Assembly: GCA_004299845.1 (NCBI GenBank)
Contig: CP036201.1
Span: 2,542,001-2,606,000, forward strand
Length of the DNA: 64,000 bases
Direction: 5' to 3'
From: Verrucomicrobia bacterium S94
GTDB lineage: Bacteria > Verrucomicrobiota > Kiritimatiellia > Kiritimatiellales > Pontiellaceae
Below are positions 1 to 64,000 of this stretch, piece after piece (position 1 is the first letter of the stretch; each line of letters starts with the position of its first letter). Below the pieces are notes generated by a model. That model saw only the letters and a list, made by a program, of their open reading frames with translations, was not told the DNA's origin and made no database searches. Made by a program: the position numbers and the translations under genes.

Positions 1-515
1 GTCGGAGACGCGGTCTGCCCATGTGTGCGGGCGAGCATCGACACTTTTTTCCAATCCTTGGCAAAGGATTTCAGCTGACTGATGATTTCCTGCTGATGCG
101 GCAGAACGGCTGCCAGTCCATCTTTAAGCATCAGCGCATGGGACAGATTGTTGATATCTTCAGACGTGCAGGCAAAATGAAGAAATTCAGAAAGTTCCTC
201 AACCGTTGTGCCCTCGATCTTCTGTTTGAGATAATATTCAACCGCTTTGACATCGTGATTCGTGGTGCGCTCGATGGCCTTGACTTTCTCGGCCTCCTGT
301 GGCGTGAAATCTTCAACAATCCCCATCAGCAGAATCTCTTCTTCGCTGGTGAGCGCACGGCACTCCGGAATTCCTGATTCGTCACACAACGCCATAAGCC
401 AGAGCACTTCAACACGCACACGGTTGCGTACCAGTGCATATTCTGAAAAACATTCGGTCAGTTCGGCAACCTTCGAAGCATAGCGCCCGTCAATCGGGCT
501 GATGGCAGTAATCAT
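1..515 (-). CDS. purB: Adenylosuccinate lyase, N-terminal part (runs off the window)
   Basis: Translating the minus strand from position 515 gives a protein starting MITAISPIDGRYASKV with the E. coli-type PurB signatures NHDVKAVEYYL and FACTSEDINNLSHALML. The family cleaves adenylosuccinate and SAICAR in the cytoplasm, giving AMP and AICAR; the AICAR made is the substrate of PurH, also in this window. About 171 residues are present and the reading frame is open at the window edge, so the catalytic C-terminal part lies outside. A strong ribosome site (AGGAG) precedes the ATG. It sits downstream of rdgB on the same strand, 222 bp away. Identification is secure from these motifs. Confidence 0.95.
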   Translation of the reverse strand, partial: MITAISPIDGRYASKVAELTECFSEYALVRNRVRVEVLWLMALCDESGIPECRALTSEEEILLMGIVEDFTPQEAEKVKAIERTTNHDVKAVEYYLKQKIEGTTVEELSEFLHFACTSEDINNLSHALMLKDGLAAVLPHQQEIISQLKSFAKDWKKVSMLARTHGQTASP

Positions 516-737
516 TTATTTTCTCCTGAATCTGTTCGCAAAAGCGGGAATATAGACACCCCGATCCCATTGAGCAAAATAAAAGCCGCCCGATATTCCG
601 GTTCGTTGCCGTTATCCCGGAATCTCATCAGGTTTCTGCAGGCCGAACCGAACAAGGCGTGCAGATCCATAAGCAGCCTTCTCCGTTGCAGCGGAGAACA
701 CATACCCGGTAACGGACAGCACCGATTAGAATTGCAT

Positions 738-1331
738 TTACAACGCCGCCAGCCGGGCGCCCCATTTTTCCTGAGCAGCCTTCAGCGCATTCGCCCGATG
801 CGAAATACTGTTTTTTACAGAAGCATCAAGTTCAGCAAAAGTTTCGTCATACCCCTCGGGCACAAAAAGCGGATCATATCCGAACCCGTTTCTGCCGCGT
901 TGCTGCTCGATGATACGGCCTTCACATTTTCCGGAAACCGTTTCCACCTTTCCGGAAGGATCAGAAAGCGCTATCACTGTCCGGAAACGGGCCGAGCGTT
1001 CATTTTGTCCATTCAGTTCACGCAACAGCCTGGCATTGTTCTTTTCATACGAACACGGCTCACCGGCATACCGGGCAGAGTAAACTCCCGGCGCACCTCC
1101 CAGCGCATCAACCTCCAGACCGGAATCGTCCGCCAACGCCCAGCAACCCGTCGCCAACGCAATTTCAACCGCTTTTTTACAGGCATTGCCTTCAAAAGTA
1201 TCCGCATCCTCAACCACATCAGGAAGTTCCGGAAAATCAATAGCCGACAACACCTCCAAACACCGGAAATCAAATACGGCCCGAATCTCTTCGAGTTTAT
1301 GCGGGTTGCGGGTTGCGATAACCAGTTTCAT
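738..1331 (-). CDS. rdgB: dITP/XTP pyrophosphatase (HAM1 family)
   Basis: A 197-residue protein starting MKLVIATRNPHKLEEI, with the family's T/SxxNxxK nucleotide-binding start and the acidic metal-site motif ALADDSGLEVDALGG near residue 65. Members hydrolyse non-canonical purine triphosphates (dITP, XTP) to monophosphates, keeping them out of DNA. Length is typical for the family. AGGAG stands a few bases ahead of the ATG. The upstream SHD1-like gene ends 20 bp before this start, so the two may share a transcript. The nearby purB and purSL give it a purine-metabolism context. Confidence 0.95.
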   Translation of the reverse strand: MKLVIATRNPHKLEEIRAVFDFRCLEVLSAIDFPELPDVVEDADTFEGNACKKAVEIALATGCWALADDSGLEVDALGGAPGVYSARYAGEPCSYEKNNARLLRELNGQNERSARFRTVIALSDPSGKVETVSGKCEGRIIEQQRGRNGFGYDPLFVPEGYDETFAELDASVKNSISHRANALKAAQEKWGARLAAL

Positions 1332-1351
1332 ACCATACTCCTGCCCGATTT

Positions 1352-1981
1352 TTATCCGTTGTGCGGACGGGCAATACGGGCTGCCCGTTCTAAAAATGAA
1401 TCACGATTCGATTTAACAGCAATCGGGTTTCCGAACCGGTCCCAGACCACCAGAACATACCCCGCATAAACTCGACCCGATTTTGCAGAGCTCTTCGCCA
1501 ACTTAATCGAAGAGGTTTCAAATTCGACAGGAACTCCATGTTTTTCGGGAAGTGTAAAGGTGAATTCTTTCGAAGCTCCCGCTTTTGAAAATGCACCGGT
1601 TCGCATTTCCTCTGCGATGATAACGAGAACTGCCGTCAGTTCACCTTTGTATGAACGGGTATTCGCCTTTTTTATGGAAGCCCGGCAGATGATGGACTCG
1701 GCCTTACCCGATGTGCTGCTGTCCGACGATTTGGAAACATCAAGACTCAACCGGGGAGGAATTATTTCCTCCAGATAAGACACATCATTTTCAGAAAGTT
1801 CATCGGGGCTGTACTCCTGCTTTTTTCCGTCCCGATCCTGAATAACCACTTTGCCGGCATTCATAGTAACGAATTCACCCTCCCAGACCTTCCCGGCTTT
1901 ATCCTCCCAAATACGGAATTCAGCGAAAGAAGCGGAAATCAGAAAGCATGCGATACCTATCACCGAAAATGATTTATACAT
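1352..1981 (-). CDS. Secreted SHD1-like domain protein of unknown function
   Basis: The 209-residue product begins MYKSFSVIGIACFLISASFA, a clear signal peptide, followed by FRIWEDKAGKVWEGEFVTMNAGKVVIQDRDG and an SPDELSENDVSYL stretch. This layout (aromatic-R-x-W start, then a short beta domain ending in 'LSxxD') matches SLA1-homology-1 (SHD1) domains, common in exported proteins of Planctomycetes and Verrucomicrobia. The rest is not recognised. I chose the ATG at 1981 because GAGGG lies ahead of it at good spacing; an ATG at 1996 has no such site. It lies between purSL and rdgB. The 27.0 kb gene has a similar domain. Confidence 0.7.
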   Translation of the reverse strand: MYKSFSVIGIACFLISASFAEFRIWEDKAGKVWEGEFVTMNAGKVVIQDRDGKKQEYSPDELSENDVSYLEEIIPPRLSLDVSKSSDSSTSGKAESIICRASIKKANTRSYKGELTAVLVIIAEEMRTGAFSKAGASKEFTFTLPEKHGVPVEFETSSIKLAKSSAKSGRVYAGYVLVVWDRFGNPIAVKSNRDSFLERAARIARPHNG

Positions 1982-2050
1982 GAATTCCCTCACCATCTCT
2001 AAAACTGAACGTAAAGGCCATTTCAGCCACCACCCTTCCAGCAGAGCTAT

Positions 2051-2080
2051 TGAAAAACGGGTGTCAATGCCCGTTTTTCA
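2051..2080 (-). terminator. Hairpin terminator after purSL
   Basis: An inverted repeat with perfect 11-base arms (TGAAAAACGGG at 2051-2061, CCCGTTTTTCA at 2070-2080) and an 8-base loop lies directly after the purSL stop codon. The T run lies inside the descending arm, so termination could work on either strand. Confidence 0.75.
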
Positions 2081-5050
2081 TCAGATGCCGTGCAGCGTCG
2101 CTTTAAACGGTTTTACAAGTGCATCAATATCCACATTCACCGAACCGGCCACTTTCAGAACTCTGTCAGCCGTCACTGTTCCGACCTTCGTGATCGGCAA
2201 CCCGCTGAAGAGCGCTTCCAGTTCTGCAGTTTTTTCCGGAGCAACAGAGACCACAAAGCGGCTGTTGGATTCGGAGAAGAGTGCGGTTTCGTTATCCACA
2301 CCCAGTACAGACAGATCCACATCCGCGCCCAGCTGCCCGCCGATGCAGACCAGCGCCAGCGAAACCGCCAGGCCGCCCTTGTTCGGCGTAGTGGCCGATT
2401 TCAGCAGACCGGCGTCCGTAGCTTTATTCATTGCCGCGTAGATTTTCAGCGCCTTTTCGCCATCCACCGCCGGAACCGTTCCGCCATAGTTAAGCGGCGT
2501 ACCCTGTTCTTCCGCCAGCATACGATAATACGCCGAAGCTCCGAGCTCTTCCCTGGTGTCGCCGATCACATAGATCACATCCCCGGCCGCTTTAAGCGGC
2601 ATCGTAACCGCTTTTTTCACATCATCAATCTGACCAATTGAAGAAATGAGCAGCGTCGGCGGAATAGAGATTTTCTTTCCGCCCCGCGTAGAATCGTTTT
2701 TACACGAATCCTTACCGGAAACCGCCGGCGTTTTATACAGTGTGGTGTAATCGTAAAGCGCTTTATTGGAACGAACCAGCTGCGCCATTTTATACGCGCC
2801 GTCCGGCGTTTTTTCCGATTCAACCGGATCCGGCCAGCAGTAGTTATCCAGAATCGCAATCCGGTTCAGGTCGCCGCCGACTGCAATCACACGGCGAACC
2901 GCTTCGTCGATAACCGATGCCGTCATATCGTAGGTATCAATATCGGAAAACCACGGGTTGATCCCTTCCGCAAGAACCGCACCGCGATCGTTGTCGTATT
3001 CCACCCGCATCACCGTCGCATCGGACGGAACATCGGCATTCACACCGACAAACGGCTTCACCACAGAGAGGCCTTTCACTTCGCCGTCATAGATCCGACT
3101 CTTATATTCACGCGAACAGATGTTCAGATCACCCATCAGCTTGGTCAGCGTTCCGGAATAATCGGTCTGCTTTTCAACCTGCGGTGCCGGAATATTCGGT
3201 TTTTTCCAGACACCGGGCATCACCAGCGTCGGGCAACCGGTTTCATAGAGGAAATCCATATCCAGACTGGCGATTACTTTCCCATCCTGTTTGACGGTAA
3301 AATAGCCGGAATCGTTGTATTTGCCCATGAAGGCAACTTCAACGTCACGCTGTTTAGCCAACGCTTCAAATGCCTCCCGTTTTTCCGGCGGCACCGCAAG
3401 TGTCATGCGCTCCTGCGCCTCGGAAACCAAAACCTCCCAAGGCTGGAGACCCTCATATTTAAGCGGCGCACCTGCCAGCTCGCACTCGCAGCCGCCGGAA
3501 TATTTACCCATTTCGCCGAACGAGCACGAAATTCCTCCCGCACCGTTATCAGTAATACAACGGAACAGACCGAGATCGCGCGCTTCGATCAGAAATTCAT
3601 ACAGCTTACGCTGCGTCAGCGGGTCACCGATCTGTACCGCCTGCGCCGGCGATTCCGTACGCAGTTCTTCCGACGAGAAAGTCGCGCCGTGAATCCCGTC
3701 TTTACCGATACGGCCGCCGCACATGACCGTCCAGTCGCCGACCTCGATCTCTTTGCGCTCGGATGGGCGGCCGTTGACTTTTACCGGAATCGTACCCATC
3801 GTTCCGCAATAGACCAGCGGTTTTCCGAGGTAGCGTTCATCAAAACACTCAAATCCGCGGCTGTACGGAATGCCCGACTGATTGCCGCCGTCGATCACTC
3901 CTTCATGCACACCGTCACGAATGCGGCGCGGATGCATCAGGCCTTCCGGCACTTCCTTATCGTAGAACGGCGAACCAAGACAGTAACCCCACACATTGGA
4001 AACCAGCGACGCACCCATACCGGTACCCAGCGGGTCGCGGTTAACACCGACAATACCGGTCATGGAACCGCCGTACGGATCCAGGGCCGACGGTGAATTA
4101 TGGGTTTCCACTTTATAAACCAGGTGCAGATCTTCATCGAACTTCACGATGCCGGCGTTGTCCGTGAAAACAGAAACCAGCCAGTCAATCGACTCTTCCA
4201 CCTTTTTGGTCGAGGCTTTGACGTAGGTCTTGTAAAGTGAGTGGATCGTTTCCGATTCGCCGGTCTCTTCATCTTTATACTCAACCGTACCGGCAAAAAT
4301 CTTGTGCGAGCAATGTTCCGACCAGGTCTGGGCAATACACTCCAGCTCAATATCGGTCGGCCACTCCGGCAGATCGAGCTCTTTGCGATGCGCCTTCACG
4401 TCTTCACGCAGATAATGATTCCGGATCGCGCGCATTTCCTCCAAAGAAAGCGACAGAATCCCTTCCGATGAAATTTTCATCAACGCTTCGTCGTCGTCCG
4501 GCAGCTCAATCACATTCACCTTGATTTCCGGATGATCATCAAAGATCGGAGCAGTCATATCCGGCTCAGAGGCCAGCCACTCCTCTTTCGAGAAAACCTG
4601 AATCGTCTGAATCAGGGTATTGGCAAGCAGATCACTGCCCAGACGCTCCACATCTTCGCGGCTCAGGTCGCCGGTCAGGAAATACTGAATGCAGGTGTAA
4701 ACCTGTTCTTCCCACTCCAGCTCGCGGCCTACTTCGTCCTGCAGCGCCCCGCGCGCCGTACGACCGACGTTATCGGTGACACCGGGTTTAAAACCGACTT
4801 CGAGCATCCAGTCGAACGTTTCCGGGGCAGGAAGACGGCCCATAGCCGATTCTGCAACCACCGGATCAGCAAACGCCCGCTGAACCTCCGCCGCTTTTTC
4901 CTCATCGATGTTCGCCACCACTTTATACACATCACGCGTGCGGCACTCAGTAATATCCATTTTCAGAGCGCCCTGCGCCCGATAAATCACTCCGCGACCG
5001 CGCGCATCCGGCACACCATCTTTCAATCCGATTTCAATCCGATAAATCAT
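2081..5050 (-). CDS. purL: Phosphoribosylformylglycinamidine synthase, PurS-PurS-PurL fusion
   Basis: A 989-residue protein for step 4 of purine synthesis (FGAR to FGAM, ATP- and glutamine-dependent, cytoplasmic). Residues 1-160 contain two PurS-like repeats: IGLKDGVPDARGRGVIYRAQG near the start and VGFKPGVTDNVGRTARGAL near residue 87. From about residue 200 the synthetase begins, with TWSEHCSHK (active-site region), the VKFDEDLHLVYKVETHNSPS nucleotide site and GGNQSGIP. The chain ends without a glutaminase domain, unlike the ~1,300-residue enterobacterial PurL, so a separate PurQ should exist elsewhere. GGAGCAGGACT precedes the ATG; a hairpin terminator follows the stop. Confidence 0.92.
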   Translation of the reverse strand: MIYRIEIGLKDGVPDARGRGVIYRAQGALKMDITECRTRDVYKVVANIDEEKAAEVQRAFADPVVAESAMGRLPAPETFDWMLEVGFKPGVTDNVGRTARGALQDEVGRELEWEEQVYTCIQYFLTGDLSREDVERLGSDLLANTLIQTIQVFSKEEWLASEPDMTAPIFDDHPEIKVNVIELPDDDEALMKISSEGILSLSLEEMRAIRNHYLREDVKAHRKELDLPEWPTDIELECIAQTWSEHCSHKIFAGTVEYKDEETGESETIHSLYKTYVKASTKKVEESIDWLVSVFTDNAGIVKFDEDLHLVYKVETHNSPSALDPYGGSMTGIVGVNRDPLGTGMGASLVSNVWGYCLGSPFYDKEVPEGLMHPRRIRDGVHEGVIDGGNQSGIPYSRGFECFDERYLGKPLVYCGTMGTIPVKVNGRPSERKEIEVGDWTVMCGGRIGKDGIHGATFSSEELRTESPAQAVQIGDPLTQRKLYEFLIEARDLGLFRCITDNGAGGISCSFGEMGKYSGGCECELAGAPLKYEGLQPWEVLVSEAQERMTLAVPPEKREAFEALAKQRDVEVAFMGKYNDSGYFTVKQDGKVIASLDMDFLYETGCPTLVMPGVWKKPNIPAPQVEKQTDYSGTLTKLMGDLNICSREYKSRIYDGEVKGLSVVKPFVGVNADVPSDATVMRVEYDNDRGAVLAEGINPWFSDIDTYDMTASVIDEAVRRVIAVGGDLNRIAILDNYCWPDPVESEKTPDGAYKMAQLVRSNKALYDYTTLYKTPAVSGKDSCKNDSTRGGKKISIPPTLLISSIGQIDDVKKAVTMPLKAAGDVIYVIGDTREELGASAYYRMLAEEQGTPLNYGGTVPAVDGEKALKIYAAMNKATDAGLLKSATTPNKGGLAVSLALVCIGGQLGADVDLSVLGVDNETALFSESNSRFVVSVAPEKTAELEALFSGLPITKVGTVTADRVLKVAGSVNVDIDALVKPFKATLHGI

Positions 5051-5130
5051 AGTCCTGCTCCACCCGATTTAGGTTCTTTCAAGTAAAACAGGGACCTTAG
5101 CCATTAAGACGGGCCGGTGAAACCCAGAAA

Positions 5131-5160
5131 TGAAAAATCCCGCCGAAACCGACGGGATTA
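5131..5160 (-). terminator. Rho-independent terminator after the AIM24-family gene
   Basis: Arms AATCCCG (5136-5142) and CGGGATT (5153-5159) form a hairpin read on the minus strand and followed by five T residues. It lies 28 bp past the stop codon of the AIM24-family gene. Confidence 0.75.
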
Positions 5161-5186
5161 TTAAATTTTACAAGGCAGGAAACAGC

Positions 5187-5972
5187 TCAGCGTCCGCCAA
5201 TAAGGTCGCCCAGACCGCCGAGTACAGAGCCCTCGCCCTGACGTTCTCCACCGACCGACGGCGCGTGTTCGATGATCCGGTCCGCCAGACGGGAGAACGG
5301 AAGACTCTGCAGATAGACCGTTCCGGTGCCGCGAAGCGTGGCCAGGAACAATCCCTCACCGCCGAAAAAGGCGGATTTGAGACCGACGCCTTCGATACTG
5401 TAATCAATTCCCGGCGTAAACCCGACAATACAGCCGGTATCCACTTTAATCACCCCATTGTTCAGCTCTTTCTTCACAATGGTTCCGCCGGCATGCAGAA
5501 ACGCCATGCCGTCACCCTGAATCCGCTGGAGAATAAACCCTTCACCGCCGAAAAAACCGGCTCCGAACTTTTTGGTGAAAGCAATCCCTATAGAGGTGCC
5601 CTTGGCGGCACAGAGAAAAGCATCTTTCTGACAGAGCATTTCCCCGCCGCACTGTGCCATATCCAGCGGAACAATCTTTCCGGGATACGGCGCACCGAAA
5701 GTCACCGAACGTTTGCCACTGCCCTGATTGGTAAAATGGGTCATAAACAGACTCTCACCGGTCAATGCACGTTTTCCGACGCTGAAAAGTTTGCCCATCA
5801 GCCCTTCATTGGCCTGCGATCCGTCACCCATGCGGGCTTCAAACGTAATGCCGTCATCCATCCAGTTCATGGCACCGGCTTCAGCCACCACCGTTTCGCC
5901 CGGATCAAGTTCCACCTCCACCGTCTGCAGGTCATCACCAATGATCGTATAATCCACTTCATGACATTTCAT
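5187..5972 (-). CDS. TIGR00266/AIM24 family protein
   Basis: The 261-residue product has the AIM24 beta-sandwich pattern: [61 protein letters not shown] and [24 protein letters not shown]. Members are widespread bacterial proteins of uncertain role; some are linked to membrane stress or repair, and yeast Aim24 is mitochondrial. No signal peptide or membrane segment is visible. The C-terminus is Gly-rich ([10 protein letters not shown]). GAGGAGAACGACC precedes the ATG, and the gene follows the 565-residue exported protein by 12 bp, so the two are probably cotranscribed up to the terminator at 5131-5160. Confidence 0.88.
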
Positions 5973-5984
5973 GGTCGTTCTCCT

Positions 5985-7682
5985 CTACTGTTCCGGTACA
6001 GCCGGCGCACTTCCCGGGGCACCCGGACCCGGCTGCGACGACTGCATATTCTGCATCTGCACCATCATGATCATCTGACCGTATTTTGCAATCAGATCGC
6101 CGGGAATCGTTACGCTCCAGCTGACCATGCCGTCTTTTCTGAATCCGGCAGAGGTAACCGGGCTCGTTCCCTTGAACATCGTGCTCATCTGCTGCTTCAT
6201 CATGGCGGCAGACGGACCTGCAGGAAGGGATTCTGCAACAAAGGCCATGTATTCACCCATATCCCAGTCCAGATAATAGAAACCGCCTGCAGGATACCGG
6301 GTATGCGCTTCGATTTTCGCGGCATCTTTTCCGGACTTCACTTCAGCCACGAGCGTTTCAACCCCGCCCTTTTCCGCATAAAAAAGCTTCCCGTCAGTGA
6401 TGGCCAGATCGAACATCATTTTCTGAACGCCCATGGACTCCATCTGCTTTCGCTGCTCTTCCGGCATAGCAGAGAGGTCGTATTCAAATCCGAAGGCATG
6501 AACCTTCAGTCCATCGGCATCACGGACATTTTCTTTAAACGTCATCGATACCGGCATTCCGAGCGATTCATACATTTTCAGGAACGGCGCCATATCGCTG
6601 TTCATTTCCCGCAGGGCCTGCAACGTCCGGGCTTCGTCCGCCACCCCCATCACATAGCGCACATTGTATCCATTCTCATCGAATGAAACCACTTCACAAC
6701 CGGTCCCAGCAAAAATATTCATCCACTTGGTCATCGTACCGGCCAGCGCATCGGCATCAACATCCACAAGATCAAGCGCCTTCACGGCTTTGAGCGTTTC
6801 GGCCACAACAAAACGGGAAAGAGCTTCCGGATTAGCAAATCTCATATCGAGCCGCAGGGTGCCGTCGCCCAGCACTCCGGCGTGCAGTTTCGCATTTTCC
6901 TGATAAACCACCGGTGCATTCACCAGCTCCGCCAGCGGCGTTCCGGCATTCGGAACAAAGGTTTCACTTAATACCAGCGATCCGTTTTGCGGTGCCAGTT
7001 TAATCTCGGCTTCCGAGCACTGCTCCGCAAGCGACAGCAGAACCAGCAATTCGGCCTGAAGCAGTTTAGAGAGACTTTCCGTGGAATCCAGCGTGGCCCC
7101 CGGCTGATGCATCATACTCATACCCAGCATAGCCGGCATCATCTGTATAAATCCGTCAACCGCCTCGCGATTCTGTTCAATCACATCCGCCGGCTGCATC
7201 GCCAGACTCAGGACCGGATCCTTACCCGCCAGCAGAGCGGACTTCGCAGCTCCGGCATTGGCCTTTGCCGTTTCCAAAGCAACAGCATTTCCGGCCACTA
7301 CCACGGCACCATCGAGATATACCGCCTGCAGCTTCTGGGCTTTCGCCATATTCAGATAGGCCGAAGACTGTGCCTCCGAAACCTCCAGCACCGCAAAAAT
7401 ATTGGTTGTATCCATCGCCACAATCGAAATCCCGCCATCGGCCGGAATACCGGCAAGGTTCATATCGCCCAGCTGCATGCCGATCATACTTTTAAGCATC
7501 GCCCCGTTCATCATCGGCGATGCTTTTGCCGCCACAAGTCCGACTTCATCGAGAAACCCATGTATTCCCGGAATGGAAACCGAAAGCATGGCTTTATCCA
7601 TCACCACCGGTTTTTTCACCTGCGCCTGTGCGCTGATCACCATAGACAGAACGGTTACTGTCGTTATCCTACTCCATTTCAT
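5985..7682 (-). CDS. Exported 565-residue protein, function unknown
   Basis: The chain starts MKWSRITTVTVLSMVISAQA, a signal peptide with a plausible AQA cleavage site. The mature part is unusually Met-rich (e.g. SMIGMQLGDMN, MMPAMLGMSMM, MEYMAF-like stretches) and ends in a Pro/Gly/Ala-rich low-complexity tail. I recognise no domain. Recurrent patterns such as VAVLEVSEAQ and FRKDGMVSWSVTIPGDLI hint at a repeated beta-rich fold like that of uncharacterised secreted Verrucomicrobiota proteins; this is inference. AAAGGAGCATGGC is a strong ribosome site. One TTCCA-N5-TGGAA palindrome lies 65 bp upstream. It is followed by the AIM24-family gene 12 bp later. Confidence 0.75.
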   Translation of the reverse strand: MKWSRITTVTVLSMVISAQAQVKKPVVMDKAMLSVSIPGIHGFLDEVGLVAAKASPMMNGAMLKSMIGMQLGDMNLAGIPADGGISIVAMDTTNIFAVLEVSEAQSSAYLNMAKAQKLQAVYLDGAVVVAGNAVALETAKANAGAAKSALLAGKDPVLSLAMQPADVIEQNREAVDGFIQMMPAMLGMSMMHQPGATLDSTESLSKLLQAELLVLLSLAEQCSEAEIKLAPQNGSLVLSETFVPNAGTPLAELVNAPVVYQENAKLHAGVLGDGTLRLDMRFANPEALSRFVVAETLKAVKALDLVDVDADALAGTMTKWMNIFAGTGCEVVSFDENGYNVRYVMGVADEARTLQALREMNSDMAPFLKMYESLGMPVSMTFKENVRDADGLKVHAFGFEYDLSAMPEEQRKQMESMGVQKMMFDLAITDGKLFYAEKGGVETLVAEVKSGKDAAKIEAHTRYPAGGFYYLDWDMGEYMAFVAESLPAGPSAAMMKQQMSTMFKGTSPVTSAGFRKDGMVSWSVTIPGDLIAKYGQMIMMVQMQNMQSSQPGPGAPGSAPAVPEQ

Positions 7683-7747
7683 GCCATGCTCCTTTTTGTT
7701 GTGCGGACATCATCCCGGCGGCCGCCCGCTTCTGCCATTATAAATTG

Positions 7748-7762
7748 TTCCAATGATTGGAA
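7748..7762. repeat. TTCCA-N5-TGGAA intergenic palindrome, copy 1
   Basis: TTCCAATGATTGGAA, extended by a matching G/C pair to a perfect 17-bp palindrome (7747-7763). It lies between the META lipoprotein stop (7766) and the start of the 565-residue exported protein (7682). Confidence 0.85.
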
Positions 7763-7765
7763 CCT

Positions 7766-8548
7766 CTATTTCACTACACCTTTAACCTGTAACCCACCGG
7801 ATTCGTCCCGCAATTCCAGAACGCCCATCTTGATGTTACAACTCTTCGAATGTTCCAACGCCTGAAGAAAGACGGCTTCCTGTTCCATGACCCCTTCAGG
7901 CTGAAAACACATCCGGCGGGTTGTCGCCAGCGAACTGAACCGGATGGTCTCACCGTTCAATACGTAGCTTCCATTGAATACATTGCACCCTGCCGAACCC
8001 GACACCGCACCATCCTGCGTAAATTCGAGCGTAATTTCGGAGCCGGTCAGCAGGCCGGTCATACCGCCTTTTCCGTTATTTACCCCCGTGACTTTCCAGA
8101 CCGTGGAAAAAAGCGGCGGCTCTACACGCCGCTTCATCGTTACCATAACATCCTGATCCGCATTCCGTAACCGCAGCTCACCATCGATGATCCGATAATC
8201 GACGGTTTCACCCAGCACTTTCAGCAACCGCATTTCCTGCGCCATCAGTTCCGGCGTACCCATCATCATGCCGGAGCCGGTAAGCGAAAAGCGGATCGTA
8301 CGCCCCGATAAAACATACTCGCCGAAAAAACGATTCGCCCCCGCATTTCCCGTAATCCGGCCCTCAGACAGTTTAAACCAGACCTGCGCATTCTGAACCG
8401 GCGGAATCAGATTTCCCTCCGAATCGGAAATTCCGGAAAGTTCCCATGCGATCCCTTCAATCTGAGGCACCTCCTGCACCGGTGTTTTACAGGAAACACT
8501 CAGCATTACACCCAGGAAACAAGCCAACACTGCCCATCGATTCATCAT
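7766..8548 (-). CDS. Lipoprotein with two META domains
   Basis: About 260 residues. The N-terminus MMNRWAVLACFLGVMLSVSC is a lipoprotein signal with a Cys after LSVS. Two META (HslJ-like) repeats follow: one with WELSGISDSEGN ... ITGNAGANRFFGEY, the second with WKVTGVNNGKGG ... VSGSAGCNVFNGSY and ending FLQALEHSKSC. META domains occur in envelope proteins such as E. coli HslJ, tied to heat and novobiocin resistance. The start is ambiguous between adjacent ATGs at 8548 and 8545, both served by TTGGAGCGT; an in-frame upstream start at 8599 would bury the signal peptide and is unlikely. Confidence 0.85.
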   Translation of the reverse strand: MMNRWAVLACFLGVMLSVSCKTPVQEVPQIEGIAWELSGISDSEGNLIPPVQNAQVWFKLSEGRITGNAGANRFFGEYVLSGRTIRFSLTGSGMMMGTPELMAQEMRLLKVLGETVDYRIIDGELRLRNADQDVMVTMKRRVEPPLFSTVWKVTGVNNGKGGMTGLLTGSEITLEFTQDGAVSGSAGCNVFNGSYVLNGETIRFSSLATTRRMCFQPEGVMEQEAVFLQALEHSKSCNIKMGVLELRDESGGLQVKGVVK

Positions 8549-8699
8549 ACGCTCCAACACGGTCAATAAAGTACCGGAGCATGATGACTCCACAGACATT
8601 CTGCAAATTGAAAAGAGTTTTTTTCAGAAACAGAACAGCCGGTCAACGACGGTACCGAGCAGGAGTCATTTCCGGCTGTGCTGCAGATACTTCCGAAAA

Positions 8700-10394
8700 C
8701 TAATCGCGATTACGACCTTTACGGGGACCGCCGCGTCCACCCTGTCCTCCGCCAGCGGCGCGCCCACTCGCAGAGCGGATGCTGACCTTACGGCCGTCGA
8801 GTTTCAGGTTCTGCAACCCTTTTCGGATATCATTGGCAACATCCTTGGCGACTTCAAAGTTTGAAGAGTCGCGTCCGAGATCAATCGCCCCGATTTTATT
8901 GGATTTAATCCCGCTGTGCTCACAGACCAACCGGACAATAGCACCGGCATTCACGCCGTGCACCCGGCCGATATTAATCGAAAACCGCTTGGTATCATAG
9001 GCTTCCATCCGGCGGTTACGTTTGGCATTTTCAGAACGCGGCTGTCCCGCCTGACGTTCCCGGCGCGGCTTGGATTTGGCATTCAGATCTTCCGCATTCC
9101 GGTAGTAATCGAGGAAGTGATTAAACTCAACAGCAATAAACCGTTTGATAATTTCTTTCTTATCGAGATGGCAAAGGGCTTCGTAGGCCGGAGGGAGATA
9201 ATCGCCGATCTCCTCCTCGTTCACCTTCACATCCACCACCCGATGAATCAACGCCAGCAGCTGGTTTTCACAGATGGCCTTTGCATCCGGAATTTTTTCC
9301 AGCTTGATCCGGATATTGTTACGGCGTTCCAGATCCGCGATACGACGGCGCTCATGCATGTTGACCAGCGCAATCGACACACCGGATTTACCGGCACGTG
9401 CAGTACGGCCTGATCGGTGTGTATAAGCGGCAGCTTCATCCGAAAGTTTATAATGGATCACGTGCGTGATGTCGTTCACATCGATGCCACGCGCGGCCAC
9501 GTCCGTCGCCACCAGCATCTGCACCGTCTTGGCACGAAACTTACGCATCACCGCATCGCGCTGCGCCTGCGAAAGTTCACCATGCAGCGCTTCGGCCGAA
9601 TACCCATCAGCCATCAGCTTTTCCGCCACCGTCTGGGTTTCAGCCCGGGTGCGGCAGAAAATCACCCCGTAAATTTCCGGGAGATAATCGAGAATCCGCT
9701 TCAGTGCCGGGTAACGGTCTTTTTCGTGCACCATAAAACAGAAGTGTTCGATGTTGGCCGCCGCTTCGTTACGGCCGCCCACCGAAACTTCCACCGGGTC
9801 GGTCTGATAGTTGGCGGCAATACGAGCCACCCCCTTGGCCATCGTGGCCGAGAACAGCCAGGTAACGCGATCTTCCGGTGCCTTCTGCAGGATGGCGTCC
9901 AGCTCATCCTTAAAGCCCATATTGAGCATTTCGTCCGCTTCGTCCAAAACGACTACGGATATCTGATCGAGTTTTGCCGCACGGCGCTCGATCAGATCAA
10001 GCAGGCGACCGGGAGTCGCTACAATAATCTGTGTACCACGCTTCAGATCGCGAATCTGCGTGGAAATGTTGGAGCCGCCGTAAACGGCCGTGATTTTTAC
10101 ATGCTGGTGCCGGGCAAATTTTTTCAGGTCATCGGCAATCTGCAGACAGAGTTCACGGGTCGGCGAAAGAATAATGCCCTGAGGCATATCGTTTGACGGA
10201 TCGACCCGTTCGAGCAGCGGCAGACCGAATGCCGCAGTTTTTCCGGTACCGGTCGACGCCAGACCGACAAAGTCCCTGGAACCTTCCAGCAGAATGGGAA
10301 TGGCCTGTTCCTGAATCGGAGTCGGGGTTTCAAAGCCTAGAACCTGAATAGATTTAAGTGTATCGGGGCTCAGCCCCAAATCGGAGAATGTCAT
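8700..10394 (-). CDS. DEAD-box RNA helicase, CsdA/DbpA type
   Basis: A 564-residue ATP-dependent RNA helicase. Motifs in order: Q motif region GFETPTPIQEQAIP, motif I STGTGKTAAFGLP, PTREL, VVLDEADEMLNMGF, LFSATMAKG, and the C-terminal RecA motifs ATDVAARGIDV and YTHRSGRTARAGKSG. Residues about 470-545 form a DbpA-type RNA-binding domain (INIGRVHGVNAGAIVRLVCE), followed by a basic Gly/Arg tail (GGGQGGRGGPRKGRNRD). Homologues act in ribosome assembly and cold adaptation. The ATG at 10394 was chosen for its AGGAAAACAT site and conserved MTFSDLGLS start. It is monocistronic, with about 250 bp before purH's terminator. Confidence 0.93.
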   Translation of the reverse strand: MTFSDLGLSPDTLKSIQVLGFETPTPIQEQAIPILLEGSRDFVGLASTGTGKTAAFGLPLLERVDPSNDMPQGIILSPTRELCLQIADDLKKFARHQHVKITAVYGGSNISTQIRDLKRGTQIIVATPGRLLDLIERRAAKLDQISVVVLDEADEMLNMGFKDELDAILQKAPEDRVTWLFSATMAKGVARIAANYQTDPVEVSVGGRNEAAANIEHFCFMVHEKDRYPALKRILDYLPEIYGVIFCRTRAETQTVAEKLMADGYSAEALHGELSQAQRDAVMRKFRAKTVQMLVATDVAARGIDVNDITHVIHYKLSDEAAAYTHRSGRTARAGKSGVSIALVNMHERRRIADLERRNNIRIKLEKIPDAKAICENQLLALIHRVVDVKVNEEEIGDYLPPAYEALCHLDKKEIIKRFIAVEFNHFLDYYRNAEDLNAKSKPRRERQAGQPRSENAKRNRRMEAYDTKRFSINIGRVHGVNAGAIVRLVCEHSGIKSNKIGAIDLGRDSSNFEVAKDVANDIRKGLQNLKLDGRKVSIRSASGRAAGGGQGGRGGPRKGRNRD

Positions 10395-10592
10395 ATGTTT
10401 TCCTACGTTGCGGAGCAACAGCACGAATGCCGTTCATAGACGATGCAACCATCGCCTCTCCAGACTACAGGGCACTTTTCCCGCGCCCATCGCAGAAAAT
10501 TGACCCCGAATGAACAGAACGCTTAAAACGTGGTTCTGTAAAAACGAAGGGCGGTTATACGCATATATTTTTTATTAGCAATCTTTTAAATG

Positions 10593-10620
10593 AAAAAAGC
10601 CCGCTCTTATGAACGGGCTT
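10593..10620 (-). terminator. Rho-independent terminator after purH
   Basis: Arms AAGCCCG (10597-10603) and CGGGCTT (10614-10620) with a run of T residues on the minus strand, 23 bp beyond the purH stop codon. The rest of 10395-10592 holds no gene that I can support. Confidence 0.85.
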
Positions 10621-10642
10621 CCTCACACCTTAAAAATAAGAA

Positions 10643-12259
10643 TCAATGTTTAAAGTGGCGCATGCCGGTCATCGCCATGGCAATGCCGTATTTATTGCAG
10701 GCTTCGATCACTTCATCGTCACGGATCGAACCGCCCGGCTGCACGATAAACTTCGCACCCATTTCGCTGGCCGCATCAATACTGTCCGCAAACGGGAAGA
10801 ACGCTTCGGAAACAAAGACACATTCGCCGATGACGTTCTGAATCTCCTCTTCAGTAATGTCCGGATTTTCGGTTTTCAGGTTTTCCACCGCTTTGGAAAC
10901 CGAAAGTTTTTTCAGCGCGTCCACGCGGTTCGGCTGACCGGCCCCCATACCGAGCACACGGAACTGGCCCGGTTTATACTCCTGCACCAGCACGATGGCG
11001 TTGGATTTGGTATGTTTAGCCGCAGCGATTCCGAAAAGCGCGAGCTCTTTTTTATTTTCATCGAACGGAGCTTCTGTAGGAACGTCCCACTTCTCCAGAA
11101 TTTCCGTATCCACATCCTGCACCAGCAGACCGCCGTTAATGTGCTTAACCATCCGCTGCGGCAGCGCCTTACCCATCGGCTCGTTGAGCTTCAGAATACG
11201 CAGGTTCTTTTTCTTCTTCAGATGATCCAGAGCATCTTCGTCGTAACCCGGAGCAATGATAGCTTCGATGAAACGGCCGTCGAGACACTGAGCGGTCGCC
11301 ATATCCACCTTTTCAGTCACAGCAATCACGGACCCGAAAGCCGAAACCGGATCACCCGCCCACGCCGCTTCAAACGCTTCCGCCAGTGTTTCACCGGTGG
11401 CGTATCCGCATGGGTTGGTGTGCTTAATCACAGAGACACCCGGCCGGCCGGCCAGATCCTTCACGGCTTCGAGTGCACCATCGCCATCAACATAGTTATT
11501 GTAGCTCATTTCCTTACCGTGCAGAACGTTCGCCAGCGCGATAGTGGATTCACGGGAGTCGGCATCTTTATAGAGCCAGGCTTTCTGATGGGAATTTTCA
11601 CCATAGCGCAGTTCCGTGCCATCGGAATACGCCTTCACAAACGGTTTCGCCAGTTTCTGTTCAGCAACCTGTTCAGCGAGATACGCAGCAATCGCGGCAT
11701 TGTATTCCGCAACACGGGCATACACTTTCTGCCCCAGCACAAAACGGAAAGACTCCGTGGTGGCCCCGCCGTTGGCTTTCATTTCGTCAATCACCCGCGC
11801 ATAATCCGCCGGATCAGTGACAACCGTCACAAATTTCATATTTTTCGCTGCAGAACGAATCATCGTCGGACCGCCGATATCAATCTGCTCAATCGCTTCC
11901 GGCAGGGTGACCCCCTCTTTGGCAATGGTTTCTTCAAACGGATAAAGATTCACACATACGAGATCGATTTGACCGAGGCCGTGATCCGCCATGGTCTGCA
12001 CATGCTCTTCGTTGTCGCGCATGTAGAGAATACCGGCATGAACCTGCGGAGTGAGCGTTTTCACGCGGCCATCGAGCATTTCCGGGAACCCGGTGAATTC
12101 AGAAACATCCTTTACAGGAATACCGGCCTCGCGAATCGCCTTCGCGGTACCGCCGGTGGAAAGCAGCTCCACGTCCATTTCGTGCAGGTGACGGGCAAAG
12201 TCCAGAATCCCCGCTTTATCGGATACACTTAAAAGTGCGCGCTCAATCTTTACGTTCAT
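10643..12259 (-). CDS. purH: Bifunctional AICAR formyltransferase/IMP cyclohydrolase
   Basis: A 538-residue enzyme for the last two steps to IMP. The N-terminal MGS-like cyclohydrolase domain shows RALLSVSDKAGILDFARHL, LLSTGGTAKAIREAGIPV and FPEMLDGRVKTLTPQVHAGIL; the formyltransferase domain shows LRYGENSHQKAWLY, VIKHTNPCGYA and the C-terminal KFIVQPGGSIRDDEVIEAC. Length is normal. The ATG at 12259 fits the family start (MNVKIERALLSVSD) and has AGGGAGT ahead of it. A TTCCA-N5-TGGAA palindrome lies 72 bp upstream, and a strong terminator follows the stop, so this is probably a single-gene unit. Confidence 0.96.
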   Translation of the reverse strand: MNVKIERALLSVSDKAGILDFARHLHEMDVELLSTGGTAKAIREAGIPVKDVSEFTGFPEMLDGRVKTLTPQVHAGILYMRDNEEHVQTMADHGLGQIDLVCVNLYPFEETIAKEGVTLPEAIEQIDIGGPTMIRSAAKNMKFVTVVTDPADYARVIDEMKANGGATTESFRFVLGQKVYARVAEYNAAIAAYLAEQVAEQKLAKPFVKAYSDGTELRYGENSHQKAWLYKDADSRESTIALANVLHGKEMSYNNYVDGDGALEAVKDLAGRPGVSVIKHTNPCGYATGETLAEAFEAAWAGDPVSAFGSVIAVTEKVDMATAQCLDGRFIEAIIAPGYDEDALDHLKKKKNLRILKLNEPMGKALPQRMVKHINGGLLVQDVDTEILEKWDVPTEAPFDENKKELALFGIAAAKHTKSNAIVLVQEYKPGQFRVLGMGAGQPNRVDALKKLSVSKAVENLKTENPDITEEEIQNVIGECVFVSEAFFPFADSIDAASEMGAKFIVQPGGSIRDDEVIEACNKYGIAMAMTGMRHFKH

Positions 12260-12331
12260 GCAAATACTCCCTTGGGTTTGGCTCAAAGGCGTTGTTTTTA
12301 CCGATCACCCGCCCTGAACGCACGCCCTTTT

Positions 12332-12346
12332 TTCCAAAGGGTGGAA
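12332..12346. repeat. TTCCA-N5-TGGAA intergenic palindrome, copy 2
   Basis: TTCCAAAGGGTGGAA, an exact match of both half-sites, between the hemolysin-III gene stop (12407) and the purH start (12259). Confidence 0.8.
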
Positions 12347-12406
12347 CTTTTCACAGTACTTGTATCTGAGAAGCACGATCGCGTCCCTCAGATGCAAGCC
12401 CCCGAA

Positions 12407-13051
12407 TTATAAAGCGATGCCGAAAAGAATACTGAAAAAATGACAGAGACTGCCCGCAAGAACAAACAGGTGCCAGATGGCATGAGACCACTTTACCGAT
12501 TTCATGGCGTAGAATACCGCACCGATAGTATAACACAGGCCGCCGACCACAAAAAATACAAATCCCGTCGTGGAGAGCGATTCAAACAGCGGTTTCACTG
12601 CAATCACACAAAGCCAGCCCATAAAGAGATAGCTCCCCAAAGAGACCCATTTATAGCGTCCGGTAAAAAAGGCCTTAAGCACAATGCCGATCAGCGCACA
12701 GCTCCAGATGATGCCGAAAATACTCCACCCCAGAGCACCGCGCAGAGGGGCCAGCGTGAAGGGCGTATAGGTTCCGGCAATCAGCAGATAAATGGCGGAA
12801 TGATCAATAATCTTCATCACCTTCCGCACCTTCGGCTGCCTTGAGGAATGATAAAGTGTGGAACCGAGGAACAGGATGATGAACGTCGCCCCGTAAATTG
12901 CACAACTGACAATTTCCCACGGTCCTTTCCGAAGCGCACTGAAGACAACCAGCAGAACCAGCGCCGCCACACCGATGACTGCGCCGATTCCGTGTGTAAT
13001 GGCATTTACCAGCTCCTCGCCGGCACTGTAATCCGGTTTTTTACGGTCCAT
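12407..13051 (-). CDS. Hemolysin III family (YqfA/PAQR-like) membrane protein
   Basis: The 214-residue product has seven predicted membrane helices and the family motifs EELVNAITHGIGAVIG near the N-terminus, STLYHSSRQPKVRKVMKIIDHSAIYLLIAGTYTPF in the middle and SHAIWHLFVLAGSLCHFF near the end. The conserved Ser, Asp and His residues of this group are thought to bind a metal and act on lipid amides, as in eukaryotic PAQR receptors; the bacterial role is not settled. The ATG at 13051 has GGGGAGTC upstream. It follows msrA by 20 bp, so it is likely cotranscribed with it. Confidence 0.9.
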   Translation of the reverse strand: MDRKKPDYSAGEELVNAITHGIGAVIGVAALVLLVVFSALRKGPWEIVSCAIYGATFIILFLGSTLYHSSRQPKVRKVMKIIDHSAIYLLIAGTYTPFTLAPLRGALGWSIFGIIWSCALIGIVLKAFFTGRYKWVSLGSYLFMGWLCVIAVKPLFESLSTTGFVFFVVGGLCYTIGAVFYAMKSVKWSHAIWHLFVLAGSLCHFFSILFGIAL

Positions 13052-13071
13052 GACTCCCCGCAATCCCCCTC

Positions 13072-13626
13072 TTACCAATCCCGCAGATAATGACAGCCGT
13101 GCGGCCCGTGTTTTTTGAAGTAATTCTGATGATACTCTTCAGCCCTGTAGAAAGCAGAGGCCTTTGTAATTTCGGTAACGATCGGTTTTTTCCAACGTTT
13201 CTGCGCTTCGGGAAGAACCTTTTCCGCCACAGCTTTCTGCTCATCGTTCAGATAGAAAATGGCGGAACGATACTGCGACCCGCGGTCGGGACCCTGCCGA
13301 TTCAGGGTGGTCGGATCATGCAGACGCCAGAAATAGATACAGAGTTCTTCGTAGGAAACTTTTTCAGGATCATAGATGACCTCAACAGCTTCGGCATGGC
13401 CGGTATCCTGATAACAGATCTCTTTATAGGTCGGATTTTCAGTGTGTCCGCCGGTATATCCCGAAGTCGCTTCCTGCACGCCGTCCAGTTCTTCAAACAA
13501 CGCCTCAACGCCCCAGAAACACCCCGCCGCAAAAATAGCCTTTTCCATATCCGACTCCTTTTCTACTGCACCGGCCGTAACAGCCAATCCCAACAATGCA
13601 CATAGCGCAAACCGTCTTGTGATCAT
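13072..13626 (-). CDS. msrA: Peptide-methionine (S)-S-oxide reductase, probably exported
   Basis: A 184-residue MsrA: catalytic AAGCFWGVEALFEEL near residue 34, then SGYTGGHTENPTYKEICYQDTGHAEAV, DPTTLNRQGPDRGSQYRSAIF and the C-terminal EYHQNYF. The family reduces Met-S-sulfoxide in oxidised proteins using thioredoxin. The chain starts MITRRFALCALLGLAVTAGA, and GGAGGGCGAT sits correctly before that ATG, so a signal peptide seems real and the enzyme probably works in the envelope. An internal Met at residue 27 could give a cytoplasmic form. No msrB is nearby. It precedes the hemolysin-III gene. Confidence 0.93.
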   Translation of the reverse strand: MITRRFALCALLGLAVTAGAVEKESDMEKAIFAAGCFWGVEALFEELDGVQEATSGYTGGHTENPTYKEICYQDTGHAEAVEVIYDPEKVSYEELCIYFWRLHDPTTLNRQGPDRGSQYRSAIFYLNDEQKAVAEKVLPEAQKRWKKPIVTEITKASAFYRAEEYHQNYFKKHGPHGCHYLRDW

Positions 13627-13705
13627 ATCGCCCTCCTGACTGCCTTAGAGCATCTTCAGTTTTTTTCGTTCAACGGGCCGGAACGGAAGAACCATTCACC
13701 GGTTC

Positions 13706-15085
13706 TCAGTTTTTCAGACTGTGGATCGGAGCCGGGATTCGACCGCCGAATTTTACAAAGCGCGAAGAACGTCCCGCATTGCGGACCGGCATCACCACAC
13801 TGGCCCCGAACAAACCGCCGAAAGAGACATATTCCCCCGCCGCTTTTCCAGGCACCGGAATCAAGCGCGCAGCAGTCGTTTTCGAATTAATTACGCCGAT
13901 CATCAATTCATCGGCAATAATCGCCGCAATCGTTTCCGGACTGGTGTCTCCGGGAATCGGCACCATATCCAGACCCACCGAGCAGACACAGGTCATCGCT
14001 TCGAGCTTTTCAAGAATCAGACATTCCCGCTCGGCGGCCTCGGCCAGCACCGAATCCTCCATCACCGGAATAAATGCACCGCTCAGCCCTCCGACACTCT
14101 GGGATGCAAAGGAACCGCCTTTTTTAACGGCGTCGTTCAGCATCGCCACAATCGCCGTCGAACCCGGTGCACCAATATCATCCACTCCAAGAATATTCAG
14201 AATTTCGCCGACTGAATCGCCGACCGACGGTGTCGGAGCCAGCGAGAGATCAACCACACCGAACGGAAGATCGAGCGCTTCCGCCACCTGACGGCCGATC
14301 AGCTCGCCGCAACGGGTAACGCGGAACGTCGCCTGCTTAATCTCTTCCGCCAGATCATCCAGCCCCAGATTCTCCGCACCTTCGGCCTCAATTTTACGTT
14401 CCAGCGCCCGCGCAATCACTCCCGGTCCGCTGACACCGACATTGATCACGGCTTCAGCTTCGCCGAGACCGTGTATCGCCCCCGCCATAAACGGATTATC
14501 GCCGGGCTGATTGGAAAAAACCACAAATTTGGCTGCACCGAATCCGCCGGATTCCCTACTCGCTTCGGCCGCCGCTTTCACGGTTTCGCCCAGCAGAGCC
14601 ACGGCATCCATATTCAGCCCATGGCGCGTTGAGCCTGCATTAATCGAGGAACAGACGCGGCTGGTCGTGGCCAGTGCCTCGGGCACCGCCTGAATCAACT
14701 TCAGATCGCCCTGACTGATCCCCTTCTCCACATTGGCCGAGTAACCGCCGATAATATCGATGCCCACTTCCTCGGCGGCGGCATCAAGCGCTTTGGCCAA
14801 CCGAACGAAACCCTCGTGTGAAAAGCCTGCCCCCACATGAGCAATCGGCGTAACCGATATCCGTTTATTCACCACCGGCACGCCATACATCCCGCCGATC
14901 CGGTCGCAGGTCTCCACAAAATCGCCTGCCAGCAGACGAATCTTTTCCTGTATTTTCTGTGCAGTGGTTTCGGCATCGCCGGTACGGCAGTCCAGCAGGC
15001 TGATACCCATGGTCACGGCGCGCACATCCAGATGTTCTTTCTGGATCATGTCGACGGTTTTAAGAATCTGGTCAGAGCGGATCAT
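13706..15085 (-). CDS. UPF0210/PFL family protein (DUF711)
   Basis: A 459-residue protein typical of the UPF0210 family in length and in motifs such as MGISLLDCRTGD, CSSINAGSTRHGLNMDAVA, NVGVSGPGVIARAL, FGVVDLSLAPTPSVGDSVGEIL and GLDMVPIPGDTSPETIAAII. The family is structurally related to pyruvate formate-lyase-like folds, but its reaction is unknown. It stands 31 bp downstream of the ACT-domain gene; this pairing recurs across many bacteria, which suggests a shared, perhaps amino-acid-sensing, function. That functional link is inference. Confidence 0.9.
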   Translation of the reverse strand: MIRSDQILKTVDMIQKEHLDVRAVTMGISLLDCRTGDAETTAQKIQEKIRLLAGDFVETCDRIGGMYGVPVVNKRISVTPIAHVGAGFSHEGFVRLAKALDAAAEEVGIDIIGGYSANVEKGISQGDLKLIQAVPEALATTSRVCSSINAGSTRHGLNMDAVALLGETVKAAAEASRESGGFGAAKFVVFSNQPGDNPFMAGAIHGLGEAEAVINVGVSGPGVIARALERKIEAEGAENLGLDDLAEEIKQATFRVTRCGELIGRQVAEALDLPFGVVDLSLAPTPSVGDSVGEILNILGVDDIGAPGSTAIVAMLNDAVKKGGSFASQSVGGLSGAFIPVMEDSVLAEAAERECLILEKLEAMTCVCSVGLDMVPIPGDTSPETIAAIIADELMIGVINSKTTAARLIPVPGKAAGEYVSFGGLFGASVVMPVRNAGRSSRFVKFGGRIPAPIHSLKN

Positions 15086-15116
15086 TTCAGTTTTTCCATT
15101 TCAAATTTCAGGTTGT

Positions 15117-15656
15117 TCAGATTTCGTTGGTGGCACGGAAGATATCGTTGTGCTGCAGAACCAGATTCAGGCCGCTGGCCTTTCCGAAGTCGGAAAGCTC
15201 AGTCCTGAAAGTCTCCAGCTTCCGGATATCCGGAAATTCCAATTGAAGCATCATGGTGTACTGATCGCCGTCAACATAGGAGGCAAGATCAAGGATGTTG
15301 ACCCCGCGATCGTAACAGAAACGCGAAACCTGGGCCACAAGTCCAACGCGGTCTTTCGCCACAGCCGACAGAATATAGGTCTGCTCCGAACGATCGACTT
15401 CATCAAGCATTCCCTCCACCTGTTCAACGGAAACATGAGAGGTTTTTCCGGTTGCAAGCGCTTTCTGCACCTGCTCTACCGTCACTTCAACCGGGAAATC
15501 GACCACCAGGATCATTGTGAAGTAGCCGCAAAGCACTGATTCCCGGAGGTCCGCCAGATTGCCGCCAAGCGAGCTGATTCCCTCCGTCACCTCGGCCACA
15601 ATGCCCGGCCGGTCACGGTCCATTACTGATATTACCAAATTGTTTCTGTTCGCCAT
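15117..15656 (-). CDS. Two-ACT-domain regulator (GcvR/UPF0237 type)
   Basis: The 179-residue chain carries two ACT domains: NNLVISVMDRDRPGIVAEVTEGI at residues 5-27 and TYILSAVAKDRVGLVAQVSRFC at about 92-113. ACT domains bind amino acids, and the DRxGIVAxV turns are those seen in GcvR-like and UPF0237 proteins. No DNA-binding or enzyme domain is present, so it probably acts by protein contact. It is the first gene of a two-gene unit with the UPF0210 protein. Two copies of the TTCCA-N5-TGGAA palindrome lie within 55 bp upstream of its start. Confidence 0.85.
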   Translation of the reverse strand: MANRNNLVISVMDRDRPGIVAEVTEGISSLGGNLADLRESVLCGYFTMILVVDFPVEVTVEQVQKALATGKTSHVSVEQVEGMLDEVDRSEQTYILSAVAKDRVGLVAQVSRFCYDRGVNILDLASYVDGDQYTMMLQLEFPDIRKLETFRTELSDFGKASGLNLVLQHNDIFRATNEI

Positions 15657-15664
15657 TTCTACCT

Positions 15665-15679
15665 TTCCAGTGATTGGAC
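15665..15679. repeat. TTCCA-N5-TGGAA palindrome, copy 3 (one mismatch)
   Basis: TTCCAGTGATTGGAC: the last base differs from the consensus. It sits 9 bp before the ACT-protein start codon, so it overlaps the place expected for the ribosome site of that gene. Confidence 0.65.
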
Positions 15680-15696
15680 AAACACTATCGCTCTTT

Positions 15697-15711
15697 TTCC
15701 ATCTATTGGAA
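15697..15711. repeat. TTCCA-N5-TGGAA palindrome, copy 4
   Basis: TTCCATCTATTGGAA, exact half-sites, 32 bp centre to centre from copy 3 (about three helical turns) in the divergent region between the ACT gene and the DA1-like gene. Confidence 0.8.
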
Positions 15712-15770
15712 TTAAAAAAAAGACCTCTTTAGGGAAAGCGGTTTTTCTGGATTGCGTTTCGACGGTGATG

Positions 15771-15789
15771 ACATAGCATTACGCTATGT
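15771..15789 (+). promoter_or_regulatory. Inverted repeat over the start codon of the DA1-like gene
   Basis: Perfect 7-base arms ACATAGC (15771-15777) and GCTATGT (15783-15789) with a 5-base loop. The ATG at 15786-15788 lies in the right arm, so in mRNA the start codon would be paired. It could equally be a DNA operator; nothing here decides between them. Confidence 0.45.
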
Positions 15790-16838
15790 TTTCCCGTCGA
15801 TCCATGTTAAGCGCATTGCGGATACTCCTTGTACTTCCGGGCACGAAACTGATGGCGGAGGCAAACCCACCGACCGTATGCGAAGTCTGCGGAGAGCCGT
15901 TGCCCGGACGTTACTGGAATTATGAGGGCCACGCCTGCTGTTCCCAGCAGTGTGTCGATGTACTTCGTCCGAAATGCGCAAAATGCGGGCGACCGATCAG
16001 CGGCCAGTATATTGAGGCGGACGGAAAGATCTACTGCTCGCAGAAGTGTTTCAACAGCACCCTGCCGCGTTGCGAAATCTGCGGGGTGCATATCGAGTCG
16101 GGATACAGTATTACCCGGCACAACTATTGCGACGAATGCCTGAAAAACAGCCCGACCTGCTTTTCCTGCGGTCTGCCGGCAAAAAATCCGACCGAGCTCA
16201 GCGACGGACGTATTGTGTGCAGTATCTGCCGGAGCGCATCGGCGGACACGATCGACGTCGCACTGAAGCATTACGACCTCGCCCGTCGGGAACTGGAAAG
16301 CTGGTGCGGGTTACAGATGCAGACCGTTCCACAGCTTAAACTGGTGGATCGCGACGATATGGGAGAACTGTCCGGCACCCTTCGCAAAACGGATGAACCG
16401 GTGACCATCCGCGGGCTATACAGCCGGCAGACCATGCTGGTTAAACGCGGCCTGTTCGGCAGCTGGCGCAAAGATGAAGGGCAGTCGAACGAATCCATCT
16501 ATATTCTGGACCATCTCCATGAGGAAGTTTTCCGTGTTGCCGCCATACACGAACTGATGCACGACCTGGTACATGAACATTTTCCAAAGCTCGAAAATGC
16601 TCCGCTGTGGGTTCACGAAGGGATCTCTCAGTTTGCCGCCGCGGAATACTGCCGGAAGCGGAACTATCTGGATGCCCTCGATACCATTGAAACCAGTAAA
16701 GACCCGGACTATGGCGACGGGTATCGCTATTTCAACGCACTGGCCGGATCCGGGGGCTGGCCCGCTCTCCGGCACTGGATTGAAAAAGTAGAGGTTTCCG
16801 GACTTCCCCCTCAGGCTCCGCTTCCCGCAGCACAATGA
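15786..16838 (+). CDS. Exported LIM-type zinc-finger protein with DA1-like metallopeptidase domain
   Basis: A 350-residue protein. A short hydrophobic N-terminus (ILLVLPGTKLMAEA) looks like a signal peptide. Residues about 30-150 hold repeated CxxC modules (CEVCGEPL, CSQQCVDV, CAKCGRPI, CSQKCFNS, CEICGVHI, CDECL, CFSCG, CSIC) as in tandem LIM domains. The second half contains AAIHELMHDLVHEHFP and LWVHEGISQFAAAEYC, the HExxH plus downstream Glu arrangement of the DA1-like peptidases known from plant DA1 proteins. Substrate unknown. No clear ribosome site precedes the ATG at 15786; a second ATG at 15804 is possible. It converges on the K+ channel gene. Confidence 0.75.
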   Translation: MFSRRSMLSALRILLVLPGTKLMAEANPPTVCEVCGEPLPGRYWNYEGHACCSQQCVDVLRPKCAKCGRPISGQYIEADGKIYCSQKCFNSTLPRCEICGVHIESGYSITRHNYCDECLKNSPTCFSCGLPAKNPTELSDGRIVCSICRSASADTIDVALKHYDLARRELESWCGLQMQTVPQLKLVDRDDMGELSGTLRKTDEPVTIRGLYSRQTMLVKRGLFGSWRKDEGQSNESIYILDHLHEEVFRVAAIHELMHDLVHEHFPKLENAPLWVHEGISQFAAAEYCRKRNYLDALDTIETSKDPDYGDGYRYFNALAGSGGWPALRHWIEKVEVSGLPPQAPLPAAQ

Positions 16839-17543
16839 TTATTCCGGCTCGTTCACATGAGTCCGTTCATGTGAAATATGCAGTGCTATGAGCCGGGCCA
16901 CAATGACCGCCAGAAAAACCTGACCGATAACCGCCTCCATCATCGCATAGGACTGTGCAAGCGGCGTCTGTGGCGTAATATCGCCGTAGCCGAGCGTGGT
17001 CAGGGTGGTAAAACTGAAATAAACCGCCCAGAAACTGTTTACAGAACTATACGACAACCAGGCTTCAGGCACATTGAATGACACCGGATTATGGATAAAA
17101 AATCCGGTGTACACAAAGGACCAGATTACCCCCATCAGAAAGTAGGCGGAGACAGCCCCGTAAATTTTATCCCCGGTGACCGCATCATTCATCAGGACAA
17201 ACCGCATGATGCTGAAGAAGACGAGCACAAAATAAATCACCTTGAACCCGACAACGGCCAGCAGAAATCCGTTGGTCTCGCCCGTATTTACCAGCTCAAC
17301 GCCGCTCAGCACCATATTGACGAGCGTCAGCAGTGTCATACCCACAAAAAACTTCCGCGTATTGGAAACCGCACGGAGACAGGACAGAAGAACCACAATA
17401 CCGAGCCAGCCTAAAACCTGATCAACCAGAACCCGATTATCTCCCGCCAGCGGCATAATAAAAAACATGGCCACCATAGTGGAGAGAAATAAACTGAAAC
17501 GCCCCTTCAGAAACGCCTCAAGAACCGGGCGGGTATGCATCAT
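16839..17543 (-). CDS. Two-pore-helix type potassium channel family protein
   Basis: The 234-residue membrane protein has about six hydrophobic segments and a pore sequence TTLTTLGYGDITPQTPLAQ near residue 185, equivalent to the TxGYG selectivity filter of K+ channels. The first four helices are not a recognisable voltage sensor with regular Arg spacing. No cytoplasmic RCK/TrkA_N domain is attached. Its ATG overlaps the stop of the upstream NodT-type gene (ATGA), so the two are probably translated together, an unusual pairing of an efflux lipoprotein with an ion channel. Confidence 0.85.
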   Translation of the reverse strand: MMHTRPVLEAFLKGRFSLFLSTMVAMFFIMPLAGDNRVLVDQVLGWLGIVVLLSCLRAVSNTRKFFVGMTLLTLVNMVLSGVELVNTGETNGFLLAVVGFKVIYFVLVFFSIMRFVLMNDAVTGDKIYGAVSAYFLMGVIWSFVYTGFFIHNPVSFNVPEAWLSYSSVNSFWAVYFSFTTLTTLGYGDITPQTPLAQSYAMMEAVIGQVFLAVIVARLIALHISHERTHVNEPE

Positions 17544-18973
17544 TCAGCCGCCTCGTCCGGAAGGGCCCATCCACCGCCGAGCGATTTATAAACCCCGACC
17601 AGATAAGAACTGACCATTCCTCTGCTCAACGCCAGCTGATCCTGCTGTTCCAGCAGAGCCTGCTCCATGTTCAGCACATTCTGAAAATCCGTCAGTCCCG
17701 AAGTATACAGTTCTCTCACCAGCTCAACCGATTTTTCCGCCGATTCCGCCGCCACTTCCAAAGACTCGATCCGGTCTTTTTCATAGGCATAGGCCGACAT
17801 GTTATCTTCGACCTCTTCCAGTGCCAGCAGCAACGTCTGCTCATACGTGTGCAGCGCCGCACGGGTTCCGGCTTTTTCAGCATCCACCTGACTGCGGATA
17901 CGACGGCCGTTGAAAATGCTCCATTTCAATTGAGGCCCGAAACTGTAGTAAGTATTCGCTCCACTGAAAAGATCGCCCCCTGAGGATTCCACAGCCAGCG
18001 TGCCCGGCAGCGTCAGCGTCGGATACAGCTCCGCCTTAGTCGCTCCGATCAGCGCATGCTGAGCGGCCAGCTCGCGCTCAGCCCGGCGGACATCCGGCCG
18101 CTGGCGCAGAAGATCCGCCGGCACACCAGCCATCAGTTCCTCCGGAGGAACAGGAATCGGCTTACGCACCCCCAATTCCTTTTCAAGCGCATAAGGCATT
18201 TCGCCCACCAGTACACTGAGTCGGTTGATCGCGACCACCAGTTCCTGCCGCAATGACGGAATTGCTGATTGGGTACGGAAAAAATTCAACTGCGACTGCG
18301 ACACATCAAGCGCCGGAACAAGTCCGGAGTCAAAACGGTTCCTGGTCAGTTTCAGCGTTTCACCCTGAGCTTTCAGGTTGTTTTCCGCCAAATGAATACG
18401 CTCCTGCAACGTACGGACGTTTATATAGTTCTGCGCAATATCAGCATAAAGAACGACGAGAATATCCCGGTAGTTTTCCACCTGCGCCTGCAGCGATGCA
18501 TCAGCCGATTCAACCGACCGGCGCACCCGGCCCCAGAGATCGAGCTCCCACGCCATGGAAAGAGAAGCGTCATAAAGCTCTCCCTTCCGGTCAACGGCTC
18601 CGCCAAACGTATTGTCCCTGGTCAGCTGATAACTGCTGGCAGAAGCGCCGGCCATGATTTCCGGCCACCAGAGGCCGGCATTGACACCGCGCAACGCGGC
18701 CGCCTGCTCAATCCGGGCCGCAGCAGTCTTCAGATCGTAGTTTTTCGTAGCAGCACGTTCGATCAGAGCGTTGAGTGTGGGATCATTGAACGCCGTCCAC
18801 CAGCTCTGAAGATCCGGCTTTCCGCTCTTGAATTCATCCTGGACGGCATCGTGCCAGGCATCGGGCGTGGATTCCTCGGGCATTTCATAATCCGGGCCCA
18901 CAGAAGGCAGGGAGGAACAGCCGCTGAGCAGAGCCAGACCGGCAATGGAATACAGAAACCAACGAAACTTCAT
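17540..18973 (-). CDS. RND efflux outer-membrane lipoprotein, NodT/OprM family
   Basis: A 477-residue TolC-like channel. The start MKFRWFLYSIAGLALLSGCSSLP is a lipoprotein signal (LSGC). Family features follow: VGPDYEMPEESTPDAWH, WWTAFNDPTLNALIERA, the coiled-coil helices AQVENYRDILVVLYADIAQ, and the DVSQSQLNFFRTQSAIP and LYTSGLTDFQNVLNMEQALLEQQDQLA repeat sequences. Such proteins form the outer-membrane exit for RND pumps. No RND pump or adaptor gene is next to it here. AAGGGAGTTCC precedes the ATG and the K+ channel gene overlaps its stop. Confidence 0.93.
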   Translation of the reverse strand: MKFRWFLYSIAGLALLSGCSSLPSVGPDYEMPEESTPDAWHDAVQDEFKSGKPDLQSWWTAFNDPTLNALIERAATKNYDLKTAAARIEQAAALRGVNAGLWWPEIMAGASASSYQLTRDNTFGGAVDRKGELYDASLSMAWELDLWGRVRRSVESADASLQAQVENYRDILVVLYADIAQNYINVRTLQERIHLAENNLKAQGETLKLTRNRFDSGLVPALDVSQSQLNFFRTQSAIPSLRQELVVAINRLSVLVGEMPYALEKELGVRKPIPVPPEELMAGVPADLLRQRPDVRRAERELAAQHALIGATKAELYPTLTLPGTLAVESSGGDLFSGANTYYSFGPQLKWSIFNGRRIRSQVDAEKAGTRAALHTYEQTLLLALEEVEDNMSAYAYEKDRIESLEVAAESAEKSVELVRELYTSGLTDFQNVLNMEQALLEQQDQLALSRGMVSSYLVGVYKSLGGGWALPDEAAE

Positions 18974-19039
18974 GGAGGAACTCCCTTATTAGAGTGATCA
19001 TTAATTGAGGGTATATGATAGAAACCCCATCTCTGTAAG

Positions 19040-20245
19040 TCAAACGCCGAAACGGGATCCGGCCTGCCCGTTTCCGGGAAAGACCGGAATGATGAAACGA
19101 ACCGCACCAAACAGCAGCAGGGCCAGCAGCATACCGTAAACATCAACCATCCAGTCACTGCATCCCGGCGTCCGGTCCATGGTGAGATACTGCAGCGATT
19201 CCGATATCGCGGCAAAAAGCAGAATATCAAAGGCCACCTTCAGCACATATCCCCGGCCCTGCCCCTCCAGTGCAGCCGAGCAATAGACCAGAAAACAGAG
19301 TGATGCAAAGAGTACAAAATGGCCGATGCGATGCACCTGTTCCACGGCTTCAATCATGCCGTCGACGGCCGAGGTTTCCTTTTCAAAAACCACGGATCCG
19401 GATGCGGATTTTTCCGGTGACTTCGCTTTCGGAACTTCCGCTTTTTTCGAAGGAGCCTTCTGCTCCCGGACCTGCAGACGTTTCTGCAGCTGTTCCAGCC
19501 GTTCCTTCACACCGTCGACCGGCTTCTGAATCCAGACGGTCGGCACCAGCGTACCGAAGAGAATGGCAATAACATTCAGCAGAATCAGAATGCGCAGTTT
19601 CCGGTGGTCCAGCCGGCAGCGCCGGAAATAGAGAACCCCCATCCACAGCCACGCCACCATAAATACCAGACGCATGGGAAGACAGGATGGCTTTACCTCA
19701 ACCGGTACGGCAACAACCTGATCAAACCATGCCGTCCCTGATTTCCCGATCTGTTGCAGCACAACCTCTACCGTGGCCGCCTCGGGAAAGATTTCAAACT
19801 CCTGCTGCTGAAAGGTCCACGGCACGGTTCCCTCTTCATCGAGAAGACCATGTGTTCCCGGAATCCATTTGCCTTTTGCATCGCGCTGAATCAGCAGCAG
19901 TCGTGCACTGCTCCACCGGTATTTGCCACGCACCACATCCTCCGTCCGGATTCGACCCTGCAGGCGAATTTTTGATACCGTCGGATTTTCCAGTATCCGG
20001 AAACGCACCTCCGCAGTTTTGCCCCCTTTCGGAACCAGCAGGCGGTAAAGGCCGTTGGTTTGGACCACATCACCACGCATTCGCCATGCGTCTCCGAGCT
20101 TCGGCATCTCCAGCAACGGTTCGCCCAGCGGTCGATAGCAGTCGTAGCTGCCCCAGAACAGCAAAGTGATCCCCAGCATCAGTAACGCCGGAAGCCGCAG
20201 TTTAAGCTTTTTCAGTCCGTCTGTCTGCACTCCGCCAAATTCCAT
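19040..20245 (-). CDS. VanZ-like membrane protein with inserted coiled coil (paralogue 1)
   Basis: A 401-residue protein: one N-terminal membrane helix (LPALLMLGITLLFWG), an extracytoplasmic beta-rich region of about 150 residues (GIRTEDVVRGKYRWSSARL-type), then membrane helices that contain a VanZ-like core (HRIGHFVLFASLCFLVYC, DILLFAAISESLQYLTMDRTPGCSDWMVDVYG). Between them lies a charged Lys/Glu-rich segment around residue 270 (VKERLEQLQKRLQVREQK). VanZ-type proteins affect glycopeptide susceptibility in some bacteria, but this family is mostly uncharacterised. It starts inside the end of the upstream paralogue (34 bp overlap). Confidence 0.8.
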   Translation of the reverse strand: MEFGGVQTDGLKKLKLRLPALLMLGITLLFWGSYDCYRPLGEPLLEMPKLGDAWRMRGDVVQTNGLYRLLVPKGGKTAEVRFRILENPTVSKIRLQGRIRTEDVVRGKYRWSSARLLLIQRDAKGKWIPGTHGLLDEEGTVPWTFQQQEFEIFPEAATVEVVLQQIGKSGTAWFDQVVAVPVEVKPSCLPMRLVFMVAWLWMGVLYFRRCRLDHRKLRILILLNVIAILFGTLVPTVWIQKPVDGVKERLEQLQKRLQVREQKAPSKKAEVPKAKSPEKSASGSVVFEKETSAVDGMIEAVEQVHRIGHFVLFASLCFLVYCSAALEGQGRGYVLKVAFDILLFAAISESLQYLTMDRTPGCSDWMVDVYGMLLALLLFGAVRFIIPVFPGNGQAGSRFGV

Positions 20246-21318
20246 ACTTTTTTAACCCCCATAAACAACAGCATCGCAGCCAGCATCCCGTATGCATTGC
20301 AGAGCATGTCCTGAATATCGACGGTGCGTTCGACCGCAAAATACTGAAGAGACTCGGTCACCGCACCGAACAGCAGAATATCGAGCCCGGCCCTCGGATA
20401 AAACCGGTATTCCCTACGCTCCAGTGCTCCGGAAAGAAACGTTAAAAACGACAGCGATCCGAAAAAAAGAAAATGGCCGGCAGAACGCCCGATAATGTAT
20501 TTGAAATGATCCAGCAGACCGCCTCCCAGCCCGGCACTCACCAGCTCATATGCCGGCGAAACAGCCGGAACCGCCTGCATTTCGAGCAGAGAAAACCAGC
20601 GCAGAAATCCCGGCCCGTACTGGAACCAGCGTGTCGGCAGCATCACTCCGATAATAATCACCAGCGCATTAAGTAGAAGCAGGTGCCGCAGCGGCCGCTC
20701 ATGAAGACGGCAGATCCGGTAATAAAGCATGCCGAGTAGACACCAGGTCAGAATGAATCCCCAGCGGATAAAAGGATAGAATCCGCTCCACTGTACCGGA
20801 ACCGCCCGGATTGAATCGAACGAAGCCGTGCCCACCGAACCGTGACGCGACAGCACCACCTGTGCGGAAACCGCATCGCTCTCCAGAATGTAGTCCTGAA
20901 TAAAAAAAGAGCGCTTAAGAGTGCCAACGGCCGACATCCGGTGCCAGCTTCCGCGTAAAATCCGCTCGTCGGCCAGCTTCTGATCCAGCCGCAGCGCTAC
21001 AGTATGCCCCGCATGAATATCCGGAACCGGAGCCGCCTGCAGATAGCCGCTCAGACGGATGATTTCATAGCGGGATACATTACCCAGATCAAAGATCACT
21101 TCCGGATGGTCGCCTGCGGCATGCTGATTGATCTGAATAACGCCATCCGATGCGGAGCAATCACCATGAACAAAATCAGCTTCAGCCAGCGACGGATAGT
21201 CAAGCAACGGCTCGGCGGACGGGCGGCAGGGATCAACCGCAGGCCAGATAAACAAAGTGGCTGCCAGCATGATCAACGCAGGCAGCCGTTTTTTCAGTTG
21301 GTTCATTCCTTCATCCAT
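20212..21318 (-). CDS. VanZ-like membrane protein (paralogue 2)
   Basis: A 368-residue protein with the same plan as its downstream neighbour: N-terminal helix LKKRLPALIMLAATLFIWP, a soluble domain, then the VanZ-type helices (IIGRSAGHFLFFGSLSFLTF, DILLFGAVTESLQYFAVERTVDIQDMLCNAYG). The two genes share PSAEPLLDYPSLAEA/PLGEPLLEMPKLGDA and the ending motifs, so they arose by tandem duplication; this copy lacks the Lys/Glu insertion. The start is uncertain: ATG 21318 or ATG 21306, where GAAGGA is too close to be ideal. cydB ends 40 bp upstream, so read-through from cydAB is possible. Confidence 0.78.
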   Translation of the reverse strand: MDEGMNQLKKRLPALIMLAATLFIWPAVDPCRPSAEPLLDYPSLAEADFVHGDCSASDGVIQINQHAAGDHPEVIFDLGNVSRYEIIRLSGYLQAAPVPDIHAGHTVALRLDQKLADERILRGSWHRMSAVGTLKRSFFIQDYILESDAVSAQVVLSRHGSVGTASFDSIRAVPVQWSGFYPFIRWGFILTWCLLGMLYYRICRLHERPLRHLLLLNALVIIIGVMLPTRWFQYGPGFLRWFSLLEMQAVPAVSPAYELVSAGLGGGLLDHFKYIIGRSAGHFLFFGSLSFLTFLSGALERREYRFYPRAGLDILLFGAVTESLQYFAVERTVDIQDMLCNAYGMLAAMLLFMGVKKVWNLAECRQTD

Positions 21319-21357
21319 CGACCGGAAAACATACCACCGGCAGAACGGATGCCGAAC

Positions 21358-22359
21358 CTAATCTTTGTGGACTTTAACCTTATCACGGAAGACGCGATGA
21401 ATGAACCAGGTGTAGCCCAGTACAAGCGGCATACCGATGAGGGCAATACCCAGCATCCACCCCAGAGTGCGCATCGAGGAGGAGGAATTGAAAACGGTAA
21501 GGCCCCAGTCCGGCTCGTTGGTACACGGGACAATATTCGGGAAAAGCGCCGCCGCAACGGACAGCATAACCAGTGCAATCGTGGCCGATGAAGAAAGGAA
21601 TGCCGCCACTGCTTTGCCTTTTTTATTGAAGGCAAAAGCCAGAAAATTGGTCACAAGCGCCAGCACAACCAGCATCATACAAATAACTTTATAATCCCCG
21701 CTGATGCAGAACTTCACCCCATAGGCCAGCGTCGGCATAAAAGCGAACAGGAATGCATACCAGGCTTTCTGCGCCCACTTTCCGGCTTTTTCGGCGGTTT
21801 CACCTTCGAGCTTCATCGTCAGATAGAGCGCGCCGTGGTGTGCAAACATAGCCAGACCGACAATACCGCAGAACAGTGCAAACGGGTTCAGCAACGCAAA
21901 AAATCCGCCGGTATAATCGCCGATGGCGTTGAGTTCCAATCCCTGAAGAATGTTGCCAATGGCAACGCCGTAGAGAATGGTCGGTAGTACTGAACCGAAC
22001 GCAAAGGCGCCGTCCCACGCCTTAACCCATTTTTCAGATTCAATCTTATTGCGGAATTCGATCGCAACCGCGCGGAAGATCAGCCCGAGCAGCACCAGCA
22101 TCATCGCCAGATAAAAACCGCTGAATACGGTGGCATAGACCGGCGGAAACGCTGCGAACAGTGCTCCGCCTGCGGTCAGCAGCCAAACTTCGTTGCCGTC
22201 CCAGAACGGTTCGATGGAATGAATAAACGCAGTGCGCTCGCCTTTCTTCCGGGCAAAGAGATGCCAGAAACCGACGCCCAGATCAAATCCGTCGAGAATC
22301 GAATAGCCGATAACGAGAATACCGATAAGCAGGAACCAGACAATTTGCAGTGCTTCCAT
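21358..22359 (-). CDS. cydB: Cytochrome bd quinol oxidase subunit II
   Basis: A 333-residue polytopic subunit starting MEALQIVWFLLIGILVIGYSILDGFDLGVG, then EPFWDGNEVWLLTAGGALFAAFPPVYA, both hallmarks of CydB. With CydA it forms a cytoplasmic-membrane oxidase that reduces oxygen using quinol without proton pumping. Length is near the family norm. GGGGAGG precedes the ATG and cydA ends only 2 bp upstream, so the pair is a tight operon. No cydX is visible between cydB and the VanZ-like genes. Confidence 0.95.
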   Translation of the reverse strand: MEALQIVWFLLIGILVIGYSILDGFDLGVGFWHLFARKKGERTAFIHSIEPFWDGNEVWLLTAGGALFAAFPPVYATVFSGFYLAMMLVLLGLIFRAVAIEFRNKIESEKWVKAWDGAFAFGSVLPTILYGVAIGNILQGLELNAIGDYTGGFFALLNPFALFCGIVGLAMFAHHGALYLTMKLEGETAEKAGKWAQKAWYAFLFAFMPTLAYGVKFCISGDYKVICMMLVVLALVTNFLAFAFNKKGKAVAAFLSSSATIALVMLSVAAALFPNIVPCTNEPDWGLTVFNSSSSMRTLGWMLGIALIGMPLVLGYTWFIHRVFRDKVKVHKD

Positions 22360-22361
22360 AA

Positions 22362-23720
22362 TTATTCAACCTCCCCTTCAAGGGCTTCAACGGATTCGGG
22401 CCCTTTGGCAAACTGGTTTTTCAGCAGATAAATCCAGAGTCCGAAGAGCAGTGCATAGATGATGGAAAACATAATAATCGAGGCCAATACCTGTCCGGCC
22501 GGCACCGATTTGGATACGGCCTCTTTTGTGCGCAGCAGATTATAGACGACCCACGGCTGGCGCCCGACTTCGGCCGCAATCCAACCGACCTCGTTGGCAA
22601 GGAATGGAATCGGAACCGTGAAAGCACAGATTTTTAGATAAAGCCGGTGGTCAAGCAGCTTTTTGTTGAGCCAGAAAATCACCCCGATGAAGGCGACAAA
22701 AGCCATCCACATCCCCATGTAGAACATCAGATGAAATGCCCAGAACGAAATCGCCACCGGCGGACGGTCCTCCTTCGGGAAGTCTTTCAGACCCTGAATT
22801 TCCGTATCAAAACGTCCGCCGACCATCAGACTGACCATACCGGGAATCCGGATGGCAAAATGGTTTTTTTCGGCATCCTGATCCGGCAGGCCGAAAAGCA
22901 TGAGCGGTGCATTCGGTCCGCTTTCCCAGATCCCTTCAAAAGCCGCCAGCTTGGCCGGTTGCGTTTCAGCCACCTGATGACCGTGTTTATGACCTACAAA
23001 CATAGTAATCAGAATGACCATGAAAGCCGGAACAATGGCCGTACGCATGGAGGCACGGAAAAATTCCACATTCCGCTTTTTAACCACCTGCCAGGCCGAC
23101 GTGCCGAGAATAAAAAATACACCGACGGTCAGTGCTCCGGTGATGACGTGGGAATAACGCGGCAGCGTGGATGGATTAAATACCGCCTGCCAGAAGTTGG
23201 TGAGCACCGCTTTCTGAATTTCGATGCCGTTTACCGTTTCAGTGACCACTTCGTAACCGGCCGGCGTCTGCTGCCACGAATTGGCCACCACGATCCAGAA
23301 GGCCGACATGGTTGCACCGAGGGCCACCATAAAACTGGAAAACCAGTACAGCTTCTGCGATACACGTTTCCGTCCGTACAGCAGAATGCCGAGGAAACTC
23401 GATTCCAGGAAAAAGGCGAACACGCCCTCCGCCGCCAGCGGAGCCCCGAAAATATCACCGACAAAGCGGGAATAACCCGCCCAGTTGGTGCCGAACTGGA
23501 ATTCCATTACAATACCGGTTGCCACTCCAATGATAAACGAAATCGCAAACACCTTCGTCCAGAAATGGGCCAGCTGCCGGAAAAGCGGATTTCCGTTTTC
23601 CTGATAGCGCGTGTTGTACATAAAGATCATCCAGCCCAGACCGATGGTCAGCGGCGGGAAGATATAGTGGAACATGATCGTCAGCGCGAACTGTATGCGC
23701 GCAAGTAACACTGCATCCAT
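22362..23720 (-). CDS. cydA: Cytochrome bd quinol oxidase subunit I (short Q-loop)
   Basis: A 452-residue CydA: MDAVLLARIQFALTIMFHYIFPP with the N-terminal His heme ligand, then GVATGIVMEFQFGTNWAGYSRFVGDIFGAPLAAEG, HVITGALTVGVFFILGTSAW and the quinol-loop region FGLPDQDAEKNHFAIRIP. The loop is short, as in cyanide-insensitive oxidase types. GGAGAGTTGA precedes the ATG. The 257 bp upstream contain an FNR-like site (23825-23838) inside a larger palindrome, suggesting oxygen control. CydA is the oxygen-reducing subunit and gives the cell a high-affinity oxidase besides the cbb3-type one. Confidence 0.96.
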   Translation of the reverse strand: MDAVLLARIQFALTIMFHYIFPPLTIGLGWMIFMYNTRYQENGNPLFRQLAHFWTKVFAISFIIGVATGIVMEFQFGTNWAGYSRFVGDIFGAPLAAEGVFAFFLESSFLGILLYGRKRVSQKLYWFSSFMVALGATMSAFWIVVANSWQQTPAGYEVVTETVNGIEIQKAVLTNFWQAVFNPSTLPRYSHVITGALTVGVFFILGTSAWQVVKKRNVEFFRASMRTAIVPAFMVILITMFVGHKHGHQVAETQPAKLAAFEGIWESGPNAPLMLFGLPDQDAEKNHFAIRIPGMVSLMVGGRFDTEIQGLKDFPKEDRPPVAISFWAFHLMFYMGMWMAFVAFIGVIFWLNKKLLDHRLYLKICAFTVPIPFLANEVGWIAAEVGRQPWVVYNLLRTKEAVSKSVPAGQVLASIIMFSIIYALLFGLWIYLLKNQFAKGPESVEALEGEVE

Positions 23721-23824
23721 TCAACTCTCCAGTTTCGGTGAAAATTTTAAAACAGGTATATGCTTGTACATGAATTGAAGCTACATGGATACATTGAGCA
23801 TTTCGGCAATTCAATACCTATTTA

Positions 23825-23838
23825 TCGATAAATATCAA
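23825..23838 (-). promoter_or_regulatory. FNR/CRP-family-like site upstream of cydA
   Basis: On the minus strand the bases read TTGATATTTATCGA, nine of the ten defined positions of the FNR consensus TTGAT-N4-ATCAA. It overlaps a perfect 16-bp palindrome TATTTATCGATAAATA at 23819-23834. It lies about 105 bp before the cydA start codon. No gene lies between 23721 and 23977. Confidence 0.5.
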
Positions 23839-23977
23839 ACCATTAAAGTGATCATGTTTTACTTGTTTTTATTTGCCGGCACAGAGCGCCAAAACAGGAA
23901 TACCCGTCCGGCCGGCACTTGTATTTAAAGATAGAATACAACTGAATACCCTGACATCAACCGAAACATCCGATTGA

Positions 23978-24838
23978 TCAAAGACTTGAACCGCGCCAGT
24001 GCAGCTTCTGGGCAAGGACCGAAAAATAGCTGTGATTTTCGAGCTGAAGAAACCGTACACCGTACTCACTGCGCCGGATTTCGATCCGTCCGCCCTGCTC
24101 CATCAGAAACTCATCCTGTCCGTCAATCGAAAGAATCAGCTCTTTCACCGCCTTGACCACCCGGATTTCAATGCAGCTGGTATTCGGCACCACCAACGGC
24201 CGGGAACTGAGCGTATGCGGACAGATAACATTGATACCGAAACCGCATACTCCGGGATGCAGAATCGGCCCGCCCGCCGAGAGTGAATGCGCGGTACTGC
24301 CGGTAGGCGTCGAAACAATCATGCCATCGCACATAAACGAGCTCACATCTTCTCCATCGATGACCAGATTGAAGGTATTGATGCGCGACGACGCGCCCCA
24401 GCCCAGAACAATATCGTTCAGCGAACGCTGCTCGCCGATCAATTCCCCGTTCCGGAAAACCCGGCATTCCGCCACATCGCGCACAGAAACGTTGTAAGTC
24501 CCGTTTTTTATGGCTTCCAGAGCCGGCCGGATTTCCGAATCACTCACGCTGGTAAGAAACCCCAGACTACCGAGATTCACCCCCATAATCGGCACGCCGG
24601 AACCGTGCAGCGCAAGTGCCGTGTAAAGCACAGTACCATCACCGCCCAGCGCAAGTGCCACATCAACCTCACGCCCGAATTCAGATGCCGGAAGCAGTCC
24701 GGCTCCCAGCGCTTCCGCCATTTCCGGCTTCTCCGCAAAAAGCTGAAAGTCAAACGCCGCAGCGAGATCCCGCAGTTCATTCAGCACATGCGCCGCACGC
24801 GGGCGCTTCGTATTTACAATAACACCGATTTTTTTCAC
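23978..24838 (-). CDS. nadK: NAD kinase
   Basis: About 286 residues with the NadK signatures: VDVALALGGDGTVLYTAL (the GGDGT ATP site), GVNLGSLGFLTSV, the EQRSLNDIVLGWG and CDGMIVSTPTGSTAHSLSAGGPI stretches. It phosphorylates NAD to NADP in the cytoplasm. The likely start is the GTG at 24838, giving the usual (V/M)KKIGVIVN beginning; a TTG at 24874 would add 12 residues with no family support. No clear ribosome site is seen for either. The 184 bp upstream, to 25022, hold no gene I can support. Confidence 0.92.
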   Translation of the reverse strand: MKKIGVIVNTKRPRAAHVLNELRDLAAAFDFQLFAEKPEMAEALGAGLLPASEFGREVDVALALGGDGTVLYTALALHGSGVPIMGVNLGSLGFLTSVSDSEIRPALEAIKNGTYNVSVRDVAECRVFRNGELIGEQRSLNDIVLGWGASSRINTFNLVIDGEDVSSFMCDGMIVSTPTGSTAHSLSAGGPILHPGVCGFGINVICPHTLSSRPLVVPNTSCIEIRVVKAVKELILSIDGQDEFLMEQGGRIEIRRSEYGVRFLQLENHSYFSVLAQKLHWRGSSL

Positions 24839-25022
24839 GATTCCGAATGTAGCTGTTTCAAAACGCCGGCGCAATCGCCGAAACGGATGCTTCGAACCTT
24901 CGGAACGTTACGCGAAAGCAATCACCGGTCGTGCTCCTCCGCGACGGACTTACACAATACCGATCTGAAACGGATGATCCGCCTCCGCAGAATAATTGAA
25001 AACACTGGCCCGATACCGAAAT

Positions 25023-25355
25023 TCAGATGGAAAATCCGTCGAACAGCAGAATCACAAAAGTCAGCAGACAGACACCGCAGAGGGCAAAGGAAAAAAACGG
25101 CAGCGGAGACCCGTCAATCTTTCGACGGCCCATTTTTGAAAAAACAGATAATGCGGCCAGCACAAAAGTCAGTAGCAGAACCGTCAGAAAAGCAACTTTG
25201 TTCTTCCCGGCATGCTCCACCCGGCTTCCCGCCGGTCCCACCAGCGGGAGAATCATACAGAGAAAAAAGAAGGAAAGTCCCGAGGCAACCGCGAGCCCGG
25301 TACCGACGGCCGGTCTGAACATCACATCGTTTTCGTATTTCTGATCCTGATCCAT
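25023..25355 (-). CDS. Small membrane protein of unknown function
   Basis: A 110-residue protein with three hydrophobic segments: TGLAVASGLSFFFLCMILPLVG near residue 20, VAFLTVLLLTFVLAALSVFS near residue 55 and the C-terminal FALCGVCLLTFVILLFDGFSI. The N-terminus is polar (MDQDQKYENDVMF). I recognise no family. A TTCCA-N5-TGGAA palindrome ends 9 bp before its ATG, so the element takes up the place of an ordinary ribosome site. Coding status is supported by the membrane-like hydrophobic pattern, not by homology. Confidence 0.55.
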   Translation of the reverse strand: MDQDQKYENDVMFRPAVGTGLAVASGLSFFFLCMILPLVGPAGSRVEHAGKNKVAFLTVLLLTFVLAALSVFSKMGRRKIDGSPLPFFSFALCGVCLLTFVILLFDGFSI

Positions 25356-25363
25356 ACTGCTGT

Positions 25364-25378
25364 TTCCAAGGGTTGGAA
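25364..25378. repeat. TTCCA-N5-TGGAA intergenic palindrome, copy 5
   Basis: TTCCAAGGGTTGGAA, exact half-sites, between the small membrane protein gene (start 25355) and the plus-strand vWA gene (start 25576). Confidence 0.8.
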
Positions 25379-25575
25379 TTTAAGAGCCTGAATTTATAGG
25401 CCGATTTCCCCGCTGTTGGAAGCAAAAAGCGGTTTCAGACCTCCCGGATACCCTATCCTTTCCACTTTCCCTTACGTCAGCGTTTTTACCAATCTCATCG
25501 ATTGCTTTGACTTTCCGGGAGGGGTTTGCATAAACTTTTGCGGTTGGTTAACTCGGTGTGTTGAGCAAGGGGCCT

Positions 25576-27042
25576 ATGGAAGTTCAGAAAACAAAAAAGC
25601 GCATTGCCAGTTCCAGCGCGGCACTCATAAGCATCCTACTGCACGCGGCGCTCCTTCTCGTGGCCGGCGGTGTGGTGGCCCTGAAATATTACCAGAAACA
25701 GGGGGCTGCGTTCCAGGTTGAAAAACAGCGTCCGAAACTGGAACGCCGCAAACTCCAGATGCCGGTCAAGGCACAGCCCTTCATGGAGCAGATGTCCAAA
25801 CCCAAAGCGCGGACCACTACGCGCATCACCGCCAATGCACCGCAACTGGTCAACATTCCGGAACAGGGCGAATATGTAAAAATGGCCCCGATGCCTACAT
25901 TTAAAGGTAATTATACCAACTTTGTGCAGATGGACCGCACACTGGAATTCAATTCAAAATACCGCGATGTCAATTTCGGGATTTCTTCGGTCGACTTTTT
26001 CGGAACACGCGGAAAAGCGGAGAAAGTTGTAGTCGTGGTTGATGCCTCCCGCTCCATGCTCTATGACGACCGCGGCGGAATTGATTCCTATGATATGGTC
26101 CGTGAAGATCTGCGCGAAGTGATCGGCAGCATGCGCTCAGCCACCCTGTTTAACGTCATCCTCTTTGATGACCAGCAGGTCGCCCTGTTCAACGCCAATA
26201 TGGTCCCGGCCACGCCCACTGCAAAAACCAACGTCATTGAATGGGTCAGCGGCATCAACACCAATCTTGATTTTGTCGGACTTCCGGACGACATCGCAAA
26301 CTATACCCCGAAACGCGCTTATGATATTCCCATGGCCAACAACGATATTACCGGCTGGCTGAAAGGTCTGCAGGCGGCGATCGAACAGAAGCCGGAAATT
26401 ATTTTTCTGCTCACGGCCGACTGGGGCAACGTCACCTCCATGAACTACGGCATTTCCTACTTCCTGAAAAAAGACATGTTTAAAGAATACCAGAAACGGC
26501 GGATCGAATATTTTCTGGAAGACGAGAGCTTTGCCGAAGACTGGGAAGGCTATCTGGCCGAATATGATGAACTGCGCACCGTCGCCATCAAAATGCTGGA
26601 GCTTGAAAATCAGGCGCGCTACGAAGCCGAAATGCAGCCCAAAGTGGTCCGCGACTGGGACGAAATCCTTTATGACAATGAGGTGGAACTGCCGGATGCC
26701 CCGCTTGCCGAAGACCAGCAGGCGGTCGGCATGATGCCCGCCGAAACCCGATACACCTTCGATGAAGTGCTCGAATCCTTTTTTGTGATCGTGATGGATA
26801 ACTACCGGAATCTCGGTTTTCCCCAACTCAACTTTGTACTGCTGCAAGGCGACGGCGCAGCCAACTACACCGCAGAGACGGCCTCAATGATGACATCCGA
26901 CATCAAATTTCAGAATCTCAGCAGAATGGTCGGCGGGCATTTCCGCTTTCTGAAAGGTATGCCGAGAATCAGCAATCTGCTCAACCTGAATATTGATGAT
27001 GCCATGGATGCCGTTTTGCAGGATGAAGAAGGAGAATTCTGA
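25576..27042 (+). CDS. Inner-membrane von Willebrand factor A-like protein
   Basis: A 488-residue protein. Residues about 12-35 (SSSAALISILLHAALLLVAGGVVAL) form a single N-terminal membrane anchor like that of TonB-type proteins, followed by a Pro/Lys-rich linker. Around residue 160, AEKVVVVVDASRSMLYDDRGG carries the DxSxS metal-ion site of vWA domains, with DQQVALFNA further on. The C-terminal half is acidic and not recognised. AAGGGG precedes ATG 25576; an in-frame TTG at 25558 is less likely. Its stop overlaps the start of the SHD1-like gene, so the two are translationally coupled and probably act together in the envelope. Confidence 0.75.
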   Translation: MEVQKTKKRIASSSAALISILLHAALLLVAGGVVALKYYQKQGAAFQVEKQRPKLERRKLQMPVKAQPFMEQMSKPKARTTTRITANAPQLVNIPEQGEYVKMAPMPTFKGNYTNFVQMDRTLEFNSKYRDVNFGISSVDFFGTRGKAEKVVVVVDASRSMLYDDRGGIDSYDMVREDLREVIGSMRSATLFNVILFDDQQVALFNANMVPATPTAKTNVIEWVSGINTNLDFVGLPDDIANYTPKRAYDIPMANNDITGWLKGLQAAIEQKPEIIFLLTADWGNVTSMNYGISYFLKKDMFKEYQKRRIEYFLEDESFAEDWEGYLAEYDELRTVAIKMLELENQARYEAEMQPKVVRDWDEILYDNEVELPDAPLAEDQQAVGMMPAETRYTFDEVLESFFVIVMDNYRNLGFPQLNFVLLQGDGAANYTAETASMMTSDIKFQNLSRMVGGHFRFLKGMPRISNLLNLNIDDAMDAVLQDEEGEF

Positions 27043-28016
27043 TGAAACGGATCCTCTGCCTGCTCCTCCTCACCGCCTCTGCCGCTGTGGCACAGTTTGA
27101 CCGGACCGAACTCCACACCTTCACCAACAGCGAAGGCAAAACCCTCACCGACCGCATTGCAAAATATGATGTGGAAAAACAGGAGGTTCTGCTCGAAAAA
27201 AGCGGAAAAGTTCCTCTCGAAACTTTCAGCGAAGCCGATCAGGCCTACATTCTTCACTGGAACCAGGTCGAAGGATTCAGCTCCGCACTGCGCTTTAAAA
27301 TGGAGCTGAAAAAGAATACCTGGTCTAGCATGAAGCATGAACAGAACATTACCCCCTACTACATGGACGCCATTCAGATTCCCGGCAAACGAACCCCGAA
27401 TCACAATGTAATTCTGCTGGAGGATTACGAGGAATACAGCGCGGTCTATCTGCAGGCCGAAGGCTACGAAATCACGCTCCGGAATCAGAACCTTTTTCCC
27501 ATCGAAAATATCACTGTGGAAAGCAAGATTTTCTATGAACAGGAACAGTACATTGTTCCCGACAGTCTTTTTGCCAGTGAGGATAATGATTACTTCGACA
27601 CCGTGCTGACCAACAAATACCGCTATATGTCCGAAACCATACCGATCATGGTTACACGTGAAGAAGTCGTCCTGCATTCCGAAGCCGCGATTATTGCAGA
27701 TCATCAGATCGAACGAAATGCCCTCATTACTTCGACACAGGACGACGGGGAAGATCAAGTCAGTGACGGCTCCACGGATATTGAAGGATTCGGCGAATGG
27801 GACGATCACGGCCGGCGGCGCAAAGGGCGGGTTATCGGCGCATGGTTCCGGGTCGGCATCAAAGGGCTCGACGGCAACATGGTCTGGCGCGATATCGCCT
27901 CACCCTCTTCGCTGATCGACAGATGGCCCTCTTTCGAAACAGCCGGTCTCCCGGAACAGGCACAGAATGACCGAGAGAAAAACGCACCTGCCGATCCGCC
28001 GTCTACCGGAGATTAA
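27042..28016 (+). CDS. Secreted SHD1-like protein coupled to the vWA protein
   Basis: The 324-residue product begins MKRILCLLLLTASAAVA, a signal peptide, then FTNSEGKTLTDRIAKYDVEKQEVLLEKSGKVPLETFSEADQAYI, the pattern of an SHD1-like beta domain. The middle part (ITLRNQNLFPIENITVESKIFYEQEQ) looks like an Ig-like fold but I cannot assign it. The end is a charged, Pro-rich tail. Its ATG overlaps the upstream TGA. It converges with ccoI: the two coding ends overlap by 4 bp at 28013-28016, and no terminator hairpin is visible between them. Confidence 0.7.
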   Translation: MKRILCLLLLTASAAVAQFDRTELHTFTNSEGKTLTDRIAKYDVEKQEVLLEKSGKVPLETFSEADQAYILHWNQVEGFSSALRFKMELKKNTWSSMKHEQNITPYYMDAIQIPGKRTPNHNVILLEDYEEYSAVYLQAEGYEITLRNQNLFPIENITVESKIFYEQEQYIVPDSLFASEDNDYFDTVLTNKYRYMSETIPIMVTREEVVLHSEAAIIADHQIERNALITSTQDDGEDQVSDGSTDIEGFGEWDDHGRRRKGRVIGAWFRVGIKGLDGNMVWRDIASPSSLIDRWPSFETAGLPEQAQNDREKNAPADPPSTGD

Positions 28017-30330
28017 ACCGTTTTCCGTACCGCTTTCGGAAGATTCATGCCGTAGACCGAATTGAAGATGACCACCAGGTTGGAGAAGACCATGCCGACT
28101 GCACAGTATTTCGGGGACAGCCAGCCGACACCGGCCAGAAACATCCCTGTAATATTGTAGGCAAACGCCCAGCCGTAATTCAGACGGATTTTATGCCGCA
28201 CCTTGCGTTGCATAAACGGCAGGCTGGACAGTTTTCCAATCTCCGGAACCATAAACACGCCGTCGGCACTCATTTTTGCCGGAATCTGTCCGGAAAACAC
28301 CGCAAGACCGAAGTCGGCCGCCGCCAATGCCTGCGCATCATTAATGCCGTCGCCCACCATCATCACGCTGTTTCCATCGGCCTGAAGCCGGGCAATTTCC
28401 TGCTGTTTATCGCCGCTGCCCATTTCTCCGAAATAATGCTCAATTCCCAATTCACCGGCCACCTGCTCAACCACCGGTTTACGGTCGCCCGAAAAAATAT
28501 AGGGTTTGACGCCGTTGTTCTTCAGATCCTGAATGAGACCGCCCGACTCTTCACGAACGGTATCCCTGAGCCCGACAATACAGTCGCACTGCTCAGGCGT
28601 ACCGAACATCACAAGCGTTGAATCCCGCAGGTCGGGCGGAATTCCAATGTCCGGAAAAAGACCGGCACTGCCGGCGACATAGTGCTTCCCATCCACTTTC
28701 CCCGAAACCACAGTACGCGCAATGGTCCGCTCCTCCACCGGCTTCGGCGTTCCGATTGCCGCCAGAGCGCGGGCGATCGGATGCTCAATCCCGTTTTCAA
28801 GCGAAGCCAGCAGGTCGAGTTTTTTTTCGTTCTTTTCCGTAAGCCAGACCACACGGTGCACCTCCGGTGTCCCGCGGGTCAGTGTGCCGGTTTTATCAAA
28901 AACCGCCACCGCCGGTTTAAGAGCCAGCACAGTGCCATTAAAAATCTGAATACCCAGTCCACGCACCTTTTCAATGGCGGCGGTGAGTACGAGCGGTTCG
29001 GCAATCCCGAATGCACAGGGACAGGCCACAATCAGCACCGACAGCATACGGATAATCGCATCATTACGATCGCCCCAGAACACATTGCCCGTCAGCACAA
29101 TCAGCGAAATCAGCACCACAACCGGCACAAAATACTGGCTGATATGATCCCCGAACGACAACTGTTCCTTGCGGGTGTTGAAAGCCTCAATCGTGCTTTC
29201 AACAATCTTTTTAATAAGGTTGCTCTGCCCCCGGCCGGCACGGAAAGTCTGGCATCATCGGAGAGCAGTCGGGCACCGGCTCCGACATAGTGACCCTGTT
29301 CCAGCGAAACACCGTGCGATTCCCCGGTGATCAGACTGAAGTCAAATTCGGCCGGTCCCATCAGTATACCATCGGTCGGAACAAACTCATCGCGCTTCAC
29401 CAGAAATTCTGTACCGGGCTCCAGCTCTTCCACGGCAGCATAATCTTCATCAACGTCATTCCCTTTGATCCGCGCTTTTTTCGGCAGCTGCCATGAAAGT
29501 GAGCTGACGCGGCGGCTCAGTTTTTTGTAGAACGAACCTGAAATCAGGTTTCCGGTTTCAATCAGCATCAGCAGCAGTGTAACCACATCAAAATAGAGAT
29601 GGGCAAAATCGCCGGTGAGCATGGAATAGACCGAATAGATCCAGGCCGCAGAAGTGGAGAGCACCACAAGACTCTCCATACGGAACTGACGACTGACAAT
29701 CTGCCGCCAGCCCATCACCATCGTGGTCCTGGCGGCATAAAACGGAACCAGTGTGCCGAACAGAGCCAGCAGAATGGAACAGACCAGCTGCATGGCGAAC
29801 GGCACATCCCAGCTTTCGGCCGAATAAACGACAAACGAAATCATCATATTATTCAGCGCAAAAAACCAGCCGGCTCCAAAACGGAAATAGTCGAACGAAT
29901 CGCGTTGTGCGTCCTCACCTTCGTAGTATTTATAACCGAGTTTTTCGATATTCGACTGAATGGTATCCTTACCGATCTGCATCGGGTCATAGGAAAGAGT
30001 GCACGTTTCGGCAATAAAGTTAAGGTTTACATTTCCAACCCCGGGAAGTTTCCCCAGACTGTTGTGCACCAGCCAGGAACAGGCGGGACAGACCATGCCG
30101 CCCACGAGAAAACAGAGATCCTGTCCGTTTTCAATTTCCTTCTCTTCCGTCTCCACTTCCCGTCCATCGGGAAAAACACCTTCCAGAAGCTGGGCAATAC
30201 GTTCATCGCGCTCCGCCCCGTCGAGCTCCATTTTACCGATAATGACGTGTACAGCAGCGCAGCCGGGACAACAGAAATCGCCCTCGCCTCCCGGAACCGT
30301 GCGGTTACAGACTATGCAGTGATCAGCCAT
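28013..30330 (-). CDS. ccoI: Copper-exporting P1B-type ATPase for cbb3 oxidase assembly (frameshift)
   Basis: Two frames together encode one CcoI/FixI protein of about 772 residues. N-terminus: MADHCIVCNRTV ... FCCPGCAAVH and the heavy-metal domain GGMVCPACSWLVHNSL. The second frame, from about 29228 on, has VACPCAFGIAEPLVLTAAIEK (CPC ion site), FDKTGTLTRGTPEV (phosphorylated Asp) and MMVGDGINDAQALAAADFGLAV. The break lies at the G5 run read from 29232 to 29228; one more G restores APAGGQSNL-like continuity. The ATG at 30330 overlaps the SafE-like stop. The pump delivers Cu+ to the periplasm for the oxidase. Confidence 0.88.
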
Positions 30331-31000
30331 TTTCCGCCGGAGTGATTCGAAGTACAAAAAGCACGCAGTACACGATGCCGATGATCAGACAGAGCCACGG
30401 AAAAGCTTTCTCGAAACGGGCACCCCATTTTTTATCGACCAGCCTGCCGAGCGAAATACCAAGCTGCATGAAAAAGGTCTGGGTGATCACAAACGCCAGC
30501 ATAAAGGCCCCGCCCTTCCACCAGCTCCCCTGACCGACCGCCATAGCGAACGCAGCATAGAGCATGCCGCACGGAATCAGCGATGTGCAGGCTCCTCCAA
30601 GTGTCAGCTTACCCAGCCCTCCGCTGAAAAAACGGGACAGCCAGTTGTTTTTCGGCGCTTTGAGTCCCTTGCGGCGGAAAGCATAAAACGCGATAAAAAA
30701 CATGATCACTCCAGGAAACAGCAGCGACAGCAACGCTCCGCGAACCGGGTTAAGACCGATCTGACAGCAGAAGTGTGCGGGCCCGATATCGATGAACTCC
30801 CCGAATGCGCCGAACAGAATACCCGCCAGGGTATACCCCGCAATCCGGCCCAGATTGAAAAGCGATAACGCCTTCAGACTTTTTTCGCGGTGAAGTGCAC
30901 AGACGGAGACGTGCAACGGTCCGCACATCGCATAACAATGAGGAATGGCGGTGAAACCGATTCCGGCTCCGAGAATGATTGCGGCAATAAGCTGTTCCAT
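30323..31000 (-). CDS. SafE/TauE-like membrane protein of cbb3 oxidase clusters
   Basis: A 225-residue polytopic protein starting MEQLIAAIILGAGIGFTAIPHCYAMCGPLHVSVCAL, with the HCxxMCGP motif usual in the 'sulfite exporter TauE/SafE family' proteins next to cco genes. The later GGACTSLIPCGMLYAAFAMAVGQGS motif has a second conserved Cys pair. These proteins are thought to help copper or heme delivery to cbb3 oxidase; the exact role is unsettled. I preferred ATG 31000 to an upstream GTG (31045) because it starts with a membrane helix. Its stop overlaps the ccoI start. Confidence 0.82.
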   Translation of the reverse strand: MEQLIAAIILGAGIGFTAIPHCYAMCGPLHVSVCALHREKSLKALSLFNLGRIAGYTLAGILFGAFGEFIDIGPAHFCCQIGLNPVRGALLSLLFPGVIMFFIAFYAFRRKGLKAPKNNWLSRFFSGGLGKLTLGGACTSLIPCGMLYAAFAMAVGQGSWWKGGAFMLAFVITQTFFMQLGISLGRLVDKKWGARFEKAFPWLCLIIGIVYCVLFVLRITPAENG

Positions 31001-31065
31001 AATTATGCAGAATCCTATCACATTTTCCCGCAAACACAATTCCACCCCATGGGAAAAGCGGGGCT

Positions 31066-31746
31066 TCAGCGGTTCATCGGAGTACGATTATAAAAAGACG
31101 CCGTATCCGTGTTAATATAAGGGTTTTCCTCTTCAGCTTTGAAAATTCGGTGCTCACGGCGAGCCGGTTTACCGTAATGCGCCGGCTTCCGGTAGCGGTA
31201 AAAACAGTCTCTCCGATAGGATGTGGAATACCCGTAAGTAATCGTGGTTGTCCGGCGGCGGCTCTCGCCGTTCAGCAGACTGCGGGCACGGTCGGTGTCG
31301 ATTTTTTCCCTTTCAAGAACGGCCTGTTCCCGCGCCAGCTGAATGCGCTGTTTTTCAAGATCCAGCCGGTGTTCCTCCCGACGCTGAAGGAGCTCTTCTT
31401 TCTCTTGCGGAGTCATCCAGTTGCCTTCAAATTCGATCAGTCCCTTTTCGCGCTGTGCCAGTTCAAACGCGCTGCGCCGGGCTTCCGCCTCCGTCACACG
31501 CGCCTGACGCGCCGCATAACGCTGCAACTCCACCTTCACCTTTTCCCGCTGTGCAGCCGAAAGCGAATCCGCCACAAGATCCCTGAAATAAACCTGACTA
31601 CCGCCGCCATCGTGAACAATCAGCATATGGTCCGGGCTCGCCGAAATGATTTCAGCGTTACGAAAGACCGTTCCATCCCGCAACTGCAACGACTCAGCTC
31701 CGGCTGCACTGCAGAACATCGCAAAAACAATCAACAGATTTTTCAT
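31066..31746 (-). CDS. Exported coiled-coil protein of unknown function
   Basis: A 226-residue protein with a signal peptide (MKNLLIVFAMFCSAAGAES), a short beta region (LRDGTVFRNAEIISASPDHMLIVHDGGGSQVYFRDL) and then a long charged helix of about 90 residues rich in Arg/Glu (REEHRLDLEKQRIQLAREQAV), probably a coiled coil. The tail is rich in Arg and Tyr (TYGYSTSYRRDCFYRYRKP). No family recognised. GGAGGGATC precedes the chosen ATG at 31746; an in-frame GTG/ATG at 31791 would bury the signal peptide. It lies within the cco cluster, but its role there is unknown. Confidence 0.65.
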   Translation of the reverse strand: MKNLLIVFAMFCSAAGAESLQLRDGTVFRNAEIISASPDHMLIVHDGGGSQVYFRDLVADSLSAAQREKVKVELQRYAARQARVTEAEARRSAFELAQREKGLIEFEGNWMTPQEKEELLQRREEHRLDLEKQRIQLAREQAVLEREKIDTDRARSLLNGESRRRTTTITYGYSTSYRRDCFYRYRKPAHYGKPARREHRIFKAEEENPYINTDTASFYNRTPMNR

Positions 31747-31798
31747 GGCCGATCCCTCCGGATTACCGGGCAAGTATAGCACCGCCGTCAAACTCCGG

Positions 31799-32680
31799 CT
31801 ATTTTATCGTTTTTACCGCCGCAAGATTGGCCTGCATCACCGTCATAAAATCGCCGTCATCCGGTCGGTTTCCACAGGGGTTGAATACGATGCTTTTTAT
31901 TCCTTTTTCGGCCAGCGCTTGTTTAACCTGCGGAAGCGGATCATCCTCCCAGAGCATCACATCGGCATGATGGGTCTCGAGTATATCCTCCAGCTCGCGC
32001 CACATTGCCGAATCCGGTTCGCTATCCGGTTCCCAGTGCACACTTTCCATGCTCAGATCATAGCGCGCAGCGAGATACTGATAAACCGGATGCGATCCCA
32101 GCAACGGCCGACCTTCAAGAGCCTGGAAAGCCTGCGCCAGGTCAGCATCCAGCGCTTCAAGATCCGCAATCAGTTTCTCCAGATCCCCCTCTTTCACTTC
32201 AGCGATTGAAGCGAGAGCCTGATACACCGCAGCAGCCTGCTGAACCGCCAGTTCAGGATTCAGCCAGAGGGTAAATGCAATATCGCCATGCACATGAGCC
32301 GCACCTTCGCTATGAGTATGACTTCCGGTTCCATTCAGCGCAATAAACTCCGCCTCCAGCCCCGCCGCCGTATTGACCGTGCGCTCCGGCGGGAACGAAA
32401 CAGCAGGCACCCACTTCGCATAATCCGCCCCGTTAAGCAGAATGAGATCCGCCTTTTTAAACGCTTCAATCTGATCAGACTCCGGTTGCCAGAATGCGGG
32501 ATCACCATCCATTTCAGGGAAAACGGTTTCAACCTGATCCCCGGCAATGCGCTCCGCAAAATAGGCCAGCGGATAATTGACGGTATAGACTGTCGGCCGG
32601 GTTGTCAGTCCACCCTGCTCCGCCCGGTATACGCATCCGGCGAGCAACAGCCCGGCAACAAAAAGATATCCTGATTTCAT
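31799..32680 (-). CDS. ZnuA/TroA-like metal-binding lipoprotein
   Basis: A 293-residue lipoprotein: MKSGYLFVAGLLLAGCVYRAEQ (LAGC lipobox), then a cluster-9 metal-binding protein fold with TVNYPLAYFAERIAGD, ADLILLNGADYAKWV, a His-rich loop GSHTHSEGAAHVHGD, DADLAQAFQAL and GSHPVYQYLAARYDL (second His ligand). Such proteins normally feed Zn2+ or Mn2+ to ABC permeases, but none are here. Position between CcoG-like and SafE/CcoI genes suggests a metal (possibly Cu) handling role for oxidase assembly; this is inference. GAAGGAATGAC precedes the ATG. Confidence 0.75.
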   Translation of the reverse strand: MKSGYLFVAGLLLAGCVYRAEQGGLTTRPTVYTVNYPLAYFAERIAGDQVETVFPEMDGDPAFWQPESDQIEAFKKADLILLNGADYAKWVPAVSFPPERTVNTAAGLEAEFIALNGTGSHTHSEGAAHVHGDIAFTLWLNPELAVQQAAAVYQALASIAEVKEGDLEKLIADLEALDADLAQAFQALEGRPLLGSHPVYQYLAARYDLSMESVHWEPDSEPDSAMWRELEDILETHHADVMLWEDDPLPQVKQALAEKGIKSIVFNPCGNRPDDGDFMTVMQANLAAVKTIK

Positions 32681-32752
32681 GTCATTCCTTCGATTAAATA
32701 TGTTTCCGGTTTAAGCTAAACATTACCACGCCACTCCGTAATCGGAGCAGAT

Positions 32753-33508
32753 TTACTGCGTAACGTTTTCCGGTTCCGGATCGTGAAAATGAAACAGCGT
32801 ATTTCCAGGTCCAAGCTCGGACGTACAGGCTTCAGCACATAGGTTGCAGTTGGTGCAGTCAGGCCCTTTGCTTTCAAAGCGGGCCCGCAGATTCATCGGG
32901 CAGATATCTTCGCACTTGCGGCAGTTCGTACAGCTTTTCTCCGGATTCTCAAATTTCATCATCCGGGTGAGATCGGTCTGCAGCAGCATCTGAATCAGCG
33001 CATAAGGACAACCCTTTTTGCAGAATCGTTCCTGATATCCGACAAAAAGGAACATAAAACCGCCAAACAGCGCAACCCCTGTTCCAAGGATGGGAAGGTT
33101 TCCGGCAGCGGCCAGCTTAACCTGGTTTTCCAGCGGCTGGAAAAAAGAAAGAATCACTTCCGTCAGAATCCCCGAAAAAAGCAGTGACCAAAGTAGAACA
33201 ATTCGTTTCCGGTGTGCCGTGGTTCTGTTTTTCGGGTTGTTTACTTTTTCAAGAAACATGTGCATCGGACAGAGATGTGAACAGAAAATCCGCCCTTTTT
33301 TCATTCCGATTCCCACCACTAACAGCAGCAGCGCAACAATGCCGAACAGCGGATAGAACATCGTGGCCAGCCCGAACTCGGCCCCGAACAGCCGAATACA
33401 TTCGCCATCGAGATCAAAACAGAAAAAACGAAGCGGTATACTCAGCAGCACCAGAACGCTCAGCGTCTGGATGAGCCTGCGCCGCTTCGTATAGAGGTCT
33501 CCACTCAT
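32753..33508 (-). CDS. Short CcoG/NapH-like membrane ferredoxin
   Basis: The 251-residue protein has about four membrane helices, the CSHLCPMHMFLEKVN motif after helix 2, KKGCPYALIQMLLQ, and two 4Fe-4S sites: CTNCRKCEDICPMNLRA and CTNCNLCAEACT. This is the layout of CcoG/RdxA/FixG, which reduces Cu during cbb3 oxidase assembly, but those proteins are about 450-480 residues with an added C-terminal Ig-like domain. That domain is missing here, so NapH-type is an alternative name. It follows the small membrane protein gene by 18 bp and is in the same operon. Confidence 0.8.
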   Translation of the reverse strand: MSGDLYTKRRRLIQTLSVLVLLSIPLRFFCFDLDGECIRLFGAEFGLATMFYPLFGIVALLLLVVGIGMKKGRIFCSHLCPMHMFLEKVNNPKNRTTAHRKRIVLLWSLLFSGILTEVILSFFQPLENQVKLAAAGNLPILGTGVALFGGFMFLFVGYQERFCKKGCPYALIQMLLQTDLTRMMKFENPEKSCTNCRKCEDICPMNLRARFESKGPDCTNCNLCAEACTSELGPGNTLFHFHDPEPENVTQ

Positions 33509-33526
33509 CAGCCCGGACAGATCGGC

Positions 33527-33670
33527 CTAAGGATTGAAATTCAGAATGAGGTAAACAATACAGACAATCGTCAGAATAATTTCAACTGCGATATTGAATT
33601 TGCCGACATCCGCGTGGCCCTGTTTTATTTCTGTGGTTGTTTCAAAATCATATTTTTTTTCTTCAGCCAT
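33527..33670 (-). CDS. 47-residue single-helix protein at the ccoQ position
   Basis: A short reading frame, MAEEKKYDFETTTEIKQG..., with one C-terminal membrane helix (VEIILTIVCIVYLILNF) and a good ribosome site (AAAGGAGTACT) in front of its ATG. It sits immediately after ccoO, where proteobacterial clusters carry ccoQ, whose product is a small one-helix stabiliser of cbb3 oxidase. Its sequence is not recognisably CcoQ, so the functional match is inference from position, size and topology. Confidence 0.7.
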   Translation of the reverse strand: MAEEKKYDFETTTEIKQGHADVGKFNIAVEIILTIVCIVYLILNFNP

Positions 33671-33690
33671 AGTACTCCTTTCAGACTCCG

Positions 33691-34275
33691 TTATTTTTCG
33701 TAGTCGTTCAGCGGATTTCCGTCTTTATCCACGCGCCAGTTTTTATTGCGCCCCAGCGTTTGAATATAAGCCGTCAGATCGGCGATCTCTTCATCGGTCA
33801 GATAAGCAAACGACGGCATGATGGAAGCTTTTTCATAAATCCCTTTACGGTCGGGAAATTTATCGCCCATATCCCGCGGATTCTTGAAATGCGCATAATG
33901 CCATTCCGAGGAATATTTTCCGCCGACACGCGCCAGATCCGGCCCCGTGCGCTTGGTACCGAGAAAGTGCTGCTTATCATTTACATATTCCCAGGATTCA
34001 GAAGGCGGCGCTTCTACAAGACGCCATCCATAACGGCGCTGATCGGAATCAAGATGACGCACCTGCTGCGTGTGGCAGTATACGCAGCCTTCCCGTTTAT
34101 AGATGGCAATGCCGCGCAGTTCCTGCTCGGTGTATTCATGCACATCGTGATCGGTTTTATACATCACCGGTGAAACAATCGGTGGAAGAACCGTTGTACA
34201 TACAGCACCGACAGCAAAAATGGCAAAGGCCCCGACCGACGTCCAGAGTAAGCTTTTTTCTACATCAATTTTCAT
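33691..34275 (-). CDS. ccoO: cbb3-type cytochrome c oxidase subunit II (monoheme c)
   Basis: A 194-residue subunit with an N-terminal anchor helix (SLLWTSVGAFAIFAVGAVCTTVLPP), the CcoO signatures EYTEQELRGIAIYKREGCVYCHTQQVR (CxxCH heme site) and DQRRYGWRLVEAPP, FLGTKRTGPDLARVGGKYSSEWHYAHFKNPRDM (with the distal Met expected later, near SIMPSF) and a C-terminal ADLTAYIQTLG. It is 13 bp downstream of ccoN. It passes electrons to the CcoN active site. Confidence 0.92.
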   Translation of the reverse strand: MKIDVEKSLLWTSVGAFAIFAVGAVCTTVLPPIVSPVMYKTDHDVHEYTEQELRGIAIYKREGCVYCHTQQVRHLDSDQRRYGWRLVEAPPSESWEYVNDKQHFLGTKRTGPDLARVGGKYSSEWHYAHFKNPRDMGDKFPDRKGIYEKASIMPSFAYLTDEEIADLTAYIQTLGRNKNWRVDKDGNPLNDYEK

Positions 34276-34288
34276 GAATCTTTTCCTC

Positions 34289-35673
34289 TTACTGCGCTGC
34301 TGCAGTTTCTGCTTCTGCCACTTCCTGCTCTTCCGCTTCTTCCGGATATTTACCGAAGAAGGTCTGCAGAATGTTATACAGGAACAGGAAGTATGCGATG
34401 AAGATCAGCCCGCCGGTCGAAAAACGCATCCAGTGGGCATGCTTCAGTGCCGCCAATGTATCGACAAAAGTATTCTCCGGATTCAGCCAGGCGAAGCCCT
34501 GAATAACCCCGCCGATCCAGAGCACCGCGAAAAACGGCACACTGGCCAGCGTCATGAGCCAGAACTGGGTATCGCCTAATTTTTCGGAATACAGTCGGCG
34601 TCCCGCCATTTTCGGAGCAACATAATAGATGCCGGCCATGGCGAAATAGGAAAAAGCTCCGAACAGCGCCATATGCGCATGCCCGACCACCCAGTCGGTT
34701 TTACTGGTGATTTCGTTGACCGAACGGATGGCCTGGAACGGCCCCTGCAGACAGGTGAAAACATAATAAACCGTGCCCATCATCAGCAGCTTCGGAATCG
34801 GCCCTTTCATCCGGGTTCCCCGCGGCGCAGTGGCAAAGGTTCCGAAGAAGTTGGTGATTACCGCCATCACAGGTATGATGAGGCTGAATGAGAAAATGAT
34901 CGAAACCGTCTGCAGCCAGTGCGGTTGCGGACCGTGGATCATATGGTGCGCGCCGGTCCAGACATAGACAAAGGAAATGACCCAGAATCCAATCATGGAA
35001 AGTTTATGTGAATAGATCGGCGTATTGAGCTGTTTGGGAATCATGTAGTAGGCAATCGCCACCCCCAGCGGAGTGAAAATCAGGCCCACCGCATTATGAA
35101 CATAGAACCAGATCAGGTTGGCCTGATTGACGCCGGTGACCATCGGCATCTGACTGAACATGTTCCCCGTAATGTAAACAAAGGTCGTCCAGATGACGGC
35201 TCCGAGGGTATACCAGACCGTAACGTAAAGGTATTTCACTTTACGGATCATAACCGTTCCGAACACGTTAATGGCAAACATCACCCAGCAGGTTGCAATC
35301 AGATAGTCAAACGGCGGAGGAATTTCTCCGTATTCAACATTTTTCACATGCCCGAGCACAATGGAAGCGATGCCGCCGACAACAGCAATGTTATACAGCA
35401 CACCCATCGCCACCCGAGTTTTTCGGAAAAAAGCCGGGTATGCAGAATACGCGGAAGCACCCAGAACAGAACCCCCATATTCGCCTGGAGCAGCCACCCG
35501 AACAGATTGAGGTTGGTATGCATCATCCGGACGCGCGGCATCGAGAGATATTCAATTTCCCCGACCGTTGGAACCACAAATTTAAGCGCGGTCAACAGGC
35601 CCATAGTCAGCGCCATACCGAAGTAGACGCACGATGCAATAACCATCGTTTTTGCAGCAGTATCTTGTTTCAT
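34289..35673 (-). CDS. ccoN: cbb3-type cytochrome c oxidase subunit I (frameshift)
   Basis: Two overlapping frames combine into a 461-residue CcoN. First part: MMHTNLNLFGWLLQANMGVLFWVLPRIL, with heme ligand His. Second part: WFYVHNAVGLIFTPLGVAIAYYMIPK, WTGAHHMIHGP (copper ligands) and WVVGHAHMALFGAFSYFAMAGIYYV. The break lies at the GGG run read from 35415 to 35413; adding one G turns LGWRW... into LGVAMGVLYNIAVVG. CcoN holds the high-spin heme and CuB where oxygen is reduced. Its ATG overlaps the cytochrome c stop codon by one base. Frame break is probably an assembly error. Confidence 0.9.
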
Positions 35674-37433
35674 TATTCAGCCTCCCTGGTGTTCGCGCGG
35701 ATGTAGGCGATAATATCAATTATGGTCTGATCCGACAGATGGTCGTGCGGCGGCATCGGTGTACCGGCAACGCCCAGCAGAATCGACTGATAAAGGCGCT
35801 CATCCGTCACACCTTCCTGATTTAAAAACGCCTTGTTCAACAGGTTGCGCGGCAGCGGATGGTGTAGATTGTATGCATTCGGCCCTTTGCCGTTTGCGAG
35901 CTTTCCATGACACGACGTGCAGTATTGCTGAAACGCAACGGCACCATTCTCAGCGTCTCCGGCCTGAATCACTTTTCCTTTGTTTTTCCAGTCGCGACGG
36001 TCAGGATCACCAATCTCCGGAAGGCTTGCCTCCACGCGTCTGAATTTATCCGGCACATTTTCCAGCGCCTTCTCATGAATAAAGTTCACCAGCAGTTCCA
36101 CATCCTGTTCGCTCAGCGTATTCTTCCAGGCCGGCATCGCGGTACCGGCCACACCGTTGAGAATGGAATGTTTGAACCGCTCTTCATAGGCACTCACAAA
36201 CTGATGACGACTGAAATCGCGCGGAAGCGGATCGAGCATTTCTGAAATCACACCGCGCCCATCCAGGTTTTCACCATGACAGGAAATGCAGTAGGTGTCA
36301 TACAGCATCTGCGCCTTGGTATCCGACGCGACTTCATAATCAAACGTCGAAAGGAACATCACAAGGCTCTCAAGTTCGGCATCGTTATAATCCCTGAACG
36401 TCGGCATAATGGAATCAGGGACATGCTCGCGGGCATTCACGATGTGCTCCCGAACATATTCCCTGCCCCGGTTGCGGATCGACCAGGTCAGCTCCGGACC
36501 GATATGACCGCCGGCCAGCTGGCCTTCATCGTTACGGAAGGCATGGCAGTTTATGCAGCCTCCGCGACTGAGGGAACCTTCATACGGAATCCCGGCAAAC
36601 AGGGCACGGCCGGCCTCCACACTCGGCTCGCTAATCCGTATTTCATCGGCTTTCGGCTTAATGTATCCGATCGGCGCGGTTTCTTCAGAGCGCAGTTTGG
36701 TTTTCTGCAGCCCTTTCAGATACGTCGCCAGCGCCACCACTGTTTCATGGTCATGAACCCAGTCAAATTCCGGCATTTTTGAATTGGCGTCATTGGCCTT
36801 CGGATGGACGATCGATTCATACAGATAATCAAAGGTGTATTTTCCGCCGGCATTCGACAGCTCCGGCGCCTGCGACGACGTAGAAACGCCGGCCACGGTA
36901 TGGCAGCCCCAGCACGCTTTTTCCAGAAACAGTTCCCGGCCTTTTTCAAATTGTTCTGCTCCGGCCAGATGACCGCTTTCCATCGCATGACAGCGCACGC
37001 AGTTGGCCTGAGCAATCTTTCCGCTCACCAGCGGTGCAATCCATCCATGCGCCTTGCCGTGGGCAAGATGTTCATCCAGATCGCGGCTTGAACCATCGTG
37101 GCAGACGGCACAGCCGATTTTATTGAAGTCATGCGGATCTTCCGCAGCTCCCGGAACGATCGGCGGATGAGCAGTCAGCGGCATTTCAAAATCCCGGGCG
37201 GCAGGATTGGACGCGCCGATATGGCAGCTCTGACAGCGGTCAACCAGCATCGATGAAGGCGTCTTTACGTTCACCTGCTTTACCACAGGACCGGGAAAGT
37301 CTTCACCGAGCGCTTCATAGTAGGCTTTCTGGTAGCGGATATAATCCTCATCAAACCCTTTGCGGATGGCCAGACCGAGCAGAACCAATCCCAACAGACC
37401 GATAAACAGAAGAATACGATAATCCTTAATCAT
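35673..37433 (-). CDS. Membrane-anchored heptaheme c-type cytochrome
   Basis: A 586-residue protein starting with a membrane helix (LLFIGLLGLVLLGLAI) and carrying seven CxxCH heme sites: CQSCH, CAVCH, CVRCH, CWGCH, CINCH, CISCH and CTSCH. The last two are in tandem cytochrome c domains with MPAWKNTLSEQDVELLVNFI and MPPHDHLSDQTIIDIIAYI, like the two domains of CcoP, and no separate CcoP gene exists here. It lies between cytochrome b and ccoN, joined to both by near-overlapping codons. It likely carries electrons from the bc complex to the oxidase. The ATG at 37433 has GGAGGACACTAAG before it. Confidence 0.88.
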   Translation of the reverse strand: MIKDYRILLFIGLLGLVLLGLAIRKGFDEDYIRYQKAYYEALGEDFPGPVVKQVNVKTPSSMLVDRCQSCHIGASNPAARDFEMPLTAHPPIVPGAAEDPHDFNKIGCAVCHDGSSRDLDEHLAHGKAHGWIAPLVSGKIAQANCVRCHAMESGHLAGAEQFEKGRELFLEKACWGCHTVAGVSTSSQAPELSNAGGKYTFDYLYESIVHPKANDANSKMPEFDWVHDHETVVALATYLKGLQKTKLRSEETAPIGYIKPKADEIRISEPSVEAGRALFAGIPYEGSLSRGGCINCHAFRNDEGQLAGGHIGPELTWSIRNRGREYVREHIVNAREHVPDSIMPTFRDYNDAELESLVMFLSTFDYEVASDTKAQMLYDTYCISCHGENLDGRGVISEMLDPLPRDFSRHQFVSAYEERFKHSILNGVAGTAMPAWKNTLSEQDVELLVNFIHEKALENVPDKFRRVEASLPEIGDPDRRDWKNKGKVIQAGDAENGAVAFQQYCTSCHGKLANGKGPNAYNLHHPLPRNLLNKAFLNQEGVTDERLYQSILLGVAGTPMPPHDHLSDQTIIDIIAYIRANTREAE

Positions 37434-37434
37434 C

Positions 37435-38777
37435 TTAGTGTCCTCCTCCTGCGGCCTGTTCCACCCAGGGGTAGACAATCGACCAGTTTTCACCGCGGAA
37501 GTACACGCCGATAATGATCAGCGTAAGCATGAACAGATACATGCCGATGAAGAGCGCATTTTCAATCCAGCGTTCACGCGCAAACCAGACACCGGGAATA
37601 TTTTTCCGGTAGGTTTTCGTAAAGGTTTCCAACGCAATTTCAACGTACGGCAGGAACATGACACCCCCGCCAGAATACCCGGTATGACAATACCTCCGAT
37701 AAATCCGTCGTAGGAGGTCAGTTCCTGCAGACCCAGGAAATACCACGGCGCCTTTGCCGGGTTGGTCGGATGGCTCGGATCGGCCGGACCCTCCAGCGGT
37801 GCATCAAAGAATACGGAGATCAGACTCATGACCACCATGAGACCGGCAAAAACCATCAATTCACGAACAATCAGTTTCGGCCAGGCGAACATCATCTGAT
37901 CCACTTCCTCGTTCACCTTCGGTTCGTTGCCCTTCACAATTTCAACCAGTTTATAACTGCGCGCCGCTTTGAAAACCGAGTTGTTTTTCACTTCGCCGAA
38001 CTCCTCATCCGGAATCTGTTTTTCGTTGGAGGTATCCGCCGGCCGGGCCAGCCCGCCGTCTTTTCGGATGCGGAAAAAGTGGACCGCAATCAGGAAACCC
38101 ATCACACTCGGAAGCACCGCCACGTGAAGCACATAGAAGCGGATCAGCGCTTCCGCTCCCACGTCGGTATCACCCAGCAGCACGGCACGAATCAGCGCAC
38201 CACCCGGAGCGATTTTCGCAATTTCAGTACCGACTTTCACCCCCCAGAAGGCCAGCTGGTCCCAGGGCAGCAGATAACCGGTATAGGAAAGGAAAACAGT
38301 CAGCAGACCGAGCAGACAGCCAACCACCCAGTTGAATTCACGCCCGCCGCGGTGGGCGCCCGCCAGATAAACCCGCAGCATGTGCAGCGCCACAAACGCC
38401 ACCATACCATGAGCCGACCAGCGGTGCATGTTCCGCAGAAAATCGCCCCAGAATACGTTGGAACGCAGGTTGACCATGCGGCTGTAGGCATCCGGCAGTC
38501 CATCCGGACCGATCGCCGTCGACGGCACATAATGGAACATCAGCAGAATACCGGTCGTTGCCAGCAGCAGAAACAGGTAGAAGGTAATCAGTCCGAGCCC
38601 CATCGTGGTCTTGAACTTCACCGTACGTTTGTGAATCTTGACCGGTTGAATATGCAGCAGCACATTGCTGAACATAATCTTGGATTTGGTCAAACCCGTA
38701 TTATCCATGCGATGCCGGAAGAAGGAATAATACAGTTTATTCCCGAATTCCTTCATCTGTTTTCTCAATTCATCCAT
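37435..38777 (-). CDS. Cytochrome b of a bc-type quinol oxidoreductase (frameshift)
   Basis: About 447 residues once two frames are joined. The N-terminal four-helix part has NMHRWSAHGMVAFVALHMLRVYLAG and FYVLHVAVLPSVMGFLIAVHFFRIRKDGG, the His pairs for two b hemes. The C-terminal part has PAKAPWYFLGLQELTSYDGFIGG, an APWY form of the PEWY quinol site, as in fused petBD proteins. The frame is lost at a G5 run read from 37668 to 37664, where one more G restores ILAGGVMFLPYVEIALETF, ending in GGH at 37437. The end abuts the cytochrome c start. Oxidises quinol with the Rieske protein. Confidence 0.88.
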
Positions 38778-38804
38778 CAGCTATCCCCTTACAAGATGAA
38801 GCAA

Positions 38805-39278
38805 TTAGGCTATATTAAAAGTTGTACCTTCCGGCAGTGCCGTACCGGTATCGATTTCCAGCTGTCCGCCCGGAACAGGTTTAATTTCAAGCCAGGGCAG
38901 CGTTTTCGGAGCCGGACCGCCGACCACAATACCGTCGGTATCGTACTGCGAACCATGGCAGGGACACTGAAAGCCGGTTTCCACTACATTGACGGTGCAG
39001 CCGAGGTGCGTACATACCAGCGAAATAGCGGCAACTTTTTCTTCTGCCACCCGGCGCAGAATCACCTTCATTTCTTCAAAAACCAATTCATCACCGACAT
39101 CCGGCAGATCTTTAACCGGCACCAGAAATTTCTGAGGGGTTCCGTATGAAACCACCGGCATCATATATTTAAACAGCGCACCGCCCGCACCGGCAGCCGC
39201 CAGTCCCATTAAGCCGAAAGCCGACCCCATTGTGATCAGCTCGCGCCGGCTCTTACCTTCTTTTTTCTTTTCCGACAT
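38805..39278 (-). CDS. Rieske iron-sulfur protein
   Basis: A 157-residue protein with an [24 protein letters not shown] start, a twin-Arg-type signal that probably stays as a membrane anchor. The 2Fe-2S cluster is bound by CTHLGCTVN and [12 protein letters not shown], the standard Rieske box. It accepts electrons from quinol at the cytochrome b site and passes them to c-type heme. Its ATG overlaps the stop of the ccoS-like gene by one base and cytochrome b starts 27 bp downstream, so this is one operon. Confidence 0.95.
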
Positions 39279-39457
39279 TATTTACTTCCTCCGTCAACGG
39301 CTCCTTCAGAGGGCCTTTCCTCTTCGCGGAATATGACATACTTGGCTTCTTCCGGATCATCAAACTGCCCATCCTTGACCGCCCAACGGAACAGCACAAA
39401 AAATATGCCGCCCAGAATGGTCGTCGTTATCAGCAGGATAATCGTTAAAATCAGCAT
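39278..39457 (-). CDS. ccoS: CcoS-like cbb3 oxidase maturation protein
   Basis: A 59-residue membrane protein, [34 protein letters not shown]..., whose helix followed by [19 protein letters not shown] matches the CcoS pattern (helix, then W...GQ[YF]DD...). CcoS is needed to insert heme b and copper into cbb3 oxidase. In proteobacteria it normally follows ccoI; here it lies near the 5' end of the cluster, between the FAD/Fe-S oxidoreductase and the Rieske gene. Its stop codon overlaps the Rieske ATG. Confidence 0.82.
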
Positions 39458-39466
39458 GGATCTGTC

Positions 39467-41254
39467 CTATGCAAAACAATCCTCAAATTCATTCACCGAC
39501 ATTTTGCACGCGCCCGTCGGGCATTTCTGTGCACACATACCGCAGCGGATACACTTCAGCGGATCGAACAGCATGACCGACCCTTCAGCCTCCGCCACTT
39601 CCATACTGCCGAACTCCATGGTCGCCAGCGTTTTCAACGCTTCACCGCCATCAACCCGATCCACCGTCTTCATCGAAAGACAGTACGACGGACACACATC
39701 AACACAGCCGCCGCAGAGAATACAGATATCTCCTTCAAACGTCGGGTGAATGTGACACTCGAGGCAGCGCCCCGCCTGTTCCTTCGCTTTTTCATCCGGA
39801 TATTCAACCGTCGAATTAAACTCCGGCTGCTCCGCCGGCTTGACCGGCAGTTCCTCCCGCTCCTCACGTCCATCATCCACATACACCGAATCTCTTCCAT
39901 ATTCCGGAAGATCCGTGAACGTGATTTTGCGCTTCAGCGACTGCGGAGCCTGACCGGTGATGTATGAATGAATACCCTGAGCCGCCCTGCTGCCGGAAGC
40001 AACCGCATCGATAAACAGTTTAGGACCGTGGGCAATGTCACCGCCGACAAAAACATTCGGTTTACTCGTCTGCAGCGTTTCTTCATTTTCAACTTTCACC
40101 CAGCCCTGCGGCGTCATTTCAACACCGGAGTTTTCAAGGAAAGCCAGATCGGAACCCTGACCGACGGCAAAGAAGACCTTTTCGCCTTCAATCAGGCGCG
40201 TCTCATCCTCCAGCTGCGGAGAAAATTTCCCGTCTTCATCAAATACACGGATCACCTTGCTGACCAGCAGACCTTTCACTTTGCCGTTTTCAATGACGAT
40301 TTCACGCGGGCCCCAGCCATCGTTAATGGTTACGCCCTCGCGACGACCGCCTTCACGCTCCTCAAGCGAACCGGTCATTTCATTCATATGCTCACGTTCC
40401 AGACAGGCCAGCTGAACATCCGGCGAACCGCAGCGCAGCGCCGAACGCGCAACATCGAACGCCACATCACCGCCTCCGATTACAATCGAACGATGTTTTG
40501 TAAGGTCCCACTTTTCGCGCATGTTGAAGTCAAAAAGGAACGAAAGACCGATATGCACATCCTCGTGGTCGGCACCCGGCAGCGGAATCTTTTTGCCCCT
40601 GGCCAGACCGACAGCAATGAATACGGCATCGTGCCTCTCTTCCAGTTCCTGGAACGTGATGTCGACACCGACATCCACACCGTTCTTTACTTCGATATTT
40701 TCAAACAGTTCAATCGAGGCCAGCTCATCGGCAACGACTTTACGTGAAAGCCGGTTCACCGGAACGCCCTGCACCAGCTGACCGCCGGACTTTTCCCAGC
40801 GCTCGTAGATCGTTACAGAATAACCCAGACGCGCCAGGTCATGCGCACAGGTATAGCCGGCACATCCGCCGCCGATAATACCGACGGATTTCCCGTTCAG
40901 TTCCGGCTCCACAGATCCCGGAGCAATGGAATAGGTCAACGGCGTTTTCAGATCGCCCGTTTCCGGGCCATGTTTATCGGTCAGAAAACCTTTAATGTTC
41001 CGGATAACCACCGCTTCATCGACATCCGACCGCCGGCACCCTTTTTCACACGGTGCACCACAGACTTTTCCGCAAATCGATGCAAAAGGATTGGTTGCGC
41101 GGGAAATGGCATAGGCTTCTTCGTATTTCCCGGCCACCGTGGCCATCAGATAGCCCCGGGCATCCGTACTTACCGGGCAGGAATTACGGCATTTCACCTC
41201 GGCTTCATAATATTCATCCGTCGGCAGCTCTACCTTGATTTTTTCCAATGCCAT
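39467..41254 (-). CDS. GltD-like FAD/NAD(P)H and 4Fe-4S oxidoreductase heading the respiratory cluster
   Basis: A 595-residue protein: N-terminal Fe-S region (CRNSCPVSTDARGYL, ICGKVCGAPCEKGCRR) as in GltD, FAD site GKSVGIIGGGCAGYTCAHDL, NAD(P)-binding GG sequence RSIVIGGGDVAFDVARSA, the second FAD motif NVFVGGDIAHGPKLFIDAVASG, and a C-terminal double 4Fe-4S ferredoxin (CILCGGCVDVCPSYC and CIRCGMCAQKCPTGAC). It resembles glutamate synthase small subunit/NfnB, but no GltB is near. Its site upstream of ccoS-Rieske-cytochrome b suggests it moves electrons from NAD(P)H. Start: ATG 41254 with AGGAGGG upstream. Confidence 0.85.
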   Translation of the reverse strand: MALEKIKVELPTDEYYEAEVKCRNSCPVSTDARGYLMATVAGKYEEAYAISRATNPFASICGKVCGAPCEKGCRRSDVDEAVVIRNIKGFLTDKHGPETGDLKTPLTYSIAPGSVEPELNGKSVGIIGGGCAGYTCAHDLARLGYSVTIYERWEKSGGQLVQGVPVNRLSRKVVADELASIELFENIEVKNGVDVGVDITFQELEERHDAVFIAVGLARGKKIPLPGADHEDVHIGLSFLFDFNMREKWDLTKHRSIVIGGGDVAFDVARSALRCGSPDVQLACLEREHMNEMTGSLEEREGGRREGVTINDGWGPREIVIENGKVKGLLVSKVIRVFDEDGKFSPQLEDETRLIEGEKVFFAVGQGSDLAFLENSGVEMTPQGWVKVENEETLQTSKPNVFVGGDIAHGPKLFIDAVASGSRAAQGIHSYITGQAPQSLKRKITFTDLPEYGRDSVYVDDGREEREELPVKPAEQPEFNSTVEYPDEKAKEQAGRCLECHIHPTFEGDICILCGGCVDVCPSYCLSMKTVDRVDGGEALKTLATMEFGSMEVAEAEGSVMLFDPLKCIRCGMCAQKCPTGACKMSVNEFEDCFA

Positions 41255-41360
41255 TTGCACGTCCCTCCTCGTGAATAAACCGATTCTAATAATGATGCGC
41301 AGTTTAGTCACGTCTTCATTGTCGGAAATTTATGGCACCGCTTTAGTCCCCTTGCAACCC

Positions 41361-41386
41361 TAAATCGGTATTAAAATACCAATTTA
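41361..41386. promoter_or_regulatory. 26-bp palindrome upstream of the respiratory cluster
   Basis: The arms around a central AA (41373-41374) match at 11 of 12 positions, with the core GGTATTAAAATACC perfect; the only mismatch is C41366 against A41381. It lies about 110-130 bp upstream of the FAD/Fe-S oxidoreductase start. An operator is the simplest reading but no regulator is identified. Confidence 0.5.
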
Positions 41387-41531
41387 GTCATATTTCAACA
41401 CCGCCGCCGCTCCAGCAGCCCCGATAAAAGATTAACAACCCCTGAAAAAGCCCTGAAATTCCCTAACAACCCTAACAAAATAAGTAAAAACAGTGCTGGA
41501 TATTACCGTTGAACCGCTTTAGCCTCCGACC

Positions 41532-41551
41532 ATGGATTGAAAGCAATCCAT
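41532..41551 (+). promoter_or_regulatory. Hairpin in the cold-shock gene leader
   Basis: Perfect 8-base arms ATGGATTG (41532-41539) and CAATCCAT (41544-41551) around the loop AAAG, about 85 bp before the cold-shock start codon. Structured leaders control many csp mRNAs, so a temperature-responsive role is possible but not shown. Confidence 0.5.
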
Positions 41552-41634
41552 ATGAGTAATGAGAGTGACCGGTTCTTTAAAGGGGGATTGGTCGGAAAAT
41601 CAGGTCGGTAACGGCCGCAAGGAGTAAAAGTAGT

Positions 41635-41847
41635 ATGTCAGACCAAATCGAAACCGGTACGGTTAAGTGGTTCAATGATGAAAAGGGTTATGGATTCATT
41701 GCCCGCGAAACCGGAGACGATGTGTTCGTTCACTTCACCGCCATCAATATGGAAGGGCGCCGTACGCTGGTCGAAGGCCAGAACGTTTCTTTCCAGGTTG
41801 AAGCCGGTCAGAAAGGCCCGCAGGCGACTAACGTCTCGGTAGCCTAA
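41635..41847 (+). CDS. Cold-shock domain protein (CspA family)
   Basis: A 70-residue OB-fold protein with both RNA-binding motifs, KGYGFIA (RNP1) and VFVHF (RNP2), in the usual order, starting [15 protein letters not shown] and ending in QATNVSVA. The family binds single-stranded RNA/DNA and loosens mRNA structure, especially at low temperature. AAGGAG stands before the ATG. The gene has a long structured leader and is followed by a strong terminator, so it is a single-gene unit. Confidence 0.96.
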
Positions 41848-41875
41848 GCCTTTACGGCCAATTGATCCAAAAACC

Positions 41876-41890
41876 GTCCAAAGGTTGGAA
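41876..41890. repeat. TTCCA-N5-TGGAA palindrome, copy 6 (one mismatch, in the csp terminator)
   Basis: GTCCAAAGGTTGGAA, first base off consensus. It forms the left arm of the cold-shock terminator; a more divergent reverse copy (TTCCGACCCTTGGAT, 41899-41913) forms the right arm. Confidence 0.65.
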
Positions 41891-41919
41891 AAACCGTTTT
41901 CCGACCCTTGGATTTTTTT
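41877..41919 (+). terminator. Rho-independent terminator of the cold-shock gene
   Basis: A 16-pair stem (41877-41892 with 41897-41912, two G-U pairs) with the tetraloop ACCG is followed by seven T residues (41913-41919). It starts 30 bp after the stop codon. Runs of A before the stem mean it could also end the convergent lipoprotein transcript (41937-42362). Confidence 0.9.
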
Positions 41920-41936
41920 GTTAAAACTTAAATCAA

Positions 41937-42362
41937 TTATCTGTCTGGAGCCCCCCCGGGATCGCCCGGATTGTCGCCCGGGTTCGACGGTCCATCGGAA
42001 CCACCGCCACCGCCTCCACCGCCGCCGGCAGCCATAGCGGCCACTCCGCCGACCACTACGGCTTCGCCCAGCAGAATACGTCCGGTACGCCCGGCATCAT
42101 CGCTCCACGCCACGGGATTGAGCCACGAAAGACTGCCGCCCGTTTTGATCGGATTTTTCCAGCGGTTCGGATTGACCACCGCAAAAAAGTCCCCGGCGGT
42201 CGAAAAACTCACACCCACTTCAGCATACGATCCGCTGCCCGTGGCATATCCCCGGGAAACCAGCTCCGGTCCATGCGGACCATCTGCTCCGGGGATTGAG
42301 GCACAACCGGCCAGCAACGTCCCACTGACTCCCAGACTCGTCAGTTTTAAAAATTTGTTCAT
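41937..42362 (-). CDS. Small lipoprotein with poly-Gly and Pro-rich tail, function unknown
   Basis: A 141-residue protein: MNKFLKLTSLGVSGTLLAGCASIPG has an LAGC lipobox. The mature part (GSYAEVGVSFSTAGDFFAVVNPNRWKNP) precedes a hydrophobic stretch (LLGEAVVVGGVAAMAA) that runs straight into nine Gly residues and a SDGPSNPGDNPGDPGG tail. Such tails occur in short Kiritimatiellota/Verrucomicrobia envelope proteins; the family is not recognised. The G run could slip during replication. No clear neighbours in the same operon. Confidence 0.6.
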   Translation of the reverse strand: MNKFLKLTSLGVSGTLLAGCASIPGADGPHGPELVSRGYATGSGSYAEVGVSFSTAGDFFAVVNPNRWKNPIKTGGSLSWLNPVAWSDDAGRTGRILLGEAVVVGGVAAMAAGGGGGGGGGSDGPSNPGDNPGDPGGAPDR

Positions 42363-42495
42363 ATCATTCTCCCGAAATTGATGGGCACCCTACTCCCGTT
42401 CCAACTCCATGCAACTGAAATTGATGCATTAATATGGCACATGCCCATCCATGCGTAAGATTAAAGCAATTCCCGCGCCAGAACCGGGTTCCGGC

Positions 42496-42987
42496 TTAAC
42501 CCAACTCGATCACATGATCGAGCAGCCGATCCCCGTCAAAAATAAACCAACCTGTGAATTTACGCCCTTCGAGCATATACGGAAACCAGATATGATCGTC
42601 TTCCCACATATGTTCAAACGGCAGGTCATCGATGGAACACCAGATCGGCGCAGCCTCTTCGGTTTCACTCGGTTCTCCCTCATAGCCCGTAGCGGTATAG
42701 ACAAATCCATGGATCGAATGGCTATCGGTAAACTGAAAACACAGCTCGCCGGCGAGCTCAACACCCCGTGCTTTAATGCACAGCTCCTCTTCCGTCTCCC
42801 GGACGGCACACTCCTGCAAGGTTTCACCCGGCTCCAGCTTGCCGCCGGGGCCGTTGATTTTCCCCTTTCCGAACCCGCGCTTTTTATGAATCAGCAGCAC
42901 CTGTCCATCCTGAATCACAAAAAGCAACGTAGCCTTTACGACCGGCGTCCAGTTTTCCCAATCCACATCCCCGACTTTTTCAACCAT
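42496..42987 (-). CDS. Nudix hydrolase, MTH1-like 8-oxo-dGTP diphosphatase
   Basis: A 163-residue Nudix protein. KKRGFGKGKINGPGGKLEPG and the following ETLQECAVRETEEELCIK form the Nudix box with the REtEEE helix, and the GFGKGKxNGPGGK start resembles human MTH1, which removes oxidised purine nucleotides. The rest (WTPVVKATLLFVIQDGQVLLIHK and the C-terminal DGDRLLDHVIELG) fits the same subfamily. The ATG at 42987 was chosen over upstream in-frame starts because GGGAGATT precedes it and the extra N-terminus lacks homology-like features. Confidence 0.88.
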   Translation of the reverse strand: MVEKVGDVDWENWTPVVKATLLFVIQDGQVLLIHKKRGFGKGKINGPGGKLEPGETLQECAVRETEEELCIKARGVELAGELCFQFTDSHSIHGFVYTATGYEGEPSETEEAAPIWCSIDDLPFEHMWEDDHIWFPYMLEGRKFTGWFIFDGDRLLDHVIELG

Positions 42988-43063
42988 CTGTAATCTCCCG
43001 AAAAAACTGCCGCGCAGTGTGAACGGCGCGGCAGATGCAGACAAGTTTCCAATCGAGGTAAAA

Positions 43064-43921
43064 TCAGCCTGCAGTGTGTTCGTAAAGGTGAACATCCCGC
43101 TGCGGGAACGGAATGGTAATGCCCCGCTCATCAAACTTCTTCTTGATCGCTTCGGTCACCCCGTAATAAACAACCCAGTAATCAGCCGGTTTACACCACG
43201 GGCGCACATCAAAGTTGACCGAACTGTCCGCCATGGCTTTCACCAGAATATCCGGTTTCGGATCCGACAGAATTTCATCGAACTCCGAAAGGGCCTCTTC
43301 AATCGCAGCCCGGGCCCCATCAATATCATCACCATAGCTGATACCGGCCACAAGATCGACGCGCCGCTTATCATTGTATGTGTAGTTGATAATGTTGTTC
43401 GACATTACGTTGGAATTGGGCACCACCGCATGTTTATTGTCGAGCGTATCCAGTTCGGTGGTCAGAATTCCGATTTCCTTCACAATGCCCGAAACCCCGT
43501 TCACCTCCACAAAATCCCCGAGCTTGATCGGCTTGAAAATAATCATGAGTACACCCGCCGCAAAATTCGACAGCGAGCCCTGCAGGGCCAGACCAACCGC
43601 CAGACCCGCCGCGCCGAGTACCGCAATGAACGATGCGGTTTTGACCTGCAGCGCCTCAAGAGCCGCAATAATGACCGCTATTTTCAGTCCGACGTGAAGC
43701 AGCGTCGCCGTGAAACCGACCAGAGTCCGGTCCACCTTATGGTGCTTCATCGCACGGACCATCAACGTTTTGACAACTTTAGCCATCCAGAAACCGATAA
43801 GCAGAATCGCCACTGCTCCCAGAATCCGGTAGGCATATTCAACCCCCATGCTCTGCACGGTCTCAATGACCGTTGTACTCGGCTGCAGCGCATCGGCTGC
43901 ATCGACCACATTTGTATTCAT
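43064..43921 (-). CDS. MscS-type mechanosensitive channel (paralogue A)
   Basis: A 285-residue small-conductance channel: three N-terminal membrane helices and the pore helix GAAGLAVGLALQGSLSNFAAGVLMIIFKPIKLGDFVEV, then the beta domain and a C-terminal VRPWCKPADYWVVYYGVTEAIKKKFDERGITIPFPQRDVHLYEH. MscS channels open under membrane tension to release solutes on osmotic downshock. It shares length and most key motifs with the second MscS at 45036, which suggests a duplication. GGAGGAG precedes the ATG. Confidence 0.93.
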   Translation of the reverse strand: MNTNVVDAADALQPSTTVIETVQSMGVEYAYRILGAVAILLIGFWMAKVVKTLMVRAMKHHKVDRTLVGFTATLLHVGLKIAVIIAALEALQVKTASFIAVLGAAGLAVGLALQGSLSNFAAGVLMIIFKPIKLGDFVEVNGVSGIVKEIGILTTELDTLDNKHAVVPNSNVMSNNIINYTYNDKRRVDLVAGISYGDDIDGARAAIEEALSEFDEILSDPKPDILVKAMADSSVNFDVRPWCKPADYWVVYYGVTEAIKKKFDERGITIPFPQRDVHLYEHTAG

Positions 43922-44092
43922 TCCATCTCCTCCTTATTTAAGGCTTGGTTTCAAATAATACGGCGAAGCTATTGATCTTAAAAATAATAGCAAGAAATAT
44001 AAATATCTCATCCATCCTCCGGAAACCTGCGATTGTCTGCCCATCGGATTTCCTCTACCTTCCTTACGAACATTGAAAACCAGGGGATAACT

Positions 44093-44959
44093 ATGCATGA
44101 AACCATCAAAGCCCTGCTGGGCGAAAAACCGGTCCTGATCGACGGGGCGTGGGGAACGGAACTTCAGAAAAAGGGACTGAAGCCCGGAGAATCACCGGAA
44201 GCGCTGAATCTTGAAAATCCGGAAATTGTTGAAGCGGTTGCCAAAGCCTATGTCGATGCCGGCAGCCGCATTATCATCACCAACACCTTCGGCGGAACCG
44301 TCTACACACTCGAACGTCACGGATTGGCGGATCGCGTTGAAGAAATCAACCGTATCGGCGCTGAACTCTCCAAAAAAGCCGCAGACACGCAGGCCCTCGT
44401 CTTTGCATCCATGGGACCCTCCGGAAAAATGCTGATGATGGGTGAGGTTACTGAAGATGAGCTTTTCGAAGCTTTCTCCGTTCAGGCCAAAGCACTCGCG
44501 GCAGGCGGAGCGGATGGACTGGTTATTGAAACCATGTCTGATCTCGAAGAAGCCCGGACAGCACTCCGGGCGGCCAAAGAAACCGGCCTCCCGGTCTGCG
44601 TTTCAATGGTCTACGACACCGGTGCCGATCTGGACCGAACCATGATGGGAACCCCGGTCGAGCAGGCGACGGAAGAACTGACCGAAGCCGGAGCCGACAT
44701 CATCGGTTCCAACTGCGGACAGGGCATTGAAGGTTTCGTTAAACTGACCGGAAAAATGCGGTCCGGAACCGATCGCCCCATCTGGATTAAAGGCAATGCG
44801 GGACTTCCCGTAATGGAAAACGGCAAAGCTGTCTATAAAACCACCGCCGAGGATTTTGCACAGTTTGCCCGGCCGCTTGTTGAAGCCGGTGCCGATTTTA
44901 TCGGTGGATGCTGCGGCACCACCCCCGATTTCATCCGGGCTCTGAAATCCGCTTTATAA
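44093..44959 (+). CDS. Homocysteine S-methyltransferase family protein
   Basis: A 288-residue enzyme with the fold of the homocysteine-binding domain of MetH: VLIDGAWGTELQKKGLKPGE, IIITNTFGGTVYTLERHGL, ADIIGSNCGQGIEG and GADFIGGCCGTTPDFI. The Cys of SNCGQG and the CC pair of GGCCGTT are the zinc ligands that hold homocysteine. It may use S-methylmethionine or feed a separate methyl donor domain. The start ATG 44093 has GGGGATAACT before it; the earlier in-frame ATG at 44033 gives a poorly supported extension. It sits between two MscS genes. Confidence 0.9.
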   Translation: MHETIKALLGEKPVLIDGAWGTELQKKGLKPGESPEALNLENPEIVEAVAKAYVDAGSRIIITNTFGGTVYTLERHGLADRVEEINRIGAELSKKAADTQALVFASMGPSGKMLMMGEVTEDELFEAFSVQAKALAAGGADGLVIETMSDLEEARTALRAAKETGLPVCVSMVYDTGADLDRTMMGTPVEQATEELTEAGADIIGSNCGQGIEGFVKLTGKMRSGTDRPIWIKGNAGLPVMENGKAVYKTTAEDFAQFARPLVEAGADFIGGCCGTTPDFIRALKSAL

Positions 44960-44976
44960 AACACCGCAGATCATAA

Positions 44977-45010
44977 AAAAAAGCCGGAGCAGTAACGCCC
45001 CGGCTTTTTT
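44977..45010. terminator. Bidirectional terminator between convergent genes
   Basis: Arms AAAAAAGCCGG (44977-44987) and CCGGCTTTTTT (45000-45010) with a 12-base loop serve both the homocysteine methyltransferase gene and the second MscS gene. Confidence 0.9.
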
Positions 45011-45035
45011 ATTCTGTTTTCCAGTACCCGGAAAA

Positions 45036-45893
45036 TCAGCCTTCTTTGTGCTCGTAGATATGCACGTCGCGCTGCGGGAACGGAATACTGATTCCCTGCT
45101 CATCAAAGGTCTTTTTAATGGCTTCCGTGGTATCAAAATAGACGCCCCAGTAATCCTCGCCTTTACACCAGGGGCGGACCACCAGATTCACAGAGCTGTC
45201 AGCCATTTCAACCACAGCCACCTGCGGTGCCGGATCTTTCAGCACCCGATCATCGGCAGCCAGAATACCTTCAAGGATTTCCTTGGCTTTATCGATGTTA
45301 TCGCCATACCCGATTCCAGCCGTCAGATCCACACGACGGATGCCGTTGGCGTTGAAGTTTGTAATCACGCCGCTCATGATGGCGGAGTTTGGAACAATCA
45401 GTTTTTTATTATCCGGCGATTTAAGAATGGTGGTGAAAATGCCGATTTCCTCGACACCGCCCATTGCTCCGCCGCCCTCAACAAAGTCTCCGACTTTGAT
45501 CGGCTTGAAAATAATCATCAGCACACCGGACGCAAAATTCGAAAGCGAACCCTGCAGAGCCAGACCGACCGCCAGACCGGCAGCACCCAGAACAGCCACA
45601 AACGAAGCCGTCTGCACATTCAGCTGCCCCAGCGCGGCAATCACCACAAACACTTTCAGCGCCATATGAACAAGTGAGGCAACAAATTTCGTAAGCGTTA
45701 CATCAACGCCCTTCTTGTCCATGGCCTTGACAACCAGCCCTTTCAGCAGCTTCGCCAGCCACATTCCGACAATAAGAATCAGAATGAAACCGAGAATGCG
45801 GGTGCCCCAGGCAATGGCCAATTCAATAATCTGTTCCTGTAAACCGGTGTCCTGCAGCGGTGAATCCGCAAAAACTACAGCATTGGTATTCAT
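45036..45893 (-). CDS. MscS-type mechanosensitive channel (paralogue B)
   Basis: A 285-residue channel protein very similar to the one at 43064: LGAAGLAVGLALQGSLSNFASGVLMIIFKPIKVGDFVEGG, VVRPWCKGEDYWGVYFDTTEAIKKTFDEQGISIPFPQRDVHIYEHKEG. It differs around residue 150 (GGGAMGGVEEIGIFTT), a Gly-rich loop, compared with VNGVSGIVKEIGILTT in copy A. It likely has the same osmotic-release role with different gating. A bidirectional terminator lies beyond its stop. Confidence 0.93.
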   Translation of the reverse strand: MNTNAVVFADSPLQDTGLQEQIIELAIAWGTRILGFILILIVGMWLAKLLKGLVVKAMDKKGVDVTLTKFVASLVHMALKVFVVIAALGQLNVQTASFVAVLGAAGLAVGLALQGSLSNFASGVLMIIFKPIKVGDFVEGGGAMGGVEEIGIFTTILKSPDNKKLIVPNSAIMSGVITNFNANGIRRVDLTAGIGYGDNIDKAKEILEGILAADDRVLKDPAPQVAVVEMADSSVNLVVRPWCKGEDYWGVYFDTTEAIKKTFDEQGISIPFPQRDVHIYEHKEG

Positions 45894-46069
45894 TTAATCT
45901 CCCTTAAGTTTAATACTCTTGTCATCTCGTTTCGTTGCCGGTGAGTATAGAATCATATAAAACTTACTCAAGAATATAAACCTATAAGCATTCATTATAA
46001 GCGTATGGCGCAATAGGGCTTTTCAGTACCGTGTAAATCTGTACAGTTCAGCAAACTTCAGGAGCAGTT

Positions 46070-46951
46070 ATGAAATCCGGTCTTTTGCGCATTTTCACTC
46101 GGTCCGCTTTGACAGCCTTTCTGTCTCTGAATCTGCTTCCGGCACTTGCCGAAAGTACGCTATGGAAGGCTTCATCCAAAAAGGGAACCCTGTACATTCA
46201 GGGCTCCGCTCATGTTCTGAAAGCCGATAACTATCCCCTCGCCCCGGCCATTGAACAGGCCTACTCCAACTCCACGGCCCTCGTCCTGGAAGTGGATATG
46301 GGAGAAATGATGTCACCCCAGACCCAGCAGCTCATCATGAGCATGGCCATGCTGGAACCCAGCGACACCCTGAAAACGCTGCTGACCCCGGAGACCTATG
46401 AACAACTCGCCGCAGCGGCAGCCGAAGCCGGCCTGCCGATCGCGGCCGTTGAACGGTTTAAACCCTGGTTTGCCACCCTGTCCCTCTCCCTGATGAAAAT
46501 GAAACAAATGGGACTCGATGAAAACCTCGGCCTCGATAAATACTTCTATGGGAAAGCGACTGCTGACGGCAAAAAAGTGATCGGCCTGGAATCCATCGAC
46601 TTTCAGATTTCCCTGTTCGACAACCTCTCCCATGAAAACCCCGACGACTTCGTCAGACGGGCCCTGATTGAACTGACACAGCTCGAAAATGACTTCAACG
46701 AACTGATTGAAGCCTGGGAATCCGGAGACCTTCGGACGTTGGAAACGCTGATCACCAAAAGTTTCAAAGACTATCCCGGGCAATACCGGAAATTCATCAC
46801 CAACCGGAACAAAGCCTGGGCTGAAAAGCTGTCTGCAATGGCAACCCGGAAGGAAACCTACATGGTCGTTGTCGGAGCCGGACACCTTCCCGGCGAAGAA
46901 GGCCTCATCAATCTGCTCCGCAAAAAAGGCCTTCAGGTTGAACAACTGTAG
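46070..46951 (+). CDS. TraB/PrgY/GumN family protein, probably exported
   Basis: A 293-residue protein with signal peptide LTAFLSLNLLPALAEST, then the family motifs GTLYIQGSAHVLKADNYPLAPAIEQAYSNSTALVLEVDM (GxxH), FYGKATADGKKVIGLES, ITNRNKAWAEKLSAM and MVVVGAGHLPGEEGLINLL (second conserved Gly-His). Members include the enterococcal pheromone shutdown protein TraB, xanthan-linked GumN and TIKI-type proteases; the family may have metalloprotease activity. AGGAGCAGTT precedes the ATG. It converges with xthA. Confidence 0.88.
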   Translation: MKSGLLRIFTRSALTAFLSLNLLPALAESTLWKASSKKGTLYIQGSAHVLKADNYPLAPAIEQAYSNSTALVLEVDMGEMMSPQTQQLIMSMAMLEPSDTLKTLLTPETYEQLAAAAAEAGLPIAAVERFKPWFATLSLSLMKMKQMGLDENLGLDKYFYGKATADGKKVIGLESIDFQISLFDNLSHENPDDFVRRALIELTQLENDFNELIEAWESGDLRTLETLITKSFKDYPGQYRKFITNRNKAWAEKLSAMATRKETYMVVVGAGHLPGEEGLINLLRKKGLQVEQL

Positions 46952-46979
46952 AAGAGCACGAAACGTACGGCCGCACTCT

Positions 46980-47753
46980 TCACGAACTGAATTCCGCAAT
47001 CATAAAGGTATGATCTGACGGCTTCTCTTTTTTACGCGGCTCCAGATCAATGTCACAGGACGTGCACCTCTCCGCCAGCGGATCGGTCGTCAGCACATAA
47101 TCGATGCGCCAGCCCATATTCCGCTCCACGGCATTTTTCACCCGGTAATCGAAAAACGAATAAATCTCCTCATCCGGATGGTGCTTCCGGAATACATCCG
47201 TGAACCCGAAAGAGCAGACATCCATAAAAGCGTTATGCGCATCGATGTGATAACAGGGATCATTCTTTTTTCCGGCCGGATTGTTTACATCAATCGGCTC
47301 CACCGCAATATTGATATCCCCGATCCACGCGAGCGGCTGATCCGCCGAATATTCCGCTTCAAACAGTTTTTTAAGTCGGCGGTACCAGCCCAGCTTGTAT
47401 TTGTACATCACATGATCAATCGCCCGGCCCTGCGGGACATAGGTGTTCACCACGGAAATCCCATCCACCACCGCCCGGACCAGCCGTGTTTCATCCGCCG
47501 GACCGCCGTCATCAAAACCGAAGTGCACCTCCTGCGGTTCGTTTTTACAGATCAGCGCCACACCGTTATATGACTTTTCCCCTTTAAATACCGCATAGAA
47601 GCCCGCATCCCGAATCGCCTCAACCGGAAAATCCTCATCCTGGCACTTGGTTTCCTGAATGCCCAGCACATCCGGCTGATGGTCTTCCAGCCACCGGAGC
47701 AGTATCGGGAGGCGTGATCGGATCGAATTCGCATTGAACGTTGCAATTTTCAT
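46980..47753 (-). CDS. xthA: Exonuclease III (AP endonuclease)
   Basis: A 257-residue enzyme with the ExoIII-family order MKIATFNANSIRSRL, LGIQETKCQDEDFP (metal Glu), VVNTYVPQGRAIDHVMYKYKLGWYRRL, IGDINIAVEPIDV (catalytic Asp/Asn), MGWRIDYVL and KPSDHTFMIAEF (catalytic His). It cuts DNA at abasic sites and trims 3' ends in base-excision repair. I chose ATG 47753 for its family start. The gene converges with the TraB-like gene, 28 bp away. Confidence 0.95.
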   Translation of the reverse strand: MKIATFNANSIRSRLPILLRWLEDHQPDVLGIQETKCQDEDFPVEAIRDAGFYAVFKGEKSYNGVALICKNEPQEVHFGFDDGGPADETRLVRAVVDGISVVNTYVPQGRAIDHVMYKYKLGWYRRLKKLFEAEYSADQPLAWIGDINIAVEPIDVNNPAGKKNDPCYHIDAHNAFMDVCSFGFTDVFRKHHPDEEIYSFFDYRVKNAVERNMGWRIDYVLTTDPLAERCTSCDIDLEPRKKEKPSDHTFMIAEFSS

Positions 47754-47827
47754 GGTGTCTCTTGCTTTGATTAAATATAGCACCGATCAAGTCGGATAGG
47801 CGGCGGACTGTCAAGAGGGATCAAACC

Positions 47828-48325
47828 ATGAAAATAATGCTTCCGTTCTTATGCGTATGCTGCACAGGGCTGACCGCTCTGTCAAACCCGCCCAGCCCCG
47901 AGACCGGACCGGCTTCTCCGGAAAAAATCGCAACAGCCATCCGCTCTTCGAAAAAGCTGACCATGGTCCACACCTGGGCCACCTGGTGCGCGCCCTGCCG
48001 CGACGAATTTCCGGAATTAGTACAGATCATCAACGACTTCCCCGAAATGGACGTCATTCTGGTTTCCTGCGACAACCCGCAAAATCTGCAGCCCGTGAAG
48101 AATTTTCTTGTTGAATACAACGCTCCCGTCAGTAGCCTTGTATCCACTGATCTGAACCAGAATTTTATCGAAACCTTATCTCCGGACTGGTCCGGTTCGC
48201 TGCCCTCCACCTTTTTCTACATAAACGGGAAACTCGTCCGCGAATGGGAAGGCAGAAAAAGTTATGAGGACTACCGGAAAACCATCGAGACACTGTTAAA
48301 AACGAAAGGAGCTCAATATGATTAA
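47828..48325 (+). CDS. TlpA-like thioredoxin-fold protein, exported
   Basis: A 165-residue protein with a short hydrophobic N-terminus (MKIMLPFLCVCCTGLTALS) and a thioredoxin fold containing VHTWATWCAPCRDEFPELVQII; WCAPC is the active disulfide. It probably reduces disulfides or helps cytochrome c maturation in the envelope, which would fit the heptaheme cytochrome, though no ccm gene is near. Its end overlaps the start of the following redoxin gene by 8 bp, so they form an operon. No strong ribosome site is obvious. Confidence 0.85.
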   Translation: MKIMLPFLCVCCTGLTALSNPPSPETGPASPEKIATAIRSSKKLTMVHTWATWCAPCRDEFPELVQIINDFPEMDVILVSCDNPQNLQPVKNFLVEYNAPVSSLVSTDLNQNFIETLSPDWSGSLPSTFFYINGKLVREWEGRKSYEDYRKTIETLLKTKGAQYD

Positions 48326-48902
48326 ACATCCTATAACCACAATCCTGCTCACTGTCGGCCTCGCCGCCAACGCCCCCGCACTGGAAATCGGCGACGAAAT
48401 CGTCGACACCCATGTGAAAATGCAAAGTATCGACGACGCCACCCTCACGCTCTCCGAGCTCAAGGGCCCGAAAGGAACCCTCGTCATTTTTACCTGTAGC
48501 ACCTGTCCGTTTGTCCTCAACTGGCAGAAAACCATGGTTGAAATCGGCAATACCTATTCCAAAAAAGGCATAGGCGTTATTTTCATAAACTCCAACGATC
48601 CCGATCAAAACGGCGATACCTTCGAAAGCATGAAAACAATGGCACGGGAAGAAGGCTATCAGTTCCCCTACCTCGTCGACTCCACCTCAGATGTCGCCCG
48701 CAGCTTCGGAGCCACCAAAACGCCGGACGTCTTCCTTTTTGATGCCAATGACAAACTCGTTTATAAAGGCGCCGTCGGCGAGGGCGGCCACACCGTCGGA
48801 GAAAAAATCTGGCTGAAAGATGCTCTCGATGCGCTGCTCAACGGCGAGAAAATCGAAAATCCCGTAACCAAAACTGTCGGCTGCGGAATTAAATTCAGAT
48901 AA
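48318..48902 (+). CDS. AhpC/TSA-type redoxin, exported
   Basis: A 194-residue protein with a signal peptide (TTILLTVGLAANAPALE) and a redoxin domain: EIGDEIVDTHVKMQSIDDATLTLSELKGPKGTLVIFTCSTCPFVLNW, with a CxxC (CSTC) in the usual peroxidatic place, then GATKTPDVFLFDANDKLVYKG. It may act on peroxides or serve as a thiol carrier with the overlapping TlpA-like protein. AAAGGAGCTCAAT precedes the ATG. A strong terminator follows. Confidence 0.85.
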   Translation: MIKHPITTILLTVGLAANAPALEIGDEIVDTHVKMQSIDDATLTLSELKGPKGTLVIFTCSTCPFVLNWQKTMVEIGNTYSKKGIGVIFINSNDPDQNGDTFESMKTMAREEGYQFPYLVDSTSDVARSFGATKTPDVFLFDANDKLVYKGAVGEGGHTVGEKIWLKDALDALLNGEKIENPVTKTVGCGIKFR

Positions 48903-48920
48903 GCGCATCCAACCGCTGCA

Positions 48921-48954
48921 AAGCCGTTCCGTTTAAGTCGGGACGGCTTTTTTT
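48921..48954 (+). terminator. Rho-independent terminator after the redoxin gene
   Basis: A 10-pair stem, AAGCCGTTCC (48921-48930) with GGGACGGCTT (48940-48949), one G-U pair, followed by a T tract to 48954. It lies 18 bp after the stop codon. Confidence 0.9.
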
Positions 48955-49000
48955 ATGGATTGCCTCTCCAGCCCGAATCAGGGATAAAGAGCACTGTTTT

Positions 49001-49015
49001 TTCCAATGAGTGGAA
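49001..49015. repeat. TTCCA-N5-TGGAA intergenic palindrome, copy 7
   Basis: TTCCAATGAGTGGAA, exact half-sites, 32 bp before the glnS start codon. Confidence 0.85.
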
Positions 49016-49047
49016 ATCCCGGAAATTGAAGTACAGAAAGCGCAGTA

Positions 49048-50703
<1,656 letters not shown>

Positions 50704-50744
50704 CCCGGAAATCACAGGAGACGTCACTGCCGGACTTGAACATC

Positions 50745-51206
50745 ATGCAACCGTTGCGCGAAGTTAAACTCAACCTGCCCGGATCGCTCTATCTCCACAG
50801 CATGCCCGGAAAGGAAGAACCGCTGGCCGATTGCTTCCAGGCGTTGCAAGAGGCTTCGGTGAATGTGATCATCTGCCTGAACCCGATGCCGGAGATTGAG
50901 GCGAAATAACCGGATTACGCCAACGCCATTCAGAAGAATGGAATCCCCTTTGAATTCATTCACTTCCCGCTCGGAAACGGTGGCGTGCCGGAAGATACCG
51001 AAGCGTTTCTGAGTCTGGCGCGCGATACCGCCGAACAACTGAAAGGCGGAGCCGGTTTTCTGGTTCACTGCAAAGGCGGTGTCGGCCGAACGGGTACCAT
51101 GGCCAGCTGCATCGTCGCCGCTCTGAACCAACCGCTATCGCTCGTCACCGATGCCGGCGGAAAAGCGGAAACCGACCGGCAGCGGGAACTGATTGCATCG
51201 CTGTAA
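50745..51206 (+). pseudogene. Broken protein-tyrosine phosphatase gene (in-frame stop)
   Basis: Reading in one frame from ATG 50745 gives MQPLREVKLNLPGSLYLHSMPGKEEPL..., but TAA at 50907-50909 stops it at codon 55. The frame stays open afterwards and holds FHFPLGNGGVPEDTEAFLSLA-type sequence and the phosphatase loop LVHCKGGVGRTGTMASCIVAAL with catalytic Cys and Arg (HCxxGxxRT), ending at 51206. The whole 153-codon gene is the size of a small dual-specificity phosphatase. Either a real nonsense mutation or a base error; the CTG codon at 50727 near the AGGAG could be the true start. Confidence 0.7.
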
Positions 51207-51220
51207 AGTGCGCAAATTTG

Positions 51221-51250
51221 AATAAACGGGCAGACTGTATCCGCCCGTTC
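51221..51250 (-). terminator. Hairpin terminator after the uracil permease gene
   Basis: Arms AACGGGC (51225-51231) and GCCCGTT (51243-51249) read on the minus strand end in TTTATTC. It lies 8 bp past the uraA stop codon and also between convergent genes. Confidence 0.65.
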
Positions 51251-51256
51251 AGCGGT

Positions 51257-52468
51257 TCAGTCATTATCCGGGTCGTCCGGCAGAATAATGTGCAGCACCA
51301 GGTTGGCGATCATACCGACCAGTGCCGACAGACCGATGCCCTTCAACTCCACGCCGCCGATGGTGAACGACACCCCGCCCAGTCCGCAGACCAGAATCAG
51401 CGCCACAATAATCAGATTGCGGCTGCGGTTGAAATTCAGCTGCGCATTACTGATTGTACGGATCCCGACCGAGGCAATCATCCCGAACAGAATAAAACTC
51501 ACCCCGCCCATCACCGCCTTCGGAATCGTCTGCAGAAAGGCCCCCACCGGACTGAAGATTCCCAGCAGAATAGCCACACCCGCGGCAATACGAATGACTG
51601 ACGGATTATAGTTTTTCGTCACGGCCAGCACGCCGGTGTTTTCAGAATAGGTCGTATTCGGCGGTCCGCCGAACAGCCCCGAACACATCGTGGCCAGGCC
51701 GTCACCAAGCAGTGTACGGTGCAGACCGGGCTTTTCAAAAAAGTTCTTTCCAACCACCGCACCGTTGGTGGTGATGTCACCGATATGCTCCATCACAGAA
51801 ACAACTGCAATCGGCATAATCGTCCCGATCGCCCCTGCACTGAATTTCGGGAATGTGAAATTCTGCGCACCGATCAGAATACCGGATCCCTCAGTCAGAG
51901 CCGTGTAATCCACGCGTCCCAATACCGCCGCCAGCACATAGCCGACAAATATGCCGATCAGGATCGGCACTAGCTTAAAGAAACCCTTCATAAAGCAGGA
52001 AACCGCAATAATCGTCAGAATCGCAACCCCCGAAAGCAGCCAGTCCGACGAAGCCATATTCACCCCGATCGGAGCCAGCGATAAGCCGATCACCATAATC
52101 ACCGGACCGGTGACCACCGCCGGAAAAAGGCGCTTGATCACTTCCGCACCGCCAAGCCGCACGATTCCGGACATAATGACATATACGAGCCCCGCACAGA
52201 TCACTCCCCCCAGCGCATAGGGCAGTCCGCTTCCATCTTCGCCGGCCACCGCTTTAATCGCACCGATAAAAGCAAAACTCGATCCAAGGAATACCGGTAC
52301 CCCCCCGCCCGTCACTCCGTGAAAAATAAACGTGCCGATCCCTGCAGCCAGCAGCGCAACACTCGGATCCATCCCCGTCAGCGTCGGCATTAAAACCGTT
52401 GCACCAAACATGGCAAATACATGCTGGATCCCCAGAACCAGCTTTTTCGGCATCCCTATTTCTTCCAT
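51257..52468 (-). CDS. uraA: Uracil/xanthine permease (NCS2 family)
   Basis: A 403-residue membrane transporter: VLGIQHVFAMFGATVLMPTLTGMDPSVAL at the start, GIGTFIFHGVTGGGVPVFLGSSFAFIGAI, SVMEHIGDITTNGAVVG, the NCS2 sequence LFGGPPNTTYSENTGVLAVTKNYNPSV and a C-terminal GVELKGIGLSALVGMIANLVLHIIL. The GGPPNTTYSEN motif is the uracil-transporter form. It imports uracil by proton symport. The ATG 52468 has AGGGAGAATGTG ahead of it; an upstream in-frame start (52507) adds residues without family support. Confidence 0.93.
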   Translation of the reverse strand: MEEIGMPKKLVLGIQHVFAMFGATVLMPTLTGMDPSVALLAAGIGTFIFHGVTGGGVPVFLGSSFAFIGAIKAVAGEDGSGLPYALGGVICAGLVYVIMSGIVRLGGAEVIKRLFPAVVTGPVIMVIGLSLAPIGVNMASSDWLLSGVAILTIIAVSCFMKGFFKLVPILIGIFVGYVLAAVLGRVDYTALTEGSGILIGAQNFTFPKFSAGAIGTIMPIAVVSVMEHIGDITTNGAVVGKNFFEKPGLHRTLLGDGLATMCSGLFGGPPNTTYSENTGVLAVTKNYNPSVIRIAAGVAILLGIFSPVGAFLQTIPKAVMGGVSFILFGMIASVGIRTISNAQLNFNRSRNLIIVALILVCGLGGVSFTIGGVELKGIGLSALVGMIANLVLHIILPDDPDND

Positions 52469-52621
52469 CACATTCTCCCTGTAGTTAAAGCCCGCGATTC
52501 TACACATTCCATACCCCCGGGAAAGCCCGCATCACAAAATCCAAACCCGCATAAGCTTGACGCCCATTACCGCTTTTTAGGAACCTCACCCCCTTTGAAT
52601 TAAAGAAGGATGTACCCCAAC

Positions 52622-54922
52622 ATGACAACTGAGACACCCGCATTCGATCCCGTTCCTTTCGTATCGAAGGACCTCAATATATCCAGTCGACAGGTCGCTG
52701 CCGTGGCAAAGCTTTTTGCCGAAGGCAACACCGTCCCGTTTATTGCCCGCTATCGTAAAGAAGTGCACGGCAACCTCGACGAAGTACAGATTTCCGACAT
52801 TCAGGAAAAGCTCACCTACTACAACACCCTTGAATCCCGCCGTCAGACCATTCTCAACTCCATTGAGGAACAGGGCAAACTGACGGATGAGCTGAAAAGG
52901 AAAATTGAGCAGTGCCACTCCAAAACCGGGCTTGAAGACCTCTATCTGCCTTACAAACCCAAACGCCGTACCCGCGCGATGATTGCCCGGGAAAAAGGCC
53001 TCGAACCGCTGGCGGAGCTGATTCTCGGTCAGGGAGCTTCCGGCCATGTCGAAACCGAGGCGTCCAGATTCATCAACAAAGAAAAAGAGGTTCTGACCCC
53101 GGAGGATGCGCTTCAGGGTGCGCGTGATATCGTGGCGGAACAGATTGCTGAAAAAGCGGAAATCCGCGCGCTGATTCGCGAAGCCTACTTCAAAACCGGC
53201 ACCATCATTTCCGAACCCGCCCTTTCTTCTGAAAAAGATGAAAACTCAAAATACAAAGACTACTTCGATTTTTCGCAGTCCATTGAAGATATTCCTTCCC
53301 ACCGCTACCTCGCCATCCGCCGGGGCGAAACCGAGGGCGTACTTCGCCGGAAACTGAGCATTGATGCAGAACCGCAAATAGAGCGGATGAAAGAACTGAC
53401 CGGAGCCAACCCCGCCTCACCTTTTTTTCCTGAACTGGAAAAAGCCATACATGATGCTTACAAACGACTGCTCACCACCAGCGTTGAAATCGATGTCTCG
53501 GTTGAAATGAAAATGAAGGCCGACCGCTCGGCAGTGGAAGTCTTCGCCAAAAACCTGCGGAATCTGCTACTGGCCGCTCCGTATGGCGAAAAGGCGGTTA
53601 TCGGCATCGACCCCGGTCTGCGTACCGGATGCAAATGCGTCGCGCTTGATGCCACCGGGAAATACCTCGACACCATCACCATCTATCTCGGACAGGGAGC
53701 GGACAAAGAAAAACAGGCCGGAATCAAACTTGCTGAATTCATTGAAAAACATCAACCGATGGCGATTGCGGTCGGTAATGGAACCGCCGGCCGCGAAACG
53801 GAAGCTTTTGTAAAATCGCTGCTCAAAGATATGCGTTCGAAAATCAGCGTGGTTTCTGTGAGTGAAGCCGGCGCCTCCGTCTATTCCGCCTCACCGATTG
53901 CACGCGAAGAATTTCCCGATCTCGACCTCACCATCCGCGGCGCCATCTCTATTGCCCGACGACTGCAGGACCCGCTGGCCGAACTCGTAAAAGTCGATCC
54001 TAAATCGATCGGCGTCGGCCAGTATCAGCACGACGTTTACCAGCAGCTCCTTAAAGACAAACTCGATGAAGTCGTCGTCAGTTGTGTAAACCACGTCGGA
54101 GTCGAACTCAACACCGCCAGTGCCCCTCTGCTCTCCCGCGTCGCCGGCATCGGCGACAGTCTGGCCAAAAAGATCGTGGCCTACCGCAATGAGCACGGCG
54201 CGTTCAAATCCCGCGAAGAACTGCTGAAGGTTTCCGGTCTCGGGCCCCGCGCCTTCGAGCAGGCCGCCGGATTCCTCCGCGTACGCGGCGGTGATAACCC
54301 GCTCGACGCATCGGCCGTTCATCCGGAACGATATAAACTGGTTGAACAGATTGCCGAAGATCTGGGCGAACCGCTTGAAAAACTGGTCGGGAATGTCGAG
54401 ATCGTGAAAAAGATCAACATAGCCAATTATGTCTCAGAAGAGGTCGGCGAACTGACCCTGAAAGATATCATTGCCGAACTGAACAAACCGGGCCGCGACC
54501 CCCGTGAGCAGTTTGAAGAAGTCGGTTTCCGTGACGATGTCATGGAGATGAAAGACCTTAAAGAAGGAATGGAACTGAAAGGTATTGTGACCAATGTCAC
54601 CGCATTCGGCGCCTTTGTCGATATCGGCGTGCATCAGGATGGGCTGGTTCACATTTCGGAACTCTCCAACCAGTTTGTAAAAGATCCGGCCGACGTGGTG
54701 CAGGCGGGCGACCGCATCAATGTCCGTGTTCTCGAAGTTGACCTGCAGCGCAAACGTATTTCACTTTCCGCGAAAAAGAAAAACGCGCCGAAAAATGCCC
54801 ATGGCCGGAAACCGCGCGGAAATCAGAATCAGCGCCGCAACGCCAACAGACCGCGGAATGATAAAGGCCGGCCCGACAACCGGCCCCGCGGTTTCGTCAA
54901 TAATCCCTTCGCCGACTTATAA
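52622..54922 (+). CDS. tex: RNA-binding transcription accessory protein Tex
   Basis: A 766-residue Tex protein: VAKLFAEGNTVPFIARYRKE at the start, YRKEVHGNLDEVQISDIQEKLTYY, the YqgF-like domain AVIGIDPGLRTGCKCVALD, helix-hairpin-helix ILSRVAGIGDSLAKKIVAYRN, GLGPRAFEQAAGFLRV and an S1 RNA-binding domain near residues 645-715 (GIVTNVTAFGAFVDIGVHQDGLVH). The end is a basic, Asn/Arg-rich tail. Tex family proteins bind RNA and influence transcription and virulence genes. I chose ATG 52622 because AAGAAGGA sits before it; ATG 52610 overlaps that site. Confidence 0.95.
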   Translation: MTTETPAFDPVPFVSKDLNISSRQVAAVAKLFAEGNTVPFIARYRKEVHGNLDEVQISDIQEKLTYYNTLESRRQTILNSIEEQGKLTDELKRKIEQCHSKTGLEDLYLPYKPKRRTRAMIAREKGLEPLAELILGQGASGHVETEASRFINKEKEVLTPEDALQGARDIVAEQIAEKAEIRALIREAYFKTGTIISEPALSSEKDENSKYKDYFDFSQSIEDIPSHRYLAIRRGETEGVLRRKLSIDAEPQIERMKELTGANPASPFFPELEKAIHDAYKRLLTTSVEIDVSVEMKMKADRSAVEVFAKNLRNLLLAAPYGEKAVIGIDPGLRTGCKCVALDATGKYLDTITIYLGQGADKEKQAGIKLAEFIEKHQPMAIAVGNGTAGRETEAFVKSLLKDMRSKISVVSVSEAGASVYSASPIAREEFPDLDLTIRGAISIARRLQDPLAELVKVDPKSIGVGQYQHDVYQQLLKDKLDEVVVSCVNHVGVELNTASAPLLSRVAGIGDSLAKKIVAYRNEHGAFKSREELLKVSGLGPRAFEQAAGFLRVRGGDNPLDASAVHPERYKLVEQIAEDLGEPLEKLVGNVEIVKKINIANYVSEEVGELTLKDIIAELNKPGRDPREQFEEVGFRDDVMEMKDLKEGMELKGIVTNVTAFGAFVDIGVHQDGLVHISELSNQFVKDPADVVQAGDRINVRVLEVDLQRKRISLSAKKKNAPKNAHGRKPRGNQNQRRNANRPRNDKGRPDNRPRGFVNNPFADL

Positions 54923-55025
54923 CTGAAGCGGATCGCCCGGCCGCCTCCCTCCATACCCATAGTTTGACCCCTGCAGGATCCCGTGTCACTATGGGTACAG
55001 GAGCAGAGGCTTCAGGAGGAGTATT

Positions 55026-56066
55026 ATGGACGGATGGGAGTATTTTCGAAGCAACCTGTTGACGCTGGCGGCTATGGCCGCTGCATTCATCGTGGCGGGC
55101 GGAATCATCGCCAGCGCACACCATCTGCTGCTGGGCCGCAGAAAAAATATGGAGCAGGCCCGCCAGTTTCCCCGTCAGATCATTATGGTACTGGTGATCC
55201 TGTTCTGCACCATCGGGATTATTCTTGCACTGCCGGTCAGTGAATCGGCCCGGAATCAGTTAATCGGCCTGCTGGGTATTCTGCTCTCCGGGATGATCGC
55301 CTTTTCTTCGTCATCGGCCATGGCCAATCTCATTGCAGGCTTCCTGCTGCGGATAACCCGGCCGTTCCGCATCGGCGACTTTATCCGGGTGCAGGATCAT
55401 TTCGGGAGGGTATCCGAAATGGGACTTTTCGATACCGAAATTCAGTCGGAAACACGGGAACTCATCCACATTCCCAATGCAGTTCTGGTGCGCAACCCCG
55501 TATCAACGACCCATCGTGCAGGTGCCCTGATCTCGGTGACCCTTTCACTCGGCTATGAACTTGACCATGCCAAGATCGAAAAACTGCTGATTCAATCCGC
55601 CGAACTGAGCGGGCTGAAGGATCCTTTTGTGCACATTATCGAGCTCGGAAACTTTTCGATTTCCTACCGGGTCTCCGGTGTCCTCGAAGAGCTGAAAGGC
55701 ATGATCACGGCGAAATCCCGCCTGCATGCCGAAATTCTCGACACCCTTCACCGTGAAAACATCGAAATCATGTCCCCCGGTTATATGAACCAGCGTCGCC
55801 TTGACGAAAACCGGAAGGCCATACCGCCCTCTGTCTCCGTCGAAACCCCGTCCTCTGCCCCGGCGGCCGAAGAGATCATCTTCGACAAAGCCGAAGAGGC
55901 CGAACGTCAGGAAACTGAAAAGCAAACCTTACAACACAACCTCGAAACGCTGGAACAGGAGCTGAAAACCGCTGAGGGCGATGAAAAGAAAAAGCTCAAA
56001 GCACAGCTTCAGACCCTTTCGCAACGTCTGGATAATCTGAACAAGTCCGAAAACGAAGACCGCTGA
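55026..56066 (+). CDS. MscS-type mechanosensitive channel with coiled-coil tail
   Basis: A 346-residue protein with about four membrane helices (LLTLAAMAAAFIVAGG, IIMVLVILFCTIGIILALP, QLIGLLGILLSGMIAFSSSSAMANLIAGFLLRITRPFRIGDFI), the MscS pore and beta domain (FGRVSEMGLFDTEIQSETRELIHIPNAVLV) and, unlike the two paralogues at 43-46 kb, a Glu/Lys-rich coiled-coil end (residues about 290-345). The pore motif lacks the longer Gly/Ala spacing of copies A and B, so it is a different subtype. AGGAGGAGT precedes the ATG. Confidence 0.88.
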   Translation: MDGWEYFRSNLLTLAAMAAAFIVAGGIIASAHHLLLGRRKNMEQARQFPRQIIMVLVILFCTIGIILALPVSESARNQLIGLLGILLSGMIAFSSSSAMANLIAGFLLRITRPFRIGDFIRVQDHFGRVSEMGLFDTEIQSETRELIHIPNAVLVRNPVSTTHRAGALISVTLSLGYELDHAKIEKLLIQSAELSGLKDPFVHIIELGNFSISYRVSGVLEELKGMITAKSRLHAEILDTLHRENIEIMSPGYMNQRRLDENRKAIPPSVSVETPSSAPAAEEIIFDKAEEAERQETEKQTLQHNLETLEQELKTAEGDEKKKLKAQLQTLSQRLDNLNKSENEDR

Positions 56067-56145
56067 GAACCTGCCCGCCCTTTTGCGGTCACCTTCATGC
56101 CATGTATGAATATATCCAAAGAGCAGAAGCTCATACGAAAAGGGA

Positions 56146-57960
56146 TCAGGATTCCGCTTCTTCCAACGCGCAGGTCCGGTTCATCAGCGCGCGGTTGTAG
56201 GCCGAAATCATATCGTGGCGCGAGATGATTCCGTGCAGCCGGCGCCGGGTTTCGCGATCAACCACCGGCAGCTGTTCAATATTACGATAGCCGATTCTGC
56301 GCATCGCCGTATCCAGATTTTCCTCGGCAAAAACGGTGATAACGTCCGTAGTGGCCAGTTCCTTGACCACAACCAGATCCATCAGGTTGTTCTCGAAAAC
56401 AACATCCATAAAATCCTGTACCGAAATAATCCCGGTCAATTCACCGGCGACGTTGACGAGCGGAAAATTGGTGTGCTGTGTGCGCTGAATAAAATCGGCG
56501 AATTCACGCAACGTCATATTTTCGGGAATGGTCTCAACGTGAGTCTGCATCACTTCACCCACCGTCAGACTCTTCATGATATTGCGCTCTTTCCCCGCCT
56601 CCAAATCAATACCGACACGGGTCAGTTCCACCGTTTCCAGACTCTCTTTTTTCAGATGCCGGGCGATAGCGGTACCGATCACACAGGTCAGCATAATCGG
56701 AATGATCAGCTCATAACTGTCGGTAATTTCAAAAAGCAGAAAAATGGCCGTCATCGGCGCATGAGTTGTAGCTGCAAGAAAAGCCCCCATACCCACCAAC
56801 GCATAGGCTCCCGGAGAAAAAGCCGCCCCCGGTATCAGCACGGCCATCAAATGACCGAAAGCACCACCGGCAACGGCGCCGATAAACAGACACGGCGCAA
56901 AAAGTCCGCCCGGAAGCCCGGACCCAATGGTAACTCCCGTCGCAATCATCTTGGCCAAAACCAGCAGCAACAGCAGATGCCAGGCATACTGACCGGATAA
57001 CACTTCGCCCATAAAATCATACCCGTTACCGAATACCTGCGGCAGAAACAGTCCGATCAATCCCACCACCAGACCGCCCATCACCGGCTTCGCCAGCTTC
57101 GGAAGTCTGGTGGCGTCGATGACATCTTTGATGCGGTAATAGATATTAATAAATACAGCGGCCAGTCCTCCGATAATGAGACCGAGCAGCAGATAGAGCC
57201 CCAGCTCCCAATAACTCTCCATCGTGTACGCCTGCACCACAAGCTCGGAGCTGTTGCCCAGCATCGCCCGCGAAAGTACCGTGGCAATACCGCTGGCAAT
57301 TACGATCTGGGTGAAACTGACCACCTCAAACGACGAAAGCAGAACAATCTCAGTCGCAAAAAAAACACCGGCAATCGGTGCATTGAAAGTGGCGGCCACT
57401 CCGGCCGCAGCGCCGCAGGCCACCAGAACTTTAAGCTGGGAACCGCGAATTTTAAACAGTCGGCCGAGCTGGCTGCCGATGGTGCCGCAGATGACAGCAA
57501 TCGGCCCTTCCTGACCGGCACTGCCGCCGGTACCCAGCGTAATAGCCGCCGCCAGACCTCGGGTAAACAGCGGTCTAAACGGAAGTTTGGCCCCTTTAAG
57601 ATTCACGTTTACCAGAAAGCCGGCAAAACCGCCTTTGAGATCTTTCCCGAAAAAGATCCACATCGGAATCATCAGCAGCCCGCCGATCACCGGCATGAAC
57701 ACAACCAGCAGCCGTCTTAAATTCCACTCCTCTAAACTGATATCAAACAGCATCGAGGACTGTTCAACCACCAGCCAGTGAAACAGCTCAATGGTTTTAC
57801 GGAACAGATAATTACCGAGTCCTCCGAGCAACCCGATAACTACGGCCAGCAGGGTCGCGAATGTGTTGTCGCTGATATTAAATCGATTCAGTGCAGCCCG
57901 GGTATTCTGATACAGCTTGCGTGAAAAAAAAATACGAACTCTCTGTCTGATTGCTGCCAC
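56146..57960 (-). CDS. ClC-type chloride channel/antiporter with CBS domains
   Basis: A 604-residue protein. The ClC core has GTGGSAGQEGPIAVICGTIGSQLGRLFKIRG (selectivity region) and GSGLPGGLFAPCLFIGAVAGGAFGHLM, with about 16 hydrophobic segments in residues 30-430. From about residue 470 two CBS domains follow (VGEVMQTHVETIPENMTLREFADFIQRTQHTNFPLV and ATTDVITVFAEENLDTAMRRIGYRNIEQLPVVDRE), often nucleotide sensors. ClC proteins carry chloride or exchange it for protons, and can help in acid or osmotic stress. The 264 bp upstream, to 58224, hold no gene I can support. Confidence 0.93.
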   Translation of the reverse strand: MAAIRQRVRIFFSRKLYQNTRAALNRFNISDNTFATLLAVVIGLLGGLGNYLFRKTIELFHWLVVEQSSMLFDISLEEWNLRRLLVVFMPVIGGLLMIPMWIFFGKDLKGGFAGFLVNVNLKGAKLPFRPLFTRGLAAAITLGTGGSAGQEGPIAVICGTIGSQLGRLFKIRGSQLKVLVACGAAAGVAATFNAPIAGVFFATEIVLLSSFEVVSFTQIVIASGIATVLSRAMLGNSSELVVQAYTMESYWELGLYLLLGLIIGGLAAVFINIYYRIKDVIDATRLPKLAKPVMGGLVVGLIGLFLPQVFGNGYDFMGEVLSGQYAWHLLLLLVLAKMIATGVTIGSGLPGGLFAPCLFIGAVAGGAFGHLMAVLIPGAAFSPGAYALVGMGAFLAATTHAPMTAIFLLFEITDSYELIIPIMLTCVIGTAIARHLKKESLETVELTRVGIDLEAGKERNIMKSLTVGEVMQTHVETIPENMTLREFADFIQRTQHTNFPLVNVAGELTGIISVQDFMDVVFENNLMDLVVVKELATTDVITVFAEENLDTAMRRIGYRNIEQLPVVDRETRRRLHGIISRHDMISAYNRALMNRTCALEEAES

Positions 57961-58224
57961 GGAATCGACCTCTGCTGTCTACAGTGCCGAGGCGTTGAAA
58001 ACGGCCTTTATTCAAGGCACTGTCTAAATGGTTGATAAATCACTTTTCAGGCGATGGAACGAACGCTCCGAAAAACCGGCCCGAAAAACGGTACGTGGCG
58101 AAACATCTACTCCAAGGCCGGGGTTGTGTCAAGATTGGGAAGAGTCCCCGTTCCGTCCGGAAAACTCTCCCCTCGGCACAGACCATGCGTTTATCAAAAA
58201 CCAGGCAGCACCTCTCGGTGTACA

Positions 58225-58767
58225 TTAAAGCAGTAAACCGGCACGCACTTCATCGGAAAGGTTCGGACTGCCGCATTCTGCAATAACCCTGAGCGCAAAT
58301 TCAAAGGCCGTCCCCGGCCCCTGGCTTGTGATCAGATGCCCGTCGACCACCACAGGGTCGCTTACCGGCTGCACATTCGGCGGCAGATTCTTCTCTACAC
58401 CGGGATAGCAGGTGAACGTCTTTCCTTCCAGTACTCCGGCTTCATTCAACGCCAATGCCGCGGCGCAGATGCAACCGAACCATTTTCCGGCGGCGTCAAA
58501 ATCCTTCAGGGCCTGCTGCACACCTGCGTGCTTCATAAACGCTTCCGTCCCGCCGAAACCGCCCGGCAGCAGCAATACATCGAATTCGGCCGGATGAATA
58601 TCATCCCATATCATATCTCCCACCAGTTTAACGCCGCGCGACGCCTCAACGGTACCGGGAGTCAGACTCGCCACGGTAACATTGAATTCCGCCCGGCGCA
58701 GCGTATCAATAATAATGACAGCTTCCATCTCTTCGGAACCGTTAGCAACAGGTACAAGTACATTCAT
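58225..58767 (-). CDS. DJ-1/PfpI family protein
   Basis: A 180-residue protein of the DJ-1/ThiJ type: NVLVPVANGSEEMEAVIIIDTLRRAEFNVTVASL with the conserved Glu (GSEEMEAV), the VLLLPGGFGGTEAF segment and FGCICAAALALNEAG, with the nucleophile-elbow Cys, then GPGTAFEFALRVIAE. Members include human DJ-1 and E. coli YajL, which protect against oxidative or carbonyl stress; the exact chemistry here cannot be read from sequence. GGAGGTAAAC precedes the ATG. Confidence 0.9.
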   Translation of the reverse strand: MNVLVPVANGSEEMEAVIIIDTLRRAEFNVTVASLTPGTVEASRGVKLVGDMIWDDIHPAEFDVLLLPGGFGGTEAFMKHAGVQQALKDFDAAGKWFGCICAAALALNEAGVLEGKTFTCYPGVEKNLPPNVQPVSDPVVVDGHLITSQGPGTAFEFALRVIAECGSPNLSDEVRAGLLL

Positions 58768-58831
58768 GTTTACCTCCGTTTATGATATGCAACCACACAC
58801 AACCGCGCATTCATACTTCACGGTTCATACA

Positions 58832-59565
58832 TCACTCAATGACTTTTCTCAGTTCGTCGACAACTTGATCACGGATGGATGCTGCAACAGGTTCATCAAA
58901 CGTTTCCTGTAGCACTTCCGTAAGTTTTTCACCTTTACAGACCACCACACCGTTTACATTCATGATGTCTTCCGGAAGTCCGGTTTTTAAAAAACAGAGC
59001 ACAGAATGGACCGGAAGATCCCCGCATCCGGCATCATCGATAAAACGGATCAACTCGGCAGCTGCGTCCTTCACCTGTCTGAGCGGCGGCCTGCCGGGTT
59101 CTTTACCGCCGGGAAAAACCAGCCGCCCCTCCTTAAACTCCACCGAACCCTGCCAGTTCTTTGTTTCCACCACAAAAATGCCGGTCGGTGCCACGATAAT
59201 GTGATCAAAGTTATGTTTTCCGCCCAGGCGGAGCCCATTAAACACCGTGTAATTTGATGGAAGAAAAGCCAGTTCGTGTGCCACCCACTCTTCCCCTTCG
59301 CCCCTTTCAGAAAATGGCCCAGCCGGCGCTCGCCCCATGCCAGCAGAATGGCGGTTCCTACGGCCAGAAGAAAAAAGAGAACGCCGACAGAGGATACACT
59401 CAGATAAGGAGCAGGAAACCAGGCGCGCAGCAGATAGCCGGTAACAAAGCAGATCACCAACAGCGGCCAGAACGCACGTAACAGACCCAGAACACGCGGC
59501 TCTTCACCGGGACTTCCATAGACCCGGGCAAACTGCGCACTTAACGATTTATCAGGAATTTCCAT
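58832..59565 (-). CDS. Membrane protein with NERD (nuclease-related) domain (frameshift)
   Basis: Two frames join into about 244 residues. The first part has two hydrophobic helices (ALLRAFWPLLVICFVTGYLL-like and YLSVSSVGVLFFLLAVGTAILLA). The second frame holds the NERD domain: EGEEWVAHELAFLPSNYTVFNGL, HNFDHIIVAPTGIFVVETKNWQG, the IDHVVV...VETKNW nuclease-fold motif, then a helical tail. The frame break lies at the GGGG run read from 59304 to 59301; one more G gives LKGGEGEEW. NERD proteins are linked to DNA processing, but most are uncharacterised. Frame break is probably an assembly error. Confidence 0.78.
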
Positions 59566-59688
59566 ACGTCGTGACCATAGGCGATCGGATGGAGTGACGC
59601 AATCGAAGATCGGATTAAGCTTATTTTTACTCGTCCGGAACCCCCGGGAAAGTTATGAAGAAGCCTATTTAACGGAAGGATGAACATC

Positions 59689-60648
59689 ATGGGAAACGGA
59701 ACCTGCTGCACGCCCGGCGGAAAACGCTGCGGATGTGATGAAGGCCACCTCGGCAAACCCTTTCAACGGATTTCTACAGGATCAACCGATCATATGGTGC
59801 GCCTTGAAGGCGGCGTGTTCCTAATGGGGACCGATGATTCCATCGGTTACCCTGAGGATGGCGAAGGTCCCGTCCGGGAGGTCTCGCTTGATCCGTTTTA
59901 TATCGATCAATATGCCGTCACCAATGCGGACTTTCAACGGTTCACCGAAGCCACCGGCTATGAAACCGACGCCGAGAAATTCGGATTTTCCTTTGTCTTT
60001 CACCTTCTGCTGCCCCCCAGTCTCAAACACACACTCGACCTGCTCGGCCGCAGCGTAACAGGCCTCGAATGGTGGTATAATGTAGAAGGTGCCGACTGGG
60101 CGCATCCGTTCGGACCGGATTCTGATTTAGAGGGATTGGAAAACCACCCGGTCACTCATGTTTCCTACCGTGATGCCCTCGCCTATTGCGAATGGGCCGG
60201 GAAGCGGCTGCCGACCGAAGCCGAAATGGAATATGCCGCCCGCGGCGGACTGGAAGGGAAACGCTATGTCTGGGGCGATGAGCTGATGCCGGAAGGAAAA
60301 CACAGATGCAATATTTTTCAGGGCAAGTTTCCGAAATACAATTCCGGCGAAGACGGCTATATCGGTACCGCACCGGTCGATGCCTTTGAACCCAACGGCT
60401 ACGGACTCTACAATATGGCCGGCAATGTCTGGGAATGGGTATTTGACTGGTGGAGTCCCGACTTTCATATTAACGGACCTCGTGAAAATCCAACCGGACC
60501 GCCAACCGGAGACCGCCGCGTTAACCGCGGAGGTTCCTACCTCTGCCACGAATCCTACTGCAACCGTTACCGCGTCGCCGCCCGAACCTCCAACACCCCC
60601 GATTCCTCTACCGGCAATCTCGGTTTCCGCTGTGTGCGGGACATCTAA
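59689..60648 (+). CDS. Formylglycine-generating enzyme (sulfatase-modifying factor)
   Basis: A 319-residue FGE. The start carries a Cys-rich motif (CCTPGGKRCGC); the core has GGVFLMGTDDSIGYPEDGEGPVREVSLDPFYIDQYAVTNADF and VTHVSYRDALAYCEWAGKRLPTEAEMEYAARGG. The end shows RGGSYLCHESYCNRYRVAARTSNTPDSSTGNLGFRC, which holds both catalytic Cys residues (the C in YLC and in SYC), so it should convert the Cys or Ser of sulfatases into formylglycine. No sulfatase gene lies in the window. ATG 59689 has AAGGATGAACATC; an upstream ATG at 59680 overlaps that site. Confidence 0.92.
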   Translation: MGNGTCCTPGGKRCGCDEGHLGKPFQRISTGSTDHMVRLEGGVFLMGTDDSIGYPEDGEGPVREVSLDPFYIDQYAVTNADFQRFTEATGYETDAEKFGFSFVFHLLLPPSLKHTLDLLGRSVTGLEWWYNVEGADWAHPFGPDSDLEGLENHPVTHVSYRDALAYCEWAGKRLPTEAEMEYAARGGLEGKRYVWGDELMPEGKHRCNIFQGKFPKYNSGEDGYIGTAPVDAFEPNGYGLYNMAGNVWEWVFDWWSPDFHINGPRENPTGPPTGDRRVNRGGSYLCHESYCNRYRVAARTSNTPDSSTGNLGFRCVRDI

Positions 60649-60660
60649 AAGAAATGACGT

Positions 60661-60675
60661 TTCCCATACTTGGAA
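60661..60675. repeat. TTCCA-N5-TGGAA palindrome, copy 8 (one mismatch)
   Basis: TTCCCATACTTGGAA: the fifth base differs. It lies between the convergent FGE stop (60648) and dapB stop (60730), unlike the upstream-located copies. Confidence 0.6.
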
Positions 60676-60729
60676 ACGCCTTTCTGAATCCGCAGGAACG
60701 GAAGCTCCCGATTACAGACCCCGCTTTAT

Positions 60730-61551
60730 TTAAATGCCCAGAACATGCTTCATGGCATCTTTCATCGTGTAGAGCTTTGCTTCCTTACCCGCAATCCATA
60801 ACGCAGCCTGTAGGGCACCGATGGCAAAAACATCGCGGCTCGTTGCACGGTGCGACAATTCCAGCTGCTCACCCACTCCGGCAAACATCACCGTGTGGTC
60901 GCCCACAATATCGCCGCCGCGGATCGCATGAAAACCGATCTCTTTTTCCGGCCGCTCGCCCGGCATACCGGTACGCCCGTCAACCTGCGTTTCTTTAAGA
61001 TCCCAGCCGTACCCATCCGCCGCCGCCTGTCCCAGCATCAGTGCTGTGCCGCTCGGCGCATCCTTTTTCTGGTTATGATGGCTTTCAATAACTTCAATGT
61101 CGTACCCTTTGTCTTTCAGTGACCGGGCACCAAGCTCAACCAGGTGGCAGAGCAGATTAATGCCCATGCTCATATTGCCGGAAAGTACAACCGGTGTTTT
61201 TTCCGCCGCCGCGTAAACGGCGGCCAGCTCTTCCTCGTTCAATCCCGTGGTTCCAATCACCCAGGCCGTACCCCATTCCGCAATATGCGCCGCATTTCCT
61301 GCGGTTCCGACATGCGAAGAAAAATCGATGATCACATCGGCATCCGGTCCGACCTCCTCAAGGTTTCCGGTCACATTGACCCCCGCCGGTTTACTGCCCG
61401 CCACCAAACCGGCATCCTTTCCATGGTCGGCTTCCCACAGATCAACAGCACCAACGAGTTCCAACCCCTGAACCTTTTCCTCCAGAATACAGCGGATCAG
61501 CGCTTTCCCCATGCGCCCGCAGGCTCCTTGAATTACAACTTTTACTGACAT
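60730..61551 (-). CDS. dapB: 4-hydroxy-tetrahydrodipicolinate reductase
   Basis: A 273-residue enzyme: VVIQGACGRMGKALIRCIL (NAD(P) site), DVIIDFSSH, SHHNQKKDAPSGTALML (catalytic HHxxKxDAPSGTA region) and GIHAIRGGDIVGDHTVMFAG. It reduces the DapA product on the way to diaminopimelate and lysine, essential for most peptidoglycans. Its start overlaps the dapA stop by one base (TAATG), so the two are coupled. Length is normal. Confidence 0.96.
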   Translation of the reverse strand: MSVKVVIQGACGRMGKALIRCILEEKVQGLELVGAVDLWEADHGKDAGLVAGSKPAGVNVTGNLEEVGPDADVIIDFSSHVGTAGNAAHIAEWGTAWVIGTTGLNEEELAAVYAAAEKTPVVLSGNMSMGINLLCHLVELGARSLKDKGYDIEVIESHHNQKKDAPSGTALMLGQAAADGYGWDLKETQVDGRTGMPGERPEKEIGFHAIRGGDIVGDHTVMFAGVGEQLELSHRATSRDVFAIGALQAALWIAGKEAKLYTMKDAMKHVLGI

Positions 61552-62420
61552 TACAACACTCCTGCAGCTTCAAGCGTTGCCCGCAGCACCGCTTTGTTTT
61601 CATCCGTCGTCGCACACATCGGCAGACGATAGGTTTCCTCAATCAAACCCTTCATAGCCATTGCGGCCTTAATCGGAATCGGATTGGTATCAATAAACAG
61701 ATCATCGAAGACCTTTGCATATTGATCATGCAGTGCCTGCGCCTCTTCATATTGTCCATTCAGCGCAGCAGCCACCAACGCCGACACTTCTGCCGGTATG
61801 ATATTGGAAGCCACGGAAATGACGCCGAGCGCACCTTCTTTTATCATCGGCAATGCAAGCGAATCATCGCCGGACAGCACTTCAATATCACACCGTTTTT
61901 TAATATCGGTAACACGCTGTACCGAGCCCGCCGCCTCCTTTACGGAAACAATATGCTCATGTTCTGCCAGCTCGACCACCACTTCCAATGGAATTTCCAG
62001 CGCAGACCGCCCCGGCACATTATAAAGAACCACCGGAACTCCGAGATCGGCCACGGCCGAAAAATGCTGAATCAGGCCGGAGTTGTTCGGCTTGTTATAA
62101 TACGGCGTTACCTGCAGCGTACCATCAATTCCGAATTCCTTTGCAGCCGCTGTAAGTTCAATCGCTTCCGCCGTGGAATTAGCACCGGTACCCGCCATAA
62201 TTTTTACCCGGCCGGCCGCAACCTCCGCTGCAGTCTTAATGACCTGAAGATGCTCTTTGGTATTGAGTGTCGGCGATTCCCCGGTGGTTCCTACCGGAAC
62301 GATACCGGAAACGCCGCCTTCGATATTAAACTCAACCAGTTCGGCAAGTTTATCGAAGTCAACCTCACCCGTTACTGTAAACGGTGTGACCAGTGCGGTA
62401 TAAACTCCTGTAAAATACAT
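61551..62420 (-). CDS. dapA: 4-hydroxy-tetrahydrodipicolinate synthase
   Basis: A 289-residue class I aldolase: GTTGESPTLNTKEH, VTPYYNKPNNSGLI (Tyr), IVSVKEAAGSVQ with the Schiff-base Lys and VLSGDDSLALPMI. It condenses pyruvate with aspartate semialdehyde, the first lysine/diaminopimelate step. The ATG at 62420 was chosen for GGAGAGGGCT before it; an in-frame start at 62441 adds seven residues (MRRKERA) that look unrelated. The lysA stop is 10 bp upstream. Confidence 0.96.
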   Translation of the reverse strand: MYFTGVYTALVTPFTVTGEVDFDKLAELVEFNIEGGVSGIVPVGTTGESPTLNTKEHLQVIKTAAEVAAGRVKIMAGTGANSTAEAIELTAAAKEFGIDGTLQVTPYYNKPNNSGLIQHFSAVADLGVPVVLYNVPGRSALEIPLEVVVELAEHEHIVSVKEAAGSVQRVTDIKKRCDIEVLSGDDSLALPMIKEGALGVISVASNIIPAEVSALVAAALNGQYEEAQALHDQYAKVFDDLFIDTNPIPIKAAMAMKGLIEETYRLPMCATTDENKAVLRATLEAAGVL

Positions 62421-62430
62421 AGCCCTCTCC

Positions 62431-63696
62431 TTACGCCTCAAACGACGTCAGTCCGTCAAAATCCAATGTGGCAAAATAATCCTCCAGCGTTTCCGGCCGC
62501 CGGATCTGAACCACCTCACCATCTTCACGAAGCAGCAGCTCGGCGGAACGCAGTTTGGCATTATAGTTAAATCCCATCGAATGGCCATGGGCCCCCGCAT
62601 CATGAATCACGACCAGATCGCCGACCTGCGGTTCCGGAATAGCCCGGTCGATGGAAAACTTATCATTATTTTCGCAGAGGGATCCCGTAACGTCACAGAC
62701 AAAATCCGCCGGAGCATCTTCTTTTCCAGCCACCGTGATGTGATGATACGCACCATACATACCCGGCCGCATCAGGTTGGCCATACAGGCATCGAGCCCT
62801 ACATATTCCTTATAGGTGCTTTTGCGGTGCAGCACCCGACCCACCAGATATCCATACGGCCCCGTAATCATACGTCCGCATTCCAAGCGGATATCCAGTT
62901 CTTTCAGCCCTTTTCCGGTGATGTATTCCTCGTACAGTTTTCTGACGCCTTCACCGAGTGCCTCCAGATCCACCGCTTCCTGTTCCGGTTTATACGGAAT
63001 ACCGATACCGCCACCGAGATTTACAAACTCAAATTCGATTCCAAGCTTTTCGCTCAGCTCACCGACCAGCTCAAACAGCATGTGAGCGGTTTCGATGAAA
63101 TAGCCGACCTCCAACTCATTCGACGCCACCATCGTATGCAGTCCGAAACGTTTCACTCCTTTTTCTTTCAGGATACAATACCCCTCAAACAGCTGCTCGC
63201 GGGTAAAGCCGTATTTGGCCTCCTCCGGATTGCCGATGATGGCATTGCCTTCTTTCAGCGGTCCCGGATTGTAGCGGCAGCAGACCAACTCCGGCAACCC
63301 CGTATGTTCCTCCAGATATTCAATATGCGAAATATCATCCAGGTTGATTACCGCACCAAGCTCCATGGCTTTTTTAAATTCATAGGCCGGGGTATCGTTC
63401 GAAGTGAACATAATATCATCGCCGCGGATGCCCACTTCCTCCGACAGCACCAGTTCCCCCATCGATGAACAGTCAGCCCCGAAACCCTCCGCTTTCAGAA
63501 TTTTCATCAGATACGGATTCGGTGCGGCCTTGACGGCAAAATATTCCTTAAACCCCGGATTCCAGGAAAAGGCCGCTTTCAGTCGCTTCGCATTATCGCG
63601 AATGCCTTTTTCATCATAAATGTGAAAGGGGGTTGGAAAACGCTTCGTCAGTGCTTCCAGTTCATCTTTGTTCAACGGGATCTTCTTTTCAGCCAT
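62431..63696 (-). CDS. lysA: Diaminopimelate decarboxylase
   Basis: A 421-residue PLP enzyme of the alanine racemase-like fold: FHIYDEKGIRDNAKRL, YFAVKAAPNPYLM (PLP Lys), FGADCSSMGELVL, VNLGGGIGIPY, ECGRMITGPYGYLVGRVL and GAHGHSMGFNYN. It converts meso-diaminopimelate to lysine. In size and motifs it fits the subgroup of LysA proteins with longer N-terminus. GGAGAAAAAT precedes the ATG. TTCCA-N5-TGGAA copies lie upstream at 63745 and 63799, either side of the argG terminator. Confidence 0.94.
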   Translation of the reverse strand: MAEKKIPLNKDELEALTKRFPTPFHIYDEKGIRDNAKRLKAAFSWNPGFKEYFAVKAAPNPYLMKILKAEGFGADCSSMGELVLSEEVGIRGDDIMFTSNDTPAYEFKKAMELGAVINLDDISHIEYLEEHTGLPELVCCRYNPGPLKEGNAIIGNPEEAKYGFTREQLFEGYCILKEKGVKRFGLHTMVASNELEVGYFIETAHMLFELVGELSEKLGIEFEFVNLGGGIGIPYKPEQEAVDLEALGEGVRKLYEEYITGKGLKELDIRLECGRMITGPYGYLVGRVLHRKSTYKEYVGLDACMANLMRPGMYGAYHHITVAGKEDAPADFVCDVTGSLCENNDKFSIDRAIPEPQVGDLVVIHDAGAHGHSMGFNYNAKLRSAELLLREDGEVVQIRRPETLEDYFATLDFDGLTSFEA

Positions 63697-63744
63697 ATTT
63701 TTCTCCTAAAATCAATCGCGGGACTATACACGAACACACACCTT

Positions 63745-63759
63745 TTCCAATGTCCGGAA
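63745..63759. repeat. TTCCA-N5-TGGAA palindrome, copy 9 (one mismatch)
   Basis: TTCCAATGTCCGGAA, differing at the first base of the right half-site. It lies 48 bp before the lysA start, just past the argG terminator. Confidence 0.65.
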
Positions 63760-63764
63760 AACAC

Positions 63765-63798
63765 AAAAAAAGGGTTTTTCCAAACCCGGAAAAACCCT
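63765..63798 (-). terminator. Rho-independent terminator of argG
   Basis: Perfect 11-base arms AGGGTTTTTCC (63771-63781) and GGAAAAACCCT (63788-63798) with a 6-base loop; on the minus strand a run of seven T residues follows the stem. It lies 22 bp after the argG stop. Confidence 0.88.
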
Positions 63799-63813
63799 TT
63801 CCAATGTCTGGAA
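63799..63813. repeat. TTCCA-N5-TGGAA palindrome, copy 10
   Basis: TTCCAATGTCTGGAA, exact half-sites, directly abutting the argG terminator and 7 bp from the argG stop codon. Confidence 0.8.
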
Positions 63814-63820
63814 ACGCCGA

Positions 63821-64000
63821 TCAGTTCTCTTTTTTCATGGAAGCCAGTACCCGCAGGCGCAGCGCATTCAGCTTAATGAAACCGGTTGCGTCGGACTGGT
63901 TATATCCGCCCGCTTCATCAAAACTGACGAGTTCCGGACTGTAGAGCGAATACGGAGATTTACGTCCGCACACATGCACGCCGCCCTTATAAAGTTTCAC
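63821..64000 (-). CDS. argG: Argininosuccinate synthase, C-terminal end (runs off the window)
   Basis: The last 59 residues of an ArgG protein, ending at TGA 63823-63821. The sequence [54 protein letters not shown] matches the C-terminal 'GxxxVxGRxSPYSLYxxxL...YxQxDAxGFIxLxxL' pattern of ArgG. The enzyme joins citrulline and aspartate (ATP-dependent) in arginine synthesis. The N-terminal catalytic part is outside the window. A strong hairpin terminator follows, so lysA has its own transcript. Confidence 0.9.

Follow-up and report, generated by a model that had tools for sequence, protein, structure and literature searches.

A predicted exported zinc metallopeptidase of the DA1-like family, with four tandem zinc modules, in the bacterial family Pontiellaceae

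What would a protein built like the plant growth regulator DA1 do in a bacterium, outside the cytoplasm, where ubiquitin-type control is absent? The question is raised by a gene at positions 15786-16838 (plus strand, as are all features of the gene given below) of the window, by which we mean the whole stretch of 64,000 nucleotides from the marine Verrucomicrobia bacterium S94 that was analysed. A preliminary description of this DNA had read the open reading frame as an apparently exported fusion of tandem LIM-like modules with a DA1-type peptidase. The frame is exactly where it had been placed, with CxxC pairs at residues 32/35, 64/67, 96/99 and 125/128. It is a real conserved gene, a chance ORF being excluded by its orthologues and by the conservation of the frame. 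Among 58 related genomes searched, 18 have an orthologue, 17 of them from the family Pontiellaceae, counting the source genome, and the last from the wider class (Kiritimatiellota is a class within a larger phylum in the genome set used); Pontiellaceae bacterium B12227 and a Kiritimatiellales genome are named examples. The orthologous frames stay open through the peptidase. Compared with the nearest orthologue, third codon positions hold 51 of 67 differences in the zinc region and 58 of 84 in residues 241-350, and the first eight codons are identical in a close orthologue from genome G027. No relatives were found in the viral and plasmid collections searched. In the product, a predicted exported LIM-like/DA1-like zinc metallopeptidase of 350 amino acids, a short signal sequence is followed by four Cys4 zinc modules and then by a metallopeptidase domain whose core is HELMH-x18-E.

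Does such a protein belong with DA1 at all? Scanned by itself against Pfam and NCBIfam, the protein gave only sub-threshold zinc-ribbon and peptidase matches and no DA1-like match. Weak DA1-like matches at E<=1 were obtained for six of the 18 close orthologues (best 0.0036), and all 15 proteins of a PF12315-positive bacterial set match DA1-like, the best at 1.1e-12. When the orthologue alignment was compared with the PF12315-positive proteins, hhalign gave a probability of 100% and E 2e-59 over 311 columns, zinc modules included. Because Pfam misses the protein while the family profiles align, we assign it to the DA1-like family in a broad sense, through an intermediate profile and not by a direct match. 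Judged by its sequence, it would be a distant but clear relative of DA1. The proposed DA1-type peptidase is supported by the family profiles, by an intact gluzincin core and by the predicted fold.

The presence of such a protein in a bacterium is less surprising than the preliminary description had suggested. Bacterial DA1-like proteins are already known, in the literature and in Pfam: those of Roseiflexus are noted in PMC5322733 where it cites Burroughs et al. 2011, and PF12315 is present, in proteins with the same layout, in 24 of 240 genomes of the phylum (about a tenth). When the combined profile was run against 387 genomes of the phylum, 90 had a match at E<=0.001, mostly full-length; the tail of weak matches was taken as outside the family. 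Within this family the Pontiellaceae proteins form a separate clade (support 100/100). What seems to be new, as far as we have checked, is a divergent DA1-like subfamily invisible to PF12315, together with the apparently near-universal signal sequences of the phylum's members and the Tat-like signal of one clade.

The putative gluzincin domain comprises residues 154-341 (16245-16808) and was recognised by homology to PF12315 and by structural similarity to M1 peptidases. HELMH occupies residues 255-259 (16548-16562), with H255, E256 and H259 as zinc-binding and catalytic residues, and HEGISQ residues 277-282, both as previously described; the third zinc ligand, E278 (16617-16619), lies in the HEG motif (277-279). 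Over 33 sequences H255, E256, H259, D260, E278, G279, Y309, G310 and G312 are invariant, and H255, E256, H259 and E278 are so in the 18-member orthologue alignment as well. The zinc triad that had been proposed, two histidines of HELMH and the glutamate of HEG, thus consists of invariant residues, and the 18 residues between the last histidine of HELMH and E278 are the spacing of M1 gluzincins. Spacing varies within the family: it is 16 residues in 51 ORFs and 18 in 21 (Pontiellaceae among them), and ten ORFs have 15, 17 or 19. Both HExxH and an EGxx[EQ] downstream of it are present in 82 of the 84 family ORFs; of the remaining two, one is a fragment and the other is not a peptidase. By their active-site residues, no full-length members appear to be pseudoenzymes.

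An AF2 model computed from the 33-sequence alignment has pLDDT 89.4 and pTM 0.80. In VIA-align its residues 154-350 match insulin-regulated aminopeptidase with Z 10.2 and LTA4H with Z ~10, just above the level which that program calls commonplace, and the M1 alignments mostly have an rmsd of 3.3-3.9 A over 150-158 residues with 11-16% identity. A sequence search of the PDB found no DA1-family chain, and we found no biochemistry of a bacterial member.

The four modules preceding the peptidase are module A (C32xxC35...C52xxxC56; 15879-15953) and module B (C64xxC67...C84xxxC88; 15975-16049), both with invariant cysteines, and modules C (C96xxC99...C115xxC118; 16071-16139) and D (C125xxC128...DGRxxC145xxC148; 16158-16229). 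Every module cysteine is invariant in the 18-member alignment save C118, which is nearly so. The last two modules are the LIM-like cysteine pair of DA1, module C being its first half, and stand directly before the peptidase. Both are conserved in the two subfamilies: C96, C99 and C115 are invariant and C118 is kept in at least 90%, while in module D the cysteines are invariant and the DGR of DGRxxC is kept in at least 90%. Module A is preceded by no more than some 24 signal residues and a short linker; hence there are no ubiquitin-interacting motifs, and the ubiquitin-binding part is absent as had been noted.

Whether these modules are LIM domains is a more delicate matter. The structure prediction proposed in the preliminary description yields a tandem of four treble clefs, for which LIM proteins are the best structural matches. 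With the zinc region modelled alone (pLDDT 92.8), modules A to C show a knuckle, a hairpin and a helix, and module D the same order with a shorter hairpin; such units are treble clefs as defined in PMC4999995. The top Foldseek matches are all LIM proteins, namely PINCH1 LIM4-5 (E 1.4e-6), paxillin, Lhx3 and Isl1. When superposed globally, the array fits LIM loosely (VIA-align Z 4.6, rmsd 7.3 A over 99 residues), and module B alone fits ribosomal protein L24e to 1.0-2.2 A over 32-36 residues. Pfam LIM (PF00412) does not match the protein at E<=10 and is not among the 25 families listed for the orthologues; sub-threshold LIM matches occur in five of 15 distant relatives (best 0.0021). The description of tandem LIM-like modules can therefore be kept in part: the modules number four and are treble clefs arranged like a LIM tandem, but LIM consensus spacing is missed and no LIM model matches. 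A fair description of the predicted structure would be an array of four tandem treble clefs, LIM-like in arrangement, with no bona fide LIM domain. A rubredoxin-like folding of the CxxC modules, unrelated to LIM, had also been considered; it is absent among the structural matches listed, and neither it nor a lack of any structural match to the DA1 fold, the two outcomes that would have spoken against the reading, was observed.

The zinc array also occurs without the peptidase. In genome G229 a 694-aa protein (L142:3528-5609, minus strand) has about ten of the same zinc modules with neither HExxH nor signal sequence; its remainder looks nuclease-like by eye (VQAKAGYK) and has no Pfam match.

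One might then suppose that the array is a zinc store or a scaffold and that the attached peptidase is inactive. We know of no activity for any bacterial DA1-like member, and the modules without a peptidase in L142 agree with such a role. Over deep divergence, however, neither the zinc ligands nor the general base vary, and we consider this very improbable.

On which side of the membrane does the protein act? Residues 1-24 (15786-15857; cleavage site approximate) form a predicted signal sequence, MFSRRSMLSALRILLVLPGTKLMA, in which a hydrophobic segment follows a twin-arginine motif, SRRSM, at residues 3-7 (15792-15806). A signal-like segment precedes the first module in nearly every intact family member of the phylum (about 80). 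Outside Pontiellaceae a strongly hydrophobic stretch stands directly before the first cysteine module in 64 of 66 family ORFs; of the other two, one is a fragment at a contig end and one lacks the peptidase. Export, which had been supposed from one N-terminus, is borne out by signal sequences conserved across the family, and the signal looks to be of twin-arginine, Tat, type.

The SRRxF form of the Tat motif is conserved in the Pontiellaceae clade alone, in 17 of 18 members versus effectively none of 66 elsewhere, as the sole match outside falls upstream of a start codon. Column by column, S is kept in 14 of 17, each R in 16 of 17 and F in 14 of 17 sequences, with a variable residue before F, and most other N-terminal columns are free. 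The motif must lie within the protein, because several members have no possible start codon other than upstream of it. TatC was found in 55 of the 58 genomes, including the source genome (E 1.4e-54).

The same peptidase could, however, have an uncleaved membrane anchor or a Sec signal as its N-terminus and work on the outer side of the inner membrane, with RR being an ordinary positive n-region. Every relative outside Pontiellaceae has a Sec-like, hydrophobic N-terminus, and in one Pontiellaceae member (L007) the RR pair is missing. The h-region of the window protein contains an arginine (LSALRILLVLPG), which we counted against the Tat reading, and curated Tat models gave no match in the tested orthologues. 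Nor did they score the Rieske control of the window above cut-off. We still hold the anchor or Sec signal to be unlikely: 14-16 of 17 sequences conserve the pattern S-R-R-variable-F among adjoining columns that vary, the mean h-region hydrophobicity of Pontiellaceae is lower than that of the Sec-like relatives (2.22 vs 2.64), and many members show AxA-like cleavage sites. As the curated models scored neither these proteins nor the control, it is from conservation that we infer export by Tat. The sister group of the Pontiellaceae clade consists of five sequences from other families with Sec-like N-termini; hence the Tat-like signal was most simply gained within Pontiellaceae.

The Rieske protein just mentioned is a [2Fe-2S] protein encoded at 38805-39278 (minus strand) in a cytochrome b/c gene cluster; its SRRELITMG N-terminus is typical of Tat, making it useful as a control for Tat use in the source organism. 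A lipoprotein signal was considered and rejected: the cysteine found in the h-region of 13 of 17 Pontiellaceae sequences (alignment column 23) fits no lipobox and is absent from the window protein.

Can the neighbouring genes tell us what the substrate is? In the window the gene stands alone among neighbours on the opposite strand, an ACT-domain gene and DUF711 upstream and genes for an ion channel and an outer-membrane efflux protein downstream. A search for operons and partner genes found no conserved partner pointing to a substrate, the gene being alone in Pontiellaceae. In other clades ptsI is a neighbour in 14 loci (divergent, on the opposite strand, in 13) and an aldo/keto reductase gene adjoins in six. 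Also in six loci, all of one clade (L122, L103, L124, L086, L089 and L090), mraY lies upstream on the same strand, overlapping or less than 100 bases away in four. This adjacency may link the DA1-like gene to cell-wall synthesis, which is a hint towards the cell envelope only. Since the three contexts are lineage-specific and none occurs in Pontiellaceae, we claim no functional link.

Several further observations concern the window. A conserved GCATAGCATT (ACATAGCATT in the window, 15766-15785) stands directly before the start codon, and also upstream of the L004, L001 and L006 orthologues; it is a possible -10 element of a leaderless transcript. An MsrA gene 2.2 kb away (13072-13626, minus strand) has an export-like N-terminus, MITRRFALCALLGLAVTAGA, which suggests an extracytoplasmic methionine sulfoxide reductase. 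At 28013-30357 (minus strand) a gene recognised by eye as a copper-type P-type ATPase is split into overlapping ORFs in different frames, 28013-29161 and 29110-30357, and broken tails like those of this gene are seen at 37518-38777 and 58832-59565. These are possibly frameshift errors of long-read assembly.

Cys4 sites outside the cytoplasm are chemically vulnerable. This leads to another suggestion, in which regulation in response to metals or redox state is the main role of the protein: its 16-cysteine array would detect oxidation or the supply of zinc on the outside of the membrane, and would switch the peptidase. The MsrA gene nearby would suit such a role, as would the finding that a Cys-to-Tyr change in the LIM-like region of plant DA1 abolishes its peptidase activity (PMC5322733). 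Neither expression nor context ties the gene to redox or metals, however, and relatives with quite different neighbours have the same array. We regard such a regulator as distinctly unlikely.

The explanation that we consider best, and fairly probable, is that of an extracytoplasmic zinc endopeptidase, belonging to the bacterial branch of the DA1-like family and exported in folded form by Tat. The protein would be made with a twin-arginine signal, and in the reducing cytoplasm its treble-clef array would probably take up four structural zincs, in addition to the catalytic zinc. Tat would export the folded, zinc-loaded protein, and signal peptidase would release it. Outside the membrane the catalytic zinc would be held by H255, H259 and E278, and water activated by E256. 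The array, as the counterpart of the LIM/LIM-like region of plant DA1, would keep the peptidase in shape and present substrate proteins to it, with no ubiquitin step; the link between array and activity is borrowed from the Cys-to-Tyr result in plants. The putative substrate is most likely a cell-envelope protein. In this picture the gene, its family, the conserved motifs and the predicted folds were established computationally, while activity, export route and the function of the array are inferred.

A wider scenario can be offered tentatively, and we think it somewhat doubtful. Bacterial DA1-like proteins might be a family of extracytoplasmic proteases whose Cys4 array remains zinc-loaded outside the cytoplasm, one lineage having exchanged Sec for Tat, by which the array could fold prior to export. 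The ancestor of plant DA1 might then have been a bacterial envelope protease that was exported, and the plant regulator would have arisen by loss of the signal and acquisition of ubiquitin binding. Small exported relatives that are independent of ubiquitin could make expression and crystallisation less difficult. From them one would learn which role the zinc-finger region had before control by ubiquitin arose. The contrast of Sec and Tat inside one family would be a testable case for why zinc-finger proteins would use Tat.

We know other proteins built from similar parts. Plant DA1 and DAR proteins (Arabidopsis DA1, PF12315), whose peptidase is predicted to belong to clan MA (PMC5322733), share the order of zinc-finger region, LIM-like cysteine pair and HExxH...EG peptidase. 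They have ubiquitin-interacting motifs where the bacterial protein has a signal sequence, a LIM plus a LIM-like domain where it has four treble clefs, and a motif described as HEMMH-x15-EE in contrast to HExxH-x18-E; activation by ubiquitin is not expected for a bacterial protein outside the cell. Its PF12315 relatives in the phylum are homologous over the whole length, zinc modules included, and have signal-like N-termini, although those outside Pontiellaceae have Sec-like signals and mostly HExxH-x16-E. M1 aminopeptidases and LTA4H share the HExxH-x18-E spacing and the catalytic-domain fold, whereas the 350-aa protein is much smaller, lacks the GxMEN exopeptidase motif and has the low identity to them given above. 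LIM domains (PINCH1, paxillin, Lhx3) are likewise tandem treble clefs, but they have a two-residue spacer and close the first module with HxxC, while here 7, 7 and 6 residues separate the modules and CxxxC closes A and B. The TRASH, L24e and FCS treble clefs share the CxxC...YCSxxC pattern; unlike them, the DA1-like bacterial arrays usually consist of four such units and are fused to a peptidase.
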